From Candidatus Pollutiaquabacter sp. (GTDB lineage Bacteria > Bacteroidota > Bacteroidia > AKYH767-A > 2013-40CM-41-45), in the NCBI GenBank assembly GCA_947465495.1, contig CANIAS010000016.1:1-51696 (forward strand): a stretch of 51,696 nt of DNA. Reading direction: 5' to 3'. Positions within the stretch are counted from its first letter, which is position 1; the number at the start of each line of letters is the position of its first letter. Of this stretch, positions 1 to 51,696 are shown one piece after another. The notes below the pieces were generated by a model. The model saw only the letters and a list, made by a program, of their open reading frames with translations, searched no databases and was not told the DNA's origin. The translations under genes were made by a program, and so were the position numbers.

Positions 1-680
1 CATCCAGTAGCTCCATCCAGAAAACCGGCTTGAAAAATATAGTGCTTGAAAAAACGAGCGATTGGTTTATACGTCATTTTGAAGGGCCCCGATTTTTTTC
101 CAAAGTCAAAAAGTGCCTTGGCACCAAGTTCACTGAAGCGATCAATTTGCCGTAGGTGATCAGTTTTAGTATAATAACTATAGTGCAAAAGATCACCCCT
201 TAAAAATCCGAGGGAAGTACCCGTTGATAGTAGGAACTCATCATGAGGATTGATCCCTCCCCATTGTCCGGCGGCACGCTTGAACAATCGTACTTTCCGA
301 TCCGGATACCAGCCACCATGTCGCACCCATTTACCGCAGTAGTTGGTCAGGCGATTCATGGCATACGCATCATGGGTCCATTGCGTCTTGACAGTACGAA
401 TAGAGGTTTTCAATTCTTCGGATAATGCTTCGTCGGCATCGAGTGAAAGTAAGTAGTTGTTCGATGCTTGTTTCAACGCAAAATTTTTCTGCTGAATATA
501 TCCTTCAAAATCGTGAACGATGAAACGGACTCCTTTCTCGTGGCAGATATTGGCTGTATCATCCGTTGAATTGGAATCAACCACAACAATTTCGTCAGCG
601 ATTCCTGCCAGGGAATCGATGCATCGAGCAATGTTGCGAGCTTCGTTGAACGTGATGATGACCGCGGATAGCCGGACCAT
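1..680 (-). CDS. Family 2 glycosyltransferase, WaaE/LgtF-like (partial)
   Basis: The reading frame opens with ATG at 680 and runs off the left edge with about 226 codons visible, so the C-terminus is missing. The protein begins MVRLSAVIITFNEARNIARC, the usual GT2 nucleotide-sugar binding start. It continues with VVDSNSTDDT (residues about 32-41) and the metal-binding acidic motif LSLDADEALS (about 78-87). The later pattern (YCGKWVRHGGWYPDRKVRLF, then H-D-E) is typical of the WaaE/KdtX/LgtF group, which adds a hexose to the LPS inner core or lipooligosaccharide at the cytoplasmic face of the inner membrane. The family call is firm; donor and acceptor cannot be read from the sequence. It is divergent from meaB across a 168-bp gap that must hold both promoters. 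Confidence 0.85.
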   Translation of the reverse strand, partial: MVRLSAVIITFNEARNIARCIDSLAGIADEIVVVDSNSTDDTANICHEKGVRFIVHDFEGYIQQKNFALKQASNNYLLSLDADEALSEELKTSIRTVKTQWTHDAYAMNRLTNYCGKWVRHGGWYPDRKVRLFKRAAGQWGGINPHDEFLLSTGTSLGFLRGDLLHYSYYTKTDHLRQIDRFSELGAKALFDFGKKSGPFKMTYKPIARFFKHYIFQAGFLDGATG

Positions 681-848
681 GATGGGTAGCGTTGATTTAA
701 TGACACAAAAATAGACTGAATATTGGTACCGAAGGCATTTCGGGATCTGTATTGATGCAACAACCAGAAACTATTCGAATGAAATATGGTAAATGAAACT
801 GTTTAGCGCGCTTTCCGTTAGTGCCTTTTTACCTGTATATTTCACCAT

Positions 849-1760
849 ATGCTACCATTCGATCCAAAAGAAACTGCCATCGCCCTTCGCAACGGTGATT
901 TTCAGTCATTGGCAAGGGTATTGACTTGGGTGGAAAACGAGTTACCTGGCTCATCGGAGTTGCTGTGCGCATTGCATTCTGATCCCGGGGTAGCCGTGGT
1001 AGGCTTTACAGGACCTCCAGGGGCCGGCAAAAGCACATTAATTAATTCCTTGATTACTCACTGGACCGCTCTTGGAAAGAAGGTGGCAATTCTGGCTGTT
1101 GATCCAACATCACCGTTCAATTTCGGTTCGCTATTGGGCGACCGATTGCGAATGGCGGAACACTTCAACAATCCGAATGTATTTATTCGTTCGGTAGCTA
1201 CACGCGGCTCTTTGGGCGGACTTTCAGAAAAAGTAATAGAACTTACGGATGTACTTCGCTGCGCCGCATTCGATATCATTATCGTGGAAACGGTTGGAGT
1301 AGGACAATCCGAAATAGAGATTGCAGGCTTGGCCGATACTACGGTGGTGATGGTCGTTCCGGAGGCAGGTGATGAGATCCAAACCATGAAATCGGGGATC
1401 ATGGAAATCGCAGATTTATTCATAGTAAACAAAGCCGACCGAGAAGGAGCTGATTCCCTCCTATTTGCCTTACAGCAGTTGGTGGTACATCCCAAATCCG
1501 ACGGTTGGAAGATTCCTGTTTTGAAAACCACAGCCACGTTACAGAGCGGAGTGGCCGAGGTGGCTGCAGCTATTGAAAAACACCGAACTTCAGGGGCTTT
1601 TAACGAAAAAAAAATATACTTGCTTACTGAAAAGGCCTACCGTTTGATTCAGCAGCAGCGTATGCGAGGAGTTTTGAAATCGGAATTGCTGGAAGAACTT
1701 AAAAAGGTTGTAAATACGGAAAATTTCAACCTTTACAGGTTTGTTTCCACGCGTGGATGA
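849..1760 (+). CDS. meaB: Methylmalonyl-CoA mutase-associated GTPase MeaB
   Basis: A G3E-family P-loop GTPase of 303 aa, close to the family's usual length. Walker A is GPPGAGKST at about residues 55-63, the switch region is IVETVGVGQSE at about 145-155, and the guanine-specificity motif is NKAD at 194-197. MeaB chaperones adenosylcobalamin-dependent methylmalonyl-CoA mutase, gating cofactor loading and protecting it from inactivation. The mutase itself is not in this window. A metabolic link to the pyrimidine-degradation cluster at 31-39 kb is possible, because thymine breakdown yields propionyl-CoA, but the genes are far apart. The start is the ATG at 849; no convincing ribosome binding site is present, as is usual in Bacteroidota. 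Confidence 0.93.
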   Translation: MLPFDPKETAIALRNGDFQSLARVLTWVENELPGSSELLCALHSDPGVAVVGFTGPPGAGKSTLINSLITHWTALGKKVAILAVDPTSPFNFGSLLGDRLRMAEHFNNPNVFIRSVATRGSLGGLSEKVIELTDVLRCAAFDIIIVETVGVGQSEIEIAGLADTTVVMVVPEAGDEIQTMKSGIMEIADLFIVNKADREGADSLLFALQQLVVHPKSDGWKIPVLKTTATLQSGVAEVAAAIEKHRTSGAFNEKKIYLLTEKAYRLIQQQRMRGVLKSELLEELKKVVNTENFNLYRFVSTRG

Positions 1761-1825
1761 TTTGATAAACCAATCGCAATAAATCGTATTTTCAGCCCTT
1801 TAAAGGTAACCAGTTGACACCGTCA

Positions 1826-3856
1826 ATGACATCTTCACTCTCACGATTCAGACTCCTGCTGATGACAGCAGCACTCTGCCTGACATTATCATCGGCCAAC
1901 GCCCAACTCTTTTGGACGGAGGATTTCGGCCAGACAACCGCCGGAACCTGTGATCAAGGAAATCCTGCCAACGGTTTCGTTTCCTCCAATGGAACCTGGC
2001 AGATGACCGATGTAACACCTCCTGATCCATTCGCGAACACTTGGTATATCAGCGCGGCCGAAGCTGGGCTGACCAATGGTAGTTGTAACATCGGAGGATG
2101 TGGCACTGATCCTAACCAAGTTAACCGCACCTTGCACATCGGTGCTGTGGTCGGTGCACCAACTGTCATTTGCCCAACTGGCGATTGCGGCGCATCGTAT
2201 GATCCGGGTGGATTCCAACCCAACGTTGTGGCCACTGATCGTCGTGCGGAGAGTCCAATCATCGATTGCACGAACAAAACAAACGTACAATTGGCCTTCG
2301 ATTACCTGATGAACGGAGAATCGGGTGCCGACTTCGGCAGTGTCGATTATTTTGATGGGTCATCCTGGAACCAGATTGATATACTCTCCACCACACCAAG
2401 CTGTGGTACGGGTAACAGTACATGGACCACCCATCTGGTATCGTTGCCGCTTTCTGCCAACAATAATCCTTCCGTCAGAATTGGCTTCCACTGGAAAAAC
2501 GATAACGGTGGAACCGGGGTTAATCCATCGATTGCCGTTGACAATATTCAGCTGATAAATGTTGCACCGCCCAGCAGTTCCAACTTCTTTGCATCCGATA
2601 GTGTAATTTGTGCAGGAAGTTGCATCAGCTATGCGGCTCAAACGAGTAGTGCCACCGCTTGGTCGTGGATTTTCGTAGGCGGAAATCCTGGAACAGCCAC
2701 TGGTCAGAATCCAGCAAACATCTGCTATGCCAGTCCTGGCTCCTACAGCACAATCATGATTGCCTATAATTCTAGTGGCAACGATACCGTGGTACGTACC
2801 GATTATATTACCTCCATTGCCTGTGTGGCACCGATAGCAGATTTCACAGCATCCGATACTTCGTTCTGCGAGCGAAGTTGCATTGATTTTTACGATCAAT
2901 CTATCAATGGTGTAACACGCTGGACCTGGCAATTCCCTGGAGCTTTTCCGGTAGTAGCTTCCAACCTTCAAAACCCAACCGGAATTTGTTATCCAACTCC
3001 CGGTGCCTACGACGTATTGCTCATCGTTGAAAGCCCCTTTGGAATTGACTCACTTTTAAAATCCGTGTATATCAATGTCGAAAGCTGTCCGCTTCCTACC
3101 GCGGGCTTCTCCGCCAGTTCTGTGATCGCCTGCAACAACACCTGCATCAACTTCACGGACGAATCATTGGATACCGATACAACAACAACCTGGAACTGGT
3201 ATTTCCCAGGAGCAGTGGTGGACACTTCTACCCGAAAGAATCCTACCTGTATCAGGTACGACCATGATGGATACTACGACGTACAATTGTTGGTCACCAA
3301 TCTTTATGGTTCTGACACCTTGACGTTGTATTCCTACATTCGGATTGAGAGTGTTCCAACGGCTTTCACCGGACCTGATACCGCGATGTTCTTCGGCAGT
3401 TCGTATCAGTTGCATGCGGGCGGCGGATTGACCTACCAGTGGTCACCCGCAGCTGGATTAAGCGCGACAGATATAGCCGACCCGATTGCCTCACCAAATG
3501 AAACTACCACCTATACTTGTTCCATCTCCGATGGATCTGGTTGTACGACCACTCGACAAGTAACTGTGACCATCTTGCACAACAACGACTTCTTCATACC
3601 AACCACCTTTTCGCCAAACGGTGATTATAAAAACGACTACCTGTTTGTGCGAGGAAACAACCTCCGCAAATTCCGATTCAGTGTATTTGACCGTTGGGGA
3701 GAAAAAGTCTTTGAAACACAAGATGAACTCAATGGTTGGGATGGAACGTACAAAGGCAAAGATCTCAATACTGGAGTTTATACATGGGTGTTAACCATTG
3801 TATACGATGATTCAAATTCAATCACTGAAACAGGTTCAACCACCTTGCTGCGCTAA
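1826..3856 (+). CDS. PKD-domain protein with CHU_C (T9SS type B) C-terminal domain
   Basis: A secreted protein of 676 aa from the ATG at 1826. A TTG at 1814 would add only four residues; ATG is preferred because the signal peptide (LLLMTAALCLTLSSANA, cleavage near residue 26) then starts normally. An N-terminal jelly-roll-like segment of about 230 residues contains several cysteines. Three related repeats of roughly 80 residues follow (about 250-500), each with a WxW and a G-x-Y-x-V core typical of PKD folds and a CxxxC near its start. The last about 90 residues, with TFSPNGDYKND, FDRWGEKVF and WDGTYKGKDLNTGVY, are a gliding-motility-associated C-terminal domain, a T9SS type B sorting signal. 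The predicted location is the cell surface or medium. It lies three bases upstream of a porP-like gene. Confidence 0.9.
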   Translation: MTSSLSRFRLLLMTAALCLTLSSANAQLFWTEDFGQTTAGTCDQGNPANGFVSSNGTWQMTDVTPPDPFANTWYISAAEAGLTNGSCNIGGCGTDPNQVNRTLHIGAVVGAPTVICPTGDCGASYDPGGFQPNVVATDRRAESPIIDCTNKTNVQLAFDYLMNGESGADFGSVDYFDGSSWNQIDILSTTPSCGTGNSTWTTHLVSLPLSANNNPSVRIGFHWKNDNGGTGVNPSIAVDNIQLINVAPPSSSNFFASDSVICAGSCISYAAQTSSATAWSWIFVGGNPGTATGQNPANICYASPGSYSTIMIAYNSSGNDTVVRTDYITSIACVAPIADFTASDTSFCERSCIDFYDQSINGVTRWTWQFPGAFPVVASNLQNPTGICYPTPGAYDVLLIVESPFGIDSLLKSVYINVESCPLPTAGFSASSVIACNNTCINFTDESLDTDTTTTWNWYFPGAVVDTSTRKNPTCIRYDHDGYYDVQLLVTNLYGSDTLTLYSYIRIESVPTAFTGPDTAMFFGSSYQLHAGGGLTYQWSPAAGLSATDIADPIASPNETTTYTCSISDGSGCTTTRQVTVTILHNNDFFIPTTFSPNGDYKNDYLFVRGNNLRKFRFSVFDRWGEKVFETQDELNGWDGTYKGKDLNTGVYTWVLTIVYDDSNSITETGSTTLLR

Positions 3857-3859
3857 GTC

Positions 3860-4930
3860 ATGAAATCTACTTCCAAATATTTCGTACGTCTTGTAGGCTG
3901 CTTCGCAGTAGTTCTGATGGAGCTGCTTTCATTGGATGCTGTCCAGGCACAAGACATCCATTTTAGCCAATATTACAATTCACCATTGGCGGTAAATCCC
4001 GCCATGACTGGTGTTTTTGATGGTATTGTACGTGTAACCAACAACTACCGCAGCCAATGGTCCTCACTTGGCGAAGGATATAAAACACTTCAGTTGTCTG
4101 TGGATGCTCCGTTAGGTAAAAATCCTCAGGAGAAAAGTTACTTCGGCGGCGGCCTCTTACTTTATCAGGATAAAGCAGGTTCCGCTCAACTGAAGCGCAC
4201 CATGGCAGAAGCGTCTCTATCGTATACGACAGCCTTGGATGATGCGAGTGAGCATTGGTTTTCAGTAGGCTTCCAGGCAGGACTCGATCAATTTGCCGTA
4301 GACTTGTCGCAAGCTACCTGGGATGAACAATGGAATGGAGACCATTACGATCCATCCATTCCAACTACGGAGATTATACAGCTGCCAACGTTTTCTCACC
4401 TTGATATCAACGCAGGTGTCAACTACTATTATTCACCCGATGGATTCAATACCGTTTCTGCCGGGTTGAGCATGTCCCACATTGGTTCACCAAATGTCAG
4501 CTTTATCCCACTTGGAGAAGACCCTTTGCAGAGTCGCTTCACCATTAATAGTAGTGGTGATTTTGCTGCCAACGATGATCGAAGTCTATTTATAAATCCT
4601 CGTTTACTTGTTCAAATGCAAGGCAAACAAAAAGAAGTTATTCTGGGCGGTTATGTACGAAACAAGCTTCGCTTGAAATCATTGTATACTGGTTATGAAA
4701 AAGAAATCTTCTTTGATTTGGGAGCGTTTTACCGAATGAATGAATCATTTATTTTATCCAGCCGATTCCAATATCATGCTTTCGGTCTCGGTATTTCCTA
4801 CGACTTTGGTGTTGGCAAACTCGCTAAATTGGTTAATGCCAATAGTTGGGAAATGTCGCTGAACTATATTCTACCTGTGCCACGCGGACAGCGTGCACGG
4901 AATTTCAATAAGATGCCTCGCTTCCTGTAA
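3860..4930 (+). CDS. PorP/SprF family type IX secretion system membrane protein
   Basis: A 356-aa outer-membrane protein with a cleavable N-terminal signal ending near VQAQDIHFSQYY. The mature start (HFSQYYNSPLAVNPAMTG) and the following NNYRSQW are hallmarks of the PorP/SprF family. The remainder alternates short amphipathic strands, consistent with a beta-barrel. SprF in Flavobacterium johnsoniae is needed for secretion or surface attachment of the SprB adhesin encoded beside it. Paralogues are commonly found directly after type B cargo genes, as here, where only three bases separate the two genes. The likely role is dedicated export or anchoring of the upstream CHU_C protein; that partner assignment is inference from neighbourhood. 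A strong terminator follows. Confidence 0.92.
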   Translation: MKSTSKYFVRLVGCFAVVLMELLSLDAVQAQDIHFSQYYNSPLAVNPAMTGVFDGIVRVTNNYRSQWSSLGEGYKTLQLSVDAPLGKNPQEKSYFGGGLLLYQDKAGSAQLKRTMAEASLSYTTALDDASEHWFSVGFQAGLDQFAVDLSQATWDEQWNGDHYDPSIPTTEIIQLPTFSHLDINAGVNYYYSPDGFNTVSAGLSMSHIGSPNVSFIPLGEDPLQSRFTINSSGDFAANDDRSLFINPRLLVQMQGKQKEVILGGYVRNKLRLKSLYTGYEKEIFFDLGAFYRMNESFILSSRFQYHAFGLGISYDFGVGKLAKLVNANSWEMSLNYILPVPRGQRARNFNKMPRFL

Positions 4931-4954
4931 GCTAAGTGTATAATTACAAAAAGA

Positions 4955-4985
4955 ATGGTCGGAGATCCTCCGGCCATTTTTTTTA
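4955..4985. terminator. Bidirectional Rho-independent terminator
   Basis: A 10-bp stem (ATGGTCGGAG / CTCCGGCCAT, one G-T wobble) with a three-base loop is flanked by A residues on the left and a T run on the right. It sits between the convergent porP-like gene (+) and murF-alr (-) and can serve both. Its T tract overlaps the murF-alr stop region. Confidence 0.85.
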
Positions 4986-7466
4986 TTCCTGAAAATATAC
5001 TCGTTTGACACGTTGGGAAATTCCTGTCAGAATTTCGTAGGGGATGGTTCCTAATTGCCGGGCCATTTCATAAACTGGTAGCTCTGGACCAAAAACAATT
5101 ACTTCATCTCCTTCTTTTGCGGGAATATCCGTGATGTCCAACATGGTCATGTCCATACAAACATTGCCAAGAATCGGTGCCAGTTTCCCATTCACCAGCA
5201 TCTTGCCAACACCATTACTCAAACGTCGATTAATGCCGTCTGCATAACCCACTGCAACGGTGGCTACAACGGTTTCACGTTTGAGAATGCCTTTACGACT
5301 ATATCCTACGGTCTCGTTAGCCGGAACATTTTTGATCTGCGAAATGGTTGTTCGAAGCGTAGCTACTTGTTGTAATTGTTGTTGCTCATGGGTGGTTGCA
5401 GCGAAACCGTACAGACCGATTCCAAGTCGGACCATTTCGAATTGCGCTTCACTGAAACGCAAAATTCCGGAAGAGTTGAGCGCATGACGCATGATCGGAT
5501 AATCGAACGACTGTTGAATCAATTCACTGGTCTTAACAAATCGTTCTATTTGTCGGTTGGTGAATCCGTCATGTTCTGACTCATCACTCGCAGCCAAATG
5601 TGTAAAGATCGACTGAACGTGCAATTGCCGGTTGTTACGAATACGCACAATCAACTCGCGAATTTCCTGTTCTTCAAATCCAAGTCGGTGCATACCCGTA
5701 TCCAACTTGAGGTGAATTCTGAACGGCTCATCCGTTGTAGATTTCAACGAAGCATTGAGCTGATTGAGTAATCTGAAATTATAGATTTCGGGTTCGAGTC
5801 GATATCGGACCATGGCATCAAAACTTTGCACTTCTGGATTCATTACCATGATCGGGAGCGTAACACCCGACTTACGAAGTTCAACACCTTCGTCGGTATA
5901 TGCTACAGCGAGGTAATCGACGTGGTGAAATTGCAGAATGTTTGCTATCTCGTGTCCTCCGCTACCGTACGAGGTGGCTTTCACCATGGCCATGATTTTG
6001 GTAGACGACTGCAAACGCGATCGGTAATAATTGAGATTATGAATCAGCGAATTGATATTGATCTCCAGCACTGTTTCATGAGCTTTTTGCTGAAGCAGCT
6101 TTACAATTTGTTCGAATCCAAAGGGTCGAGCGCCTTTCAACAAAACAGCTTCTTCGCGGAAATTCATCAAAGGAAATGCTTTCAGAAATTCATCCGTCGA
6201 ATCGTAAAACTCGGTTGGTAATCGGAACAACTCCTTTTGACGAATCAAGGCAGGGCCTATGGCTATCAATCGTGTTATACGTTTGGCGGCTAGCAGATCG
6301 GATACTTCTCGGTAAAGTGATTCTTCATTTTTGCCACTTTGCAGAATATCAGAAAGTATAACCGTCTTCTTCTCATGCTGTTTCTGCTGATTAAGAAAAT
6401 CCAGCGCGATTGTCAGCGATCCTATATCCGAATTGTAGCTGTCGTTGATGATGGAACAATGGTTTACGCCATTCTTCATTTCAAGTCGCATCGCGACAGG
6501 ACTGAGGTAATGCATCCGCTCACTGATCACCTCTTGATCAATTCCAGACAAGAGCATAAATGACCAACAATGTATTGCATTTTCAACAGATGCATCATCG
6601 GTAAAAGGTATACGAATGGAAATGAAACGATTTTCAAAAACGGCCTGAATCTCGGATTCATCCGCAGACTTGGTGATTCGTCCGATTTGCAAATCGGCCT
6701 TAGTTCGACGCGACCATGTAAAGGTCCGAATATCCTTTCTTGATGCTGATAAAGCAGCTACCGCTTCTTGAATCTCTGGATAATCTTTACAATAGATCAG
6801 TGATTCAACATGACGGAATAGTTGAAACTTTTCCTCCACTTTCTCGTGACGTGACGTGAAACTGGCGTCATGGGCTGAACCGATATTGGTAATAATACCG
6901 ATAGCAGGTAAAATCATACTCTCCAATCGTGCCATTTCATATGGCTTCGAAATTCCCGCCTCAAAAATTCCGAGCTGGTGGTCGTCGTTCATCTGCCAAA
7001 TGGACAACGGCACGCCGATTTGTGAATTATAACTCTTAGGACTTCGAACGATCGTAAAGTCGGGACGTAATAACTGAAACAACCATTCTTTGACAATGGT
7101 CTTGCCGTTGCTGCCAGTGATTCCGATGACAGGAATCGGAAAATGTTTTCGGTGAAACGCGGCCAATTGCTGTAACGCAATAAGGGCGTCAGGCACCTGA
7201 ATAAAATTCGCCTCGAGGGCATCGTAAGCTGGACGGTAATCACTAATCACAAAATTCCGGACACCTTGTGCTACAAGCTCTGGAATAAACCGATGACCAT
7301 CGTGGCGTTCGCCTTTCAGTGCAAAAAAGAGAGAGACTTCCGGATGTGTGAGTTTACGGCTATCCGTGACGAGATCCTCGAAAGACGTATGATGAGAAAC
7401 ACGAATTATGGTGTTTCCGCCCGTAGTTTCCGCAACCGTCCGAATCGTATACTCGTTGGGGCCCAT
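4983..7466 (-). CDS. Bifunctional UDP-MurNAc-tripeptide:D-Ala-D-Ala ligase / alanine racemase
   Basis: A fusion of MurF and Alr, 827 aa. The N-terminal ligase half (about 1-460) has a MurE/F N-domain with TDSRKL, the ATP-binding loop GITGSNGKT at about 115-123, EAGISKPYEM, and the MurF motif INDSYNSDIGS at about 340-350. The C-terminal half (about 465-827) is a fold-type III alanine racemase. The PLP lysine lies in AMVKATSYGSG (K about 496), VGYADGINRR is present, and the tyrosine-side motif is GNVCMDMTMLDIT. Together they make D-alanine and add D-Ala-D-Ala to the peptidoglycan stem precursor in the cytoplasm. The fusion is a known Bacteroidota arrangement. The gene starts six bases after the tdk stop, so the two are probably co-transcribed. 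Confidence 0.95.
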   Translation of the reverse strand: MGPNEYTIRTVAETTGGNTIIRVSHHTSFEDLVTDSRKLTHPEVSLFFALKGERHDGHRFIPELVAQGVRNFVISDYRPAYDALEANFIQVPDALIALQQLAAFHRKHFPIPVIGITGSNGKTIVKEWLFQLLRPDFTIVRSPKSYNSQIGVPLSIWQMNDDHQLGIFEAGISKPYEMARLESMILPAIGIITNIGSAHDASFTSRHEKVEEKFQLFRHVESLIYCKDYPEIQEAVAALSASRKDIRTFTWSRRTKADLQIGRITKSADESEIQAVFENRFISIRIPFTDDASVENAIHCWSFMLLSGIDQEVISERMHYLSPVAMRLEMKNGVNHCSIINDSYNSDIGSLTIALDFLNQQKQHEKKTVILSDILQSGKNEESLYREVSDLLAAKRITRLIAIGPALIRQKELFRLPTEFYDSTDEFLKAFPLMNFREEAVLLKGARPFGFEQIVKLLQQKAHETVLEININSLIHNLNYYRSRLQSSTKIMAMVKATSYGSGGHEIANILQFHHVDYLAVAYTDEGVELRKSGVTLPIMVMNPEVQSFDAMVRYRLEPEIYNFRLLNQLNASLKSTTDEPFRIHLKLDTGMHRLGFEEQEIRELIVRIRNNRQLHVQSIFTHLAASDESEHDGFTNRQIERFVKTSELIQQSFDYPIMRHALNSSGILRFSEAQFEMVRLGIGLYGFAATTHEQQQLQQVATLRTTISQIKNVPANETVGYSRKGILKRETVVATVAVGYADGINRRLSNGVGKMLVNGKLAPILGNVCMDMTMLDITDIPAKEGDEVIVFGPELPVYEMARQLGTIPYEILTGISQRVKRVYFQE

Positions 7467-7472
7467 CAGGAA

Positions 7473-8057
7473 TCAACCTTGTTGTGAATTCTCTTCGTTA
7501 TAGCAGGTGCGGCAGAGTGGCACGTAGCTTTCCTGCTCACCAAGCAGAATTCGAGATGCATTGGCGACAGTACGATGGGAAAAATTAGCCAGATTACCGC
7601 AGCGAATACAAATGGCGTGGACCTTGGTCACATATTCAGCCGTTGCCAGCATGTGCGGAATGGGGCCAAATGGTTTTCCAAGGTAGTCCATGTCGAGTCC
7701 GGCCACCACTACACGTATTCCTCTATCGGCTAATTGCCTGCAAACGGAAGGAAGATTATCGTCAAAGAACTGCGCCTCGTCGATACCAACCACTTCCACT
7801 TCGGCGGCCATAAGCAAAATCTGGGATGACGAATCAACGGGGGTTGAATGAATAAAATTGGAATCGTGGGAAACGACGTTCGTATCGTCATAACGAACGT
7901 CCACTTTGGGCTTGAAGATTTCAACCTTTTGCCTGGCAATTTTAGCGCGCTTAAGGCGGCGTATAAGCTCTTCGGTTTTACCGGAAAACATGCATCCGCA
8001 AATCACTTCAATATGACCGCGGCGTGGCTCCGTTTTCTTTAGGTTTTCTACAAACAT
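7473..8057 (-). CDS. tdk: Thymidine kinase
   Basis: A type II thymidine kinase of 194 aa, the normal length. Walker A is GCMFSGKT (about 21-28). The [11 protein letters not shown] motif carries the catalytic glutamate. The C-terminal zinc-binding region has CIRCG and, further on, CRTCY, giving four cysteines. It phosphorylates thymidine (and deoxyuridine) to the monophosphate in the salvage pathway. It is first in a two-gene unit with murF-alr and is divergent from the gene at 8237. Confidence 0.96.
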
Positions 8058-8216
8058 TCTTCCTTGACTTGGGATAGCGAAACTATGAGTTTTATAGCAT
8101 AATTAAAAGGAGTAGTACGGGGAAAACCAGACTAAAACGGTGATCTGACATACAATTTAACGTGACCCTGTTCGTTTCATTTTGCGGACCACCGGATTAG
8201 CAGGCGGTATCTATCG

Positions 8217-8224
8217 TATTTTTG
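8217..8224 (+). promoter_or_regulatory. Bacteroidota -7 promoter element
   Basis: TATTTTTG is an exact match to the Bacteroidota -7 consensus TAnnTTTG. It ends 12 bases before the ATG at 8237, giving a predicted leader of only about 6 nt. A clear -33 TTG at the usual spacing is not seen. The element covers the TTG at 8222, which argues against translation starting there. Confidence 0.4.
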
Positions 8225-8236
8225 ACATATAAGACC

Positions 8237-8980
8237 ATGAATAAAGAAATTATCCACCAACAGCTTCATCACCGTCTGGAAGACCTGATGGAAAAACACG
8301 AAGAGATGATGCAACATTCCGGCGCCATCCCTCACGAAGATGTTCTTCAATTATTGAAAGACTTCAAGATCACGTACGAACTGGCGCTTTCATTGCATCA
8401 TCACAACGCGATCAAAACGATGGAAGATCTGGAAGTTATTGTAGCGGAACGCTACAATGGCATGATTACCGCCAAGCAGGAGCCTGCACCCGCTACTACG
8501 TCTGAGAATCGTACAGAACATCATCCGGCCAATACTGAAGAGTTGCTTATCGACACCACTAATTATTCGAAACAACCATCTGTCGACCTGCCAGAAGGAA
8601 TTAAAATGAGTAGCGATGTTCACGATCAATTTGAAGCACGCCCAACAATCGGACAGCAATTTAAGGGGGGCGCCACCCTTGCAGAAATCATTGCGCAGCG
8701 TTCAGGATCCTCACGCATGTCAGATACTCTGCAACATGCGCCGATAAGCGATTTGCGTACTGCGATCGGCATCAACGAGCGATTCCAATTTATCCAACAA
8801 CTTTTTAGTGGTAACGCTGGAAACTTTATGATGGCGGTGGAAAAAATCAATGGATTTTCGTCGATGAATCAAGCGATGAACTACCTGGATCAAGAAGTAG
8901 TAAGCCGAAACACGTGGGACCTTACCTCCGAACCTGTTCGTCACTTTGTCGAACTCGTCGAACGTCGATTCAATTCCTGA
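8237..8980 (+). CDS. Conserved uncharacterised protein upstream of rsmI
   Basis: A 247-aa cytoplasmic protein without signal peptide or membrane segments. The N-terminal about 80 residues are strongly helical and rich in His, Glu and Leu (an HHRLEDLMEKHEEMMQHSG stretch), and resemble a coiled coil. A low-complexity polar linker follows (about 80-145). The C-terminal about 85 residues form the recognisable block: DLRTAIGINERFQFIQQLF, then a segment ending in NTWDLTSEPVRHFVELVERRF. As I recall, that block recurs in uncharacterised Bacteroidota proteins; no activity is known to me. The start is taken as the ATG at 8237 because the only upstream alternative (TTG 8222) lies inside a promoter motif. 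It ends seven bases before rsmI, so the two are almost certainly co-transcribed. Confidence 0.85.
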   Translation: MNKEIIHQQLHHRLEDLMEKHEEMMQHSGAIPHEDVLQLLKDFKITYELALSLHHHNAIKTMEDLEVIVAERYNGMITAKQEPAPATTSENRTEHHPANTEELLIDTTNYSKQPSVDLPEGIKMSSDVHDQFEARPTIGQQFKGGATLAEIIAQRSGSSRMSDTLQHAPISDLRTAIGINERFQFIQQLFSGNAGNFMMAVEKINGFSSMNQAMNYLDQEVVSRNTWDLTSEPVRHFVELVERRFNS

Positions 8981-8987
8981 ACGGAAG

Positions 8988-9680
8988 ATGTCGAAGTTGA
9001 TTATTGTCCCCACGCCTATCGGCAATCTAGAAGACATTACATTGCGTGCTATCCGCATCCTGAAAGAAGCGGATCTTATTCTGGCGGAAGATACCCGTAC
9101 CAGTGGCAACCTGCTTCGTCATTTATTGATACAAAAACCGCTACGCTCCTTTCACGCTCATAATGAACACAAAGTAGTGATGGAGCTCGTTGAACGAATT
9201 GCCAGCGGCGAGAAGATTGTGCTGGTATCGGATGCAGGTACACCGGGCATCTCCGATCCTGGATTTCTGATTGTGCGCGAATGTGTAAAGCAGGGCGTTG
9301 ACGTTGAAACGCTACCTGGACCAACCGCCTTCGTACCAGCCTTGGTAAATTCAGGTCTTCCTTGCGATCGTTTTTGTTTTGAAGGATTCCTGCCCCAAAA
9401 AAAAGGACGACAGACACGAATCAAAAACCTCGTCGACGAAGAACGCACTATGGTTTTCTATGAATCGCCGTTTCGTCTCGTAAAAGCACTGGAAGAATTT
9501 TCTGCTGCCTTCGGTCCGGATCGTCCCGGATGCGTTTGTCGCGAGTTGTCGAAATTCCACGAAGATGTCCAACGCGGCACCATGCAATCGTTGGCGGAAC
9601 ACTTTACCAACCACCCGCCTAAAGGTGAAATTGTCATTGTTGTGGGTGGGAAAGACAGTAAATTGGAAGTCCCAGAATAA
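8988..9680 (+). CDS. rsmI: 16S rRNA (cytidine(1402)-2'-O)-methyltransferase RsmI
   Basis: A tetrapyrrole-methylase-fold SAM-dependent enzyme of 230 aa from the ATG at 8988. The start gives MSKLIIVPTPIGNLEDITLR, the canonical RsmI N-terminus. LAEDTRTSGNLL and VSDAGTPGISDPG are the family's cofactor and substrate loops, and the C-terminal part has REL-x-K-x-HE and KGE. It 2'-O-methylates C1402 in the decoding centre of 16S rRNA. A short purine stretch precedes the ATG. It is the second gene of a pair with the uncharacterised gene at 8237. Confidence 0.95.
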   Translation: MSKLIIVPTPIGNLEDITLRAIRILKEADLILAEDTRTSGNLLRHLLIQKPLRSFHAHNEHKVVMELVERIASGEKIVLVSDAGTPGISDPGFLIVRECVKQGVDVETLPGPTAFVPALVNSGLPCDRFCFEGFLPQKKGRQTRIKNLVDEERTMVFYESPFRLVKALEEFSAAFGPDRPGCVCRELSKFHEDVQRGTMQSLAEHFTNHPPKGEIVIVVGGKDSKLEVPE

Positions 9681-9863
9681 AACAAAAATTGAAGTGCCAT
9701 TCGACTGCGAGCGCTGATTGCTTTTTAGAAATTTGCTCGTCTATCTTACAATTTAGGCAAACTATATTGTAACAGCCAATAACCTGCTCGTAACTTTTGT
9801 AACTTGCAGTGCTCAACGAAGACATCAATTAATCATTTCCATTGAGGCGTCGATTCTATTAAA

Positions 9864-10358
9864 ATGCTGCTTGACCATACAACACCTGAACCAACCAAGA
9901 CTTTTCATTTCGCTTGCTTTTTGACGCTTATTCTGTTGGTTCATTTATGCAGTTGTTCTGAAAATACAACATCGCCACCTGTCAGTAAATCGGCTGTCGT
10001 TGAAAGCAGCGGCCGTTTAACGGAGGTAGTATCTGGAAATAATGTAGACGAAAAAGAAACGGATACTTGCTATGTGGATGTTTTCATTAGTCCTGCAGAG
10101 CTTGCAAAGAGTAGCGAACTTGTAAACGAGAAACTGATTTTGGAATATGAATACTGCAAAGTGCTTTATTCACCTAAAGTGGTCATCAATGAGGATACGC
10201 TGAAGGGACACTCCTATTACCTCCAGGTTTGGCCTCCGTTGTTAATCAAAGCAACGCTGTTCGCGAAGCGAGGCGATAGTGTACCTTATTCTGCGTCATT
10301 ATATATGGTACAGAAGGACAAAGAAGAATACCGGATTGAACAGCAACCGCTTCACTGA
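9864..10358 (+). CDS. Small putative lipoprotein, unknown function
   Basis: A 164-aa protein. The N-terminus has a hydrophobic stretch FACFLTLILLVHLCSCS that ends in a plausible lipobox (L-C-S-C), followed by a Ser/Thr/Pro-rich linker; this suggests lipid anchoring after signal peptidase II cleavage. The remainder (about residues 60-164) looks like a compact beta-rich domain. I recognise no family. It is a single gene between rsmI and the convergent hemW, whose stop it overlaps by seven bases. An imperfect -7-like sequence (TAACTTTTG) lies about 65 bases upstream of the ATG. Confidence 0.65.
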   Translation: MLLDHTTPEPTKTFHFACFLTLILLVHLCSCSENTTSPPVSKSAVVESSGRLTEVVSGNNVDEKETDTCYVDVFISPAELAKSSELVNEKLILEYEYCKVLYSPKVVINEDTLKGHSYYLQVWPPLLIKATLFAKRGDSVPYSASLYMVQKDKEEYRIEQQPLH

Positions 10359-11491
10359 CCACCCTTAGCCATGAAAAGATCGGCTGCGATGTGATCAGCA
10401 TATAAACGCCCAGCATCTGTCAGTACGACAGTTTCACCGTCGTATTTCAACCATCCTTGTTTCTCTGCCGCGGACTTCTCCAACATAAAATGGTCCAGGA
10501 ACATTGTTCCAAAAAGTTCTTGCAATCGAGCTAGACGAATGCCCCACTGAGTGCGAAGCGATGTCAGAACGAACTCATTGTATTGGTCAATTGAGGACAA
10601 CACTTCGCCTTCTCCCAGAGGTAAAGATTGAGCCATCCTACGCAGGTAGTCAGGATTATTCCGGATATTCCAATAACGTTCATGACCATTAAACGAGTGA
10701 GCCGATGGGCCAATGCCTAGGTAGTGCTCCCCTTTCCAGTATGCGGTATTATGTCTGGAATACCGACCTGGCTTAGCAAAATTAGAAATCTCATAGTGCT
10801 CGTAGCCATGTGAGCGAGCCCAATCCATCAAGATATTAAATTGGCTGGCTGCAGTTTCATCATCGGGAGCGGCCAACGCACGTGTTCGCACCAGCTGTTG
10901 CAATGCGGTACGTGGTTCCACTGTCAGTGAGTAGGCTGAAAAATGTGGTAAGTCCAAGTCTTCCAGCACAGCAAGATTCTCTAACCACCGTTCGTCATTC
11001 ATGGTTGGCGTACCGTAAATCAAATCAACGGTAAGATCTTTAAAGCCATGTCTGCGGGCGCATTGCACGGCATCACGTGCTTGGCCAGCGCTGTGTGAGC
11101 GATGCATGTAACTCAAATCTTCGTCGTGAAAACTTTGGATACCGATGGAAAGTCGATTGATGCCGATACGCTTCCACTCCGATAATGCCGAATCTGAAAG
11201 ATCGTCGGGATTCGCCTCCAAGGTGATCTCGGCCTCGTCATGAAGCAGGTATTCATTGCGTACTGTATTGACAAAACGTTCGATCGCTGAGGAAGGTATT
11301 AGTGAAGGTGTTCCGCCACCAAAATAAACCGTTTGAATCGTTTTACCGTTCATGTAATCGCGTCGCTGAAGCAATTCCGCGCACATAGCCTCCATCATTT
11401 CAGCCGCGGTTGCAAGTGACGTAGAAAAATGAAAGTCGCAGTAATGACAAGCTTGCCGGCAAAATGGAATGTGGAAGTAGATACCGGCCAT
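10352..11491 (-). CDS. hemW: Radical SAM heme chaperone HemW
   Basis: A 379-aa radical SAM protein. The N-terminus GIYFHIPFCRQACHYCDF carries the CxxxCxxC [4Fe-4S] motif (C11, C15, C18), followed by the HemW/HemN signature cysteine-phenylalanine pattern. TVYFGGGTPSLI, TLEANPDD and NRLSIGIQSF are the SAM-binding strands. EISNFAKPGRYSRHN and YLGIGPSAHSF are typical of HemW rather than coproporphyrinogen oxidase HemN, and the short N-terminus lacking HemN's extra arm agrees. HemW inserts heme into target proteins of the respiratory chain. It is often misannotated as coproporphyrinogen III oxidase. It lies 20 bases downstream of the histidine kinase, same strand. Confidence 0.92.
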   Translation of the reverse strand: MAGIYFHIPFCRQACHYCDFHFSTSLATAAEMMEAMCAELLQRRDYMNGKTIQTVYFGGGTPSLIPSSAIERFVNTVRNEYLLHDEAEITLEANPDDLSDSALSEWKRIGINRLSIGIQSFHDEDLSYMHRSHSAGQARDAVQCARRHGFKDLTVDLIYGTPTMNDERWLENLAVLEDLDLPHFSAYSLTVEPRTALQQLVRTRALAAPDDETAASQFNILMDWARSHGYEHYEISNFAKPGRYSRHNTAYWKGEHYLGIGPSAHSFNGHERYWNIRNNPDYLRRMAQSLPLGEGEVLSSIDQYNEFVLTSLRTQWGIRLARLQELFGTMFLDHFMLEKSAAEKQGWLKYDGETVVLTDAGRLYADHIAADLFMAKGGQ

Positions 11492-11511
11492 GAGAAAATT
11501 AGACTATTGGA

Positions 11512-12660
11512 TTATTTCTTAAGGACTAAACGGAAAGTAGTTCCTTTACCCATCTCAGAATTTTTTACAAAAATCTGTCCGTCGTGATATTCCTCCACAA
11601 TGCGTTTACTCAGCGACAAGCCAAGTCCCCAGCCCCGACTTTTCGTCGTATAACCCGGTTTGAAAATAGTCTGATACGAAGACTTCGGTACACCCTTTCC
11701 GGAATCAGTAATGTCGATATAAACGAATTGCTGTTGATCGGTTACGTTAACACGAATGCTTCCCGTACCTTCCATCGCATCCAGGGCGTTTTTCAAGACG
11801 TTCTCAATGACCCATTCGAAGAGCGGAACATTTAACGGTGTATGGATTTCATACGAGGGACCTTCTAATTTGAAATCTACTTTGTCAGAAGAACGGGAAC
11901 GGATATAATCCATGGAATGCTGCATGACCGTCATGATATTCTCCTTCTTCAATGCAGGTGCAGATCCTATTTTTGAAAAACGGTCGGTGATGGTTTGTAA
12001 CCGTTGCACATCTTTTTCAATATCTCCCAAATACTGCATGCCTTCGCCTTTCAATTTCAACAATTCCAACCATGCCATCATGGATGATAGTGGTGTACCC
12101 AATTGATGCGCCGTCTCTTTAGCCATTCCCACCCATACTTGATTTTGTTCAGCTTTACGGGAGGTGCTGAATGCTAGGTAGGAAACAAAGAGGAACAAAG
12201 CGATAACCGCTAATTGGAAGTAGGGATAATACCTTAACCGAACCAATACGTCTGAATCCTTGTATAAAATATATTGCGTTAGCGTAGGTCCGATTTGCAG
12301 TTCAATGGGCTCGTGTTCTGCATGCATGATCACTACTTGCTCTTGCAGATAACCCTCTTCAAGCGTTTTCAAGGAATCGAGGTTGCGCCACGAAATGACA
12401 TTAAAGCTGCTGTCTGCAAGAATAACCGGAATGGTTGTATTATTTCCGATTACGGAAGACAAAAAGTTGATGTCGGCGTTGATTTCAGTAACATCGGCAA
12501 GCCTTCGTGTGGCTTCTGCCCATAATTGTATCTTTTTACCTTCTTCTTCAGATAGCTTCTTGACAAGCTTGTTGGTATACCAAAGCGAGGCGGCACCAAT
12601 CAACATGGCGGCCATTAAAAGAAGGATTTTCCAGCGCTGTTTCTGGGAGTAAATATTCAC
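11512..12660 (-). CDS. Membrane sensor histidine kinase (orphan)
   Basis: A 382-aa kinase from the GTG at 12660, which gives MNIYSQKQRWKILLL, matching the usual N-terminus of this Bacteroidota kinase group as I recall it. A TTG at 12759 would add 33 polar residues before the first membrane helix and is less likely. There is a transmembrane helix at about 11-30, an extracytoplasmic sensor segment of about 115 residues, and a second helix at about 149-165. No HAMP domain is evident. The H-box is AKETAHQLGTPLSSM (His about 185), the N-box NVLKNALDAM, and the ATP-lid motifs are DSGKGVP and GWGLGLSLSKRIV. No response regulator is adjacent, so its partner and signal are unknown. Confidence 0.9.
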   Translation of the reverse strand: MNIYSQKQRWKILLLMAAMLIGAASLWYTNKLVKKLSEEEGKKIQLWAEATRRLADVTEINADINFLSSVIGNNTTIPVILADSSFNVISWRNLDSLKTLEEGYLQEQVVIMHAEHEPIELQIGPTLTQYILYKDSDVLVRLRYYPYFQLAVIALFLFVSYLAFSTSRKAEQNQVWVGMAKETAHQLGTPLSSMMAWLELLKLKGEGMQYLGDIEKDVQRLQTITDRFSKIGSAPALKKENIMTVMQHSMDYIRSRSSDKVDFKLEGPSYEIHTPLNVPLFEWVIENVLKNALDAMEGTGSIRVNVTDQQQFVYIDITDSGKGVPKSSYQTIFKPGYTTKSRGWGLGLSLSKRIVEEYHDGQIFVKNSEMGKGTTFRLVLKK

Positions 12661-12811
12661 TTCAAATTCCCTTGTTTGCTTCCGTAACGAAGCGTCCGTG
12701 ATATTATTTTGCCCGCAAAGATGGTATTTTTCAACAAATGATGACCAACCAGCTGGCAATGTCCATTAAGTCTATCACGCCATGCATCCTGACCTATTGA
12801 AAATAAGGCCC

Positions 12812-15331
12812 TTAGGGTTTCCACTCAATTTGCATCTCCTCTTTTTTCTTTTTCGGAGTCTCCGACTTTTTCACACTATCCTTCCTGAATATGCCAAATT
12901 CTTCGTGTAACATGGATTTCAACTGCTTTTTCTCTTGCACGATATCGGTTTTAATTTTCTCCGTTGCCGCTTTACGATCATATCCGATTTTCGGATCATC
13001 TACTGGGCCTTTCATGGTGAGGAACAATTTAGTTCTTCCTAACCCATCGTCTTCAATCTCTCCAAATTCGGATTTCTGCTGTTTCATCTTTTTCCCTAAA
13101 ACATCCGAAAGCAATAACGTGATTCGATAATCAATGATATTTTCAAACGTATGTACTCCGCTGCATGTCAAGTTCAAAGCACTTGATTTAATCTCCATGG
13201 AAGGTATGTAAATCTGCTCGTCCGAAATAGAAATGACATTCTTCAAGGTAGAAAACCGAATGTTATTCAGGTCGGATAACTTCAGATACTTTGAAAGTTC
13301 CATAATAGGACCAAAATCAATGAGGGCTCCGTTATCGATGGTAAGATCACACGTAGCCTTGGCTTTTGCAGGATTAATGGAAAGATCGGTGGTCCATGAT
13401 GACCTGAATTGAACGGTAGCAGTCAGATCGCCTTTTACGTTTTTATCAGTCATTATATCCTGGTCAAAATTCTCCAATTGATAAAACAAGTCATGAATGT
13501 CCAGCTTTGATAATACAGCATCGCAACTAATCAAGATACTGTCTTTCCTAGACACATTTACGATTGCATCCATCGCCACTGCGCCCTTCATGGCATTGAA
13601 GCGAATGGAGCGACCGCTGATAACTTGATCTTCTAAGTGAAGCTGTCCGGAAATTCCACTTGAACGAAATTTCCTGAATTTCAATTCATCCACTTTAATT
13701 TCCAGGTCGCTAACAAGACGTGGATTGACTTTGAGTTTATAGGCAGTATCACTGCTTGTGGTTGTTGCATTGTTGATGAGCAACTCGTCCAAGTCAATGT
13801 GATTCGAGCGTAATCGAGCCCGTATATCCGCTGGTTGTCCAGGAATTAATAAAAACGTAATGAAATTCGTAAACCTTCCATCGACCGTGAAATCACTCGA
13901 GCCAATGTTTCCTGCCAGTGATTTAACCGCGACGTCCGCATTTTGCAATTCAAGTTCACCGTTAAATCCTTTGAATTGCAACGGATTTTTTTTCAAGCCA
14001 AAACAAACGTTCGTAAAGCGAATAGCTCCCGAAGATTTGACGGTATACAAATTGGCAGCATTAACATGCGGTAAATCGCTCACCTTTCCTGCAAAGGATA
14101 TGTTCATCGACGCCTCGCCAGTCAGCGTTTCCAAGGTGTCGTTGGCGATAAACGGTTGAATAGCCGACAAGTCAATAGTAGTCGCTGCGTGAAGCGTGAG
14201 GAAAGGATGGCGCAAATCTTCCAACTTCAAATCAGCCGTCACCGGATTGGCTCCAAGGCGGGCGGTGAACGTTTGAATTTTAAGTACTCCTTTCTTAGAC
14301 AAAGAAGCGGTATTCAGCGTGCCAGACAATTCAATTCGCTCTAAGGACACATCACCACCGGGAGGAGTTAGTTTTCCATCACGAATAGAGAAGTCTGCTT
14401 CTACATCGGGATGTTCCGCATCGGAACTAACTCCTTTGATTCGGGAACTAAAAACAAATTTTCCCGATGATTTGAAGTCTTTGAAGTAATGGACAAAGCG
14501 TGGCGGTAACAAGCTGAGGAAGGAGCCCAAATCCGCTTCTTGTGCAGCTACTTCTAAATCCATCGTTGTTTCATCACCTACCGTGAGAACTCCGCCAGTA
14601 CTGAATGTAACATCAGCCAACCGGATGGTGCTTTTTCCTACACGGTATTGTTGCAATGCTGTCTGCACATCCAGCGATACATCGATAACAGTAGCTTTAG
14701 AATCGATCCACGCAATATCATCGACTTTAAGTCGTTTAACAAACAAGTCGCCTTTAGCATGCATTGTAAAGGATGCGTCATTAAATCGTCCTGAAAAAGA
14801 AAGCTGATGGATAGACATATCGTAATCTTGTCCATGCTTACGATCTAGAAAAGACAATTGCATGTTTTTCAGTTGTACTTGCGACAGGTCGAGGTCTGAA
14901 GATGATGACGCAGAATCTGTTGTCCAGAATTCATAATTAGTAACTCCTTGAGCGTCGATGCGCAATTTGCAGTTTCCATCTGCCACTTGAATGCTACGAA
15001 TGGTAAAATCTTTTTTGAAAATCCCCATGATGTTAAACAAGAGCGACACCTTGCCGGCATGTAGAAGTGTATCCTTATCAGGACGATTAGCTACTTCTTT
15101 GATCAACACGTTTTTCAATTCAAACGAAGCCAATGGAAAATGGTGCAACAACGAGAAGCTGAAGTCTTCAACCTTAATTTCAGCACGAAGGTGCCGGTTG
15201 AGCTGACTAATCATCGCTTGCTTGACCTCTTGTTCGTAAAAAGTGGAGACAACTGCTGCCAATAGGAGCACTCCTGCAAGGAGCGCTGCAGGTACAATCA
15301 GTAAAATTCGGGTGCGGCGTGATATCGGCAT
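12812..15331 (-). CDS. AsmA-like envelope protein
   Basis: About 839 aa from the ATG at 15331 (a TTG at 15343 would add four residues). One N-terminal transmembrane helix (LLIVPAALLAGVLLLAAVVS) anchors a very long beta-rich periplasmic domain. The early segment EVKQAMISQLNRHLRAEIKVEDFSFSLLHHFPLASFELKNV is the AsmA N-terminal signature (small-domain start, then F-P-x-x-x-x-x-L-x-x-V). The C-terminal third, with IDNGALIDFGPIMELSKYL and LDV-type repeats ending in KIGYDRKA, is the AsmA_2-like end. AsmA-clan proteins form bridge-like grooves proposed to move phospholipids between the membranes. The tail is Lys-rich (KKKKEEMQIEWKP). It is a probable member of the minus-strand run with the two glycosyltransferase genes upstream. 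Confidence 0.88.
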   Translation of the reverse strand: MPISRRTRILLIVPAALLAGVLLLAAVVSTFYEQEVKQAMISQLNRHLRAEIKVEDFSFSLLHHFPLASFELKNVLIKEVANRPDKDTLLHAGKVSLLFNIMGIFKKDFTIRSIQVADGNCKLRIDAQGVTNYEFWTTDSASSSSDLDLSQVQLKNMQLSFLDRKHGQDYDMSIHQLSFSGRFNDASFTMHAKGDLFVKRLKVDDIAWIDSKATVIDVSLDVQTALQQYRVGKSTIRLADVTFSTGGVLTVGDETTMDLEVAAQEADLGSFLSLLPPRFVHYFKDFKSSGKFVFSSRIKGVSSDAEHPDVEADFSIRDGKLTPPGGDVSLERIELSGTLNTASLSKKGVLKIQTFTARLGANPVTADLKLEDLRHPFLTLHAATTIDLSAIQPFIANDTLETLTGEASMNISFAGKVSDLPHVNAANLYTVKSSGAIRFTNVCFGLKKNPLQFKGFNGELELQNADVAVKSLAGNIGSSDFTVDGRFTNFITFLLIPGQPADIRARLRSNHIDLDELLINNATTTSSDTAYKLKVNPRLVSDLEIKVDELKFRKFRSSGISGQLHLEDQVISGRSIRFNAMKGAVAMDAIVNVSRKDSILISCDAVLSKLDIHDLFYQLENFDQDIMTDKNVKGDLTATVQFRSSWTTDLSINPAKAKATCDLTIDNGALIDFGPIMELSKYLKLSDLNNIRFSTLKNVISISDEQIYIPSMEIKSSALNLTCSGVHTFENIIDYRITLLLSDVLGKKMKQQKSEFGEIEDDGLGRTKLFLTMKGPVDDPKIGYDRKAATEKIKTDIVQEKKQLKSMLHEEFGIFRKDSVKKSETPKKKKEEMQIEWKP

Positions 15332-15415
15332 AATACGATTCAACGAAATTCCTGATAACTACCTCAAGAACGTACGAGCACGACGTTTAATTTTGAACAA
15401 AAAGATCTTTACAGC

Positions 15416-16438
15416 TTAGGCTTTATTTTCTGCTAATTCATGAAGGTCGGATAACCATGCTTCGACCAGAGGAAATTCCTGCTGCCCTACCAGCTGTAGG
15501 TTGATCATGGATTCGTAGCATTTGAGTAAGTTGTCGCCGATGGCAGCTGCACCACTTTTAAGGGAAAGCGCTGCCAGAGTATCAGCGATTTTCTTGTTAT
15601 TAAGATATCCTGGGATTTCATCCGAAAAATCGCGCATCAAGTTATGCATGTTGCGCTCTTGATAGACCGTTGCAGGATGAAAAAAGATATGCCAGCCGTT
15701 TTCCCAAGCGATCCGTTGTGCGATAAAACTTCGCCAGATGTCTGTCATCCGGAAACTGCAATGCGAAGGCAGGTACAGCAACGGAAAGGCTTCCTTAAAC
15801 CAGGTTGTATTCTGGCTATTGAAGGGACACCAGCTACCACGGCCCAATGCGATGCTCGCCGAACGATCAAAACTCATTGGCAACGGAAGTGTCAATCGGT
15901 AAATGGCATCGACATCCGGATTTTCATCCGCTAATCCTTGCTGAATGGGAGCTTCTATGAACTTTTTCGTAAAGTTTGTCAAAGGACGTGTTTGATCCTG
16001 CAAGTGTTCTAACGCGAAACCTCGGGGCCAGATATTGGCATTGGTAAAATGAGAATAGACGTTTACCCACCCCTCTCCGTCGATGCAATGGGCATCCACT
16101 ATCCTGTTCCGTTCTGCCCAGAATCCATCACGGGCAAAATTGTCATCGTCCGTCTCCAGAATGATCTCTGCACCAGCTTGTATCGCCACCAGATATCCAA
16201 TGTTCTTCCGTCCGTAGTGGCGCTCTGGAAGATCCTTCACCAAGGAAAAGCCAGTTTGGCGTTGACGCTCGAGCGAATAGAACTCACAACCTTTAAGTTT
16301 AAAGGGCTCAGGAGAAATACAATCGCCCATGACATAAAACGAAATGCCCCGAGCGTTGCACTTAGCGGCATAATCGTTTAGAACAGGATGCTGCGATCCA
16401 GCGATGGAAGTAATGACGAGAGCAGTAGATGCAGGCAT
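15416..16438 (-). CDS. STELLO/DUF288-family glycosyltransferase-like protein
   Basis: A 340-aa soluble protein. It starts with a Rossmann-like strand (ALVITSIAG) followed by a GT-A-like core: YGRKNIGYLVAIQAGAEIILETDDDN at about 95-120, where the acidic ETDDDN cluster resembles a metal-binding DxD. Later blocks (FDRSASIALGRGSWCPFNSQNTTWF and LPSHCSFRMTDIWRSFIAQRI) resemble the DUF288 family, whose plant members are the STELLO proteins linked to cellulose synthase assembly. No signal or membrane segment is seen. The start lies one base after the stop of the DPM1-like gene, so the two are translationally close and probably act on the same glycan. The acceptor is unknown. The family call is from motif memory and needs a profile search. 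Confidence 0.75.
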   Translation of the reverse strand: MPASTALVITSIAGSQHPVLNDYAAKCNARGISFYVMGDCISPEPFKLKGCEFYSLERQRQTGFSLVKDLPERHYGRKNIGYLVAIQAGAEIILETDDDNFARDGFWAERNRIVDAHCIDGEGWVNVYSHFTNANIWPRGFALEHLQDQTRPLTNFTKKFIEAPIQQGLADENPDVDAIYRLTLPLPMSFDRSASIALGRGSWCPFNSQNTTWFKEAFPLLYLPSHCSFRMTDIWRSFIAQRIAWENGWHIFFHPATVYQERNMHNLMRDFSDEIPGYLNNKKIADTLAALSLKSGAAAIGDNLLKCYESMINLQLVGQQEFPLVEAWLSDLHELAENKA

Positions 16439-16439
16439 A

Positions 16440-17225
16440 TCAGTCGATGATGGTTGGTTTCCCTTTCAACCTTTGTACGAAATAATACCAAAGCACTGTG
16501 ATAGAATTTCGAATTGCTTTCGAGGACACGCTGGGAGAAGGTGCGCGATAATGAATGGGCACTTCAATGTATCGTTTGTAACGCAAGAGATAACGCAGTT
16601 CAGTTTGATAAAAATGCGCTTTGGAGCGAAATTCATATTTCAAAAATTCCTCAACTACAGAACGATGAAATCCCTGGTAGCCGGAGGTCATGTCATGTAA
16701 GCGAGTACCCAGTAGCAGGTTGGACAAGATAGTACCGGTCCGGGATAGGAATGTCCTGCGCAATGAAGAACGCCAGATGGAACCGCCGTTGATGAAACGG
16801 CTTCCAAAAGCGCAGTCGTTACCTTCGTTCAATACTCTGAGGAACATCGGGATGGCACGTGGGTCGTGCGAAAGACCGGCATCCATTTCAATGATGAATT
16901 CATGATGCGGACACGCTTCGCGATAGCCGCGCAAATAGGCATCAACTACATTTTTATTTTCGGGTGCCCATACGGCAACAAAACGGGAGTCATTGGTGGA
17001 AAGCTCCTGACAAAGTTCTAAGGTGCGATCTTTGGAAACTCGATCAACAATCAAATAGACCTTGCCACATCCGAGTTGATCCAGCACTTGTTTCAACGCT
17101 TCAACAAATGGCGCGAAGTCCACTTCTTCATTCGCCATGGGTACGACTAACGCAAAATCGTACGTACGCAGATAATACCTGTTTTCAGAAATTTGCGTAG
17201 TGACGTTTTTGAAGGATGCTTGCAT
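16440..17225 (-). CDS. Family 2 glycosyltransferase, polyprenyl-phosphate sugar synthase-like
   Basis: A 261-aa GT2 enzyme without membrane helices. ALVVPMANEEVDFAPFVEAL opens the GT-A fold, VDRVSKDRTLELC is the nucleotide-binding region, and EMDAGLSHDPRAIPMFL is the DxD equivalent followed by the S-H/Q-x-P signature of the dolichol/polyprenol-phosphate mannose synthase (DPM1) group. SRFINGG and DMTSGYQGFHRSV agree with that group. It would transfer a hexose from a nucleotide donor to a lipid phosphate at the cytoplasmic face. It is the first gene after the sod terminator and leads the STELLO-like gene by one base. A 13-bp near-perfect palindrome lies 23 bases upstream of its ATG. Confidence 0.87.
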   Translation of the reverse strand: MQASFKNVTTQISENRYYLRTYDFALVVPMANEEVDFAPFVEALKQVLDQLGCGKVYLIVDRVSKDRTLELCQELSTNDSRFVAVWAPENKNVVDAYLRGYREACPHHEFIIEMDAGLSHDPRAIPMFLRVLNEGNDCAFGSRFINGGSIWRSSLRRTFLSRTGTILSNLLLGTRLHDMTSGYQGFHRSVVEEFLKYEFRSKAHFYQTELRYLLRYKRYIEVPIHYRAPSPSVSSKAIRNSITVLWYYFVQRLKGKPTIID

Positions 17226-17303
17226 CGTGAATAGTAGCGTTACAGCGTACTAATTTAGTAGAAATGAAAACACCTCCGCTGCTTCGTTGGACTAAATAAC
17301 GCA

Positions 17304-17332
17304 CAAAAAAAGCCGTTGAAATTTCAACGGCT
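17304..17332 (-). terminator. Rho-independent terminator of the sod gene
   Basis: A perfect 22-bp inverted repeat (AGCCGTTGAAA / TTTCAACGGCT) at 17311-17332 is followed on the minus strand by a run of seven T residues (17304-17310). It lies 21 bases past the superoxide dismutase stop codon and separates that gene from the glycosyltransferase pair downstream. Confidence 0.9.
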
Positions 17333-17352
17333 CTTCTGCAATTAATGTTGGA

Positions 17353-17964
17353 TTATTTCATGGCTTCTTGGAAACGACCTGCGATCTCGTCCCAATTAAC
17401 TACGTTCCACCAAGCGGCGATATAATCCGGACGGCGGTTCTGGTAATGCAGGTAATAAGCATGTTCCCATACATCGAGGCCCATGACTGGAGTGCCTTTC
17501 ACTTCGGCTAGGTCCATCAGGGGATTGTCCTGATTTGGCGTAGAGGCGACGACTAATTTTTTTTCAGGTGTGACAATGAGCCACGACCAACCGCTACCGA
17601 AACGTGTAACACCGGCAGTACCAAATTTAGCTTTAAACTCATCGAAGGTGCCGAAGGTGCTAGTGATAGCCTCGCCAAGTGCGCCAGATGGAGCACCGCC
17701 ACCACCTTGCTTCATAATTTTCCAGAATAGATCGTGATTGAAGTGTCCACCACCGTTGTTACGTACTGCCATTGGATACTTGGAAATGTTACGACAGATA
17801 TCTTCGATGGAGAGGTTTTCGGCATCTGTACCTGCTATAGCATTATTCAAATTGGTAACGTAAGCTTGGTGATGTTTTCCATGATGGATTTCCATGGTGC
17901 GTGCGTCAATGTGCGGTTCCAGCGCATTGAAATCATAAGGTAATTTTGGAAGTTCGAATGACAT
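17353..17964 (-). CDS. Superoxide dismutase, Mn/Fe family
   Basis: A 203-aa enzyme of normal length. The four metal ligands are visible as H27 ([12 protein letters not shown]), H77 (GHFNHDLFW), D164 and H168 ([20 protein letters not shown]). The glycine-rich sequence before H77 ([10 protein letters not shown]) and the TPNQDNP segment at about 142-148 resemble the manganese type, although members of this family in anaerobes and Bacteroidota can be cambialistic, so the metal is not certain. It has no signal peptide and is cytoplasmic. It detoxifies superoxide to hydrogen peroxide. It starts 37 bases after the CtpA-type protease gene and ends at a strong terminator, so it is the last gene of that unit. 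Confidence 0.95.
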
Positions 17965-18001
17965 GTTTTGGGTTATTTGAAAGGTGAGAATAGTTGATTC
18001 A

Positions 18002-19621
18002 TTACTTGGATGCGACGTTGCTCTTTTCTATTTCTTCAAGTGCTTTATGGAGTGTAGGGTCGAGTTCGTGGATGACCGGGTAGAATCCTTCGTTCTTCCA
18101 GAGCTGACGTGCAATCATGGCTTTAAGTTGAATGACAATATAGCGCTGTGCTGTTTTAACTCCTGATTGGTCTGTATCTACACCAGCCTTAGCTGCATAG
18201 ACAACGAATTCATTGTATAACTTTTGATCCACCTTGAAGGCTTTATTAAAGGACAAAAAATCTTTGTACTGTTCGAAAGAAGCACGGTGCTGATCCAGGT
18301 AATCGTAAGCAAACTGAATAATAAGACCTTTGCTATTTGCTTGAGAATAGAAATTCGATAAGGTTTCCGTGTCCAATGGAACAAATAGGTCGGGCATGAT
18401 GCCGCCTCCGCCGTAAACAATCCGACCACCGGGTGTTGTAAATTTCAACGAATCGGAAAACTGAATGCTATCCTGATTAACAAGCTCACCACGCTTCAAG
18501 CGGTCCAACAATTCATTTTCATAATCTTCATAAATCCCGTCGTACGGTTTTTGAATACAACGTCCAGTAGGTGTATAATAGCGGGCCACCGTCAATCGTA
18601 TGGCTGATCCATCGGGAAGCTCACTTTGCTCTTGTACCAACCCTTTCCCAAACGAGCGGCGCCCCATGATTGTAGCGCGGTCCCAATCCTGTACGGCTCC
18701 GGAAACAATTTCACTGGCACTAGCACTTCCTTCATCAATTAATACAATGAGTTTCCCTTTTTCAAATAGACCATTTGCCGTAGCGAAATAATCATCGCGG
18801 GGCCGAGAGCGTCCTTCGGTGTAGACAATCAGCTTTTCGTCAGGAATAAATTCATCGGCAATTTTAATGGCTGTCTTTAGGTAGCCGCCAGGATTGCCGC
18901 GCAAATCCAACACCAGGCTCTTCATGCCGACGGCTTGCAACTTTTTAAATGCAGCAAGATATTCATCGTAGGTGTTTTCGGCGAAGTGAGAAATCTTGAT
19001 GTAGCCTGTTTCCTTGGAAAGCATATATCCGACATCCACACTGTAGAGTGGAATTTCGCCACGAGTGATGGTATATTCTAGGGTTTTGTTGGTTGAGCGA
19101 CGGAAGATGGTCACTTTGACTTTAGTTCCACCTTTACCGCGCAGCAATTGCATCACCTTAGAATTCGTAATGTCAATATGTGCGACATTTTTCCCTTCTA
19201 CGCGGATGATCCGGTCACCAGCACGAATGCCTAACTGCTCGGAAGGTCCTCCCGCAATGGCCGTCACTACCATGATTGTATCATCCTGAATGTGGAACTC
19301 GACGCCGATACCTTCAAAATTGCCTTCGAGAGGTTCATTGACCGCTTGCAACTCTTCGGAAGGAATATAGCTGGAATGAGGATCCAAGCTGTGCAACATC
19401 TCGGCAATTGCATCGTCCATTAATTTTCGCGAGTCGACCGAATCCACATATTCCTGAGAAATGTAATTGACAACATCGTTCAATTTGTTAAACTGGCCGG
19501 ACCGAAAATTAAATAACGCGGTGTCGTTACGATAGGGGCCACTTAATCGAATCCCTATAACTATTCCAATCGCCAGCGTAGCGGCGATGATAAAGGGTTG
19601 CCAAATTTTGTACTTATTCAA
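18002..19621 (-). CDS. S41-family C-terminal processing peptidase (CtpA-like)
   Basis: A 539-aa periplasmic protease with an N-terminal membrane anchor ([18 protein letters not shown], about 9-26). A PDZ domain lies at about 100-185, with [11 protein letters not shown] and [12 protein letters not shown]. The S41 core follows: [13 protein letters not shown], then the serine nucleophile in [11 protein letters not shown] (about 295-304) and the general-base lysine in [13 protein letters not shown] (about K326). The C-terminal about 150 residues are helical and variable. Such proteases trim periplasmic and envelope proteins. The start codon is TTG: there is no ATG before residue 68, and an in-frame TAA stands nine bases upstream. 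It sits 20 bases after the dCMP deaminase gene, in a run of four same-strand genes. Confidence 0.93.
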
Positions 19622-19641
19622 AACGGAGTTTTACTATACTA

Positions 19642-20109
19642 TTATAATACACCGGAAGGGGTGAATTGCTCCACTTCCACACCGAACCTGCGCAAGAATT
19701 CAACGCCTTCATCGAGGGGAATTCCCTTGAACGCTGCATAAGATTCCAAGAAGTAAACTTTTTTGATGCCTAACGTGTAAATAACACGGGCACACGCAAG
19801 GCAAGGAGAAAGTGTCACGTACAAAGTACAACCTTCGATGATCACATTGTTTTTAGACGCATATAGAATAGCGTTTTGCTCCGCGTGCAAGGCGAGCGAG
19901 CAGCTGCCTTTGCTGTCTCGCGGACAACCGGTTTCTGGCCATTCCTTGTCACAATTATGTGTGCCAGCAGGTGGACCGTTGTAACCGAGGGATACGATTC
20001 GAGTGTCCTTGGTGAGCACTGCTCCTACCCCGATTTTAACACAGTGGGATTTGCGCGAAAGGTTGCGCGCCAGGTCCATGTAAATTTCGTCGAAACTCGG
20101 GCTATTCAT
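19642..20109 (-). CDS. dCMP deaminase (cytidine/deoxycytidylate deaminase family)
   Basis: A 155-aa zinc deaminase. The catalytic HAE motif is in LALHAEQNAILYA (about 74-86), with the zinc-binding PCLACA (PCxxC) at about 106-111. The insert between strands 1 and 3 (GYNGPPAGTHNCDKEW) is typical of dCMP deaminase/ComEB rather than free cytidine deaminase. The likely reaction is dCMP to dUMP, feeding dTMP synthesis and fitting the thymidine kinase also present in this window. It lies 49 bases after the TMTC-like gene and 20 bases before the protease gene. Confidence 0.92.
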   Translation of the reverse strand: MNSPSFDEIYMDLARNLSRKSHCVKIGVGAVLTKDTRIVSLGYNGPPAGTHNCDKEWPETGCPRDSKGSCSLALHAEQNAILYASKNNVIIEGCTLYVTLSPCLACARVIYTLGIKKVYFLESYAAFKGIPLDEGVEFLRRFGVEVEQFTPSGVL

Positions 20110-20158
20110 GTTGGTAAAGATACGTGTATTTCCGTAGCGGAAATCCGTCCATCAAACA

Positions 20159-22192
20159 TCATTGCACGCCACCGGTGCGGTTCAACCAAAGGAGAGCCTC
20201 CTCGTCATTCGGTTTGCATTGCAGGGCTTTTTTCCAATATGTCCGGGCATTAACCAGGTCTTTCTTGACGTAATACATCCCGCCAAGGTTTATCCAAGCT
20301 TGTGCATTGGTAGGACTGATCTCTGCCGATAACTGGTAGTAGCGGATGGCTTTATCCAGATTCTCGTCTTTCCCAGCCCACGTTCTACGTCCCATCTCCC
20401 AATATTCGTTGCTAAGAATTTGCATGGCATCGCAGCCCGGGCTCAGTGACAACGCCTGATTCATAGCAGCACGAGCCTGATCGTGCATGTCCAACTCAGC
20501 ATACGCCAATGCTCCCAGGCGCCATGCATCCACAAAACCGGGGGCTTGCTGCATCGACACTTCATAATCGGCTTTGGCTTTCTCAAAATCACCCATCTTC
20601 AGATACGCAGATCCTCGATTGGAGTACGTTGCCGGGAAGTTCGGCATCAGCTCCAACGCCTTGCTATAATAGACTACAGCAGTATCGTATTGTTTCAGAT
20701 CAAAATAAACATTCCCCTTATTACACCATGCTTCGGCTAAAAAGGGTTCCTGCGAAATCGAGGAATCAACATCTTGCAAGGCCTTAGCATATTCCTTTTT
20801 CCTAAACCAAATCATCGATCGGTTATTATACGCACGCGGCTGACGGGTATTAATCGTTAAGGAAGCGTTGAAATCCTCCAGTGCGCGATCCAAGTCGCCG
20901 CGCTCATTGTAATATGATCCGCGATTATTGTAGGCCTCGTGTGAACGTGGATTCTTTTCAATGATATCTGTCCACAAGGTGGCGTTGCCTTTCCAAACTG
21001 CGACGCGTTGATGAGCCAATACTGCCAAGGGTAGCAAACTGATCCATACTACCATCGTCCATGGCTTACGGCCAGACACTGCCATGCAAAGCAGCAAGAA
21101 TAAACCCAGGTAACTGACGTACGAGAATCGTTCATAAATCACTGACGAGTTTAATGCCACAACGTGCAGCGTTGGAAAAATATTAATGGCAAAGAAAGTC
21201 AAACCAAACGCTGCAAGCGGTGAACGCTTCCACCATCGTAGTATAAAAAATACCGTGGCTGCAGCAAGTAAAATTCCTCCTGTCAGATACAGCCAAAAAT
21301 CCGTGCTGCCCTCGATTGGAAATCCATAGATGGCGTTCTGACGAAATGGTAATACACATTTGATCACATACAGAAAATAGGCCTGAAAGGAATAAATCAC
21401 CCTCGTCATGAATCCTACCGGCACAGCGTACTTGTCTGCTTGCAGCGACGATGTCGTAATAGCGGCCCAGCCGAAAGAGATGGATCCTATTAGAAACGGT
21501 AATTTATCCAACCACTGACGACGTGTGAAAGTCTGATTGCGCAGATAGTCGCAAAGCAACAATACTACCGGCAACGTGATCGCCTGAATCTTTGAAAAGG
21601 CCGAACACAAAAACAATAAAATACTGATGACGTACCATCCGTAGGCCGGACGTTCGCGATCAGCATACACCATATAAGACCACCAGGATAACAGAAAAAA
21701 GAACATGAAGAGAACGTCCTTTCGACTGGCAATCCAAGCAACTGACTCAACGTGTAATGGATGCAGTGCGAAGAGAAATGCAATTAATGCCGCTGTAGCG
21801 GGGTTTTGTAATAAATGTCGGAATACAAAGAAAACGAGAATGCTGTTGGCCACATGCAACCATACGTTAGTTCCGTGATACCAGCCGGCACTGTCGGATC
21901 CGGCTGCATAATCAACCGCATAGGATAGAATGACCAGTGGATTGTAACTGAGTAGAACCTTGGTTTTAAAGATGAGGACAATATTGTCCCACGACAATGA
22001 TCGAATCAACAATAATTCCCGGATGTAATGATTGTCGTCCCAGTTGGTGACTTCAAAATCAAAGCAATCGGCAAAAACCAAAAATGTGATAAGGGCAAGA
22101 ACCGGCACTATCAAAACCGGAGAATACCAATTGAACGTAACACCAGTGGTTGGACTGATTTTCTTTTTAACGGGTTTTGGAGACTTGACCAT
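20159..22192 (-). CDS. TMTC-like multi-pass membrane protein with TPR repeats (paralogue A)
   Basis: A 677-aa protein. The N-terminal about 410 residues contain around ten hydrophobic helices. After the first of these (about 24-41) an acidic pair sits in the first extracytoplasmic loop (TNWDDNHYI, D52-D53), as in GT-C enzymes such as PMT and eukaryotic TMTC O-mannosyltransferases. LFALHPLHVESVAWIASRKDVL and FSKIQAITLPVVLLLCDYL are the conserved helical blocks of bacterial TMTC-like proteins. The C-terminal about 250 residues are six or seven TPR units (AYNNRGSYYNERGDLDRALEDF and similar). A role as a lipid-linked sugar:protein glycosyltransferase is a fold-level inference; activity is not established for bacterial members. 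It is paralogous to the gene at 45349. It is the first gene of the unit running through dCMP deaminase, protease and sod. Confidence 0.82.
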   Translation of the reverse strand: MVKSPKPVKKKISPTTGVTFNWYSPVLIVPVLALITFLVFADCFDFEVTNWDDNHYIRELLLIRSLSWDNIVLIFKTKVLLSYNPLVILSYAVDYAAGSDSAGWYHGTNVWLHVANSILVFFVFRHLLQNPATAALIAFLFALHPLHVESVAWIASRKDVLFMFFFLLSWWSYMVYADRERPAYGWYVISILLFLCSAFSKIQAITLPVVLLLCDYLRNQTFTRRQWLDKLPFLIGSISFGWAAITTSSLQADKYAVPVGFMTRVIYSFQAYFLYVIKCVLPFRQNAIYGFPIEGSTDFWLYLTGGILLAAATVFFILRWWKRSPLAAFGLTFFAINIFPTLHVVALNSSVIYERFSYVSYLGLFLLLCMAVSGRKPWTMVVWISLLPLAVLAHQRVAVWKGNATLWTDIIEKNPRSHEAYNNRGSYYNERGDLDRALEDFNASLTINTRQPRAYNNRSMIWFRKKEYAKALQDVDSSISQEPFLAEAWCNKGNVYFDLKQYDTAVVYYSKALELMPNFPATYSNRGSAYLKMGDFEKAKADYEVSMQQAPGFVDAWRLGALAYAELDMHDQARAAMNQALSLSPGCDAMQILSNEYWEMGRRTWAGKDENLDKAIRYYQLSAEISPTNAQAWINLGGMYYVKKDLVNARTYWKKALQCKPNDEEALLWLNRTGGVQ

Positions 22193-22274
22193 GGGTTATA
22201 AAAATAAACCAAATAGTGGCAGCTGTTCAACCTGCTGCATCATTCTTTTTTCACGACAATAACTATCATGAAAA

Positions 22275-22298
22275 ACGCCCGGAAATAAGGCCGGGCGT
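22275..22298 (-). terminator. Rho-independent terminator of the beta-helix protein gene
   Basis: An 8-bp GC-rich stem (ACGCCCGG / CCGGGCGT) with an eight-base loop lies 23 bases past the stop at 22321 on the minus strand, followed in that direction by a short T run (AAAAA on the plus strand at 22271-22275). It also carries TTT on its plus-strand side. Confidence 0.75.
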
Positions 22299-22320
22299 TT
22301 CGATGGGTTAACGTTGTCGA

Positions 22321-25317
22321 TTAACGATGTGAAATCACCAATGGACGATGGCAGGAGAAATTCTCGCCAACCATTTGCAAGGTATACGTTCCTTCCGCCC
22401 AGGAAGCAGTTTGAACCGTAAACTGATGTGTCGCTGCTGCTTCTATCATTTCACGATACACTTCGCGTCCTTGAAGATCATACACCACAGCCGTGAAACG
22501 TCCGAAATTGCCATTCAAGCCCGCTACGGTAATGTTGTTAGAGGCTGGATTAGGATATAAAGTTACATCGGCCGTTTGTACTGACTGCATACCGGTAGTG
22601 ACATCGATAAGGACGGTGTCAATGGCGGTACAACCCGATGCATTTGAAACCAGCACAAAATAACTACCTGGCGCAGTAACGGTCAAGGTTTGACCAGTAG
22701 ATCCATCGGACCACAAATAGCTGGAGAAGCCAGCACCAGCATCTAAGGTGTAACTGAATGGATTTACAAGAACAGTATCGGGGCCAAGCGTCACACTGAT
22801 TGGGGCCAACACGCTCACCTGAGCAGGCACGCGAGCGCTGGCGCATGCTCCATATCCACAACCGGTGAATGCATTGGATAGGCCGGGATTTTGAGCACCC
22901 GCACTGTAGGATGAGCAGGTAATGTCCGATGCATTATCATGGTCTACATTTCCCGTTCTAGATACTGAGGTTCCAGAACAAGCAATGGCGCCATCACCCG
23001 TCCATTGTGAACCAACCGTTACATTAAATCCGCCCACCGTGATATTCAGCGACTGAATATCTGAGGCCGTCCATCCGAACGCGACATAATCCTGAACAAT
23101 TCCATTCTGATCAATAATCATCATCCATCCTGCTGAACCAGGATTCAGCAAAAGGTTAGAGCCCCAGTAATTATCGGCAGTATTATCTGAGCGATATTGG
23201 ATTTCGCCTGCTTGAAAAACACCAAGATCCCAGGTAATGGTATTAATGGTATTAATATCTGTACTGCCATCGCACGCTACCACCTTCCAGCCTGTCGCAT
23301 CGAAGGGCAAAGCAGAAAGATTTTGTACCTCAACGAAGTCTCCTACATTACCGCTGGGAAGCGACGGATCATCCAATGCTACTTCGGTAATGCGCAAACA
23401 GCCACCGGCGCCTTCCTGCCGCGATTCCATCCAATAGGTAGTTGAAGCGGTAATCGCAGGACTGAATGTGTTGCCGATAAAAACTGGAGCGGAAGCAGTA
23501 TCTGATTCGAACCAGAACGTTGCAAAGCCGGAATCAGTAGTAGACGTAATGATACCGCCAGGGCAATAATTAAACGTATTGGTAGTGGGTGCGTTCGGAA
23601 TTGCCAAGAAGGTTGCTGAACCCTGAGTGGTATCGTTCAGATTATCCAGATCGCCTGCAAGTGCTGTGTAGGCGGTGACATCAAGCGTTCCTCCAGCAAT
23701 AGTATTCAAAGTCTGTGTAAAATAAACCGTATCCGTTGCTCCTGACGCCAACGGACCAACGTAGGTTGCGCTTAAAGTTGCGGTGACCGCACCGGTAACT
23801 TCAGCAGTCACCGGAATATTGGATTGTGCGTTGCTACCAAAGTTTCGGATAGAAACAGCCACTTGCACCGCAGCAGTACCGCAAGAAGTGCTTGTAGGTG
23901 TAACCACAGCTACTGGTCCGATGTTATCACCGAGTGGCGTAAATTCCGCAGCGCCCATATCAGGATTAGTTGCATCACGAAGGGTGCCGTCAATGTCGGT
24001 TGTGATACCAGCATACGGTAACGCATTGTTATTGACAATAGCAGAGGTAGAACGCAAGTCGGTGTTCGAAGCAAATTGAGGATCGCCGGACACCGAATGA
24101 CCATCAAAAGAACTAGCGGTTTGCCAATCAATAAGGTTCACACGTGAAAGGCCATCCCAGTTACCGGTGGCAACAGCACCGTACAGATTGTTGTAATCGG
24201 AGGCAACAATCGAGGTATTGAGGCCTGCTGCAATATCGACAGCTGTACCACAGCTTACGATGTTGTTGTTCTGTAAAGAAATATTACTGCCCGCCACCCC
24301 ACTAACCTGAAGTCCAAGAGCGCCCACAGGACTGCTATACATATTCACAGAATTGTAAATCAACTTGTGATTGGTGGTGCTTGTGAGGTAGATGGCCGCA
24401 GAGGTACCTGAACCTGTACACGCCACGAAGTTGTTGTAGATAAGTCCTTCTGCACCTGCCAGTGCGGTAACGCCATTGACATAGATTCCCCAGCAAGTCC
24501 CTGAGCTTTGTCCTGAAATACGGTTAGTATAAACTTGTACACCACGATCGATATTGGTCAGATAAATGCCCGCGAACTGAATGGTACCCGGCATAGCACT
24601 AATACTGTTGTTACGAATAATAGGTGAGCGCTGATCTTGCAAATGGATTCCCTGATTACCAGTACCAACAATGATGTTGTTTTCAATAACATTCTGTGGT
24701 TCACGGAAAGTGGAATTAGGACCGGCCAAGTGAATCGCATACGACCCATTCTCTAAGTAATTATTACGGATAGTGGTGATGGAATCCACGCTCGTGCCAC
24801 CGGTCGGAGAATAAATAAGCGTTGCATTCACCGACGTGACGTTCGTCATCGGACCAATCAGGTGACAATTCTCGACGGTGGTTCCAATGGAAATATTGTT
24901 GATGGCCACCACGGTGCCGTACGTTCCGGAACCCGTACGGGAAATGGTCAGTTTTCTCAAGGTAACCCAATCGGCACCATAGATATTAACGACATAGTTA
25001 TCCGTAACTGAACTACCAACGGCATCGTTCAGGAGAACCGAAGAGCTATCGCCATTTTCCGCCTGAAACGTGATGGTGTTCGTGGAAGAGGCCCCGGTAA
25101 CAGCTGTCAAAACTACCTTACCTACATATGTTCCGGGACGAATGTCAAAAATAACAGGACCGGATACTCCTTGACTGACCAATGCAGCAGCTGCTGCTGT
25201 GGGTGTGGCGTATGCAGGAGATGCTCCGCCGACCGTGTAAGTGCCGCTCAAAGCTGCATGTACAGCATTGATTGCGAATAGGCTGAAGGCCAAAATGAAC
25301 GTAGAAAGTTTCCTCAT
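22321..25317 (-). CDS. T9SS type A secreted protein: beta-helix, CARDB-like and lamin-tail-like domains
   Basis: A 998-aa protein with a clear signal peptide (LSTFILAFSLFAINAVHA). Residues about 25-440 are a right-handed parallel beta-helix, shown by regular N-N-x-I and N-x-I-x-x-x-G turns (ENNIIVGTGNQGIHLQDQRSPIIRN pattern). A CARDB/Ig-like segment follows (about 465-570: VQVAVSIRNFGSNAQSNIPV, ASGATDTVYF). An LTD-like domain (about 640-790) contains ITEVALDD, GDFVEVQNLSALPFDATGW and GWMMIIDQNG. A short SPRT-like beta segment precedes the C-terminal T9SS type A sorting domain (about 920-998: VTLYPNPASNNITV, VYDLQGREVY, GTYTLQM). It is predicted to be secreted and surface-attached. The ligand is unknown; beta-helices often bind or cleave polysaccharide, but no catalytic site was identified. 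It is divergent from the gene at 25481. Confidence 0.9.
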   Translation of the reverse strand: MRKLSTFILAFSLFAINAVHAALSGTYTVGGASPAYATPTAAAAALVSQGVSGPVIFDIRPGTYVGKVVLTAVTGASSTNTITFQAENGDSSSVLLNDAVGSSVTDNYVVNIYGADWVTLRKLTISRTGSGTYGTVVAINNISIGTTVENCHLIGPMTNVTSVNATLIYSPTGGTSVDSITTIRNNYLENGSYAIHLAGPNSTFREPQNVIENNIIVGTGNQGIHLQDQRSPIIRNNSISAMPGTIQFAGIYLTNIDRGVQVYTNRISGQSSGTCWGIYVNGVTALAGAEGLIYNNFVACTGSGTSAAIYLTSTTNHKLIYNSVNMYSSPVGALGLQVSGVAGSNISLQNNNIVSCGTAVDIAAGLNTSIVASDYNNLYGAVATGNWDGLSRVNLIDWQTASSFDGHSVSGDPQFASNTDLRSTSAIVNNNALPYAGITTDIDGTLRDATNPDMGAAEFTPLGDNIGPVAVVTPTSTSCGTAAVQVAVSIRNFGSNAQSNIPVTAEVTGAVTATLSATYVGPLASGATDTVYFTQTLNTIAGGTLDVTAYTALAGDLDNLNDTTQGSATFLAIPNAPTTNTFNYCPGGIITSTTDSGFATFWFESDTASAPVFIGNTFSPAITASTTYWMESRQEGAGGCLRITEVALDDPSLPSGNVGDFVEVQNLSALPFDATGWKVVACDGSTDINTINTITWDLGVFQAGEIQYRSDNTADNYWGSNLLLNPGSAGWMMIIDQNGIVQDYVAFGWTASDIQSLNITVGGFNVTVGSQWTGDGAIACSGTSVSRTGNVDHDNASDITCSSYSAGAQNPGLSNAFTGCGYGACASARVPAQVSVLAPISVTLGPDTVLVNPFSYTLDAGAGFSSYLWSDGSTGQTLTVTAPGSYFVLVSNASGCTAIDTVLIDVTTGMQSVQTADVTLYPNPASNNITVAGLNGNFGRFTAVVYDLQGREVYREMIEAAATHQFTVQTASWAEGTYTLQMVGENFSCHRPLVISHR

Positions 25318-25338
25318 GGTGGGTTAGTTTTAGGAGTG

Positions 25339-25346
25339 CTAAAATA
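25339..25346 (-). promoter_or_regulatory. Candidate promoter for the 22321-25317 gene
   Basis: On the minus strand TATTTTAG differs from TAnnTTTG at one base and lies 18 bases downstream of a TTTG (25365-25368, minus strand), near the expected -33/-7 spacing. The predicted leader is about 15-20 nt. It overlaps a set of direct and inverted repeats, described as a separate feature. Confidence 0.3.
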
Positions 25347-25347
25347 A

Positions 25348-25389
25348 TGATTCAAAGCGAGTAGCAAAGCGAGCTCTTCCTTTGAATCA
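25348..25389. repeat. Inverted and direct repeats in a divergent intergenic region
   Basis: A perfect 10-bp inverted repeat, TGATTCAAAG (25348-25357) and CTTTGAATCA (25380-25389), brackets two direct copies of CAAAGCGAG (25353-25361 and 25365-25373) spaced exactly 12 bp apart. The cluster lies between two divergent genes encoding T9SS cargo and overlaps a candidate promoter. It could be an operator or an RNA hairpin. Confidence 0.6.
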
Positions 25390-25480
25390 GGAAATAATTA
25401 TAAATAGGATTGGAGTCCTTAAACCAAGTTGCCGTAATTTAGTCGAATCGGCCAATCCAACCCCTCCCGAATCCAAAATC

Positions 25481-27157
25481 ATGTTGAAAAGAACCCTGCT
25501 CTTACCATTAATCGTTGTGTCAATCGCACTTAAGGCCCAAAATACCGTCGGTTTACTGCAATATGACCCGGGAAACCAAGACGGGTATGTTCTATTTGCG
25601 CCTAATTTTGGCGACACCACCTATCTGATTGATAAATGTGGGAATCGGGTTCATCAATGGGCAAGTCCTTATCAACCAGGTCAATCGGTCTATTTGTTGG
25701 AAGATGGCTCCCTCTTACGCACCGGTCGTTCAAACAGTACGGTCTTTAATTCCGGCGGACAAGGTGGCTGGATTGAGCGTTACGATTGGAATAACCAATT
25801 GATTTGGTCGTATCGAATCTCCAATGCCACCGAATGTGCGCATCACGATGTCCGATTTCTACCCAATGGAAATATTCTGGTCATCGTTTGGGATTTAAAA
25901 ACTCCTTCGGAAGCGCTGGCGATAGGCAGAGACTCAGCAAAAATTGGGACCTCGTTATGGGGGGACAAGATACTCGAACTGCAACCTGTCGGTAATAATG
26001 GAGCCAACATCGTGTGGGAATGGAACTCCTGGGATCATTTGGTGCAAGACTATAATCCCAACTTACCTAATTACGGGACAGTCGCGCAGCACCCTGAATT
26101 AATTAATTTGAATTACATCAACGGGGCTGCAACCAACGCTGACTGGCTCCATTGCAATGCTATCGATTATAATCCGTTGCTTGACCAGGTAATTATCAGC
26201 TCTCACAACCTTTGCGAATTCTGGATCATTGACCACAGCACCACGATGGCAGAAGCCGCGGCGCACACTGGCGGTCGTTATGGCAAAGGCGGTGACATTC
26301 TGTATCGTTGGGGAAATCCGCAAGTATACAATCGCGGCACAACGACCAACAAAAAATTATACGGCCAACACAATACACAGTGGATCCAACCAGGACTGAC
26401 AGATGCCGGAAATATTTTGGTCTTCAACAATGGTCTTGCACGGCCAGGGGGGAATTATTCAACGGTGGACATCATCGCACCTCCCATTGACAGTGCAGGA
26501 AACTATACATTAAATGGTGGATCTGCTTTTGGTCCGGACAGCGCCTATTGGAAATACACAGCACCGGTTCCTTCCTCCTTCTTTTCTACGAATATATCCG
26601 GTGCGCAGCGACTGTCGAGTGGGAATACCCTCATTTGTAGTGGTAGCAACGGAATCTTCTTCGAGATTGATGTACAAAAAAATAGCGTATGGCGTTATGT
26701 TAGTCCGGTCGGACAAAACGGTGCACTTATCTCACAAGGCAACAACCCAACGATGAACAGTGTTTTCCGAAGCACTTTGTATGAAGCTTCCTATCCTGGT
26801 CTTGCCGGACAATCGCTGGTTCCTGGGACACCAATTGAACTCAATCCAACGCCATCCACGTGTGCTATGATCACCTCAGCAGGAACACTGACTGAATCAA
26901 AAGACATCGCACTATCCGTAACGAACCCTTTTAGCGATGTGCTGTGGCTACATTATGAAGGCCAACCACAGATGGCAGCAGCAACCTTATACGACATGAC
27001 TGGCAAAGTCGTACAAACATGGGACGAACTTTATCTTCAACCCGGCGAATCTACTGCCTTGGAGGTGCAACATTCCGTTTCAACCGGCTGTTACATGTTA
27101 CATGTAAACGTCGCAGGAACAGTTTGGAGACAACGTATGGTAGCAGGCGTTCGATAA
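25481..27157 (+). CDS. Aryl-sulfate sulfotransferase-like protein with T9SS C-terminal domain
   Basis: A 558-aa protein from the ATG at 25481; upstream in-frame non-ATG starts are rejected because only this start exposes the signal peptide (TLLLPLIVVSIALKAQ). Residues about 20-440 look like a six-bladed propeller of the arylsulfotransferase (ASST) type: ECAHHDVRFLPNGNILVIVWD, DWLHCNAIDYNPLLDQVIISSHNLCEFWIID and YGQHNTQWIQPG carry the histidines expected around the active site. The C-terminal about 80 residues (LSVTNPFSDVLWL, LYDMTGKVVQTW, GCYMLHV) are a T9SS type A-like sorting domain. Known ASST enzymes move sulfate between phenolic compounds; whether this one is catalytic is unproven. Secretion to the surface is predicted. 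No sulfatase is adjacent. Confidence 0.83.
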   Translation: MLKRTLLLPLIVVSIALKAQNTVGLLQYDPGNQDGYVLFAPNFGDTTYLIDKCGNRVHQWASPYQPGQSVYLLEDGSLLRTGRSNSTVFNSGGQGGWIERYDWNNQLIWSYRISNATECAHHDVRFLPNGNILVIVWDLKTPSEALAIGRDSAKIGTSLWGDKILELQPVGNNGANIVWEWNSWDHLVQDYNPNLPNYGTVAQHPELINLNYINGAATNADWLHCNAIDYNPLLDQVIISSHNLCEFWIIDHSTTMAEAAAHTGGRYGKGGDILYRWGNPQVYNRGTTTNKKLYGQHNTQWIQPGLTDAGNILVFNNGLARPGGNYSTVDIIAPPIDSAGNYTLNGGSAFGPDSAYWKYTAPVPSSFFSTNISGAQRLSSGNTLICSGSNGIFFEIDVQKNSVWRYVSPVGQNGALISQGNNPTMNSVFRSTLYEASYPGLAGQSLVPGTPIELNPTPSTCAMITSAGTLTESKDIALSVTNPFSDVLWLHYEGQPQMAAATLYDMTGKVVQTWDELYLQPGESTALEVQHSVSTGCYMLHVNVAGTVWRQRMVAGVR

Positions 27158-27196
27158 CGTCGAGTGGCGCGATTAGGAATACGCGCATTTTCTTCG

Positions 27197-27204
27197 TACA
27201 TTTG
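27197..27204 (+). promoter_or_regulatory. Bacteroidota -7 promoter element of the helicase gene
   Basis: TACATTTG is an exact match to TAnnTTTG. A TTAG at 27173-27176, one base off the -33 TTTG, precedes it by 20 bases. Transcription would start near 27211, leaving a leader of about 145 nt before the ATG at 27356. Confidence 0.5.
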
Positions 27205-27355
27205 ACCTGATTTGAAAGGCGTGCGGTCATTCCCGCCTGTTGATCCCGCTGATTGTGGGCTTTTTACATCCTTTCTCTCTTCCAACTTCAGGTTTTGCTG
27301 TCCAAACGGATCGATCAGTCTTACCTGCCCATTTACGATCCGAAGTCACTTTATC

Positions 27356-28621
27356 ATGAAATTTGATCAATTAAACCTCATCGCTCCGTTGCTGAATGCA
27401 TTGCAACAGAAAGGATACACGGAGCCGACACCCATTCAGGAACAATCCATTCCCCATCTTTTGGAGCGAAAAGACCTCTTCGGTTGCGCTCAGACAGGCA
27501 CAGGAAAAACCGCTGCCTTTGCACTTCCTATCTTGCAGTTGATGCACGAAGATGGCGATGCAGCTAGAAATCCGTATGTACATGCACTAATCCTCGCTCC
27601 TACCCGGGAATTAGCCCTACAAATCAATGAAAGCTTTGATGCGTATGGCAAGTTGCTTGGCTTACGCAATGCCGTCATTTTTGGAGGCGTTTCTCAACAT
27701 CCGCAAGAAGCTGCCTTACGACGCGGCGTAGATATTTTAATTGCTACTCCCGGACGACTACTAGACTTGATGCAACAAGGGCTGGTAAAACTTGATCGCG
27801 TGCGTTACTTCGTATTGGATGAAGCGGATCGCATGCTCGACATGGGTTTTATTCATGACATTAAAAAGATCCTGTCTAAATTACCGGCTAAAAAACAAAC
27901 TTTCTTCTTTTCTGCGACTGTTCCTGAAGAAATCCGTTCGATGGCCGGCGCACTATTACACAATCCCATTCGTGTCAATGTCACGCCGGTATCCGCACCC
28001 GCTGAAACCGTCCAACAATCGGTGTACTTCGTGGCCAAAGAGCAAAAACGCTTTTTGTTGAAGCGAGTGATCGAAGATCAAGGAATTGACCACGTACTTG
28101 TTTTCACACGCACCAAGCGAGGTGCAGACCGCGTAGCACGTGATCTTACGAAGAGTGGCATCAAAGCCGAATCCATTCACGGCGACAAATCTCAAAATGC
28201 ACGTCAACGTGCGTTGCAAGGATTCAAAGACCGAAAAGTACAAGTGCTGGTAGCGACCGACATCGCCGCACGCGGTATCGATGTGGTACAATTATCACAC
28301 GTCATCAATTTTGAAATTCCCGAAGTTCCCGAAACGTATGTTCACCGTATTGGTCGTACAGGGAGAGCTGGCGCTTCAGGTATTGCTATTACGTTCTGTT
28401 CACCCGATGAAACTGATTATTTAAAGGACGTTCAAAAGCTGATTAAACGAACCTTGAAAACAGAAGTAACACCCAACTTGCCTCCTGCACCACCACGTGT
28501 AGTTCCTGAGGGTGGTTCTTCGCAGCGACCGCAGCGGAAATCATTCACACGCAACCCACCAAAATCAAACTCAAGTTCTTCCGGACAGCGTGCTACTGCG
28601 ACATCTCGTAAACGTTATTGA
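27356..28621 (+). CDS. DEAD-box ATP-dependent RNA helicase (RhlE-like)
   Basis: A 421-aa helicase. The ATG at 27356 gives MKFDQLNLIAPLLNALQQKG, which matches the family start. An in-frame ATG at 27212 would add 48 residues unlike any DEAD-box extension and would sit at the predicted transcription start. The motifs appear in order: Q motif PTPIQEQ, I AQTGTGKTA, Ia PTRELALQ, Ib TPGRLLD, II VLDEADRMLD, III SAT, then VATDIAARGIDV and HRIGRTGRAG. The C-terminal about 50 residues are basic and rich in Pro, Ser and Arg, typical of RhlE-type RNA-binding tails. The role is RNA unwinding in ribosome assembly or RNA turnover. A clear terminator follows. Confidence 0.95.
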   Translation: MKFDQLNLIAPLLNALQQKGYTEPTPIQEQSIPHLLERKDLFGCAQTGTGKTAAFALPILQLMHEDGDAARNPYVHALILAPTRELALQINESFDAYGKLLGLRNAVIFGGVSQHPQEAALRRGVDILIATPGRLLDLMQQGLVKLDRVRYFVLDEADRMLDMGFIHDIKKILSKLPAKKQTFFFSATVPEEIRSMAGALLHNPIRVNVTPVSAPAETVQQSVYFVAKEQKRFLLKRVIEDQGIDHVLVFTRTKRGADRVARDLTKSGIKAESIHGDKSQNARQRALQGFKDRKVQVLVATDIAARGIDVVQLSHVINFEIPEVPETYVHRIGRTGRAGASGIAITFCSPDETDYLKDVQKLIKRTLKTEVTPNLPPAPPRVVPEGGSSQRPQRKSFTRNPPKSNSSSSGQRATATSRKRY

Positions 28622-28938
28622 CATCAAACGAATGCTTGAAAAATATTGAAAGGGAGGCCAACAACGGCTTCCCTTTTTTGTCATTTCCTTCCGGAAATAG
28701 GTTGGCACAAATAAACCAAAAATAGAAAGTAGAGAACTGCTAATACATTGAGATTGAAGTCTTGTGTTTAAACTCCAGTTGTTCAGCGAGCTAGAAAAAA
28801 GGGGTATTGAACTTTAATCAGGCCAAGGGGAAGCTTGAAATCCAAGACAATTCCAAGATTACCTTTAAACCCCATAAACGATGAACTTTTTTTAGTACCA
28901 AGCATGTAAAGTCAACGGGAAGCGTGTAATTTACCCTC
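28622..28938. other. Intergenic region, helicase to dioxygenase
   Basis: This 317-bp gap holds the helicase terminator and, just after it, a small inverted repeat (ATTTCC-TTCC-GGAAAT, 28683-28698). The remaining about 240 bp are AT-rich and hold no credible reading frame or RNA gene. The promoter of the dioxygenase gene must lie here, but I see no good -7 match on the plus strand. Confidence 0.6.
28649..28679 (+). terminator. Rho-independent terminator of the helicase gene
   Basis: A 10-bp stem (AAGGGAGGCC / GGCTTCCCTT, one G-T pair) with a six-base loop (AACAAC, 28660-28665) and a run of six T residues, 28 bases past the helicase stop. Confidence 0.88.
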
Positions 28939-29766
28939 ATGAAAACCATGCAGGAACAATTTCACGAAAACGGCTTTTTAATCTTGGAAAACTTTTACTC
29001 ACAGGACGAATGTCAGTCCTTGATGAAGCGCGGACAAGAACTAGCCGAAGGATTCGATTATACCGGTCATGCATCTATTTTCCAAACTACAGAGCAAACC
29101 AAAACTAGCGACGAGTACTTTTTAAATTCAGGCAATAAAATCAGTTTCTTTTTCGAAAAGAATGCTTTTGATGAAAGTGGTAAATTAATAACTGATTTAT
29201 TCCATTCGTTGAATAAAATCGGACATGGAATGCACGATCATGATCCTGTCTTCGATGCTTTCACGCGTTCACCTCAACTAAAAAAACTGGCGCATGAGCT
29301 CGGTTTGCAAGATTACTTGATCATACAAAGTATGTTGATCTTCAAACACGCACGCATCGGTGGTGTCGTTGATATTCATCAAGATGCAACCTTTCTATAC
29401 ACCGAACCGCACTCCTGCATCGGCTTTTGGTTTGCCCTGGAAGATGCTACCATTGAAAACGGCTGTATGTGGGCTAAACCAGGAGGTCACAAGACCACCT
29501 TACGCAGTAAGTTCAAACGTAAAGCAGGAGGTGGAACCGAAATGATCACCTTAAGCGAAGAGCCATTTACCACAGAGGGAATGATTCCGCTTGAAGTGAA
29601 ACAAGGCACGTGCATTGTACTCGATGGATTATTACCGCATTACAGCATGACCAACACCAGTGGAAAGTCACGGCAAGCGTATGCCATTCATACTATTGAC
29701 AAAAACAAACGTTACCCAGAGGATAATTGGCTGCAACGCGATATGCAGTTCGTCAAAGGATTTTGA
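28939..29766 (+). CDS. Phytanoyl-CoA dioxygenase (PhyH) family protein
   Basis: A 275-aa Fe(II)/2-oxoglutarate-dependent oxygenase, cytoplasmic. The facial triad is visible: H147 and D149 in VVDIHQDATF and H234 in LLPHYSMTN, with R245 (SRQAYAIHTID) as the probable 2-oxoglutarate-binding arginine. IGFWFALEDATIENGCMWAKPGGH is the conserved strand-turn of PhyH proteins. The substrate cannot be inferred; family members hydroxylate fatty acyl-CoAs, ectoine precursors, halogenated and other small molecules. A second ATG three codons later (28948) is an equal candidate start. The fucosidase gene begins 25 bases downstream, suggesting co-transcription, although no obvious biochemical link is known. 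Confidence 0.88.
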   Translation: MKTMQEQFHENGFLILENFYSQDECQSLMKRGQELAEGFDYTGHASIFQTTEQTKTSDEYFLNSGNKISFFFEKNAFDESGKLITDLFHSLNKIGHGMHDHDPVFDAFTRSPQLKKLAHELGLQDYLIIQSMLIFKHARIGGVVDIHQDATFLYTEPHSCIGFWFALEDATIENGCMWAKPGGHKTTLRSKFKRKAGGGTEMITLSEEPFTTEGMIPLEVKQGTCIVLDGLLPHYSMTNTSGKSRQAYAIHTIDKNKRYPEDNWLQRDMQFVKGF

Positions 29767-29791
29767 TTCCAAATAAAATACACTTCAAGAC

Positions 29792-31240
29792 GTGAAAAAA
29801 AAACTTGTTCTAATTTTATTGGCCGTATTCCCGTTTGTTTCATCAGCGAATGAACCTAAAAAGTATTTCCCCGATCCGGATACAACCATTCAACGTCGTT
29901 TAGAAGAATGGCAAGATTTCAAATTCGGACTCTTGATGCACTGGGGAACCTACAGTCAGTGGAACATTGTGGAAAGCTGGAGCATTTGCCCGGAAGACCT
30001 GAGTTGGGCAACTGGCGCACGAAAAAAGGACTATGGAAATGATTACAACGATTACCGCAAGTCGTATGAAAATCTAAAAACCACTTTTAATCCAGTAAAA
30101 TTTGATCCGGGTAAATGGGCTGACTGCGCCAAAGCCGCAGGCATGAAATACGTCATCTTTACCACTAAACATCACGACGGATTTTGTATGTGGGACACTA
30201 AACTGACCGACTATAAAGTGACTGATGCTGCGTGCCCATTCTCTGCAAATCCGCACAGTAACATTGCTCAAGAAGTGTTCAGCGCTTTTCGTGAACGAGG
30301 ATTCTGGACCGGCGCTTATTTCTCGAAGCCAGATTGGCACTCTGATTTTTATTGGTGGAAAAAATTTCCGCCAGTCGATCGGAATGCGAATTACTCCATC
30401 GCCAAATATCCCGAGCAATGGCAAAAGTTTGTGAATTATACACACAATCAGTTGCTTGAACTGACAGGAGGAGATTATGGAAAAATTGATATCCTCTGGC
30501 TGGACGGTGGTTGGGTACGCAAAAAAACGAACGAAGAAGTTGAGGAAACGCTGACCGAAGTGTATGAAGGTAGCCGTTGGGCACGTAATCCTCAAAGCCA
30601 AGATATTGACATGCCTTCCCTGGTGAAAAAAGTTCGCGCGAAGCAAAATGACCTGATTGTCGTCGACCGTGATGTTCCTGGTCCTTACCAAAATTACCTC
30701 ACTCCAGAACAACAAATTCCTGATTCCATTTTGCCCTATCCTTGGGAAACGTGTATGACAATGGCAAATAGCTGGAGTTATGTCGCAACCGATACTTACA
30801 AAACATCCGATAAACTCATTGAAACGTTGGTAGATGTTGTCAGCAAAGGAGGAAATCTATTGCTGAATATCGGTCCTAGTCCGGAGGGTGAATATGCACC
30901 TGAAGCCTATGCACGACTTGCCGACATTGGTAAATGGATGAATGTAAATGGGGAAGCCATCTATGGCACGCGACCCTTTGTCAACTTCAAAGAAGGCGAT
31001 CGAATTCGTTACACAAAAAGTAAAGACGGAAAAACTCGATTTGTCTATCTTTTTGATGAGCCAACCAAAAACATCACGCTGAAAAATATCACCGTGACTA
31101 AAACAGCCCGCGTGAAACTCCTTGGATCAGCAACTACTTGTAAATTCACTGCTACGTCAGAAGGAGTCAGCATTACCATTCCAACTTCCGCGATTGCTAA
31201 TTGCAAAAACGTTTGGGTATTACGAATCGATGAGTTCTAA
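29792..31240 (+). CDS. Alpha-L-fucosidase, GH29 family
   Basis: A 482-aa secreted glycosidase. It starts at GTG 29792 (MKKKLVLILLAVFPFVSSAN), which gives a proper Sec signal peptide; no lipobox is present, so periplasmic or exported is likely. The catalytic barrel has the GH29 landmarks FKFGLLMHWGTYS (about 43-55), KYVIFTTKHHDGFCMWD (about 119-135) and KIDILWLDGGW with the nucleophile Asp about 238. VSKGGNLLLNIGPSPEG (about 343-359) is the typical barrel end, and a short beta-sandwich follows. It hydrolyses terminal alpha-L-fucose from glycans; linkage preference is not readable. No fucose permease or catabolic gene is in the window. Confidence 0.93.
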   Translation: MKKKLVLILLAVFPFVSSANEPKKYFPDPDTTIQRRLEEWQDFKFGLLMHWGTYSQWNIVESWSICPEDLSWATGARKKDYGNDYNDYRKSYENLKTTFNPVKFDPGKWADCAKAAGMKYVIFTTKHHDGFCMWDTKLTDYKVTDAACPFSANPHSNIAQEVFSAFRERGFWTGAYFSKPDWHSDFYWWKKFPPVDRNANYSIAKYPEQWQKFVNYTHNQLLELTGGDYGKIDILWLDGGWVRKKTNEEVEETLTEVYEGSRWARNPQSQDIDMPSLVKKVRAKQNDLIVVDRDVPGPYQNYLTPEQQIPDSILPYPWETCMTMANSWSYVATDTYKTSDKLIETLVDVVSKGGNLLLNIGPSPEGEYAPEAYARLADIGKWMNVNGEAIYGTRPFVNFKEGDRIRYTKSKDGKTRFVYLFDEPTKNITLKNITVTKTARVKLLGSATTCKFTATSEGVSITIPTSAIANCKNVWVLRIDEF

Positions 31241-31287
31241 TGCACCTTATTCCGTGGTAACTGCTAGCAAGCAGTCTACTTCGATAA

Positions 31288-32628
31288 TCAATAACAATGC
31301 ACATCAACCAACTCAATGGCTTTGGAAATAATTTCAAGTCCTTCATCAATTTGCTCTTTTGTGATGCATAATGGAGGTGCAATGAAAATATAATTCCAGC
31401 GTACAAACGTGTACATACCCAATTCGCGGATCTTTGCTGCAACAGGATTCATCAATGCCACCTCACTTGGTGTCCCGTTCCAAACCGCCATCGGCTCCTT
31501 CGTCGTCCGGTTTTTAACTAACTCAATACATCCGAGAAGACCTGTGTTTCTAAAATCACCAATCGAAGGGTGTTTCTTTTTTAACTCTTCCATGCGTTGC
31601 TCCACGTACTGCCCCATGTTTCGGGCGTTTTCAATCAGGTTTTCATCTTCGTAGATCTTCAACACTTCCAGCGCTGCTGCGCAAGACACTGCGTGAGCAC
31701 TGTAGGTCAAACCTACCATTAACGGTTGTTCGTCGTAAAACTTGGCAATCTTATCACTGACGATTAATCCACCTAATGGTAGATACCCGGCTGTAATTCC
31801 TTTTGCAAAACACATCATGTCCGGAACCACTTCGAAGTGATCGACGCCAAACCATTTACCTGTCCGACCAAAACCACTCATGACTTCATCCGCAATCAAT
31901 AAAATGCCGTGCTTGTCACAGATGGCACGCAATCTTTTCCAATAATCCGGTGGGTATTTAATGCAACCAGAAGATCCTGATTCCCCTTCCATCAAAATGG
32001 CAGCAATGTTACCCGGTCCTTCGAATTCAATGATGCGTTCGATGTGTGATACACATTCACGATGACAGGTTTCTACTTTTTGCGACCATGGACAGCGGTA
32101 ACAAAAAGCATCTTCCACGTGAACGAAATTAGGTACCTGTTGAGAATCTGCCGGAAGTTTACGCGGATCACCACCTGCTGACATAGCACCATAACTTGCG
32201 CCATGGTACGCACGATAGCGGGCTATCACCTTGTGACGGCCGGTGTACATGCGAGCAAGTTTGATGGCGTTGTCAATGGCATCAGCTCCACCGAGGGTGA
32301 ACAGTGTCTTGGTGAGATTCCCTGGAGTAATTTCTGCCAACTTCTTTCCCAATTCTCCTCGTACTTGCGTGGAACAAGATGGCGTCACGTATGTGACCTT
32401 TTTCATCTGTTGCACCACTGCCTCAGTCACTCGTTGATTGCCATGACCGATGTTCACATTCATCAATTGCGACGAGAAATCGATGTATTTTTTTCCATCG
32501 GTATCGTACAGATATACACCTTCGGCACGTTCTACTTGAATCGGATTCAATCCTCCTTGTTTAGACCAAGAGAATAAGGTGTAATCAGCGTTGTTCTTTG
32601 CTATAGCTTGCTGTTCGGCTGTCGTCAT
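31288..32628 (-). CDS. Class-III PLP-dependent aminotransferase (probable beta-alanine/omega-amino acid aminotransferase)
   Basis: A 446-aa fold-type I aminotransferase. The PLP-phosphate binding region is TLGGADAIDNAIKLAR, the aspartate is in LLIADEVMSGFGRTG (D247), and the Schiff-base lysine is in FAKGITAGYLPLGG (K276). A four-cysteine segment (C176, C179, C188, C192) is inserted after VEDAF; similar cysteine patterns occur in related class-III enzymes. It is the last gene of the pyrimidine-degradation cluster, so the natural substrates are most likely beta-alanine and 3-aminoisobutyrate, yielding malonate and methylmalonate semialdehydes for MmsA encoded just upstream (25-bp gap). Amino acceptor (pyruvate or 2-oxoglutarate) unknown. 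Confidence 0.88.
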   Translation of the reverse strand: MTTAEQQAIAKNNADYTLFSWSKQGGLNPIQVERAEGVYLYDTDGKKYIDFSSQLMNVNIGHGNQRVTEAVVQQMKKVTYVTPSCSTQVRGELGKKLAEITPGNLTKTLFTLGGADAIDNAIKLARMYTGRHKVIARYRAYHGASYGAMSAGGDPRKLPADSQQVPNFVHVEDAFCYRCPWSQKVETCHRECVSHIERIIEFEGPGNIAAILMEGESGSSGCIKYPPDYWKRLRAICDKHGILLIADEVMSGFGRTGKWFGVDHFEVVPDMMCFAKGITAGYLPLGGLIVSDKIAKFYDEQPLMVGLTYSAHAVSCAAALEVLKIYEDENLIENARNMGQYVEQRMEELKKKHPSIGDFRNTGLLGCIELVKNRTTKEPMAVWNGTPSEVALMNPVAAKIRELGMYTFVRWNYIFIAPPLCITKEQIDEGLEIISKAIELVDVHCY

Positions 32629-32653
32629 CCTACTAGATTTAATAATTCAATCA

Positions 32654-34111
32654 TTAACTCATCCAATTGGTCCGTGCTTCGGGATTCCATTTGGTGGTAA
32701 TCTTTTTCAATTTCGTCCAGAACTCGATGGATGATTTCCCAGTGATATCACATGCACCAAACTTGGATTCATTCCAACCCCCAAATGAAAAAGGTTCACG
32801 CGGAACTGGCACTCCAATATTAACGCCCACCATTCCAGCACTTACTCTATCAGCAACCCAGCGAGCAAGACCTCCGCTTTGTGTAAACACGGACGCGGCA
32901 TTCCCGTATGGATTCGCGTTCTCTATGTGAATTGCCTCTTCCAAATTCTTTACGCGTATGATGGAAATGACCGGGCCAAAAATTTCTTCACGGGCTACAG
33001 ACATGTCCGGCGTGACATAATCAATGACGGTTGGGCCTACATAATACCCACCTTCTTTTCCAGGTACTACCACATTTCGTCCGTCAACTAAAATTTTAGC
33101 GCCTGCCTTTTCAGCTTGACCGATGTAATCTTCAATCCGTGCTTTTGCTTGTGCGGAGATGACAGCGCCCAAATTTTTTCCTGGTACCACCTTACGTGCT
33201 TCTTCTGCAATCAACGTAACTATGTGATCGATATTACCAACGCCAAGCATAGCCGAAGCCGCCATGCAGCGTTGTCCTGCGCAGCCAGACATGGATGCAG
33301 TCACGTTGCTGGCTGTCATCGCAGGATTAGCATCAGGCAATACCATAAGGTGATTCTTTGCACCACCAAGAGCAACTACTCGTTTGAGTGATGCAGAAGC
33401 GCGTTGATACACCAGCTTAGCTACTTTGGTAGATCCAACAAATGAAACAGCATCGATTCCAGGATGATCACAAATAGCTTCAACCATCTCACGATCGCCA
33501 TTCACGATGTTGAAGATCCCATCCGGCAAACCCGCCGCTTTCAATAATTCGGCAAGACGCAGCGAACTTAACGGAACAATTTCAGATGGCTTAAGAATCA
33601 TCGCGTTGCCAAGCACGATGGCATTTGGAATGGTCCAGTTGGGAACCATGGCCGGAAAATTAAATGGCGCTATGGAAGCCACAACACCAACAGCTACATG
33701 CTGAGTGACACATTCAACGCCGCGACTTACTTCCTGCACTTCACCGGAAATCAGCTGGGGCATCGAACAAGCAAACTCTGTGAGTTCAATACTTTTTTCG
33801 ATTTCAGCTTTTGCTTCGTCGATGGTCTTGCCATTTTCTTCATGAACAAGTTGTGTCAATTCGTCAAAATGCTGTTCCAATAAATTTTTATACTTGAAAA
33901 AAACTTGCACACGTTCCTTAACGGGCATAGCTGCCCAAGCAGGCGCCGCAGATTTTGCGGCAGTTACCGCAGCATCCAAATCCGTTTGATTGGATAATGG
34001 TATTTGTCCGAGCAAAGTGCCATCCAACGGACTAAACACATCCATTTTCCGTTCAGAAGCTGACGGAGTTTTTTTTCCGCCTATGTAATTTGACAATACG
34101 CCGTATTTCAT
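32654..34111 (-). CDS. mmsA: CoA-acylating methylmalonate-semialdehyde dehydrogenase
   Basis: A 485-aa aldehyde dehydrogenase of the MmsA/IolA type. The oxyanion asparagine is in APFNFPAMVPNW (N151), the nucleotide-binding loop is FVGSTKVAKLVY, and the catalytic cysteine is in GCAGQRCMAASAM (C282). The ALGGAKNHLMVLPDAN sequence lacks the general-base glutamate of hydrolytic ALDHs, as expected for CoA-dependent members. It converts methylmalonate semialdehyde to propionyl-CoA, and malonate semialdehyde to acetyl-CoA, with NAD+ and CoA. The 164-bp gap upstream (34112-34275) before preA may contain its own promoter; no convincing motif was seen. Confidence 0.94.
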   Translation of the reverse strand: MKYGVLSNYIGGKKTPSASERKMDVFSPLDGTLLGQIPLSNQTDLDAAVTAAKSAAPAWAAMPVKERVQVFFKYKNLLEQHFDELTQLVHEENGKTIDEAKAEIEKSIELTEFACSMPQLISGEVQEVSRGVECVTQHVAVGVVASIAPFNFPAMVPNWTIPNAIVLGNAMILKPSEIVPLSSLRLAELLKAAGLPDGIFNIVNGDREMVEAICDHPGIDAVSFVGSTKVAKLVYQRASASLKRVVALGGAKNHLMVLPDANPAMTASNVTASMSGCAGQRCMAASAMLGVGNIDHIVTLIAEEARKVVPGKNLGAVISAQAKARIEDYIGQAEKAGAKILVDGRNVVVPGKEGGYYVGPTVIDYVTPDMSVAREEIFGPVISIIRVKNLEEAIHIENANPYGNAASVFTQSGGLARWVADRVSAGMVGVNIGVPVPREPFSFGGWNESKFGACDITGKSSIEFWTKLKKITTKWNPEARTNWMS

Positions 34112-34275
34112 TCGTGTTTAGTTTAAAGCGGTGGTATCATCCACTACCTGGTTGATCAAACTTGGAGTCTTTCCCAGACCAACAATCATCCAGTATCTTA
34201 CTCCGCTACGTAACAAGTATTGATATTTCTTTTTATAAAACTACTATGAATTATCGCGCTGCTATGTATTCCTAA

Positions 34276-35544
34276 TCAATGATCGTTCAAGGGCAGTCCG
34301 CGTTTCTGAAATTCAGTCCAATTCAGATATTCATCGCCTTTACGGTGCTCCTCCATCGTAATGCAATTATCGACGGGGCACACCAATTTACACAAGTTAC
34401 ATCCAACACATTCCTCTTCTTTCACTACGTAGTTATTGTGGGGATTACCAGTGATCTTTTCGATGGACTGATGCGAAGTGTCTTCACAAGCGATGTAACA
34501 TAAGCCGCAGTGAATGCATTTGTCTTGATTTATTTTCGCAGTAATGTGAAAGTTCAAGTCAAGCTCTTCCCAACGAGTAAGTTTCGGCACAGAAAGTCCG
34601 ACAAAGTCTTTCGTAGACTGATACCCTTTCTCATCCATCCAATTGCTCAAACCAGAACAAAGATCGTTGATGATTCGGAACCCATATTTCATCGCAGCAG
34701 TACAAATCTGTACATTGGAAGCACCGAGTAGCATGAACTCTGCAGCATCTTTCCAGGTACTAACGCCACCGATACCGGAAACGGGCACTTTATTGGTGAC
34801 ATCATCCTGAGCGATGGTTGTCAGAAATTTTAACGCAATCGGTTTCACTGCAGGACCGCAGTATCCTCCGAACACCGATTGACCACCAACGTTTGGATTA
34901 GGAACCAACGTATCCAGATCGACACCGGTCACAGACTGTATCGTATTTATCAGCGAAAGTCCGTTTGAGCCTGCTTGCACAACAGCTCGTCCGGTTGGTA
35001 CCACTGAATGGACATTCGGAGTGAGCTTGGTGATAACTGGAATCGTAGCAACTTCCATCACCCACTCTACCACCATCCTTGCAATTTCAGGATCTTGACC
35101 AACAACAGCACCCATACCACGTTCCACCATGCCGTGAGGACAGCCGAAGTTGAGTTCGATACCGTGCGCGCCCGTGTCCTCCACTTTTTTCACCATGTCG
35201 TGCCATGCATCGCGATAATTATCAGCCATCAAAGAAACGATCATGGCGCGATCGGGAAACTCTCGAACCACCTCACGTATCTCTCGTAAATTAATATCGA
35301 GTGGTCGATCGGAAATCAGCTCAATGTTGTTGAAGCCCATGATACGATGTCCACCATAATCCACGGAGCTGTAGCGAGAGGAAACATTTTTCACTTGCGA
35401 ACCAAGCGTCTTCCACACGACTCCACCCCAACCAGCCTCAAAAGCTCGCAGCACATTGATCTTCTTATCCGTCGGCGGCGCTGACGCCAACCAAAAAGGA
35501 TTGGGAGATGTTATTCCTAAAAATTCAGACTGAAGATTTGCCAT
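34276..35544 (-). CDS. preA: NAD-dependent dihydropyrimidine dehydrogenase subunit PreA
   Basis: A 422-aa flavoprotein. The N-terminal about 320 residues form a dihydroorotate dehydrogenase-like FMN barrel with the active-site cysteine in ELNFGCPHGMVERGMG (C135) and the barrel strands KLTPNVH and SGIGGVSTWKDAAEFMLLGA. The C-terminal ferredoxin-like domain has two [4Fe-4S] motifs: CIHCGLCYIAC and CVGCNLCKLVC followed by PVDNC. With PreT it reduces uracil and thymine to the 5,6-dihydro forms using NADH. It lies 24 bases after preT. Confidence 0.95.
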   Translation of the reverse strand: MANLQSEFLGITSPNPFWLASAPPTDKKINVLRAFEAGWGGVVWKTLGSQVKNVSSRYSSVDYGGHRIMGFNNIELISDRPLDINLREIREVVREFPDRAMIVSLMADNYRDAWHDMVKKVEDTGAHGIELNFGCPHGMVERGMGAVVGQDPEIARMVVEWVMEVATIPVITKLTPNVHSVVPTGRAVVQAGSNGLSLINTIQSVTGVDLDTLVPNPNVGGQSVFGGYCGPAVKPIALKFLTTIAQDDVTNKVPVSGIGGVSTWKDAAEFMLLGASNVQICTAAMKYGFRIINDLCSGLSNWMDEKGYQSTKDFVGLSVPKLTRWEELDLNFHITAKINQDKCIHCGLCYIACEDTSHQSIEKITGNPHNNYVVKEEECVGCNLCKLVCPVDNCITMEEHRKGDEYLNWTEFQKRGLPLNDH

Positions 35545-35568
35545 GGTAGGTTGCGCTTAATTGGTAAT

Positions 35569-36909
35569 TCAAAGTCCAAGGTACTTCAAGATAGCACGAG
35601 CTCCATCTTTGCCGGCTTGTACGGCATTGACAACTTCCTTTCCACCGTTCACACAATCGCCACCAGCGAAGACACCCTGCAATGATGTGCCAGCGTCTTG
35701 ACTGATGACTACTTTACCGTGTTGATGTGCTATTCCTGCGGCAGCGACAATGTTCTCAAAGGGAGTCTGACCGGTTGCTTTAATGACCATATCTGTTTCC
35801 AACGTAAATGTCTCACCAGTATCTACCGGTACACAACGTCCGGATGCGTCTGCCTCGCCTAATTTCATTTTGCTACACACAAGGTGTGTAACCTTACCAT
35901 TCTTTCCAATGACTTCTTTGGGAGCTGCCAACCATATAATCTGACATCCATCGAGGCGCGCTATGTCCAATTCCTTTTGTGTGCATGGTTTTTCTTTTTC
36001 GGTGCGACGGTACAGCAAGGTGACTTCCTTGGCTCCTAACCGAATCGACTGGGTAGCCGCATCAATCGCAGTCATACCCATTCCAATAACAGCGACTTTA
36101 TCTCCTACCGGCACGCTCGCATATTCATTGGTTCGTAATTGATAGATGAATGAAATGGCATCAACCACACCTTGTAAGTCTTCGCCTGGAATCCCTAACT
36201 CGCGTGTTACTCCAACACCAATACCAAGGAAAACAGCGTCGTATTGTTTTTTTAAATCTGCTAACTGAACGTCTTTCCCCAGTGATTTTCCATACTTAAT
36301 GGTAATGCCACCCAATGAAAGCACCCAATCCACTTCGTCCTGACAAAATTCGGGTGTTACTTTATACGCCGCCACGCCATACGTCATCAAGCCACCACCT
36401 TTTTCTTCTTTTTCAAAAATATCGACTGTTGTACCCGACAACGATAGCGCATGTGCACACACCAATCCTGCCGGGCCAGCACCTATCACTGCCACCCGCT
36501 TGCCGTTATCCGGCTGCCGTTGATACAGCGGCCATTTTTGGCGAATCGCCATTTCCGTGGAGTATCGCTGAAGTCGCGCAATGGAAATCGGTTTCTCGTG
36601 TAGATTATTATAGACACAAGATCCTTCACACAACTTTTCGACCGGACAAACGCGCGAACAACCTGCACCCAAAATATTTGAATCGAAAATAGTTTTCGCC
36701 GATCCTTTAAAATTCGCTGTGGTAATTTCACGAATGAACTGTGGCACGTCGATGCCTGTTGGACAAGATTTGATGCACGGTGCATCGTAGCAGAATAGAC
36801 AGCGGTTGGCTTCCACCAATGCACCTTCTTTGGTTTCGAATGGTGGATGAATGTCGTTGAAGTTTTCTTCGTACGCCGCGGAATCCAACCGATTGGCTTT
36901 GATAGTCAT
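35569..36909 (-). CDS. preT: NAD-dependent dihydropyrimidine dehydrogenase subunit PreT
   Basis: A 446-aa GltD-like iron-sulfur flavoprotein. The N-terminal cysteine clusters (CLFCYDAPCIKSCPTGID, then CSRVCPVEKLCEGSC) bind two [4Fe-4S] centres. VAVIGAGPAGLVCAHALS is the FAD-binding Rossmann motif and VAVIGMGMTAIDAATQSIRLG the NAD(P) one. The end GVFAGGDCVNGGKEVVNAVQAGKDGA is the FAD-closing signature. It passes electrons from NAD(P)H to PreA. Position between the beta-ureidopropionase gene and preA makes PreT the specific call over glutamate synthase small subunit. Confidence 0.94.
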   Translation of the reverse strand: MTIKANRLDSAAYEENFNDIHPPFETKEGALVEANRCLFCYDAPCIKSCPTGIDVPQFIREITTANFKGSAKTIFDSNILGAGCSRVCPVEKLCEGSCVYNNLHEKPISIARLQRYSTEMAIRQKWPLYQRQPDNGKRVAVIGAGPAGLVCAHALSLSGTTVDIFEKEEKGGGLMTYGVAAYKVTPEFCQDEVDWVLSLGGITIKYGKSLGKDVQLADLKKQYDAVFLGIGVGVTRELGIPGEDLQGVVDAISFIYQLRTNEYASVPVGDKVAVIGMGMTAIDAATQSIRLGAKEVTLLYRRTEKEKPCTQKELDIARLDGCQIIWLAAPKEVIGKNGKVTHLVCSKMKLGEADASGRCVPVDTGETFTLETDMVIKATGQTPFENIVAAAGIAHQHGKVVISQDAGTSLQGVFAGGDCVNGGKEVVNAVQAGKDGARAILKYLGL

Positions 36910-36923
36910 GTTGGAAAGATGAT

Positions 36924-37790
36924 TTATAATTCAACCATTTTACCGTAGGTCTCCGGGCGACGATCGCGGAAGAATTGCCATACATTGCGTACTTCATCAA
37001 TCATGTCAAGATCGAAATCTGCAATGAGCAATTCATCGTTGTCTTCTGATGCCGTGGAGAAAATCTGTCCACGAGGATCTACGAAATATGAACTGCCATA
37101 AAACTTACCGATGCTCCATGGTTTCTCTATACCTACACGGTTGATACAACCCATGAAATAGCCATTAGCTGCTGCATGCGCTGGTTGTTCAAGCTTCCAC
37201 AAGTATTGGGAAAGTCCTGCAACTGTAGCTGATGGATTGTAAACAATCTCAGCGCCGTTCAAACCAAATATGCGGGCACCTTCTGGGAAGTGACGATCGT
37301 AGCAAATGTACACTCCGATCTTAGCATACTTCGTCTCGAAAACAGGATAACCCAGGTTACCCGGGCGAAAGAAATACTTTTCCCAGAATCCACTTGTATG
37401 TGGAATGTGATTCTTTCTGTATTTACCAAGATAGGTGCCGTCGGCATCGATGACTGCTGCGGTATTGTATAGAAAACCGGCCTGCTCACGTTCGTAAATT
37501 GGAACGATGATCACCATGTTGTACTTCTTAGCGTACTGAGCCATGAGTTCTGTAGTAGGGCCTGGGACACTTTCAGCACTGGCGTACCAGGCTTTGTCCT
37601 GACCTGGACAGAAATACGGTGTATTGAAAATCTCTTGCAAGCAAAGTATCTGAACACCTTTCTTCCCGGCTTCATCAATATAGGGAAGATGCTTCTTCAG
37701 CATCGCTTGGGTGATTTCTTCGATGGTACCTTCACCTTCGGTCATTGGCAAACTCATCTGGATGAGTCCGGAGCGAATCATTCTTGCCAT
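36924..37790 (-). CDS. Beta-ureidopropionase (N-carbamoyl-beta-alanine amidohydrolase), nitrilase family
   Basis: A 288-aa nitrilase-superfamily amidase. The catalytic triad is E53 (LCLQEIFNTPYF), K126 (LGKYRKNHIP) and C163 (GVYICYDRHFPEGAR). FWEKYFFRPGN is a frequent signature of beta-ureidopropionases. The reaction is N-carbamoyl-beta-alanine (or the 3-aminoisobutyrate analogue) to beta-alanine, CO2 and ammonia, the third step of reductive pyrimidine breakdown. It lies nine bases after the dihydropyrimidinase gene and 14 before preT. N-carbamoylputrescine amidase is a close relative, but the neighbourhood favours the pyrimidine role. Confidence 0.92.
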   Translation of the reverse strand: MARMIRSGLIQMSLPMTEGEGTIEEITQAMLKKHLPYIDEAGKKGVQILCLQEIFNTPYFCPGQDKAWYASAESVPGPTTELMAQYAKKYNMVIIVPIYEREQAGFLYNTAAVIDADGTYLGKYRKNHIPHTSGFWEKYFFRPGNLGYPVFETKYAKIGVYICYDRHFPEGARIFGLNGAEIVYNPSATVAGLSQYLWKLEQPAHAAANGYFMGCINRVGIEKPWSIGKFYGSSYFVDPRGQIFSTASEDNDELLIADFDLDMIDEVRNVWQFFRDRRPETYGKMVEL

Positions 37791-37799
37791 AGCGGATAG

Positions 37800-39200
37800 T
37801 TAATTGTTTGGATTACTAGTAGTACTTGATTCAATAGTCTTTCGGTGGATGAATTTGCCGTAACCCTTCCCTACTTTTGCTACTCCATCGTGCACAGCAA
37901 TTTGTCCGCGCAACAACACGGTCTTGCATTTTCCGGTGAGCTCCCATCCTTCATACGCCGAATAATCAACATTCATATGATGTGTCTTTGCAGACAACGT
38001 ATGTTTTTCCGTAGGATCGAAAATGACGATGTCAGCATCGGCACCGATGGAAAGTGTACCCTTCTCCGGATACATACCAAAGATGCGAGCAGCATTCGTA
38101 GAAGTAACCTCTACGAATTTATTCAAGGACAAACGACCTTTATTCACACCTTCTGAAAATAACAGCTCCAAGCGGTGCTCGATGGCGGGATGTCCATTGG
38201 GGATTTTGGAGAAATCATGTTCTCCCATCAACTTTTGTTGCCACATGAACGGACAATGATCGGTAGCAACCACCTGCACGAGGCCCTGATTGATCCCTGC
38301 CCAAAGTGCTGCCTGATCTTTCTTCTCCCGCAGTGGTGGACTCATCACCCACTTTGCTCCCTCCCCATCATTCTCATACAACGACGCATCCAATGTCAGG
38401 TATTGAATGCATGTTTCTGCCAACACACGCTGATTACGCATGGTCGATCGGCGTATTTCATTCAAGGCGCCTTCACAAGTCATGTGTACAATATATCCGT
38501 TGACGCCGGTATATTCAGCCAGGTCAGCGAATCTTCCGGAAGCCTCTGCTTCGGTCACTTCCGGCTGCGATAAATAGTGATACAACGGAGATAGTTTTCC
38601 TTCACTACGATGCTTCGCAATGAGGTAATCAATCATGTCACCGTTGGTGGCGTGAACGGTCACGAGACCACCGTGCTTCTTCACTTCCTGCATCAAACCG
38701 ACCATCTGATAATCGTTGATCATCAATGCACCTTTATACGCCATGAACGTCTTGAAAGACGTGATCCCTTGATCTATTAGTTGTTTAATTTCCAGACAAG
38801 TCTGGTCATTGAAATCCGTTACCGCCATGTGAAACGAATAGTCGCCTACAGCATTTCCGTCGGAGCGTCCTTTCCAAGCTGTCAACGCGTCGTGCAACGA
38901 TTTACCTTGTGTCTGTAAAATAAAATCGATCACCGTCGTTGTTCCACCGTGCAATGCGGCGCGAGTACCGGTTTCATAATTATCGCTGGAATACGTTCCC
39001 ATGAAAGGCATATCGAGGTGGACATGCGGATCGATACCGCCAGGAAAGACCAATTTACCACTGGCATCAATGACCACGGATGCCTGATAGGGAAGATTTT
39101 TGCCGATAGCTACAATCTTTTCTCCTTCAATATATATATCTGCAATCTGATCGTCGGAGCCGGTAACGACTCTTCCGTTTTTGATCAATACTGAATGCAT
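37800..39200 (-). CDS. hydA: Dihydropyrimidinase
   Basis: A 466-aa amidohydrolase-superfamily enzyme. The metal-binding HxH is in GGIDPHVHLDMPFMG (H59, H61). The carboxylated lysine is K150 in SFKTFMAYKGAL, the residue pattern that separates dihydropyrimidinases/hydantoinases from allantoinase. ATDHCPFMW supplies a later metal-side aspartate, and KGTLSIGADADIVIFDP is the usual C-terminal beta-sandwich return. It opens 5,6-dihydrouracil or dihydrothymine to the N-carbamoyl amino acid. It is the first gene of the cluster. Upstream, TAAATTTA (minus strand) is one base off a -7 element. Confidence 0.94.
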   Translation of the reverse strand: MHSVLIKNGRVVTGSDDQIADIYIEGEKIVAIGKNLPYQASVVIDASGKLVFPGGIDPHVHLDMPFMGTYSSDNYETGTRAALHGGTTTVIDFILQTQGKSLHDALTAWKGRSDGNAVGDYSFHMAVTDFNDQTCLEIKQLIDQGITSFKTFMAYKGALMINDYQMVGLMQEVKKHGGLVTVHATNGDMIDYLIAKHRSEGKLSPLYHYLSQPEVTEAEASGRFADLAEYTGVNGYIVHMTCEGALNEIRRSTMRNQRVLAETCIQYLTLDASLYENDGEGAKWVMSPPLREKKDQAALWAGINQGLVQVVATDHCPFMWQQKLMGEHDFSKIPNGHPAIEHRLELLFSEGVNKGRLSLNKFVEVTSTNAARIFGMYPEKGTLSIGADADIVIFDPTEKHTLSAKTHHMNVDYSAYEGWELTGKCKTVLLRGQIAVHDGVAKVGKGYGKFIHRKTIESSTTSNPNN

Positions 39201-39261
39201 GGCATGGCCGGACTAGTAGGCCTATAAATTTATCCTTAAATAGCCAAGTGCATATCCCTGC

Positions 39262-39291
39262 AAAAAGGAGTTGTGAACCGTGCTCGGTTCA
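39262..39291 (-). terminator. Possible terminator downstream of the efflux operon
   Basis: A 7-bp stem (TGAACCG / CGGTTCA) with a four-base loop at 39274-39291 is followed on the minus strand, after seven bases, by five T residues. The gap before the T run is longer than ideal, so this is tentative. It lies between the efflux gene end (39326) and hydA. Confidence 0.4.
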
Positions 39292-39325
39292 TGACTGGAA
39301 AATCAAGAAGGAGTACTATCTACTA

Positions 39326-40687
39326 TCACCAGCCTCCGCCTAACGCCCGGTAGAGATCGACGTAGGCATTGAGTTGTTGTTGTTGTACCGTCGAAACTAG
39401 CAACTGGGTTTCGAACAAGGTGCGTTGTGCATCCAACAACTCTAAGTAGGAAGTCACGCCATTATCATAGCGTGCTTGACTTAAAATAACGACTTTACTG
39501 GCCGATTCCAGCTGACGATTACGTGCCGCCAGTTCATTGGTGAGTGTCTCAATTGAAACCAGCGCGTCCTCCACTTCCTGAATGGCCGTAATGTAGGTGC
39601 TTTGATATTGTAATGCGGCTATCTCTGCAGCTTTTTGCTGCGCAGTAACACGGCGCTTATTCTTGCCGAATTCGAAAATCGGCCCCAACAACCCTTGCGA
39701 AACGCTTCCTGCAAATGCGTCGGATGTAACCAACGAGGAGATGCTGTTGCTACCAAATCCAATAGCACCGGAAAGATTCAATGTCGGGAAACGTTGTGCC
39801 TGTGCAATTCCGATTCGCTCCACTTCGCGCATATAACTGTATTCCGCTTGTTTCACATCAGGACGTTGCTCCAGCAAAGTAGAAGGAAGTCCGCCGGGCA
39901 TCGCCGGTGGTAACGGCTGAGCTGCATTTTCCAATCCACGCGAAACAGAAGTTGGCGGAACCGCCATCAGCGTACACATGAAATGTTCGACCAAACTACG
40001 CGCACGCTGGTAAGCTGCAATCGATGCTTCTGCATCCGCTACCAATTGCTTTGCCTGTAATACATCCCATTCTGAAATATATCCTTGATCAAATCGGTCT
40101 TTCTGAATTTCGTACGCCGCTTCTCGCGATGTACGCGTTTCCATGGAAATCTTCAAACGATTGTCGTAATCGCGCAGTTGAAAATAAGCCCCTGCCATCG
40201 AAGCTACCAAAGCGGATTGTACCACCTTCTTCCCTTCCTGCGATGCGAGCAAATCGTCCAACGCCGCACGTTTAGCATGACGGATCTTTCCCCACAAATC
40301 AATTTCCCAGGAGAGTCCGGCGCCGAGCGAAAAAGTGTTGCCACTACCGTTGTTCCCGAACGATTCCGTAGCTCCGGCAGAATAGCCCAGCGAAGGAAGC
40401 AACTGTGCCTTGGCAATACCGTACGTTTCCGTTGCCTGATCGATTCGAGCTACCGCAATTTTCAAATTGAAATTTCGCTTTAGTGTAGTATCAAGCAACG
40501 ACTTCAACGTCGGGTCCTTGAACAGATCGAACCATTTTAAATTGGCAATTGAATCGCCCGGTACGATGTACGAATTGGCCTCGTGATACGCCGATGGCGC
40601 AGGCATCGAAGGACGGGTGTACTTAGGACCCACCATGCAGCCGAATAAAGCTGCTGCAACGAAAACGATACTGATGATTTTTTTCAT
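39326..40687 (-). CDS. RND efflux outer-membrane lipoprotein, OprM/NodT (TolC) family
   Basis: A 453-aa protein from the ATG at 40687; the alternative TTG at 40699 overlaps the AcrB-type stop and gives a less regular signal. The signal peptide IISIVFVAAALFGC ends at a lipobox cysteine followed by MVGPKYTRP, the OprM-family start. Two similar halves of coiled-coil and barrel strands follow (NFNLKIAVARIDQA, AQLLPSLGYSAGA; LLEQRPDVKQAEYSYMREVERIGIAQAQRFPTLNLSGAIG). It is the outer-membrane channel of the tripartite pump, third in the operon. Confidence 0.93.
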   Translation of the reverse strand: MKKIISIVFVAAALFGCMVGPKYTRPSMPAPSAYHEANSYIVPGDSIANLKWFDLFKDPTLKSLLDTTLKRNFNLKIAVARIDQATETYGIAKAQLLPSLGYSAGATESFGNNGSGNTFSLGAGLSWEIDLWGKIRHAKRAALDDLLASQEGKKVVQSALVASMAGAYFQLRDYDNRLKISMETRTSREAAYEIQKDRFDQGYISEWDVLQAKQLVADAEASIAAYQRARSLVEHFMCTLMAVPPTSVSRGLENAAQPLPPAMPGGLPSTLLEQRPDVKQAEYSYMREVERIGIAQAQRFPTLNLSGAIGFGSNSISSLVTSDAFAGSVSQGLLGPIFEFGKNKRRVTAQQKAAEIAALQYQSTYITAIQEVEDALVSIETLTNELAARNRQLESASKVVILSQARYDNGVTSYLELLDAQRTLFETQLLVSTVQQQQLNAYVDLYRALGGGW

Positions 40688-40695
40688 AATGATCT

Positions 40696-43600
40696 TCAAT
40701 GGCCAGCTGGAAGGTTATTGTCCTGGGAAGGAGCTACTTTCTTTTTCTTACCGCTGATCTTACTAATCAACACATACATGGAGGGAATCAACAGCAACCC
40801 TACGATGGTCGCAACGATCATCCCACTAAACACTGCCATTCCCATCACTTTGCGCGATTCAGAACCAGCACCGGTAGCAGTAATCAGAGGAATTACGCCA
40901 AGAATGAACGCCAAAGAGGTCATCAGAATTGGGCGCAAGCGCAACTTTGCACCATCCAAAGCTGCGGTCAGGGCATCAACGCCCTCCTCGCTTTTCATCT
41001 TGGCAAACTCAACAATCAGGATCGCATTCTTAGCATTCAGTCCGATCAACATCACCAATCCAATCTGGGCAAAAACGTTGTTGACATACGTTTCAGAAAA
41101 CAATCGAGCCAGGTAGAGTCCAAGGAAAGCTCCCATCACCGCCCAAGGCGTTCCCATCAAAACACTGAAAGGAAGGCTCCAGCTTTCGTACTGTGCTGCC
41201 AGAATCAGGAAGACGAAGATCAAGGCCATGCCGAATACCATACCGGCTTTACCGGCCGATGCTTTTTCCTGGTACGAGATGTTGCACCACTGATAACTCA
41301 TATCCCCCGGCAACGTCTGTTGTGCCACTTCTTCCAAAGCATCCAATGCCTGCTCGGAACTATACCCATCGGCCGGAGATCCGGAAACCTCCGCCGCGCG
41401 GTAAATGTTAAAGTGATTGGTGTATTGTGGACCCATTGTATCCGTTACACTCACCAACGTACCCACCGGAACCATAGCGCCGGATTGGTCGCGAACAAAA
41501 AATTGATTGAGGTCTTCAGGCCGCATGCGGTAATTAGCGTCAGCCATTACATACGTTTTATACTGTCGCCCAAACTGATTGAGGTTATTGACGTACGTGC
41601 CACCGAGTAAAACACCGATGGTAGCATTGACTTCTGAAATGTTGACGCCAAGTTTTTGAACTTTTTCCAAGTCTACATGTATGCTCTTCTGCGGCACATT
41701 AGCACGATAGAGGGAATAGACTTTGCCTATCTCCGGACGCTGAGAAGCAGCGGCCACAAACTTTTGCGTCTGCTCCATCAAATACGACGGAGAATTTCCA
41801 CCGCGATCCTGCAACTCCATGGTGAATCCTCCGGAGGTACCAAGTCCCGGAATCGGTGGCGGACCAACCGCCACAGTGGTTGCTTCGGTAATGTTACGCA
41901 TGAACAATCGATTCGCCTTTCGTATAATCATAGCAGCCGTCTTCTCGCGTTCATCCCATGGCTTGAGTGAAACGAAAACCGTAGCTGTGTTCGGTGAATA
42001 CGAAGACGTAAGGATGCTAAATCCATTGACCACCGAATAGGACTCCACTTCAGGAATGGAGGCAAGAATTTTCTCGACCTTTTGGGAAACCGCATCGGTC
42101 AAACTCAACGAAGATGCGTCCGGCAATTGAATGGCGCACATAAAATAACCCTGGTCTTCTTCCGGTACGAATCCACCCGGAACTGCTTTCATTAAGTTGA
42201 TGGCCAAAAACACAATACCCCCTAAAAGAATCAGCATTACCACTAACTTTCGAGCGAAGTAACCGGTTACGCGTCCGTACCGCTCGGTCAGACGATCGAA
42301 GCTGCGGTTAAACGAAGAGAAGAATCGTCCTAGCAATCCTTTGCTTTGGGTAGTAGGACGAAGAATCATCGAAGCCAAGGCCGGACTCAATGTCAGAGCG
42401 TTGAACGCCGACAACAACACCGAAATAGCAATCGTGATGGCAAACTGTTGATAGAGCCGACCTGTAATACCTCCCGTCAATGCCACTGGAATAAACACCG
42501 CCGCCAGGATGATCGCGATGGCTACCACCGGACCTCCCACTTCCTTCATGGCTTTGCGCGTCGCTTCTTTCGGTGACAGCCCGTGCTGCAAATGATGCAT
42601 CACCGCCTCCACCACAACAATGGCATCGTCGACCACCAATCCGATGGCAAGCACCATTCCCAGCAACGACAATACATTCACCGAGAATCCCAGCAATGGA
42701 AACACAATGAAGGTACCGATCAACGATACCGGAACCGTCAGCAACGGAATCAATGTTGCGCGCCAGTCTTGCAAGAATAAGAATACAACCAGGATAACCA
42801 GCAGGAGCGCTTCAAACAACGTATGGACAATTTCATCGATACCTGCCTGTACGGCCAACGTGGTATCCAGCGGATATGTCAATGCCATATCATTCGGGAA
42901 GGTCTCCTGCATGGCAGCCATCTTCTGACGAACCGCCTCCGCTACTGCTAATCCATTCGATCCGGGAATCTGATAAATGGCGATGAGTGCACCTGGATTC
43001 CCGTTCAGGCGACTGCCGGAAAGATAGTTTTCTGTCCCGAGCTCAACACGCGCTACATCTTTCAGACGAACGTTTGCACCTTGTGCATCCGACTTGACAA
43101 TGATTTCTCCGAATTGTTCTTCCGTCACGAGGCGCGATTGAAGCTGTGCCGCGTACGTATTCTTTGTTCCCGGAAGCGACGGCTCACCACCAAAACTACC
43201 GCCCGGCTGAATGGCATTCTGTGCCTTAACCGCTGCCATCACTTCTTGAACCGTCAATTTATAGGCCGCCAAACGATCTGGTTTTACCCAAATACGCATT
43301 CCATATTGTGTGCCCCCAAGAATGTTGACATCCCCGACACCCGGTGTCCGTTTCAACTCATCAACGGCATTGATGTAAGCATAGTTGACCAAAAAGTCTT
43401 TGTCGTAACTCTTGTTCGGCGAATAGATAGAAACCAACAACAGCGGAAACGTCAACGATTTTTTGACGGTGACGCCCATGTTCAGTACTTCTGCCGGCAA
43501 ATACGGATTGGCCTGCGACACCTTATTTTGCGTCAGCATGTTGGCTTTGTCGAGATCAGCACCAACTTCAAAGGACACCTGAATGTTGGAGGTACCGTCG

Positions 43601-43851
43601 CCGGCATTGATGCTTCGCATGTATAGCATCTCCTCGACGCCATTCACCTGTTGCTCGATGGGAGTCGTCACGGCTTGTTCGACGTTGACGGCATTGGCCC
43701 CTGAGTAGGCGGCGTTGATCTGCACCATCGGTGGCGTGATGTCCGGATATTGACTGACCGGAATTCCCATCAGGACAATCAAACCTAAAATTACCGTCAG
43801 AATGGAAATGACGATGGCAAAAATGGGGCGGCGTATAAAAAACTCGCTCAT
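40696..43851 (-). CDS. RND-type multidrug efflux permease (AcrB/MexB, HAE1 family)
   Basis: A 1051-aa inner-membrane transporter with twelve predicted helices and two large periplasmic loops. It starts MSEFFIRRPIFAIVISILTVILGLIVLMGIPVSQYPDITPP, the HAE1 hallmark. The proton-relay helix 4 contains GLVVDDAIVVVEAV, with the paired aspartates. FVPEEDQGYFM and IGLVMLIGLNAKNAILIVEFA (helix 10 lysine) are conserved. The C-terminal tail is short and basic. The substrate is not readable; the family exports drugs, dyes, bile acids and detergents. It lies 16 bases after the adaptor gene. Confidence 0.96.
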   Translation of the reverse strand: MSEFFIRRPIFAIVISILTVILGLIVLMGIPVSQYPDITPPMVQINAAYSGANAVNVEQAVTTPIEQQVNGVEEMLYMRSINAGDGTSNIQVSFEVGADLDKANMLTQNKVSQANPYLPAEVLNMGVTVKKSLTFPLLLVSIYSPNKSYDKDFLVNYAYINAVDELKRTPGVGDVNILGGTQYGMRIWVKPDRLAAYKLTVQEVMAAVKAQNAIQPGGSFGGEPSLPGTKNTYAAQLQSRLVTEEQFGEIIVKSDAQGANVRLKDVARVELGTENYLSGSRLNGNPGALIAIYQIPGSNGLAVAEAVRQKMAAMQETFPNDMALTYPLDTTLAVQAGIDEIVHTLFEALLLVILVVFLFLQDWRATLIPLLTVPVSLIGTFIVFPLLGFSVNVLSLLGMVLAIGLVVDDAIVVVEAVMHHLQHGLSPKEATRKAMKEVGGPVVAIAIILAAVFIPVALTGGITGRLYQQFAITIAISVLLSAFNALTLSPALASMILRPTTQSKGLLGRFFSSFNRSFDRLTERYGRVTGYFARKLVVMLILLGGIVFLAINLMKAVPGGFVPEEDQGYFMCAIQLPDASSLSLTDAVSQKVEKILASIPEVESYSVVNGFSILTSSYSPNTATVFVSLKPWDEREKTAAMIIRKANRLFMRNITEATTVAVGPPPIPGLGTSGGFTMELQDRGGNSPSYLMEQTQKFVAAASQRPEIGKVYSLYRANVPQKSIHVDLEKVQKLGVNISEVNATIGVLLGGTYVNNLNQFGRQYKTYVMADANYRMRPEDLNQFFVRDQSGAMVPVGTLVSVTDTMGPQYTNHFNIYRAAEVSGSPADGYSSEQALDALEEVAQQTLPGDMSYQWCNISYQEKASAGKAGMVFGMALIFVFLILAAQYESWSLPFSVLMGTPWAVMGAFLGLYLARLFSETYVNNVFAQIGLVMLIGLNAKNAILIVEFAKMKSEEGVDALTAALDGAKLRLRPILMTSLAFILGVIPLITATGAGSESRKVMGMAVFSGMIVATIVGLLLIPSMYVLISKISGKKKKVAPSQDNNLPAGH

Positions 43852-43867
43852 AGTGTTTGGAGAGGTA

Positions 43868-45007
43868 TCAGTTTACAAGCGTAGAATCGTACGACCATTT
43901 CATTGGCGCTGGAATAACATGACTGTTCGGCTTCACAATTGCGTTGCCGACAATAGCTACCAGTTCTCCGGCTTTTAGTCCTTCGGTGATGACCCAATTA
44001 CTGCCAATGCGTGCACCCGTTTTAACAGGGCGTGGACGTAAGGTATCGTTAGCATCTACTACAAATACCTGATAAATTGTCTGTAGCTGACGCACCGCCT
44101 GTTGAGGAATGATAACCGCATCCGTAAGTTCAGCAGACGCCGCGCGAACCTTTACGTATTGTCCGGGACGCAATTTCTGAGTAGTCGTGTTTGACACTAC
44201 CGCTTGTACGAGCAAAGAGCCGGTTTTCGGATCAATGGTACGATCGGAGAAATCAATTTTTGCTTTCTCCGGAAACAAACTGCCATCACTCAAGGTGATG
44301 TCAACTTCCGGTCGATCCTTCATAGTACCTGCCTGGATGGCTTGCTGAAATTTAAGATAATCAGTTTCAGGAATGGTAAAACGGATGCGAATCTCGCCGG
44401 TGGCAGATACTGTATTGAGGGGCTGTGCGCCGATGCCACGGGAAACCATATCACCTACCTGCACCGCAGAAACACCAATGATGCCGGAGATCGGTGAGGT
44501 GATGCGGGTGTAGGACGTTTGCACCTGTGCGTTGCGGTAAAAAGCACGCGCCGCCTCCACACTTTTCAATTGGGCCTGATAAGCAGCGCGAGCAGCATCG
44601 AGGTCGCGGCGACTCAAGGCATTCATAGCTGCCAAGGGCTCAACACGATCGAGATCAGCTTTGGTTTTTACAAGGATCACTTCCTGCGCCGCCAATTGAG
44701 AGGACGCCGCTTCTTCCTGATTACGCAGCTGGGTATCATCGATGGTATAGAGAAGTTCTCCCTCCTTGACGGCTTGGCCTTCCTTAAAATGAATGCCCGT
44801 AATCCAGCCCTCTACGCGTGGGATGATGTCAATGTCAGCCTTGCCATAGGTCTGTCCGATATATTCCGAATAAATCGGCAAATTTCGGGACTCGGCCGGT
44901 ACGACCTGTACTTCCGGCGATTGATTCATCGGAGCCGGTTTGGGAGAATTGCAAGCAGCTACTGCCAGGAGCCCGGCAGCCAGCAGTGTACGGTGAAGTA
45001 CGTTCAT
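43868..45007 (-). CDS. RND efflux periplasmic adaptor lipoprotein (AcrA/MexA family)
   Basis: A 379-aa membrane fusion protein. The signal LLAAGLLAVAACNSP ends in a lipobox cysteine (C19). The order of domains is the usual one: barrel-sandwich lipoyl half (GWITGIHFKEGQAVKEGELLYTID), helical hairpin (about 85-155), second lipoyl half (YTRITSPISGIIGVSAVQVGDMVSRG), beta-barrel and membrane-proximal domain (LRPGQYVKVRAASAE, IPQQAVRQLQ). It links the permease to the outer-membrane channel. It is the first gene of the operon, with no regulator gene on either side. Confidence 0.94.
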   Translation of the reverse strand: MNVLHRTLLAAGLLAVAACNSPKPAPMNQSPEVQVVPAESRNLPIYSEYIGQTYGKADIDIIPRVEGWITGIHFKEGQAVKEGELLYTIDDTQLRNQEEAASSQLAAQEVILVKTKADLDRVEPLAAMNALSRRDLDAARAAYQAQLKSVEAARAFYRNAQVQTSYTRITSPISGIIGVSAVQVGDMVSRGIGAQPLNTVSATGEIRIRFTIPETDYLKFQQAIQAGTMKDRPEVDITLSDGSLFPEKAKIDFSDRTIDPKTGSLLVQAVVSNTTTQKLRPGQYVKVRAASAELTDAVIIPQQAVRQLQTIYQVFVVDANDTLRPRPVKTGARIGSNWVITEGLKAGELVAIVGNAIVKPNSHVIPAPMKWSYDSTLVN

Positions 45008-45348
45008 GATGGTAGAGAATATTTAGACGTGAACGAAGATAGTTATTTGAATGAATACGTAGAACTCTACCCCTGACACATTCCATTTCCATGGCTCTGT
45101 TTGTTAATAAGATTCAATACGCGCCACGATGCCTGGTGGAAAGGATGGGAGAAAATCGTTTTTCATCAGCCACCGGTCAACAACAAAAATATAAGCCCGC
45201 TTTATTGGAAGATTAAATATCGGTACTTTGTACAGGTTCGATCGCAACCTACTGGCTAAAAATTCCATGGCGCTCTTGAGGTGGATCGCAACCCAAATTA
45301 GCTTTCAGAATTTTAACGAGATGCTGATTAACTGAACTGACACTCTTG
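45008..45348. other. Intergenic region between divergent efflux and TMTC-like genes
   Basis: This 341-bp gap separates two divergent genes and must contain both promoters. It has two exact copies of GATCGCAACC, 44 bp apart, the first within GGTTCGATCGCAACC, which is itself partly palindromic. A TACTTTG at about 45224-45230 resembles a plus-strand -7 element with one spacer base missing. No credible reading frame or RNA gene is seen. Confidence 0.6.
45240..45293. repeat. Direct repeat pair GATCGCAACC
   Basis: Exact 10-bp copies at 45240-45249 and 45284-45293, start-to-start distance 44 bp, about four helical turns. They lie 56-109 bases upstream of the TMTC-like start and could be a dimeric regulator's sites. 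Confidence 0.55.
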
Positions 45349-47502
45349 ATGAAAAAAGCAACTATTAAAAAGGGAAAGTCCCCTTCCAAGGAGCAGAGGA
45401 GCGATATATCACAAGTGTTTGCGGTATCCGCTGTCCTGCTATTAGGATTAGTGGCCTATTCGAATTCGTTCGTATGCGGTTACCATTTGGATGATTTACC
45501 ACACATCGTCAACAATAAACTGATAGAGGTTTTTGACGTTGGTGCTATTTGGAACAACTCCCACAACAGGTTCCTTCCCATGCTTAGTTTTGCCCTTAAC
45601 TACCAATTGCATGGCACTGACGTGGTGGGCTACCACGTTTTCAATTTGATTTTTCATTTGATAAATGCCCTGCTGGTCATGGGTCTCGTGCGTACATTTT
45701 TTGATACACCAAACTTGAAAACTCATTCGTTGTTTTCGCAGCGAAAGAGCATAGCACTTTTTGCAGGCCTACTCTTTGTATCCCATCCCTTGGCGACGCA
45801 GTCGGTAACCTACGTCATACAGCGCATGGCATCCATGATGTCCTTATTCTACTTGCTGACCATGTATTTGTATCTGAAAGGCCGACTCGCTGCAGGTAGC
45901 CGTTCCGTGGGGTACATCGCAGGAGCCATCGTTTCAGGATGGTGCGCATTTGTTTCCAAGGAAAACAGCTATACCCTGCCGTTGTCCATCGCCTTGCTGG
46001 AAATGCTATTTTTCCATGCCTTTCATCTAAAAGTAGTAGTCAAAAACTTCCGCTTCTGGATGGCAGCCATCGCTTTGGTCGGCTTCGGCATATTCGCATT
46101 TGCCAGTTTCGGATCAGCCATTAAGACACTACCTCCGGCGTTTATGAACGAGTACCGGGAAATTACGCCGCTTGCTTACCTGCTGACGCAATTCACCGTT
46201 ATTCCCAAATACCTCCAATTACTCTTGTTGCCGGTCAGCCAAAATTTGGATTACGACTGGCCGTTATATTCTTCCTTTTCACAGTGGCCGGTGCTGCTGG
46301 GATTCCTATTTCTACTTGCGCTGGTGGTATGGGCATTATTTCAATGGAAGAAAAATCCCCTTTACACCTTTGGGATACTCTTCTTTTTGCTGACACTTTC
46401 CATCGAGTCGGGAATTGTACCGATCGACGACTTAATTTTTGAGCACCGCACCTACCTGCCTTCGTTTGGCATTTTTTGTTTGGTGTCAGCAGGGGTGCAT
46501 ACCATCTTCAGTGGCCAGCGGAAAGTATGGTTGAACAGAATCATACTAGGAAGTACCCTCCTTTTAACCCTACTGACTTACCAACGCAATAAAGTTTGGA
46601 AAGATGAAGAGACCTTATGGACGAATGTAATTTCACATTCTCCGGAAAAGACACGACCGCGTAATTGCCGGGGATCGTTTTATCATCAACATCAGCGCTA
46701 CGCGGAGGCGGTGGCAGATTATACAGCGGCCATTCAACGGCGACCGAAATTTTACGAGGCCTACTACAACAGGGCCATGACCTACAAAGCGCTAAACGAT
46801 AATTCGGCGGCGTTAAACGATTATAAGATACAACTCCAATTGATGCCGGAAATGCACGGTGCTATTTTGGAAATAATTGAGTTGTATAAAAAAGAGGGGC
46901 AGTACCAAGACGCTCTGGTGTATTCCAATCAAATCATTGCCCTCGAGCCCGATAATGCCGACCATTACCTGATCAAAGGACAATTGTATAAACAAATTAA
47001 CAATCCGCTGGCGGCTTTGGAATGTTATGAAATAGCCATCACTAAGAAAGGGAATAAAGCGAATGCATATTATAACAAGGGCGCATTGCTTCAGGAGTTG
47101 AATCGGAATGAAGAGGCCTATCAGGATTATTCAGCAGCCATTTCATTTAAAAAAGATTATACCGAAGCGTATGTAAACCGCGCTAATATCAGCAGGGACC
47201 AGGGTCAATTTGAAGCGGCGCTTTCCGATTATGCCAAGGCTATTCAAATCAATCCAAGTTTCGAGAAGGCCTATGCCAACCGTGGGTATCTGTATCAGCG
47301 TAAAAATGATTTTCGAAACGCGATCACAGATCTTACGAGTGCCATCCGTATTGTTCCGAATTACGACAGAGCGTTGTATGCGCGTGGTGTTTGTTTTTAC
47401 AAAGTAAATCAACTCGATTCCGCCTGCCAGGACCTGCGGCAGGCAGCATCGTTAGGTAATGCGCAGGCAGCACCATTACTACCGCAGATTTGCATGCAAT
47501 AA
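45349..47502 (+). CDS. TMTC-like multi-pass membrane protein with TPR repeats (paralogue B)
   Basis: A 717-aa protein from the ATG at 45349 (a TTG directly before it adds one residue). It has a basic N-terminus, then about ten hydrophobic helices up to residue about 410. The first extracytoplasmic loop contains VCGYHLDDLPHIVNN with the acidic pair D48-D49. The block LFVSHPLATQSVTYVIQRMASMMSLFYLL corresponds to HPLHVESVAW in the paralogue at 20159, and FVSKENSYTLPLSIALLEML corresponds to its KxxxxTLP block. About eight TPR units follow (AYYNRAMTYKALNDNSAALNDY, AYVNRANISRDQGQFEAALSDY, AYANRGYLYQRKNDFRNAITDL). This is the GT-C-plus-TPR layout of eukaryotic TMTC O-mannosyltransferases. The next gene, 99 bases on, encodes a DPM1-like enzyme that could make its lipid-linked donor. 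Activity is inferred only. Confidence 0.83.
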   Translation: MKKATIKKGKSPSKEQRSDISQVFAVSAVLLLGLVAYSNSFVCGYHLDDLPHIVNNKLIEVFDVGAIWNNSHNRFLPMLSFALNYQLHGTDVVGYHVFNLIFHLINALLVMGLVRTFFDTPNLKTHSLFSQRKSIALFAGLLFVSHPLATQSVTYVIQRMASMMSLFYLLTMYLYLKGRLAAGSRSVGYIAGAIVSGWCAFVSKENSYTLPLSIALLEMLFFHAFHLKVVVKNFRFWMAAIALVGFGIFAFASFGSAIKTLPPAFMNEYREITPLAYLLTQFTVIPKYLQLLLLPVSQNLDYDWPLYSSFSQWPVLLGFLFLLALVVWALFQWKKNPLYTFGILFFLLTLSIESGIVPIDDLIFEHRTYLPSFGIFCLVSAGVHTIFSGQRKVWLNRIILGSTLLLTLLTYQRNKVWKDEETLWTNVISHSPEKTRPRNCRGSFYHQHQRYAEAVADYTAAIQRRPKFYEAYYNRAMTYKALNDNSAALNDYKIQLQLMPEMHGAILEIIELYKKEGQYQDALVYSNQIIALEPDNADHYLIKGQLYKQINNPLAALECYEIAITKKGNKANAYYNKGALLQELNRNEEAYQDYSAAISFKKDYTEAYVNRANISRDQGQFEAALSDYAKAIQINPSFEKAYANRGYLYQRKNDFRNAITDLTSAIRIVPNYDRALYARGVCFYKVNQLDSACQDLRQAASLGNAQAAPLLPQICMQ

Positions 47503-47601
47503 CCTGCCACCGCAAGAATCTTATAATTCATTACCTTCGACTAGTAGAAAATTATTAGCTGAATAGTTATTCCTTTATACTGAACCGCTTCCTTAACTAC
47601 C

Positions 47602-48534
47602 ATGAACATAGCAGTCGTCATACCGTGCTACAACGTTGCGGCACATTTGGAAGCAGTGGTACGGAGTATCCCTGCTGACATCCGCTACATCATTGCTGTC
47701 AACGATTGTTCGAACGACACAACCGGCCAACTGCTGGCCCGGCTGGCACAAGAGCATCCCCGGCTGATTGTGCTGGACCACGCGGTGAACCAAGGCGTAG
47801 GTGGTGCGATGATAACGGGGTATCAAAAATCGTTGGAGCTCGGATGCGACATCACAGTGAAAATGGATGGCGACGGACAAATGGATCCAGCGTACCTGCC
47901 CGCGCTGATCCAGCCGATTGTAGATGGAAGGGCTGATTTTGTGAAAGGCAACCGTTTCCGTGATTTCAAGGCGTTGCGCTCGATGCCGTTGAGCCGGCGC
48001 ATCGGGAACCTGGGCTTGAGTTTCATGATCAAGGCGGCATCGGGATACTGGAACATGTTTGATCCGACCAACGGGTTCACCGCCATCCGGAACAGTACGC
48101 TCAGCGACCTCAGCTTCAACCGCCTGCACAAGCGCTACTTTTTTGAAACCTCGATGATCCTGGAGTTGTACTACAGCGATGCTGTTATTCAGGATATACC
48201 GATGAAGGCCCGGTACGGCAGCGAGGTGTCCAACCTGTCGCGTACCCGTACGCTCTTCGAATTTCCGCCGAAGTTGTTTGTGGCGTTTTGGCGCAGGATC
48301 CTGCTGAAGTATTTTCTTTATGACTTCAACGTCGGCTCCCTCTACTTCCTGACCGGCATTCCCATATTCGTTTACGGAGGCTACTTCGGATTCATGAACT
48401 ACGAACGGTACATCCGTATGGGTGTTGCTGCTCCTACCGGTACCGTCATCATCCCGACCCTGCTGATCATTCTTGGGTTCCAGTTGTTACTTTCGGCGCT
48501 CACCTTCGACGTCAACAATTATCCAAAGCGGTGA
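47602..48534 (+). CDS. Family 2 glycosyltransferase, polyprenyl-phosphate sugar synthase-like with C-terminal membrane helices
   Basis: A 310-aa enzyme. The GT2 domain starts NIAVVIPCYNVAAHLEAVV, has AVNDCSNDTTGQLL and NQGVGGAMITGYQKSLE, and carries the DxD in VKMDGDGQMDPAYLPALI. DPTNGFTAIRNS and KRYFFETSMILEL match the DPM1/GtrB-type lipid-phosphate glycosyltransferases. Two hydrophobic helices (about 244-263 and 276-300) anchor the C-terminus, as in GtrB. It would charge a polyprenyl phosphate with a hexose on the cytoplasmic side. Spot counts of its sequence give about 55-57% G+C, above genes on both sides. It opens a glycosyltransferase locus and follows the TMTC-like gene by 99 bases. 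Confidence 0.88.
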   Translation: MNIAVVIPCYNVAAHLEAVVRSIPADIRYIIAVNDCSNDTTGQLLARLAQEHPRLIVLDHAVNQGVGGAMITGYQKSLELGCDITVKMDGDGQMDPAYLPALIQPIVDGRADFVKGNRFRDFKALRSMPLSRRIGNLGLSFMIKAASGYWNMFDPTNGFTAIRNSTLSDLSFNRLHKRYFFETSMILELYYSDAVIQDIPMKARYGSEVSNLSRTRTLFEFPPKLFVAFWRRILLKYFLYDFNVGSLYFLTGIPIFVYGGYFGFMNYERYIRMGVAAPTGTVIIPTLLIILGFQLLLSALTFDVNNYPKR

Positions 48535-48583
48535 TAGTGGTTTGGCAACCATCATTACGTCTACGTCCGAAAAATATTTCATA

Positions 48584-49606
48584 ATGACCATTGTTCCGCT
48601 CATAAGTTTTATTGTCCCGGTTTACAACACAGAAAAAACCCTTGAAAAGTGTCTTGATAGTATACTTAATCAGACAAACGAGGACTATGAAATCATAATT
48701 GTAAACGACGGAACGAAAGACGACTCTCAAAAATTAATAAATGAATATTCCCAAAGACACCCCCAAAAGATAAAATCATTTATCAAGGAAAATGGAGGAC
48801 TAAGCGACGCACGAAACTTTGGAATCAAAAACTCAAGTGGAAAACTAATTGCCTTTGTTGACAGCGATGATTATATCGAAAAAGACTACGTTAAATACGT
48901 AAAAGACAATTTTTGTCAATTCGATTTTGATATGTTGGTTATTGGGTATAATCGCATTTACAGAAAAGCAACTACAATATTTGAGCGCAAGTATAGTTTC
49001 ACGGAATGGTCCGCATTTGATAAAACAATCAACATTGAGTCTAATCCAGAAATGATATGCCGTCTTGAGGTGGCGTCTTGGTTGAGAATAATAAAACGCA
49101 GTATAATCGAAGATAACCCAGAACTGCTTTTTACGAAAGGAAGGATTTATGAGGACCTAGAGGCCAGCTTGAAGTGGTATTTGCATGTCGACAAGGTTGT
49201 GGTTGTTGAAAAAAAACAATACAACTACTCGATCACCAGTAACACGCTTAATTTCAATATCAATAATGTCGGGAATTATTTTCATATTATCAGGAGTGTT
49301 TGTGATTATTACAAACGAAGAAAAAAGTTTGAAAAACATTATTCAGAGCTTGAGTATATATTCATCAAGCATATTTTATTTTCGAACCTGGTCCGAATGG
49401 TAAGCGGAAAAACGACCAATAATTTTACCCAATTCATCGCTTTAAGGCAAGAGCTATTAACGCATTTCCCAAAATATCATAAAAACAAATATGCAATAAA
49501 CACATCCGCCCTTATCTATTCGGTTGTTTGGCTATCATATTATTTTCCCCTCTTTTTCAGGTTGTTTCTTTCTGGAAAAGGCAGGAAAAACCCACAAGTA
49601 AAATGA
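48584..49606 (+). CDS. Family 2 glycosyltransferase (surface polysaccharide)
   Basis: A 340-aa enzyme from the ATG at 48584, which gives MTIVPLISFIVPVYNTEKTL. An in-frame start at 48473 would overlap the previous gene by 62 bases and add no family sequence. IVNDGTKDDSQKLI and FVDSDDYIEKDYV (DxD) are the donor-binding motifs; GGLSDARNFGIKNSSG is the conserved loop. The C-terminal half is Lys/Ile/Phe/Asn-rich, matching the low G+C of the DNA (40% in one 60-base sample). The likely role is adding a sugar to an O-antigen or capsule repeat unit at the inner-membrane face. Its stop overlaps the next start as ATGA. Confidence 0.88.
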   Translation: MTIVPLISFIVPVYNTEKTLEKCLDSILNQTNEDYEIIIVNDGTKDDSQKLINEYSQRHPQKIKSFIKENGGLSDARNFGIKNSSGKLIAFVDSDDYIEKDYVKYVKDNFCQFDFDMLVIGYNRIYRKATTIFERKYSFTEWSAFDKTINIESNPEMICRLEVASWLRIIKRSIIEDNPELLFTKGRIYEDLEASLKWYLHVDKVVVVEKKQYNYSITSNTLNFNINNVGNYFHIIRSVCDYYKRRKKFEKHYSELEYIFIKHILFSNLVRMVSGKTTNNFTQFIALRQELLTHFPKYHKNKYAINTSALIYSVVWLSYYFPLFFRLFLSGKGRKNPQVK

Positions 49607-50781
49607 AAATATTACAGGTGATACCGGCGTTTGTTCCGGCATATGGTTATGGCGGCGCATTGAATGTGTGCTATCAACAATCAATAAAACTAATCGAAAG
49701 AGGTCACGATATAACCGTAGCAACCACTGACGCATATGATGAGAAAAGAAGGATAAGTGATTTAAAAGAAGTGATTGATGGAATTACGATAATTCGATTT
49801 AGGAACATTAGCAACAGTCTTGCCAAGAAGTACAGCGGATATTTGCCTATGCGCTTTTTTACTTGGGCAAAGCAAAACATCCGAAACTTCGATGTTGTTT
49901 ACTGTCACGACACACTGACCTATCAGAATCTTGTCATCAGCCTATTCTGTAAAAAGTATAAGATACCGTATCTGATACAGCCGCATGGAAATCTTTCCGA
50001 AGCCAGTATGGGCTCAAGGCATAAAACACTAAAAAGGATTATCCTATGGTTTTTTAAAAAGGTGTTTAAAAACGCCCATAATATTGTAGCCCTGACCAGA
50101 AAAGAAAGGGAGTCAATATCTCGAATAGACCCCTCCTTATATTATAAAACAATAATTATACCCAACGGCATCGACCCAAATAAAATAAACGATGCAGATA
50201 AGGTCGACCTAAGAACCCAGTATGGCATTCCCGAAAGCCATACGATAATCGGATTCATAGGAAGGATACAGCATATTAAGGGAATAGATTTATCACTTAG
50301 AATATTGAGTTTACTAAAGAAAAAACTTCCATTTACATTTCTAATTATAGGGCCGGATGAGGGTGAAAAAAAATCTCTGGATCGGCTGATAGACAATCTT
50401 GGTCTGGCGGAAAATATTGTTTTCTGTGGTGCGGTAAGCGGGATGCAAAAAGCAAACCATATAAAAACATGTGATCTTTTCCTGTTTACATCGAGAAGCG
50501 AAGGTCTTCCCATGAGCATATTGGAGGTAGCTGGTTATGGAATACCACAAGTTGTTTCAACAAATTGCAATACCCCGCAGGTCGCCGAATACAATTGCGG
50601 GTACGAATTCCCGCTAGATCAAACGGCCTCTTTTGTTTCTGGCATTTATCAAATAGCAACCAATGAAGCCCTAAGGGGTGAAATGAAGAGAAACGCAACC
50701 CGAATGATACAGGAATGCTTTAATATGGATACAATTAGCCACGATCTTGAGACTCAATTGATGACCACATTGATAAAGTGA
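49603..50781 (+). CDS. Family 4 glycosyltransferase (GT-B, surface polysaccharide)
   Basis: A 392-aa GT-B enzyme from the ATG at 49603, chosen because it gives MKILQVIPAFVPAYGYGGAL and overlaps the upstream stop by four bases (ATGA), indicating translational coupling. The N-domain has the glycine-rich YGYGGAL loop and PYLIQPHGNL; the C-domain has IGFIGRIQHIKGIDL, then the E-x7-E-like region SRSEGLPMSILEVAGYGIPQVVS. The predicted function is a retaining transferase acting on a lipid-linked oligosaccharide. The sequence is markedly AT-rich (28% G+C in one 60-base sample). The substrate is unknown. It is convergent with the gene at 50793, 11 bases apart. Confidence 0.9.
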   Translation: MKILQVIPAFVPAYGYGGALNVCYQQSIKLIERGHDITVATTDAYDEKRRISDLKEVIDGITIIRFRNISNSLAKKYSGYLPMRFFTWAKQNIRNFDVVYCHDTLTYQNLVISLFCKKYKIPYLIQPHGNLSEASMGSRHKTLKRIILWFFKKVFKNAHNIVALTRKERESISRIDPSLYYKTIIIPNGIDPNKINDADKVDLRTQYGIPESHTIIGFIGRIQHIKGIDLSLRILSLLKKKLPFTFLIIGPDEGEKKSLDRLIDNLGLAENIVFCGAVSGMQKANHIKTCDLFLFTSRSEGLPMSILEVAGYGIPQVVSTNCNTPQVAEYNCGYEFPLDQTASFVSGIYQIATNEALRGEMKRNATRMIQECFNMDTISHDLETQLMTTLIK

Positions 50782-50792
50782 CACAAATAGGC

Positions 50793-51696
50793 CTAGTCGA
50801 CGACATTAGGCCTCACTACCAAAAATGAAACTGCACGAAAATAATGGTGTCCTGCCAATAGGCATACGATTGATTTGACTTTTATCATAACGCTGCTTCT
50901 GGAAAGGATGGCCGAGAAAAATCGATTTCTCGCGGCACTTAATCGCCCCCTTTTCAGGTAATAAACACCAGCATTATACTTCAAAAGTCCCGCCGTTTTA
51001 GCTCTCTCCGTATTCGTGTAATACGATGCATATTTATCAAAAATAATACCCTCGCCTCTTATGTGTTTCTCTATATCTTCAGTCAATGAGTCCTCAGAAA
51101 AAGTGTAGTAGCCCAGGCTTCTTGGTATCAAATGAAATCGCCTTGTAGTCAAAGCAAGTCTGAGCCAGAGGTCAAAATCTTCTCCATATTTTAATTTAAG
51201 GTCAAATCCTCCGACCAACAGCAAAATTGATTTTCGTACGACCACCGAGGATGTGGCCAATCCGTTCCAATTCAACAATAAGTCACGAAAAGGATCCTCT
51301 TTGGAAAGGCTCCTACATATTAACCTTTGTTGTCCAGCTCGACTTCCGTTTGTGCAAATTTCCAAGTGGTGATAGATAATATCAGATTGCTCCAAAAAAC
51401 GTAAACACACGGATAGCTTATCGGGCATCCAATAGTCGTCTGAGTCCAAAAAACACACCCAGTTAGCCACGGCTAGCTTAATACCTACATTTCTCGGATT
51501 AGAAGCAGACCCTGAATTAGACAGCTTCAAATATTTAATATTCAAAAGAGACTTAAAGTCACACACGATAAGTTCTGTATTGTCGGTAGAACCGTCGTCA
51601 CACACGAGTACCTCAAAATCTTTGAAGGTTTGATCAACCAGAGAGTTCAAGGACCTTTTTAGAGAAGTGGCTCGATTGAATGTTGGGATGACCACC
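50793..51696 (-). CDS. Family 2 glycosyltransferase (partial, 5' end beyond window)
   Basis: About 301 codons are visible and the stop is at 50793. The frame is open at the right edge; the first visible residues VVIPTFNRATSLKRSL are the interior of a GT2 N-terminus, so the true start lies outside. CDDGSTDNTELIV and FLDSDDYWMPDKL (DxD) are the donor-binding motifs, and YGEDFDLWLRLAL is the acceptor-side ED motif. The C-terminal about 70 residues are basic (NAGVYYLKRGRLSAARNRFFSAIL), perhaps membrane-associating. It belongs to the same polysaccharide locus but is on the opposite strand. Confidence 0.88.
   Translation of the reverse strand, partial: VVIPTFNRATSLKRSLNSLVDQTFKDFEVLVCDDGSTDNTELIVCDFKSLLNIKYLKLSNSGSASNPRNVGIKLAVANWVCFLDSDDYWMPDKLSVCLRFLEQSDIIYHHLEICTNGSRAGQQRLICRSLSKEDPFRDLLLNWNGLATSSVVVRKSILLLVGGFDLKLKYGEDFDLWLRLALTTRRFHLIPRSLGYYTFSEDSLTEDIEKHIRGEGIIFDKYASYYTNTERAKTAGLLKYNAGVYYLKRGRLSAARNRFFSAILSRSSVMIKVKSIVCLLAGHHYFRAVSFLVVRPNVVD

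Follow-up and report, generated by a model that had tools for sequence, protein, structure and literature searches.

The helix layout of the human TMTC proteins and their numbered motifs have been described, and TMTC has been assigned a monophosphate donor (PMC7801869). In bacteria, protein O-mannosylation is carried out by Ppm1/Pmt, in which a DPM1-like enzyme is combined with a GT-C transferase (PMC5882110), while the three-component GtrA/GtrB/Gtr systems modify glycans in the periplasm (PMC11127046). The first sugar of the core O-glycan of Bacteroidota is a hexose, assumed to be mannose; the transferase, flippase, and ligase of that pathway are undiscovered (PMC12871550). No paper giving bacterial TMTC-like proteins a function was found in our literature collection, which is incomplete.

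The window analyzed here is the whole 51,696-nucleotide stretch of contig CANIAS010000016.1, from Candidatus Pollutiaquabacter sp. The original prediction singled out a TMTC-like gene followed by a DPM1-like gene, and proposed that together they provide a lipid-linked-sugar route to periplasmic proteins. Both open reading frames were recovered at the positions and on the strand predicted, as listed here with their surroundings.

45349..47502, + strand: TMTC-like GT-C/TPR gene ("subfamily A"), 717 aa (ORF, Pfam TPR, AlphaFold2 and PDB comparison)
45379..46656, + strand: membrane (catalytic) half, 11 TM helices plus an amphipathic helix in the TM7-TM8 loop (model, hydropathy)
46660..47499, + strand: TPR tail, predicted periplasmic (Pfam TPR families, helix pairs in the model)
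47602..48534, + strand: DPM1/GtrB-like polyprenyl-phosphate glycosyltransferase ("type I"), 310 aa (GT2, PF00535, 4e-22)
48584..49606, + strand: GT2 glycosyltransferase, first gene of a low-G+C polysaccharide stretch (profile matches)
49603..50781, + strand: GT4 glycosyltransferase (PF00534)
20159..22192, - strand: second TMTC-like GT-C/TPR paralogue, of another subfamily (31% identity, E 1e-23)

The two genes of the pair

The reading frame of the TMTC-like gene opens with a TTG at 45346, just before the likely ATG start at 45349, and stops at 47502. Where about ten membrane helices had been anticipated, AlphaFold2 helices and hydropathy gave 11, together with one additional helix in the loop that joins TM7 to TM8. 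The long TPR tail was borne out by a Pfam TPR match to the C-terminal part (PF00515, 5e-34); since the number of TM helices is odd, this tail would lie on the periplasmic side if the N terminus is inside. No glycan genes directly adjoin the paralogue at 20159-22192.

The DPM1-like gene follows on the same strand after a gap of 99 bp. Its assignment as DPM1/GtrB-like stood, resting on the GT2 domain, a DxDxQ motif, and a dolichol-phosphate-mannose synthase as nearest solved relative; the synthase of P. furiosus (5MLZ, E 2e-13) was the only PDB sequence match. The metal/donor motif D89-G-D91-G-Q93 (47866..47880, + strand) aligned with DADLQ of 5MLZ, but overall similarity between the two proteins is low. 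The top curated models, AglJ and PpgS, both describe polyprenyl/dolichyl-phosphate glycosyltransferases and scored 57.5 and 56.1 bits, well below their equivalog cut-offs of 325 and 370, respectively. The sugar specificity of the enzyme cannot be predicted from these sequence matches. No promoter-like site emerged from a promoter scan of the gap that separates the TMTC-like and DPM1-like genes; such sites were fewer in the whole scanned region than in shuffled sequence.

Two features of the DPM1-like gene had been raised at the outset as grounds for regarding the adjacency as possibly accidental, and both are real. Its G+C content is 0.534 against 0.454 for the TMTC-like gene (0.35-0.41 for the next glycosyltransferases), and the GT2 and GT4 genes downstream place it at the start of a glycosyltransferase stretch. 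These observations are consistent with a reading, in our judgment unlikely, in which the two genes are neighbors solely through a common preference for polysaccharide or envelope loci and have no functional link.

Predicted fold and relation to described GT-C enzymes

By sequence, the membrane half of the 717-aa protein had no match in Pfam or the PDB at E-values up to 10, and a structure was therefore needed. AlphaFold2, supplied with an alignment of 64 sequences, returned confident models, both of the full-length protein (pLDDT 90, pTM 0.86) and of its membrane half on its own (pLDDT 91, pTM 0.91). When the membrane-half model was compared with the PDB, ranks 1-49 were all GT-C enzymes or subunits with a GT-C fold (Z 10.5-20.8) and rank 50 was unrelated (Z 4.2), so that the GT-C fold postulated for this protein is clear in the predicted structure. 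The matches included OST from yeast and human (Z about 20), Pmt4 and Pmt1-Pmt2 (about 19.5), ArnT (18.6-19.0), AglB, PglB, ALG12, AftD, Emb, DPY19, and PIG-U, a subunit of the GPI transamidase. When Foldseek was run on the full-length protein, most of the hits were TPR proteins, and a second structural comparison already showed Pmt4, OST, and ArnT; Foldseek E-values for the membrane half were weak, the best being 2e-3 (ArnT).

OST/STT3, PMT, and ArnT are about equally close to the membrane-half model (Z 18-21, with ties). The likeness to OST/STT3 would suit an oligosaccharyltransferase or ligase that uses a diphosphate-linked oligosaccharide flipped by Wzx, the DPM1-like gene serving something else, and Wzx-type genes do adjoin some subfamily A copies. 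Against this explanation, which we regard as quite unlikely, stand the specific pairing with DPM1-like genes described below and the monophosphate donor assigned to TMTC, the closest described sequence architecture (PMC7801869).

Conservation was assessed in an alignment of 64 subfamily A members, in which the following positions correspond to TMTC motifs.

45490..45495, + strand: D48-D49, presumed catalytic DD pair, motif M1 (D48 is D in 64/64, D49 in 61/64)
45568..45570, + strand: R74 in S-H-N-R-F-L-P, position of motif M2 (R 64/64)
45958..45975, + strand: K204-E205-N-S-Y-T209, motif M4, KE(T/Q)xxT (K 64/64, E 60/64, T 60/64)
46255..46257, + strand: D303, motif M5, DW (D 58/64)
46441..46455, + strand: E365-H-R367-T-Y369, counterpart of motif M7 (E and Y 64/64, R367 61/64)

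The acidic DD pair expected in the first outer loop is thus both present and conserved among homologs. D48, R74, H103, H146, P147, R159, K204, P211, E365, Y369, R413, N414, and W417 are invariant in all 64 members. Motifs M1 (DD), M4 (KENSYT), and M5 (DW) are all found in the TMTC-like protein. At the place of M7 it reads EHRTY, in which E and Y are invariant but the R is shifted by one position relative to the ERxxY of TMTCs. Of motif M3 (RxD), the 64 members retain an invariant R159, but the Asp position is mostly A and otherwise T or S; the TMTC-like protein itself has Ala.

With the eukaryotic O-mannosyltransferases TMTC1-4 (CAZy GT105, PF08409) the 717-aa protein has in common the 11 TM helices and the short helix in the TM7-TM8 loop, the DD pair, the SHxxxxP, KExxxT, and D-aromatic motifs, and a TPR tail on the outer side, that side being predicted in the case of the 717-aa protein. 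It differs from them in having no PF08409 match even at E 10, in the Ala that replaces Asp in RxD, and in EHRxY rather than ERxxY. Homology over the whole membrane half extends to PF08409-positive bacterial proteins of loci L027 and L028 (E about 2e-20), and PF08409 was above cut-off in other TMTC-like genes in 16 of 41 relatives. The TMTC layout originally proposed therefore stands for the helices, the DD pair, and the TPR tail. Motifs M1, M4, and M5 agree with TMTCs as well; the PF08409 match and the Asp of RxD are lacking. Because these last two are missing, the protein was not filed as a TMTC; it is a TMTC homologue, called TMTC-like here.

The locus can also be set beside the bacterial systems. 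Pmt is not known to carry a TPR tail. As in actinobacterial Ppm1 and Pmt (GT39), a DPM1-like donor synthase is combined with a GT-C transferase, but the 717-aa protein carries a TPR tail and is recognized by no GT-C Pfam model. As in the GtrA/GtrB/Gtr systems, a polyprenyl-phosphate-sugar synthase and a GT-C enzyme occur in polysaccharide loci; here, however, the GT-C protein has a TPR tail, and no GtrA-type flippase (PF04138) was matched in the source genome, which is 97.8% complete. What is new is the TMTC-like variant of a GT-C enzyme with a lipid-phosphate-sugar donor synthase, that kind of pair being already known.

Recurrence of the gene pair

Genome contigs were scanned for subfamily A, blind to neighbors, yielding 78 loci. 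At six of these loci the TMTC-like gene is immediately preceded, on the same strand and at a spacing of 57-123 bp, by a gene whose product shares 65-69% identity with the DPM1-like protein; at 45349-48534 the order is the opposite, with the DPM1-like gene downstream. Type I DPM1-like genes are themselves infrequent, being present in 6 of 61 relatives (E 1e-30), 5 of 42 genomes of the order, and 4 of 395 of the phylum. All seven type I copies of more than 60% identity with known flanks directly adjoin a subfamily A gene (the copy in G021 lies at a contig edge and is outside this count). Type I relatives of 41-46% identity are located away from any TMTC-like gene, as might be expected if the genes had no functional link.

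A second DPM1-like type shares 23-38% identity with type I in BLAST comparisons and has the D and Q positions of DxDxQ in common with it. This type directly adjoins the TMTC-like gene, upstream or downstream, in L125 (from the same genus as the source of 45349-48534), L043, L063, and L081, and is one gene away in L031. In L118 the type I gene is followed by a GT2 of the same kind as 48584-49606; in L131 such a GT2 stands between the DPM1-like and TMTC-like genes.

Linkage of TMTC-like and DPM1-like genes thus recurs in Bacteroidota, and it falls sharply with distance. In loci gathered solely for their TMTC-like gene, DPM1-like genes made up 12 of 140 immediate neighbors of that gene, all on the same strand, compared with 2/132 at a distance of two genes, 2/123 at three, and 0/302 at four to six. 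At four or more genes there were 3 in 556, all of them beyond distance six. The excess among immediate neighbors (12/140 versus 3/556) gave a Fisher p of 8e-7, or 5e-5 with near copies collapsed, for a count that may be biased in that its DPM profile was partly seeded with DPM1-like genes near TMTC-like genes. An independent count was made for this reason with a curated model, which identified only 63 DPM1-like genes across 42 genomes. Of 15 subfamily A copies, six lay within two genes of one of these, where about 0.03-0.06 would be expected; as three of the six copies came from one genus, they amount to roughly four independent cases. On the tree, the linkage label requires at least seven changes, and the gene at 45349-47502 is grouped apart from the other type-I-linked genes, in a supported clade.

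The initial caveat of chance adjacency is therefore unlikely to apply, and pure chance is disfavored by the distance decay together with the repeated pairing. A shared preference for envelope loci likewise accounts poorly for a peak at distance one on the same strand with nothing at distances four to six, for the involvement of two unrelated DPM1-like types in both gene orders, and for the other TMTC-like subfamilies of the same genomes, which have about one such neighbor among the matches listed. On the other side, about 65 of 81 subfamily A loci have no DPM1-like gene nearby, and none adjoins any of eight further members from the phylum sample. Since most members have no such neighbor, the pairing, though recurrent, is not obligate; unlinked members could be served by a donor synthase encoded elsewhere in their genome. 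The recurrence of the pairing, with the genes in either order and with donor enzymes of two unrelated types, makes a real working pair probable.

Acceptor and proposed pathway

It is quite likely that the TMTC-like and DPM1-like proteins work together, and likely that they constitute a donor-and-transferase pair in the full sense of the following pathway. On the inner side of the cytoplasmic membrane, the DPM1-like enzyme would load polyprenyl phosphate with a single sugar taken from a nucleotide sugar, and a flippase would then carry the lipid-linked sugar across. The donor would accordingly be a polyprenyl-phosphate sugar, from which the membrane (GT-C) half of the 717-aa protein would pass the sugar to an acceptor bound by the periplasmic TPR tail, with the D48-D49 pair acting as base or metal ligand and K204 and R367 holding the lipid phosphate. 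The missing GtrA match, the G+C difference between the two genes, and the many unlinked subfamily A members count against this pathway.

The acceptor seems slightly more likely to be a secreted polypeptide, at about an even chance, than a glycan, which we place somewhat below even. The polypeptide is favored because TPR tails bind polypeptides and because TMTC, the nearest characterized architecture, modifies proteins. In its most specific form, this reading makes the pair a bacterial counterpart of the eukaryotic TMTC/dolichyl-phosphate-mannose pathway, with particular secreted proteins being O-glycosylated in the periplasm; we put this forward tentatively, along with the idea that such a counterpart would combine the TPR-tailed GT-C enzyme with a dedicated, repeatedly co-located synthase and would occur in Bacteroidota and, in scattered fashion, in other phyla.

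The genes around subfamily A suggest polysaccharide no less than protein, and with them a polysaccharide comes close to a protein in likelihood as the acceptor. In L053, L060, and L106, sulfotransferases, a Wzy_C ligase/polymerase, GH5, and GT4 lie upstream, next to the pair, and L053 also has a Wzx flippase; L063 and L081 have Wzm/Wzt ABC exporters, sulfotransferases, and glycosyltransferases near. The subfamily A gene is divergent from GT4-Wzm-Wzt in L161, L163, L164, and L166 (four genomes), and the source genome has a tandem pair of subfamily A genes followed by a Wzx-type flippase gene. Within a limited probe set, glycan-type genes made up 15% of immediate neighbors and 6-7% of genes further out. 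These loci suit a model, which we consider a serious possibility though short of an even chance, in which an exported glycan receives a side-branch or cap sugar from the pair in the periplasm, much as O antigen is modified by GtrA/GtrB/Gtr, and the TPR tail serves for docking to the assembly machinery or to the protein carrier of the glycan; the three-component systems provide the precedent (PMC11127046). Yet with the same limited probes a glycan-type gene was found within five genes at only 28 of 81 loci. In addition, Gtr enzymes are not known to have TPR tails. None of the three refuting conditions set with the original prediction (no GT-C fold, an unconserved DD pair, no recurrent linkage) applied. 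Of the predicted route, then, the recurrent pair stands, whereas the step to protein O-glycosylation is not supported, given the flippases, polymerases, ABC exporters, and sulfotransferases of the linked loci and the lack of a DPM1-like neighbor in most subfamily A members. Protein O-glycosylation by the pair is a fair but unproven reading.

A broader role was also considered, with subfamily A as the missing general O-glycosylation transferase of Bacteroidota, acting on the core glycan that begins with hexose/mannose. The core oligosaccharyltransferase, flippase, and ligase are indeed undiscovered, and a search for O-mannosylation homologues has been advised (PMC12871550). The general system is phylum-wide, however, whereas subfamily A is present in 9 of 395 Bacteroidota genomes and is too rare for that role. 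TMTC-like GT-C/TPR proteins of any subfamily occur in 53 of 61 relatives, at up to 23 copies per genome, which leaves 8 of 61 without a TMTC-like match of any kind, and TMTC_DUF1736 (PF08409) was found in 0 of 14 control genomes, a set that included Bacteroides ihuae. This candidate, very improbable in our estimate, was rejected on distribution.

The recurrent pairing with a donor synthase names a likely donor class for TMTC-like GT-C/TPR proteins, and it does so in a two-gene unit small enough to test. The pairing also bears on the origin of the eukaryotic TMTCs, and it provides a candidate family in Bacteroidota, where the transferase for the core protein O-glycan has yet to be found (PMC12871550).

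Further TMTC-like genes in the window and its genome

Two further features of the window are the following:
20159-22192 (-), second TMTC-like GT-C/TPR paralogue, of a subfamily other than A
25382-27157 (+), protein with an arylsulfotransferase domain and a Por secretion tail

The paralogue carries the NWDD, RKD, and ERFSY motifs and has neither a DW motif nor the Glu of KE. It is flanked by a gene for a large secreted protein on one side and a deaminase-like gene on the other, with no glycan genes adjoining it. Subfamily A, to which the window gene at 45349-47502 (+) belongs, is represented elsewhere in the same genome by two genes in tandem followed by a Wzx-type flippase gene (locus L123; G000:C109:1-4039) and by an additional fragment (G000:C65). 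The window is the whole contig and ends at 51696, interrupting the polysaccharide locus that starts 3' of the DPM1-like gene; any flippase or polymerase of that locus would thus lie outside the visible sequence.

Gene arrangements in other loci

In four genomes (loci L161, L163, L164, and L166), a GT4-Wzm-Wzt polysaccharide export operon divergently adjoins a subfamily A-like gene, a layout that is conserved across all four and includes no adjoining DPM1-like gene. Locus L106 has the consecutive order TMTC-like, DPM1-like, TMTC-like, in which a further, more distant TMTC-like gene (L106:6891-8867) lies immediately 5' of the type I DPM1-like gene. In an operon of a deltaproteobacterial MAG (L082:9923-15733), the genes overlap by 4 bp and follow the order TMTC-like, TMTC-like, GT2, TMTC-like.

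Taxonomic assignment and copy number

The records for L051 and L089 are titled Streptomyces griseus and Bifidobacterium breve; they are probably mislabelled bins, since despite these titles their subfamily A genes cluster with those of Bacteroidota on the tree. Three relatives (G014, G017, and G021), all of one genus within the order, carry 21-23 TMTC-like copies per genome, a strong lineage-specific expansion.
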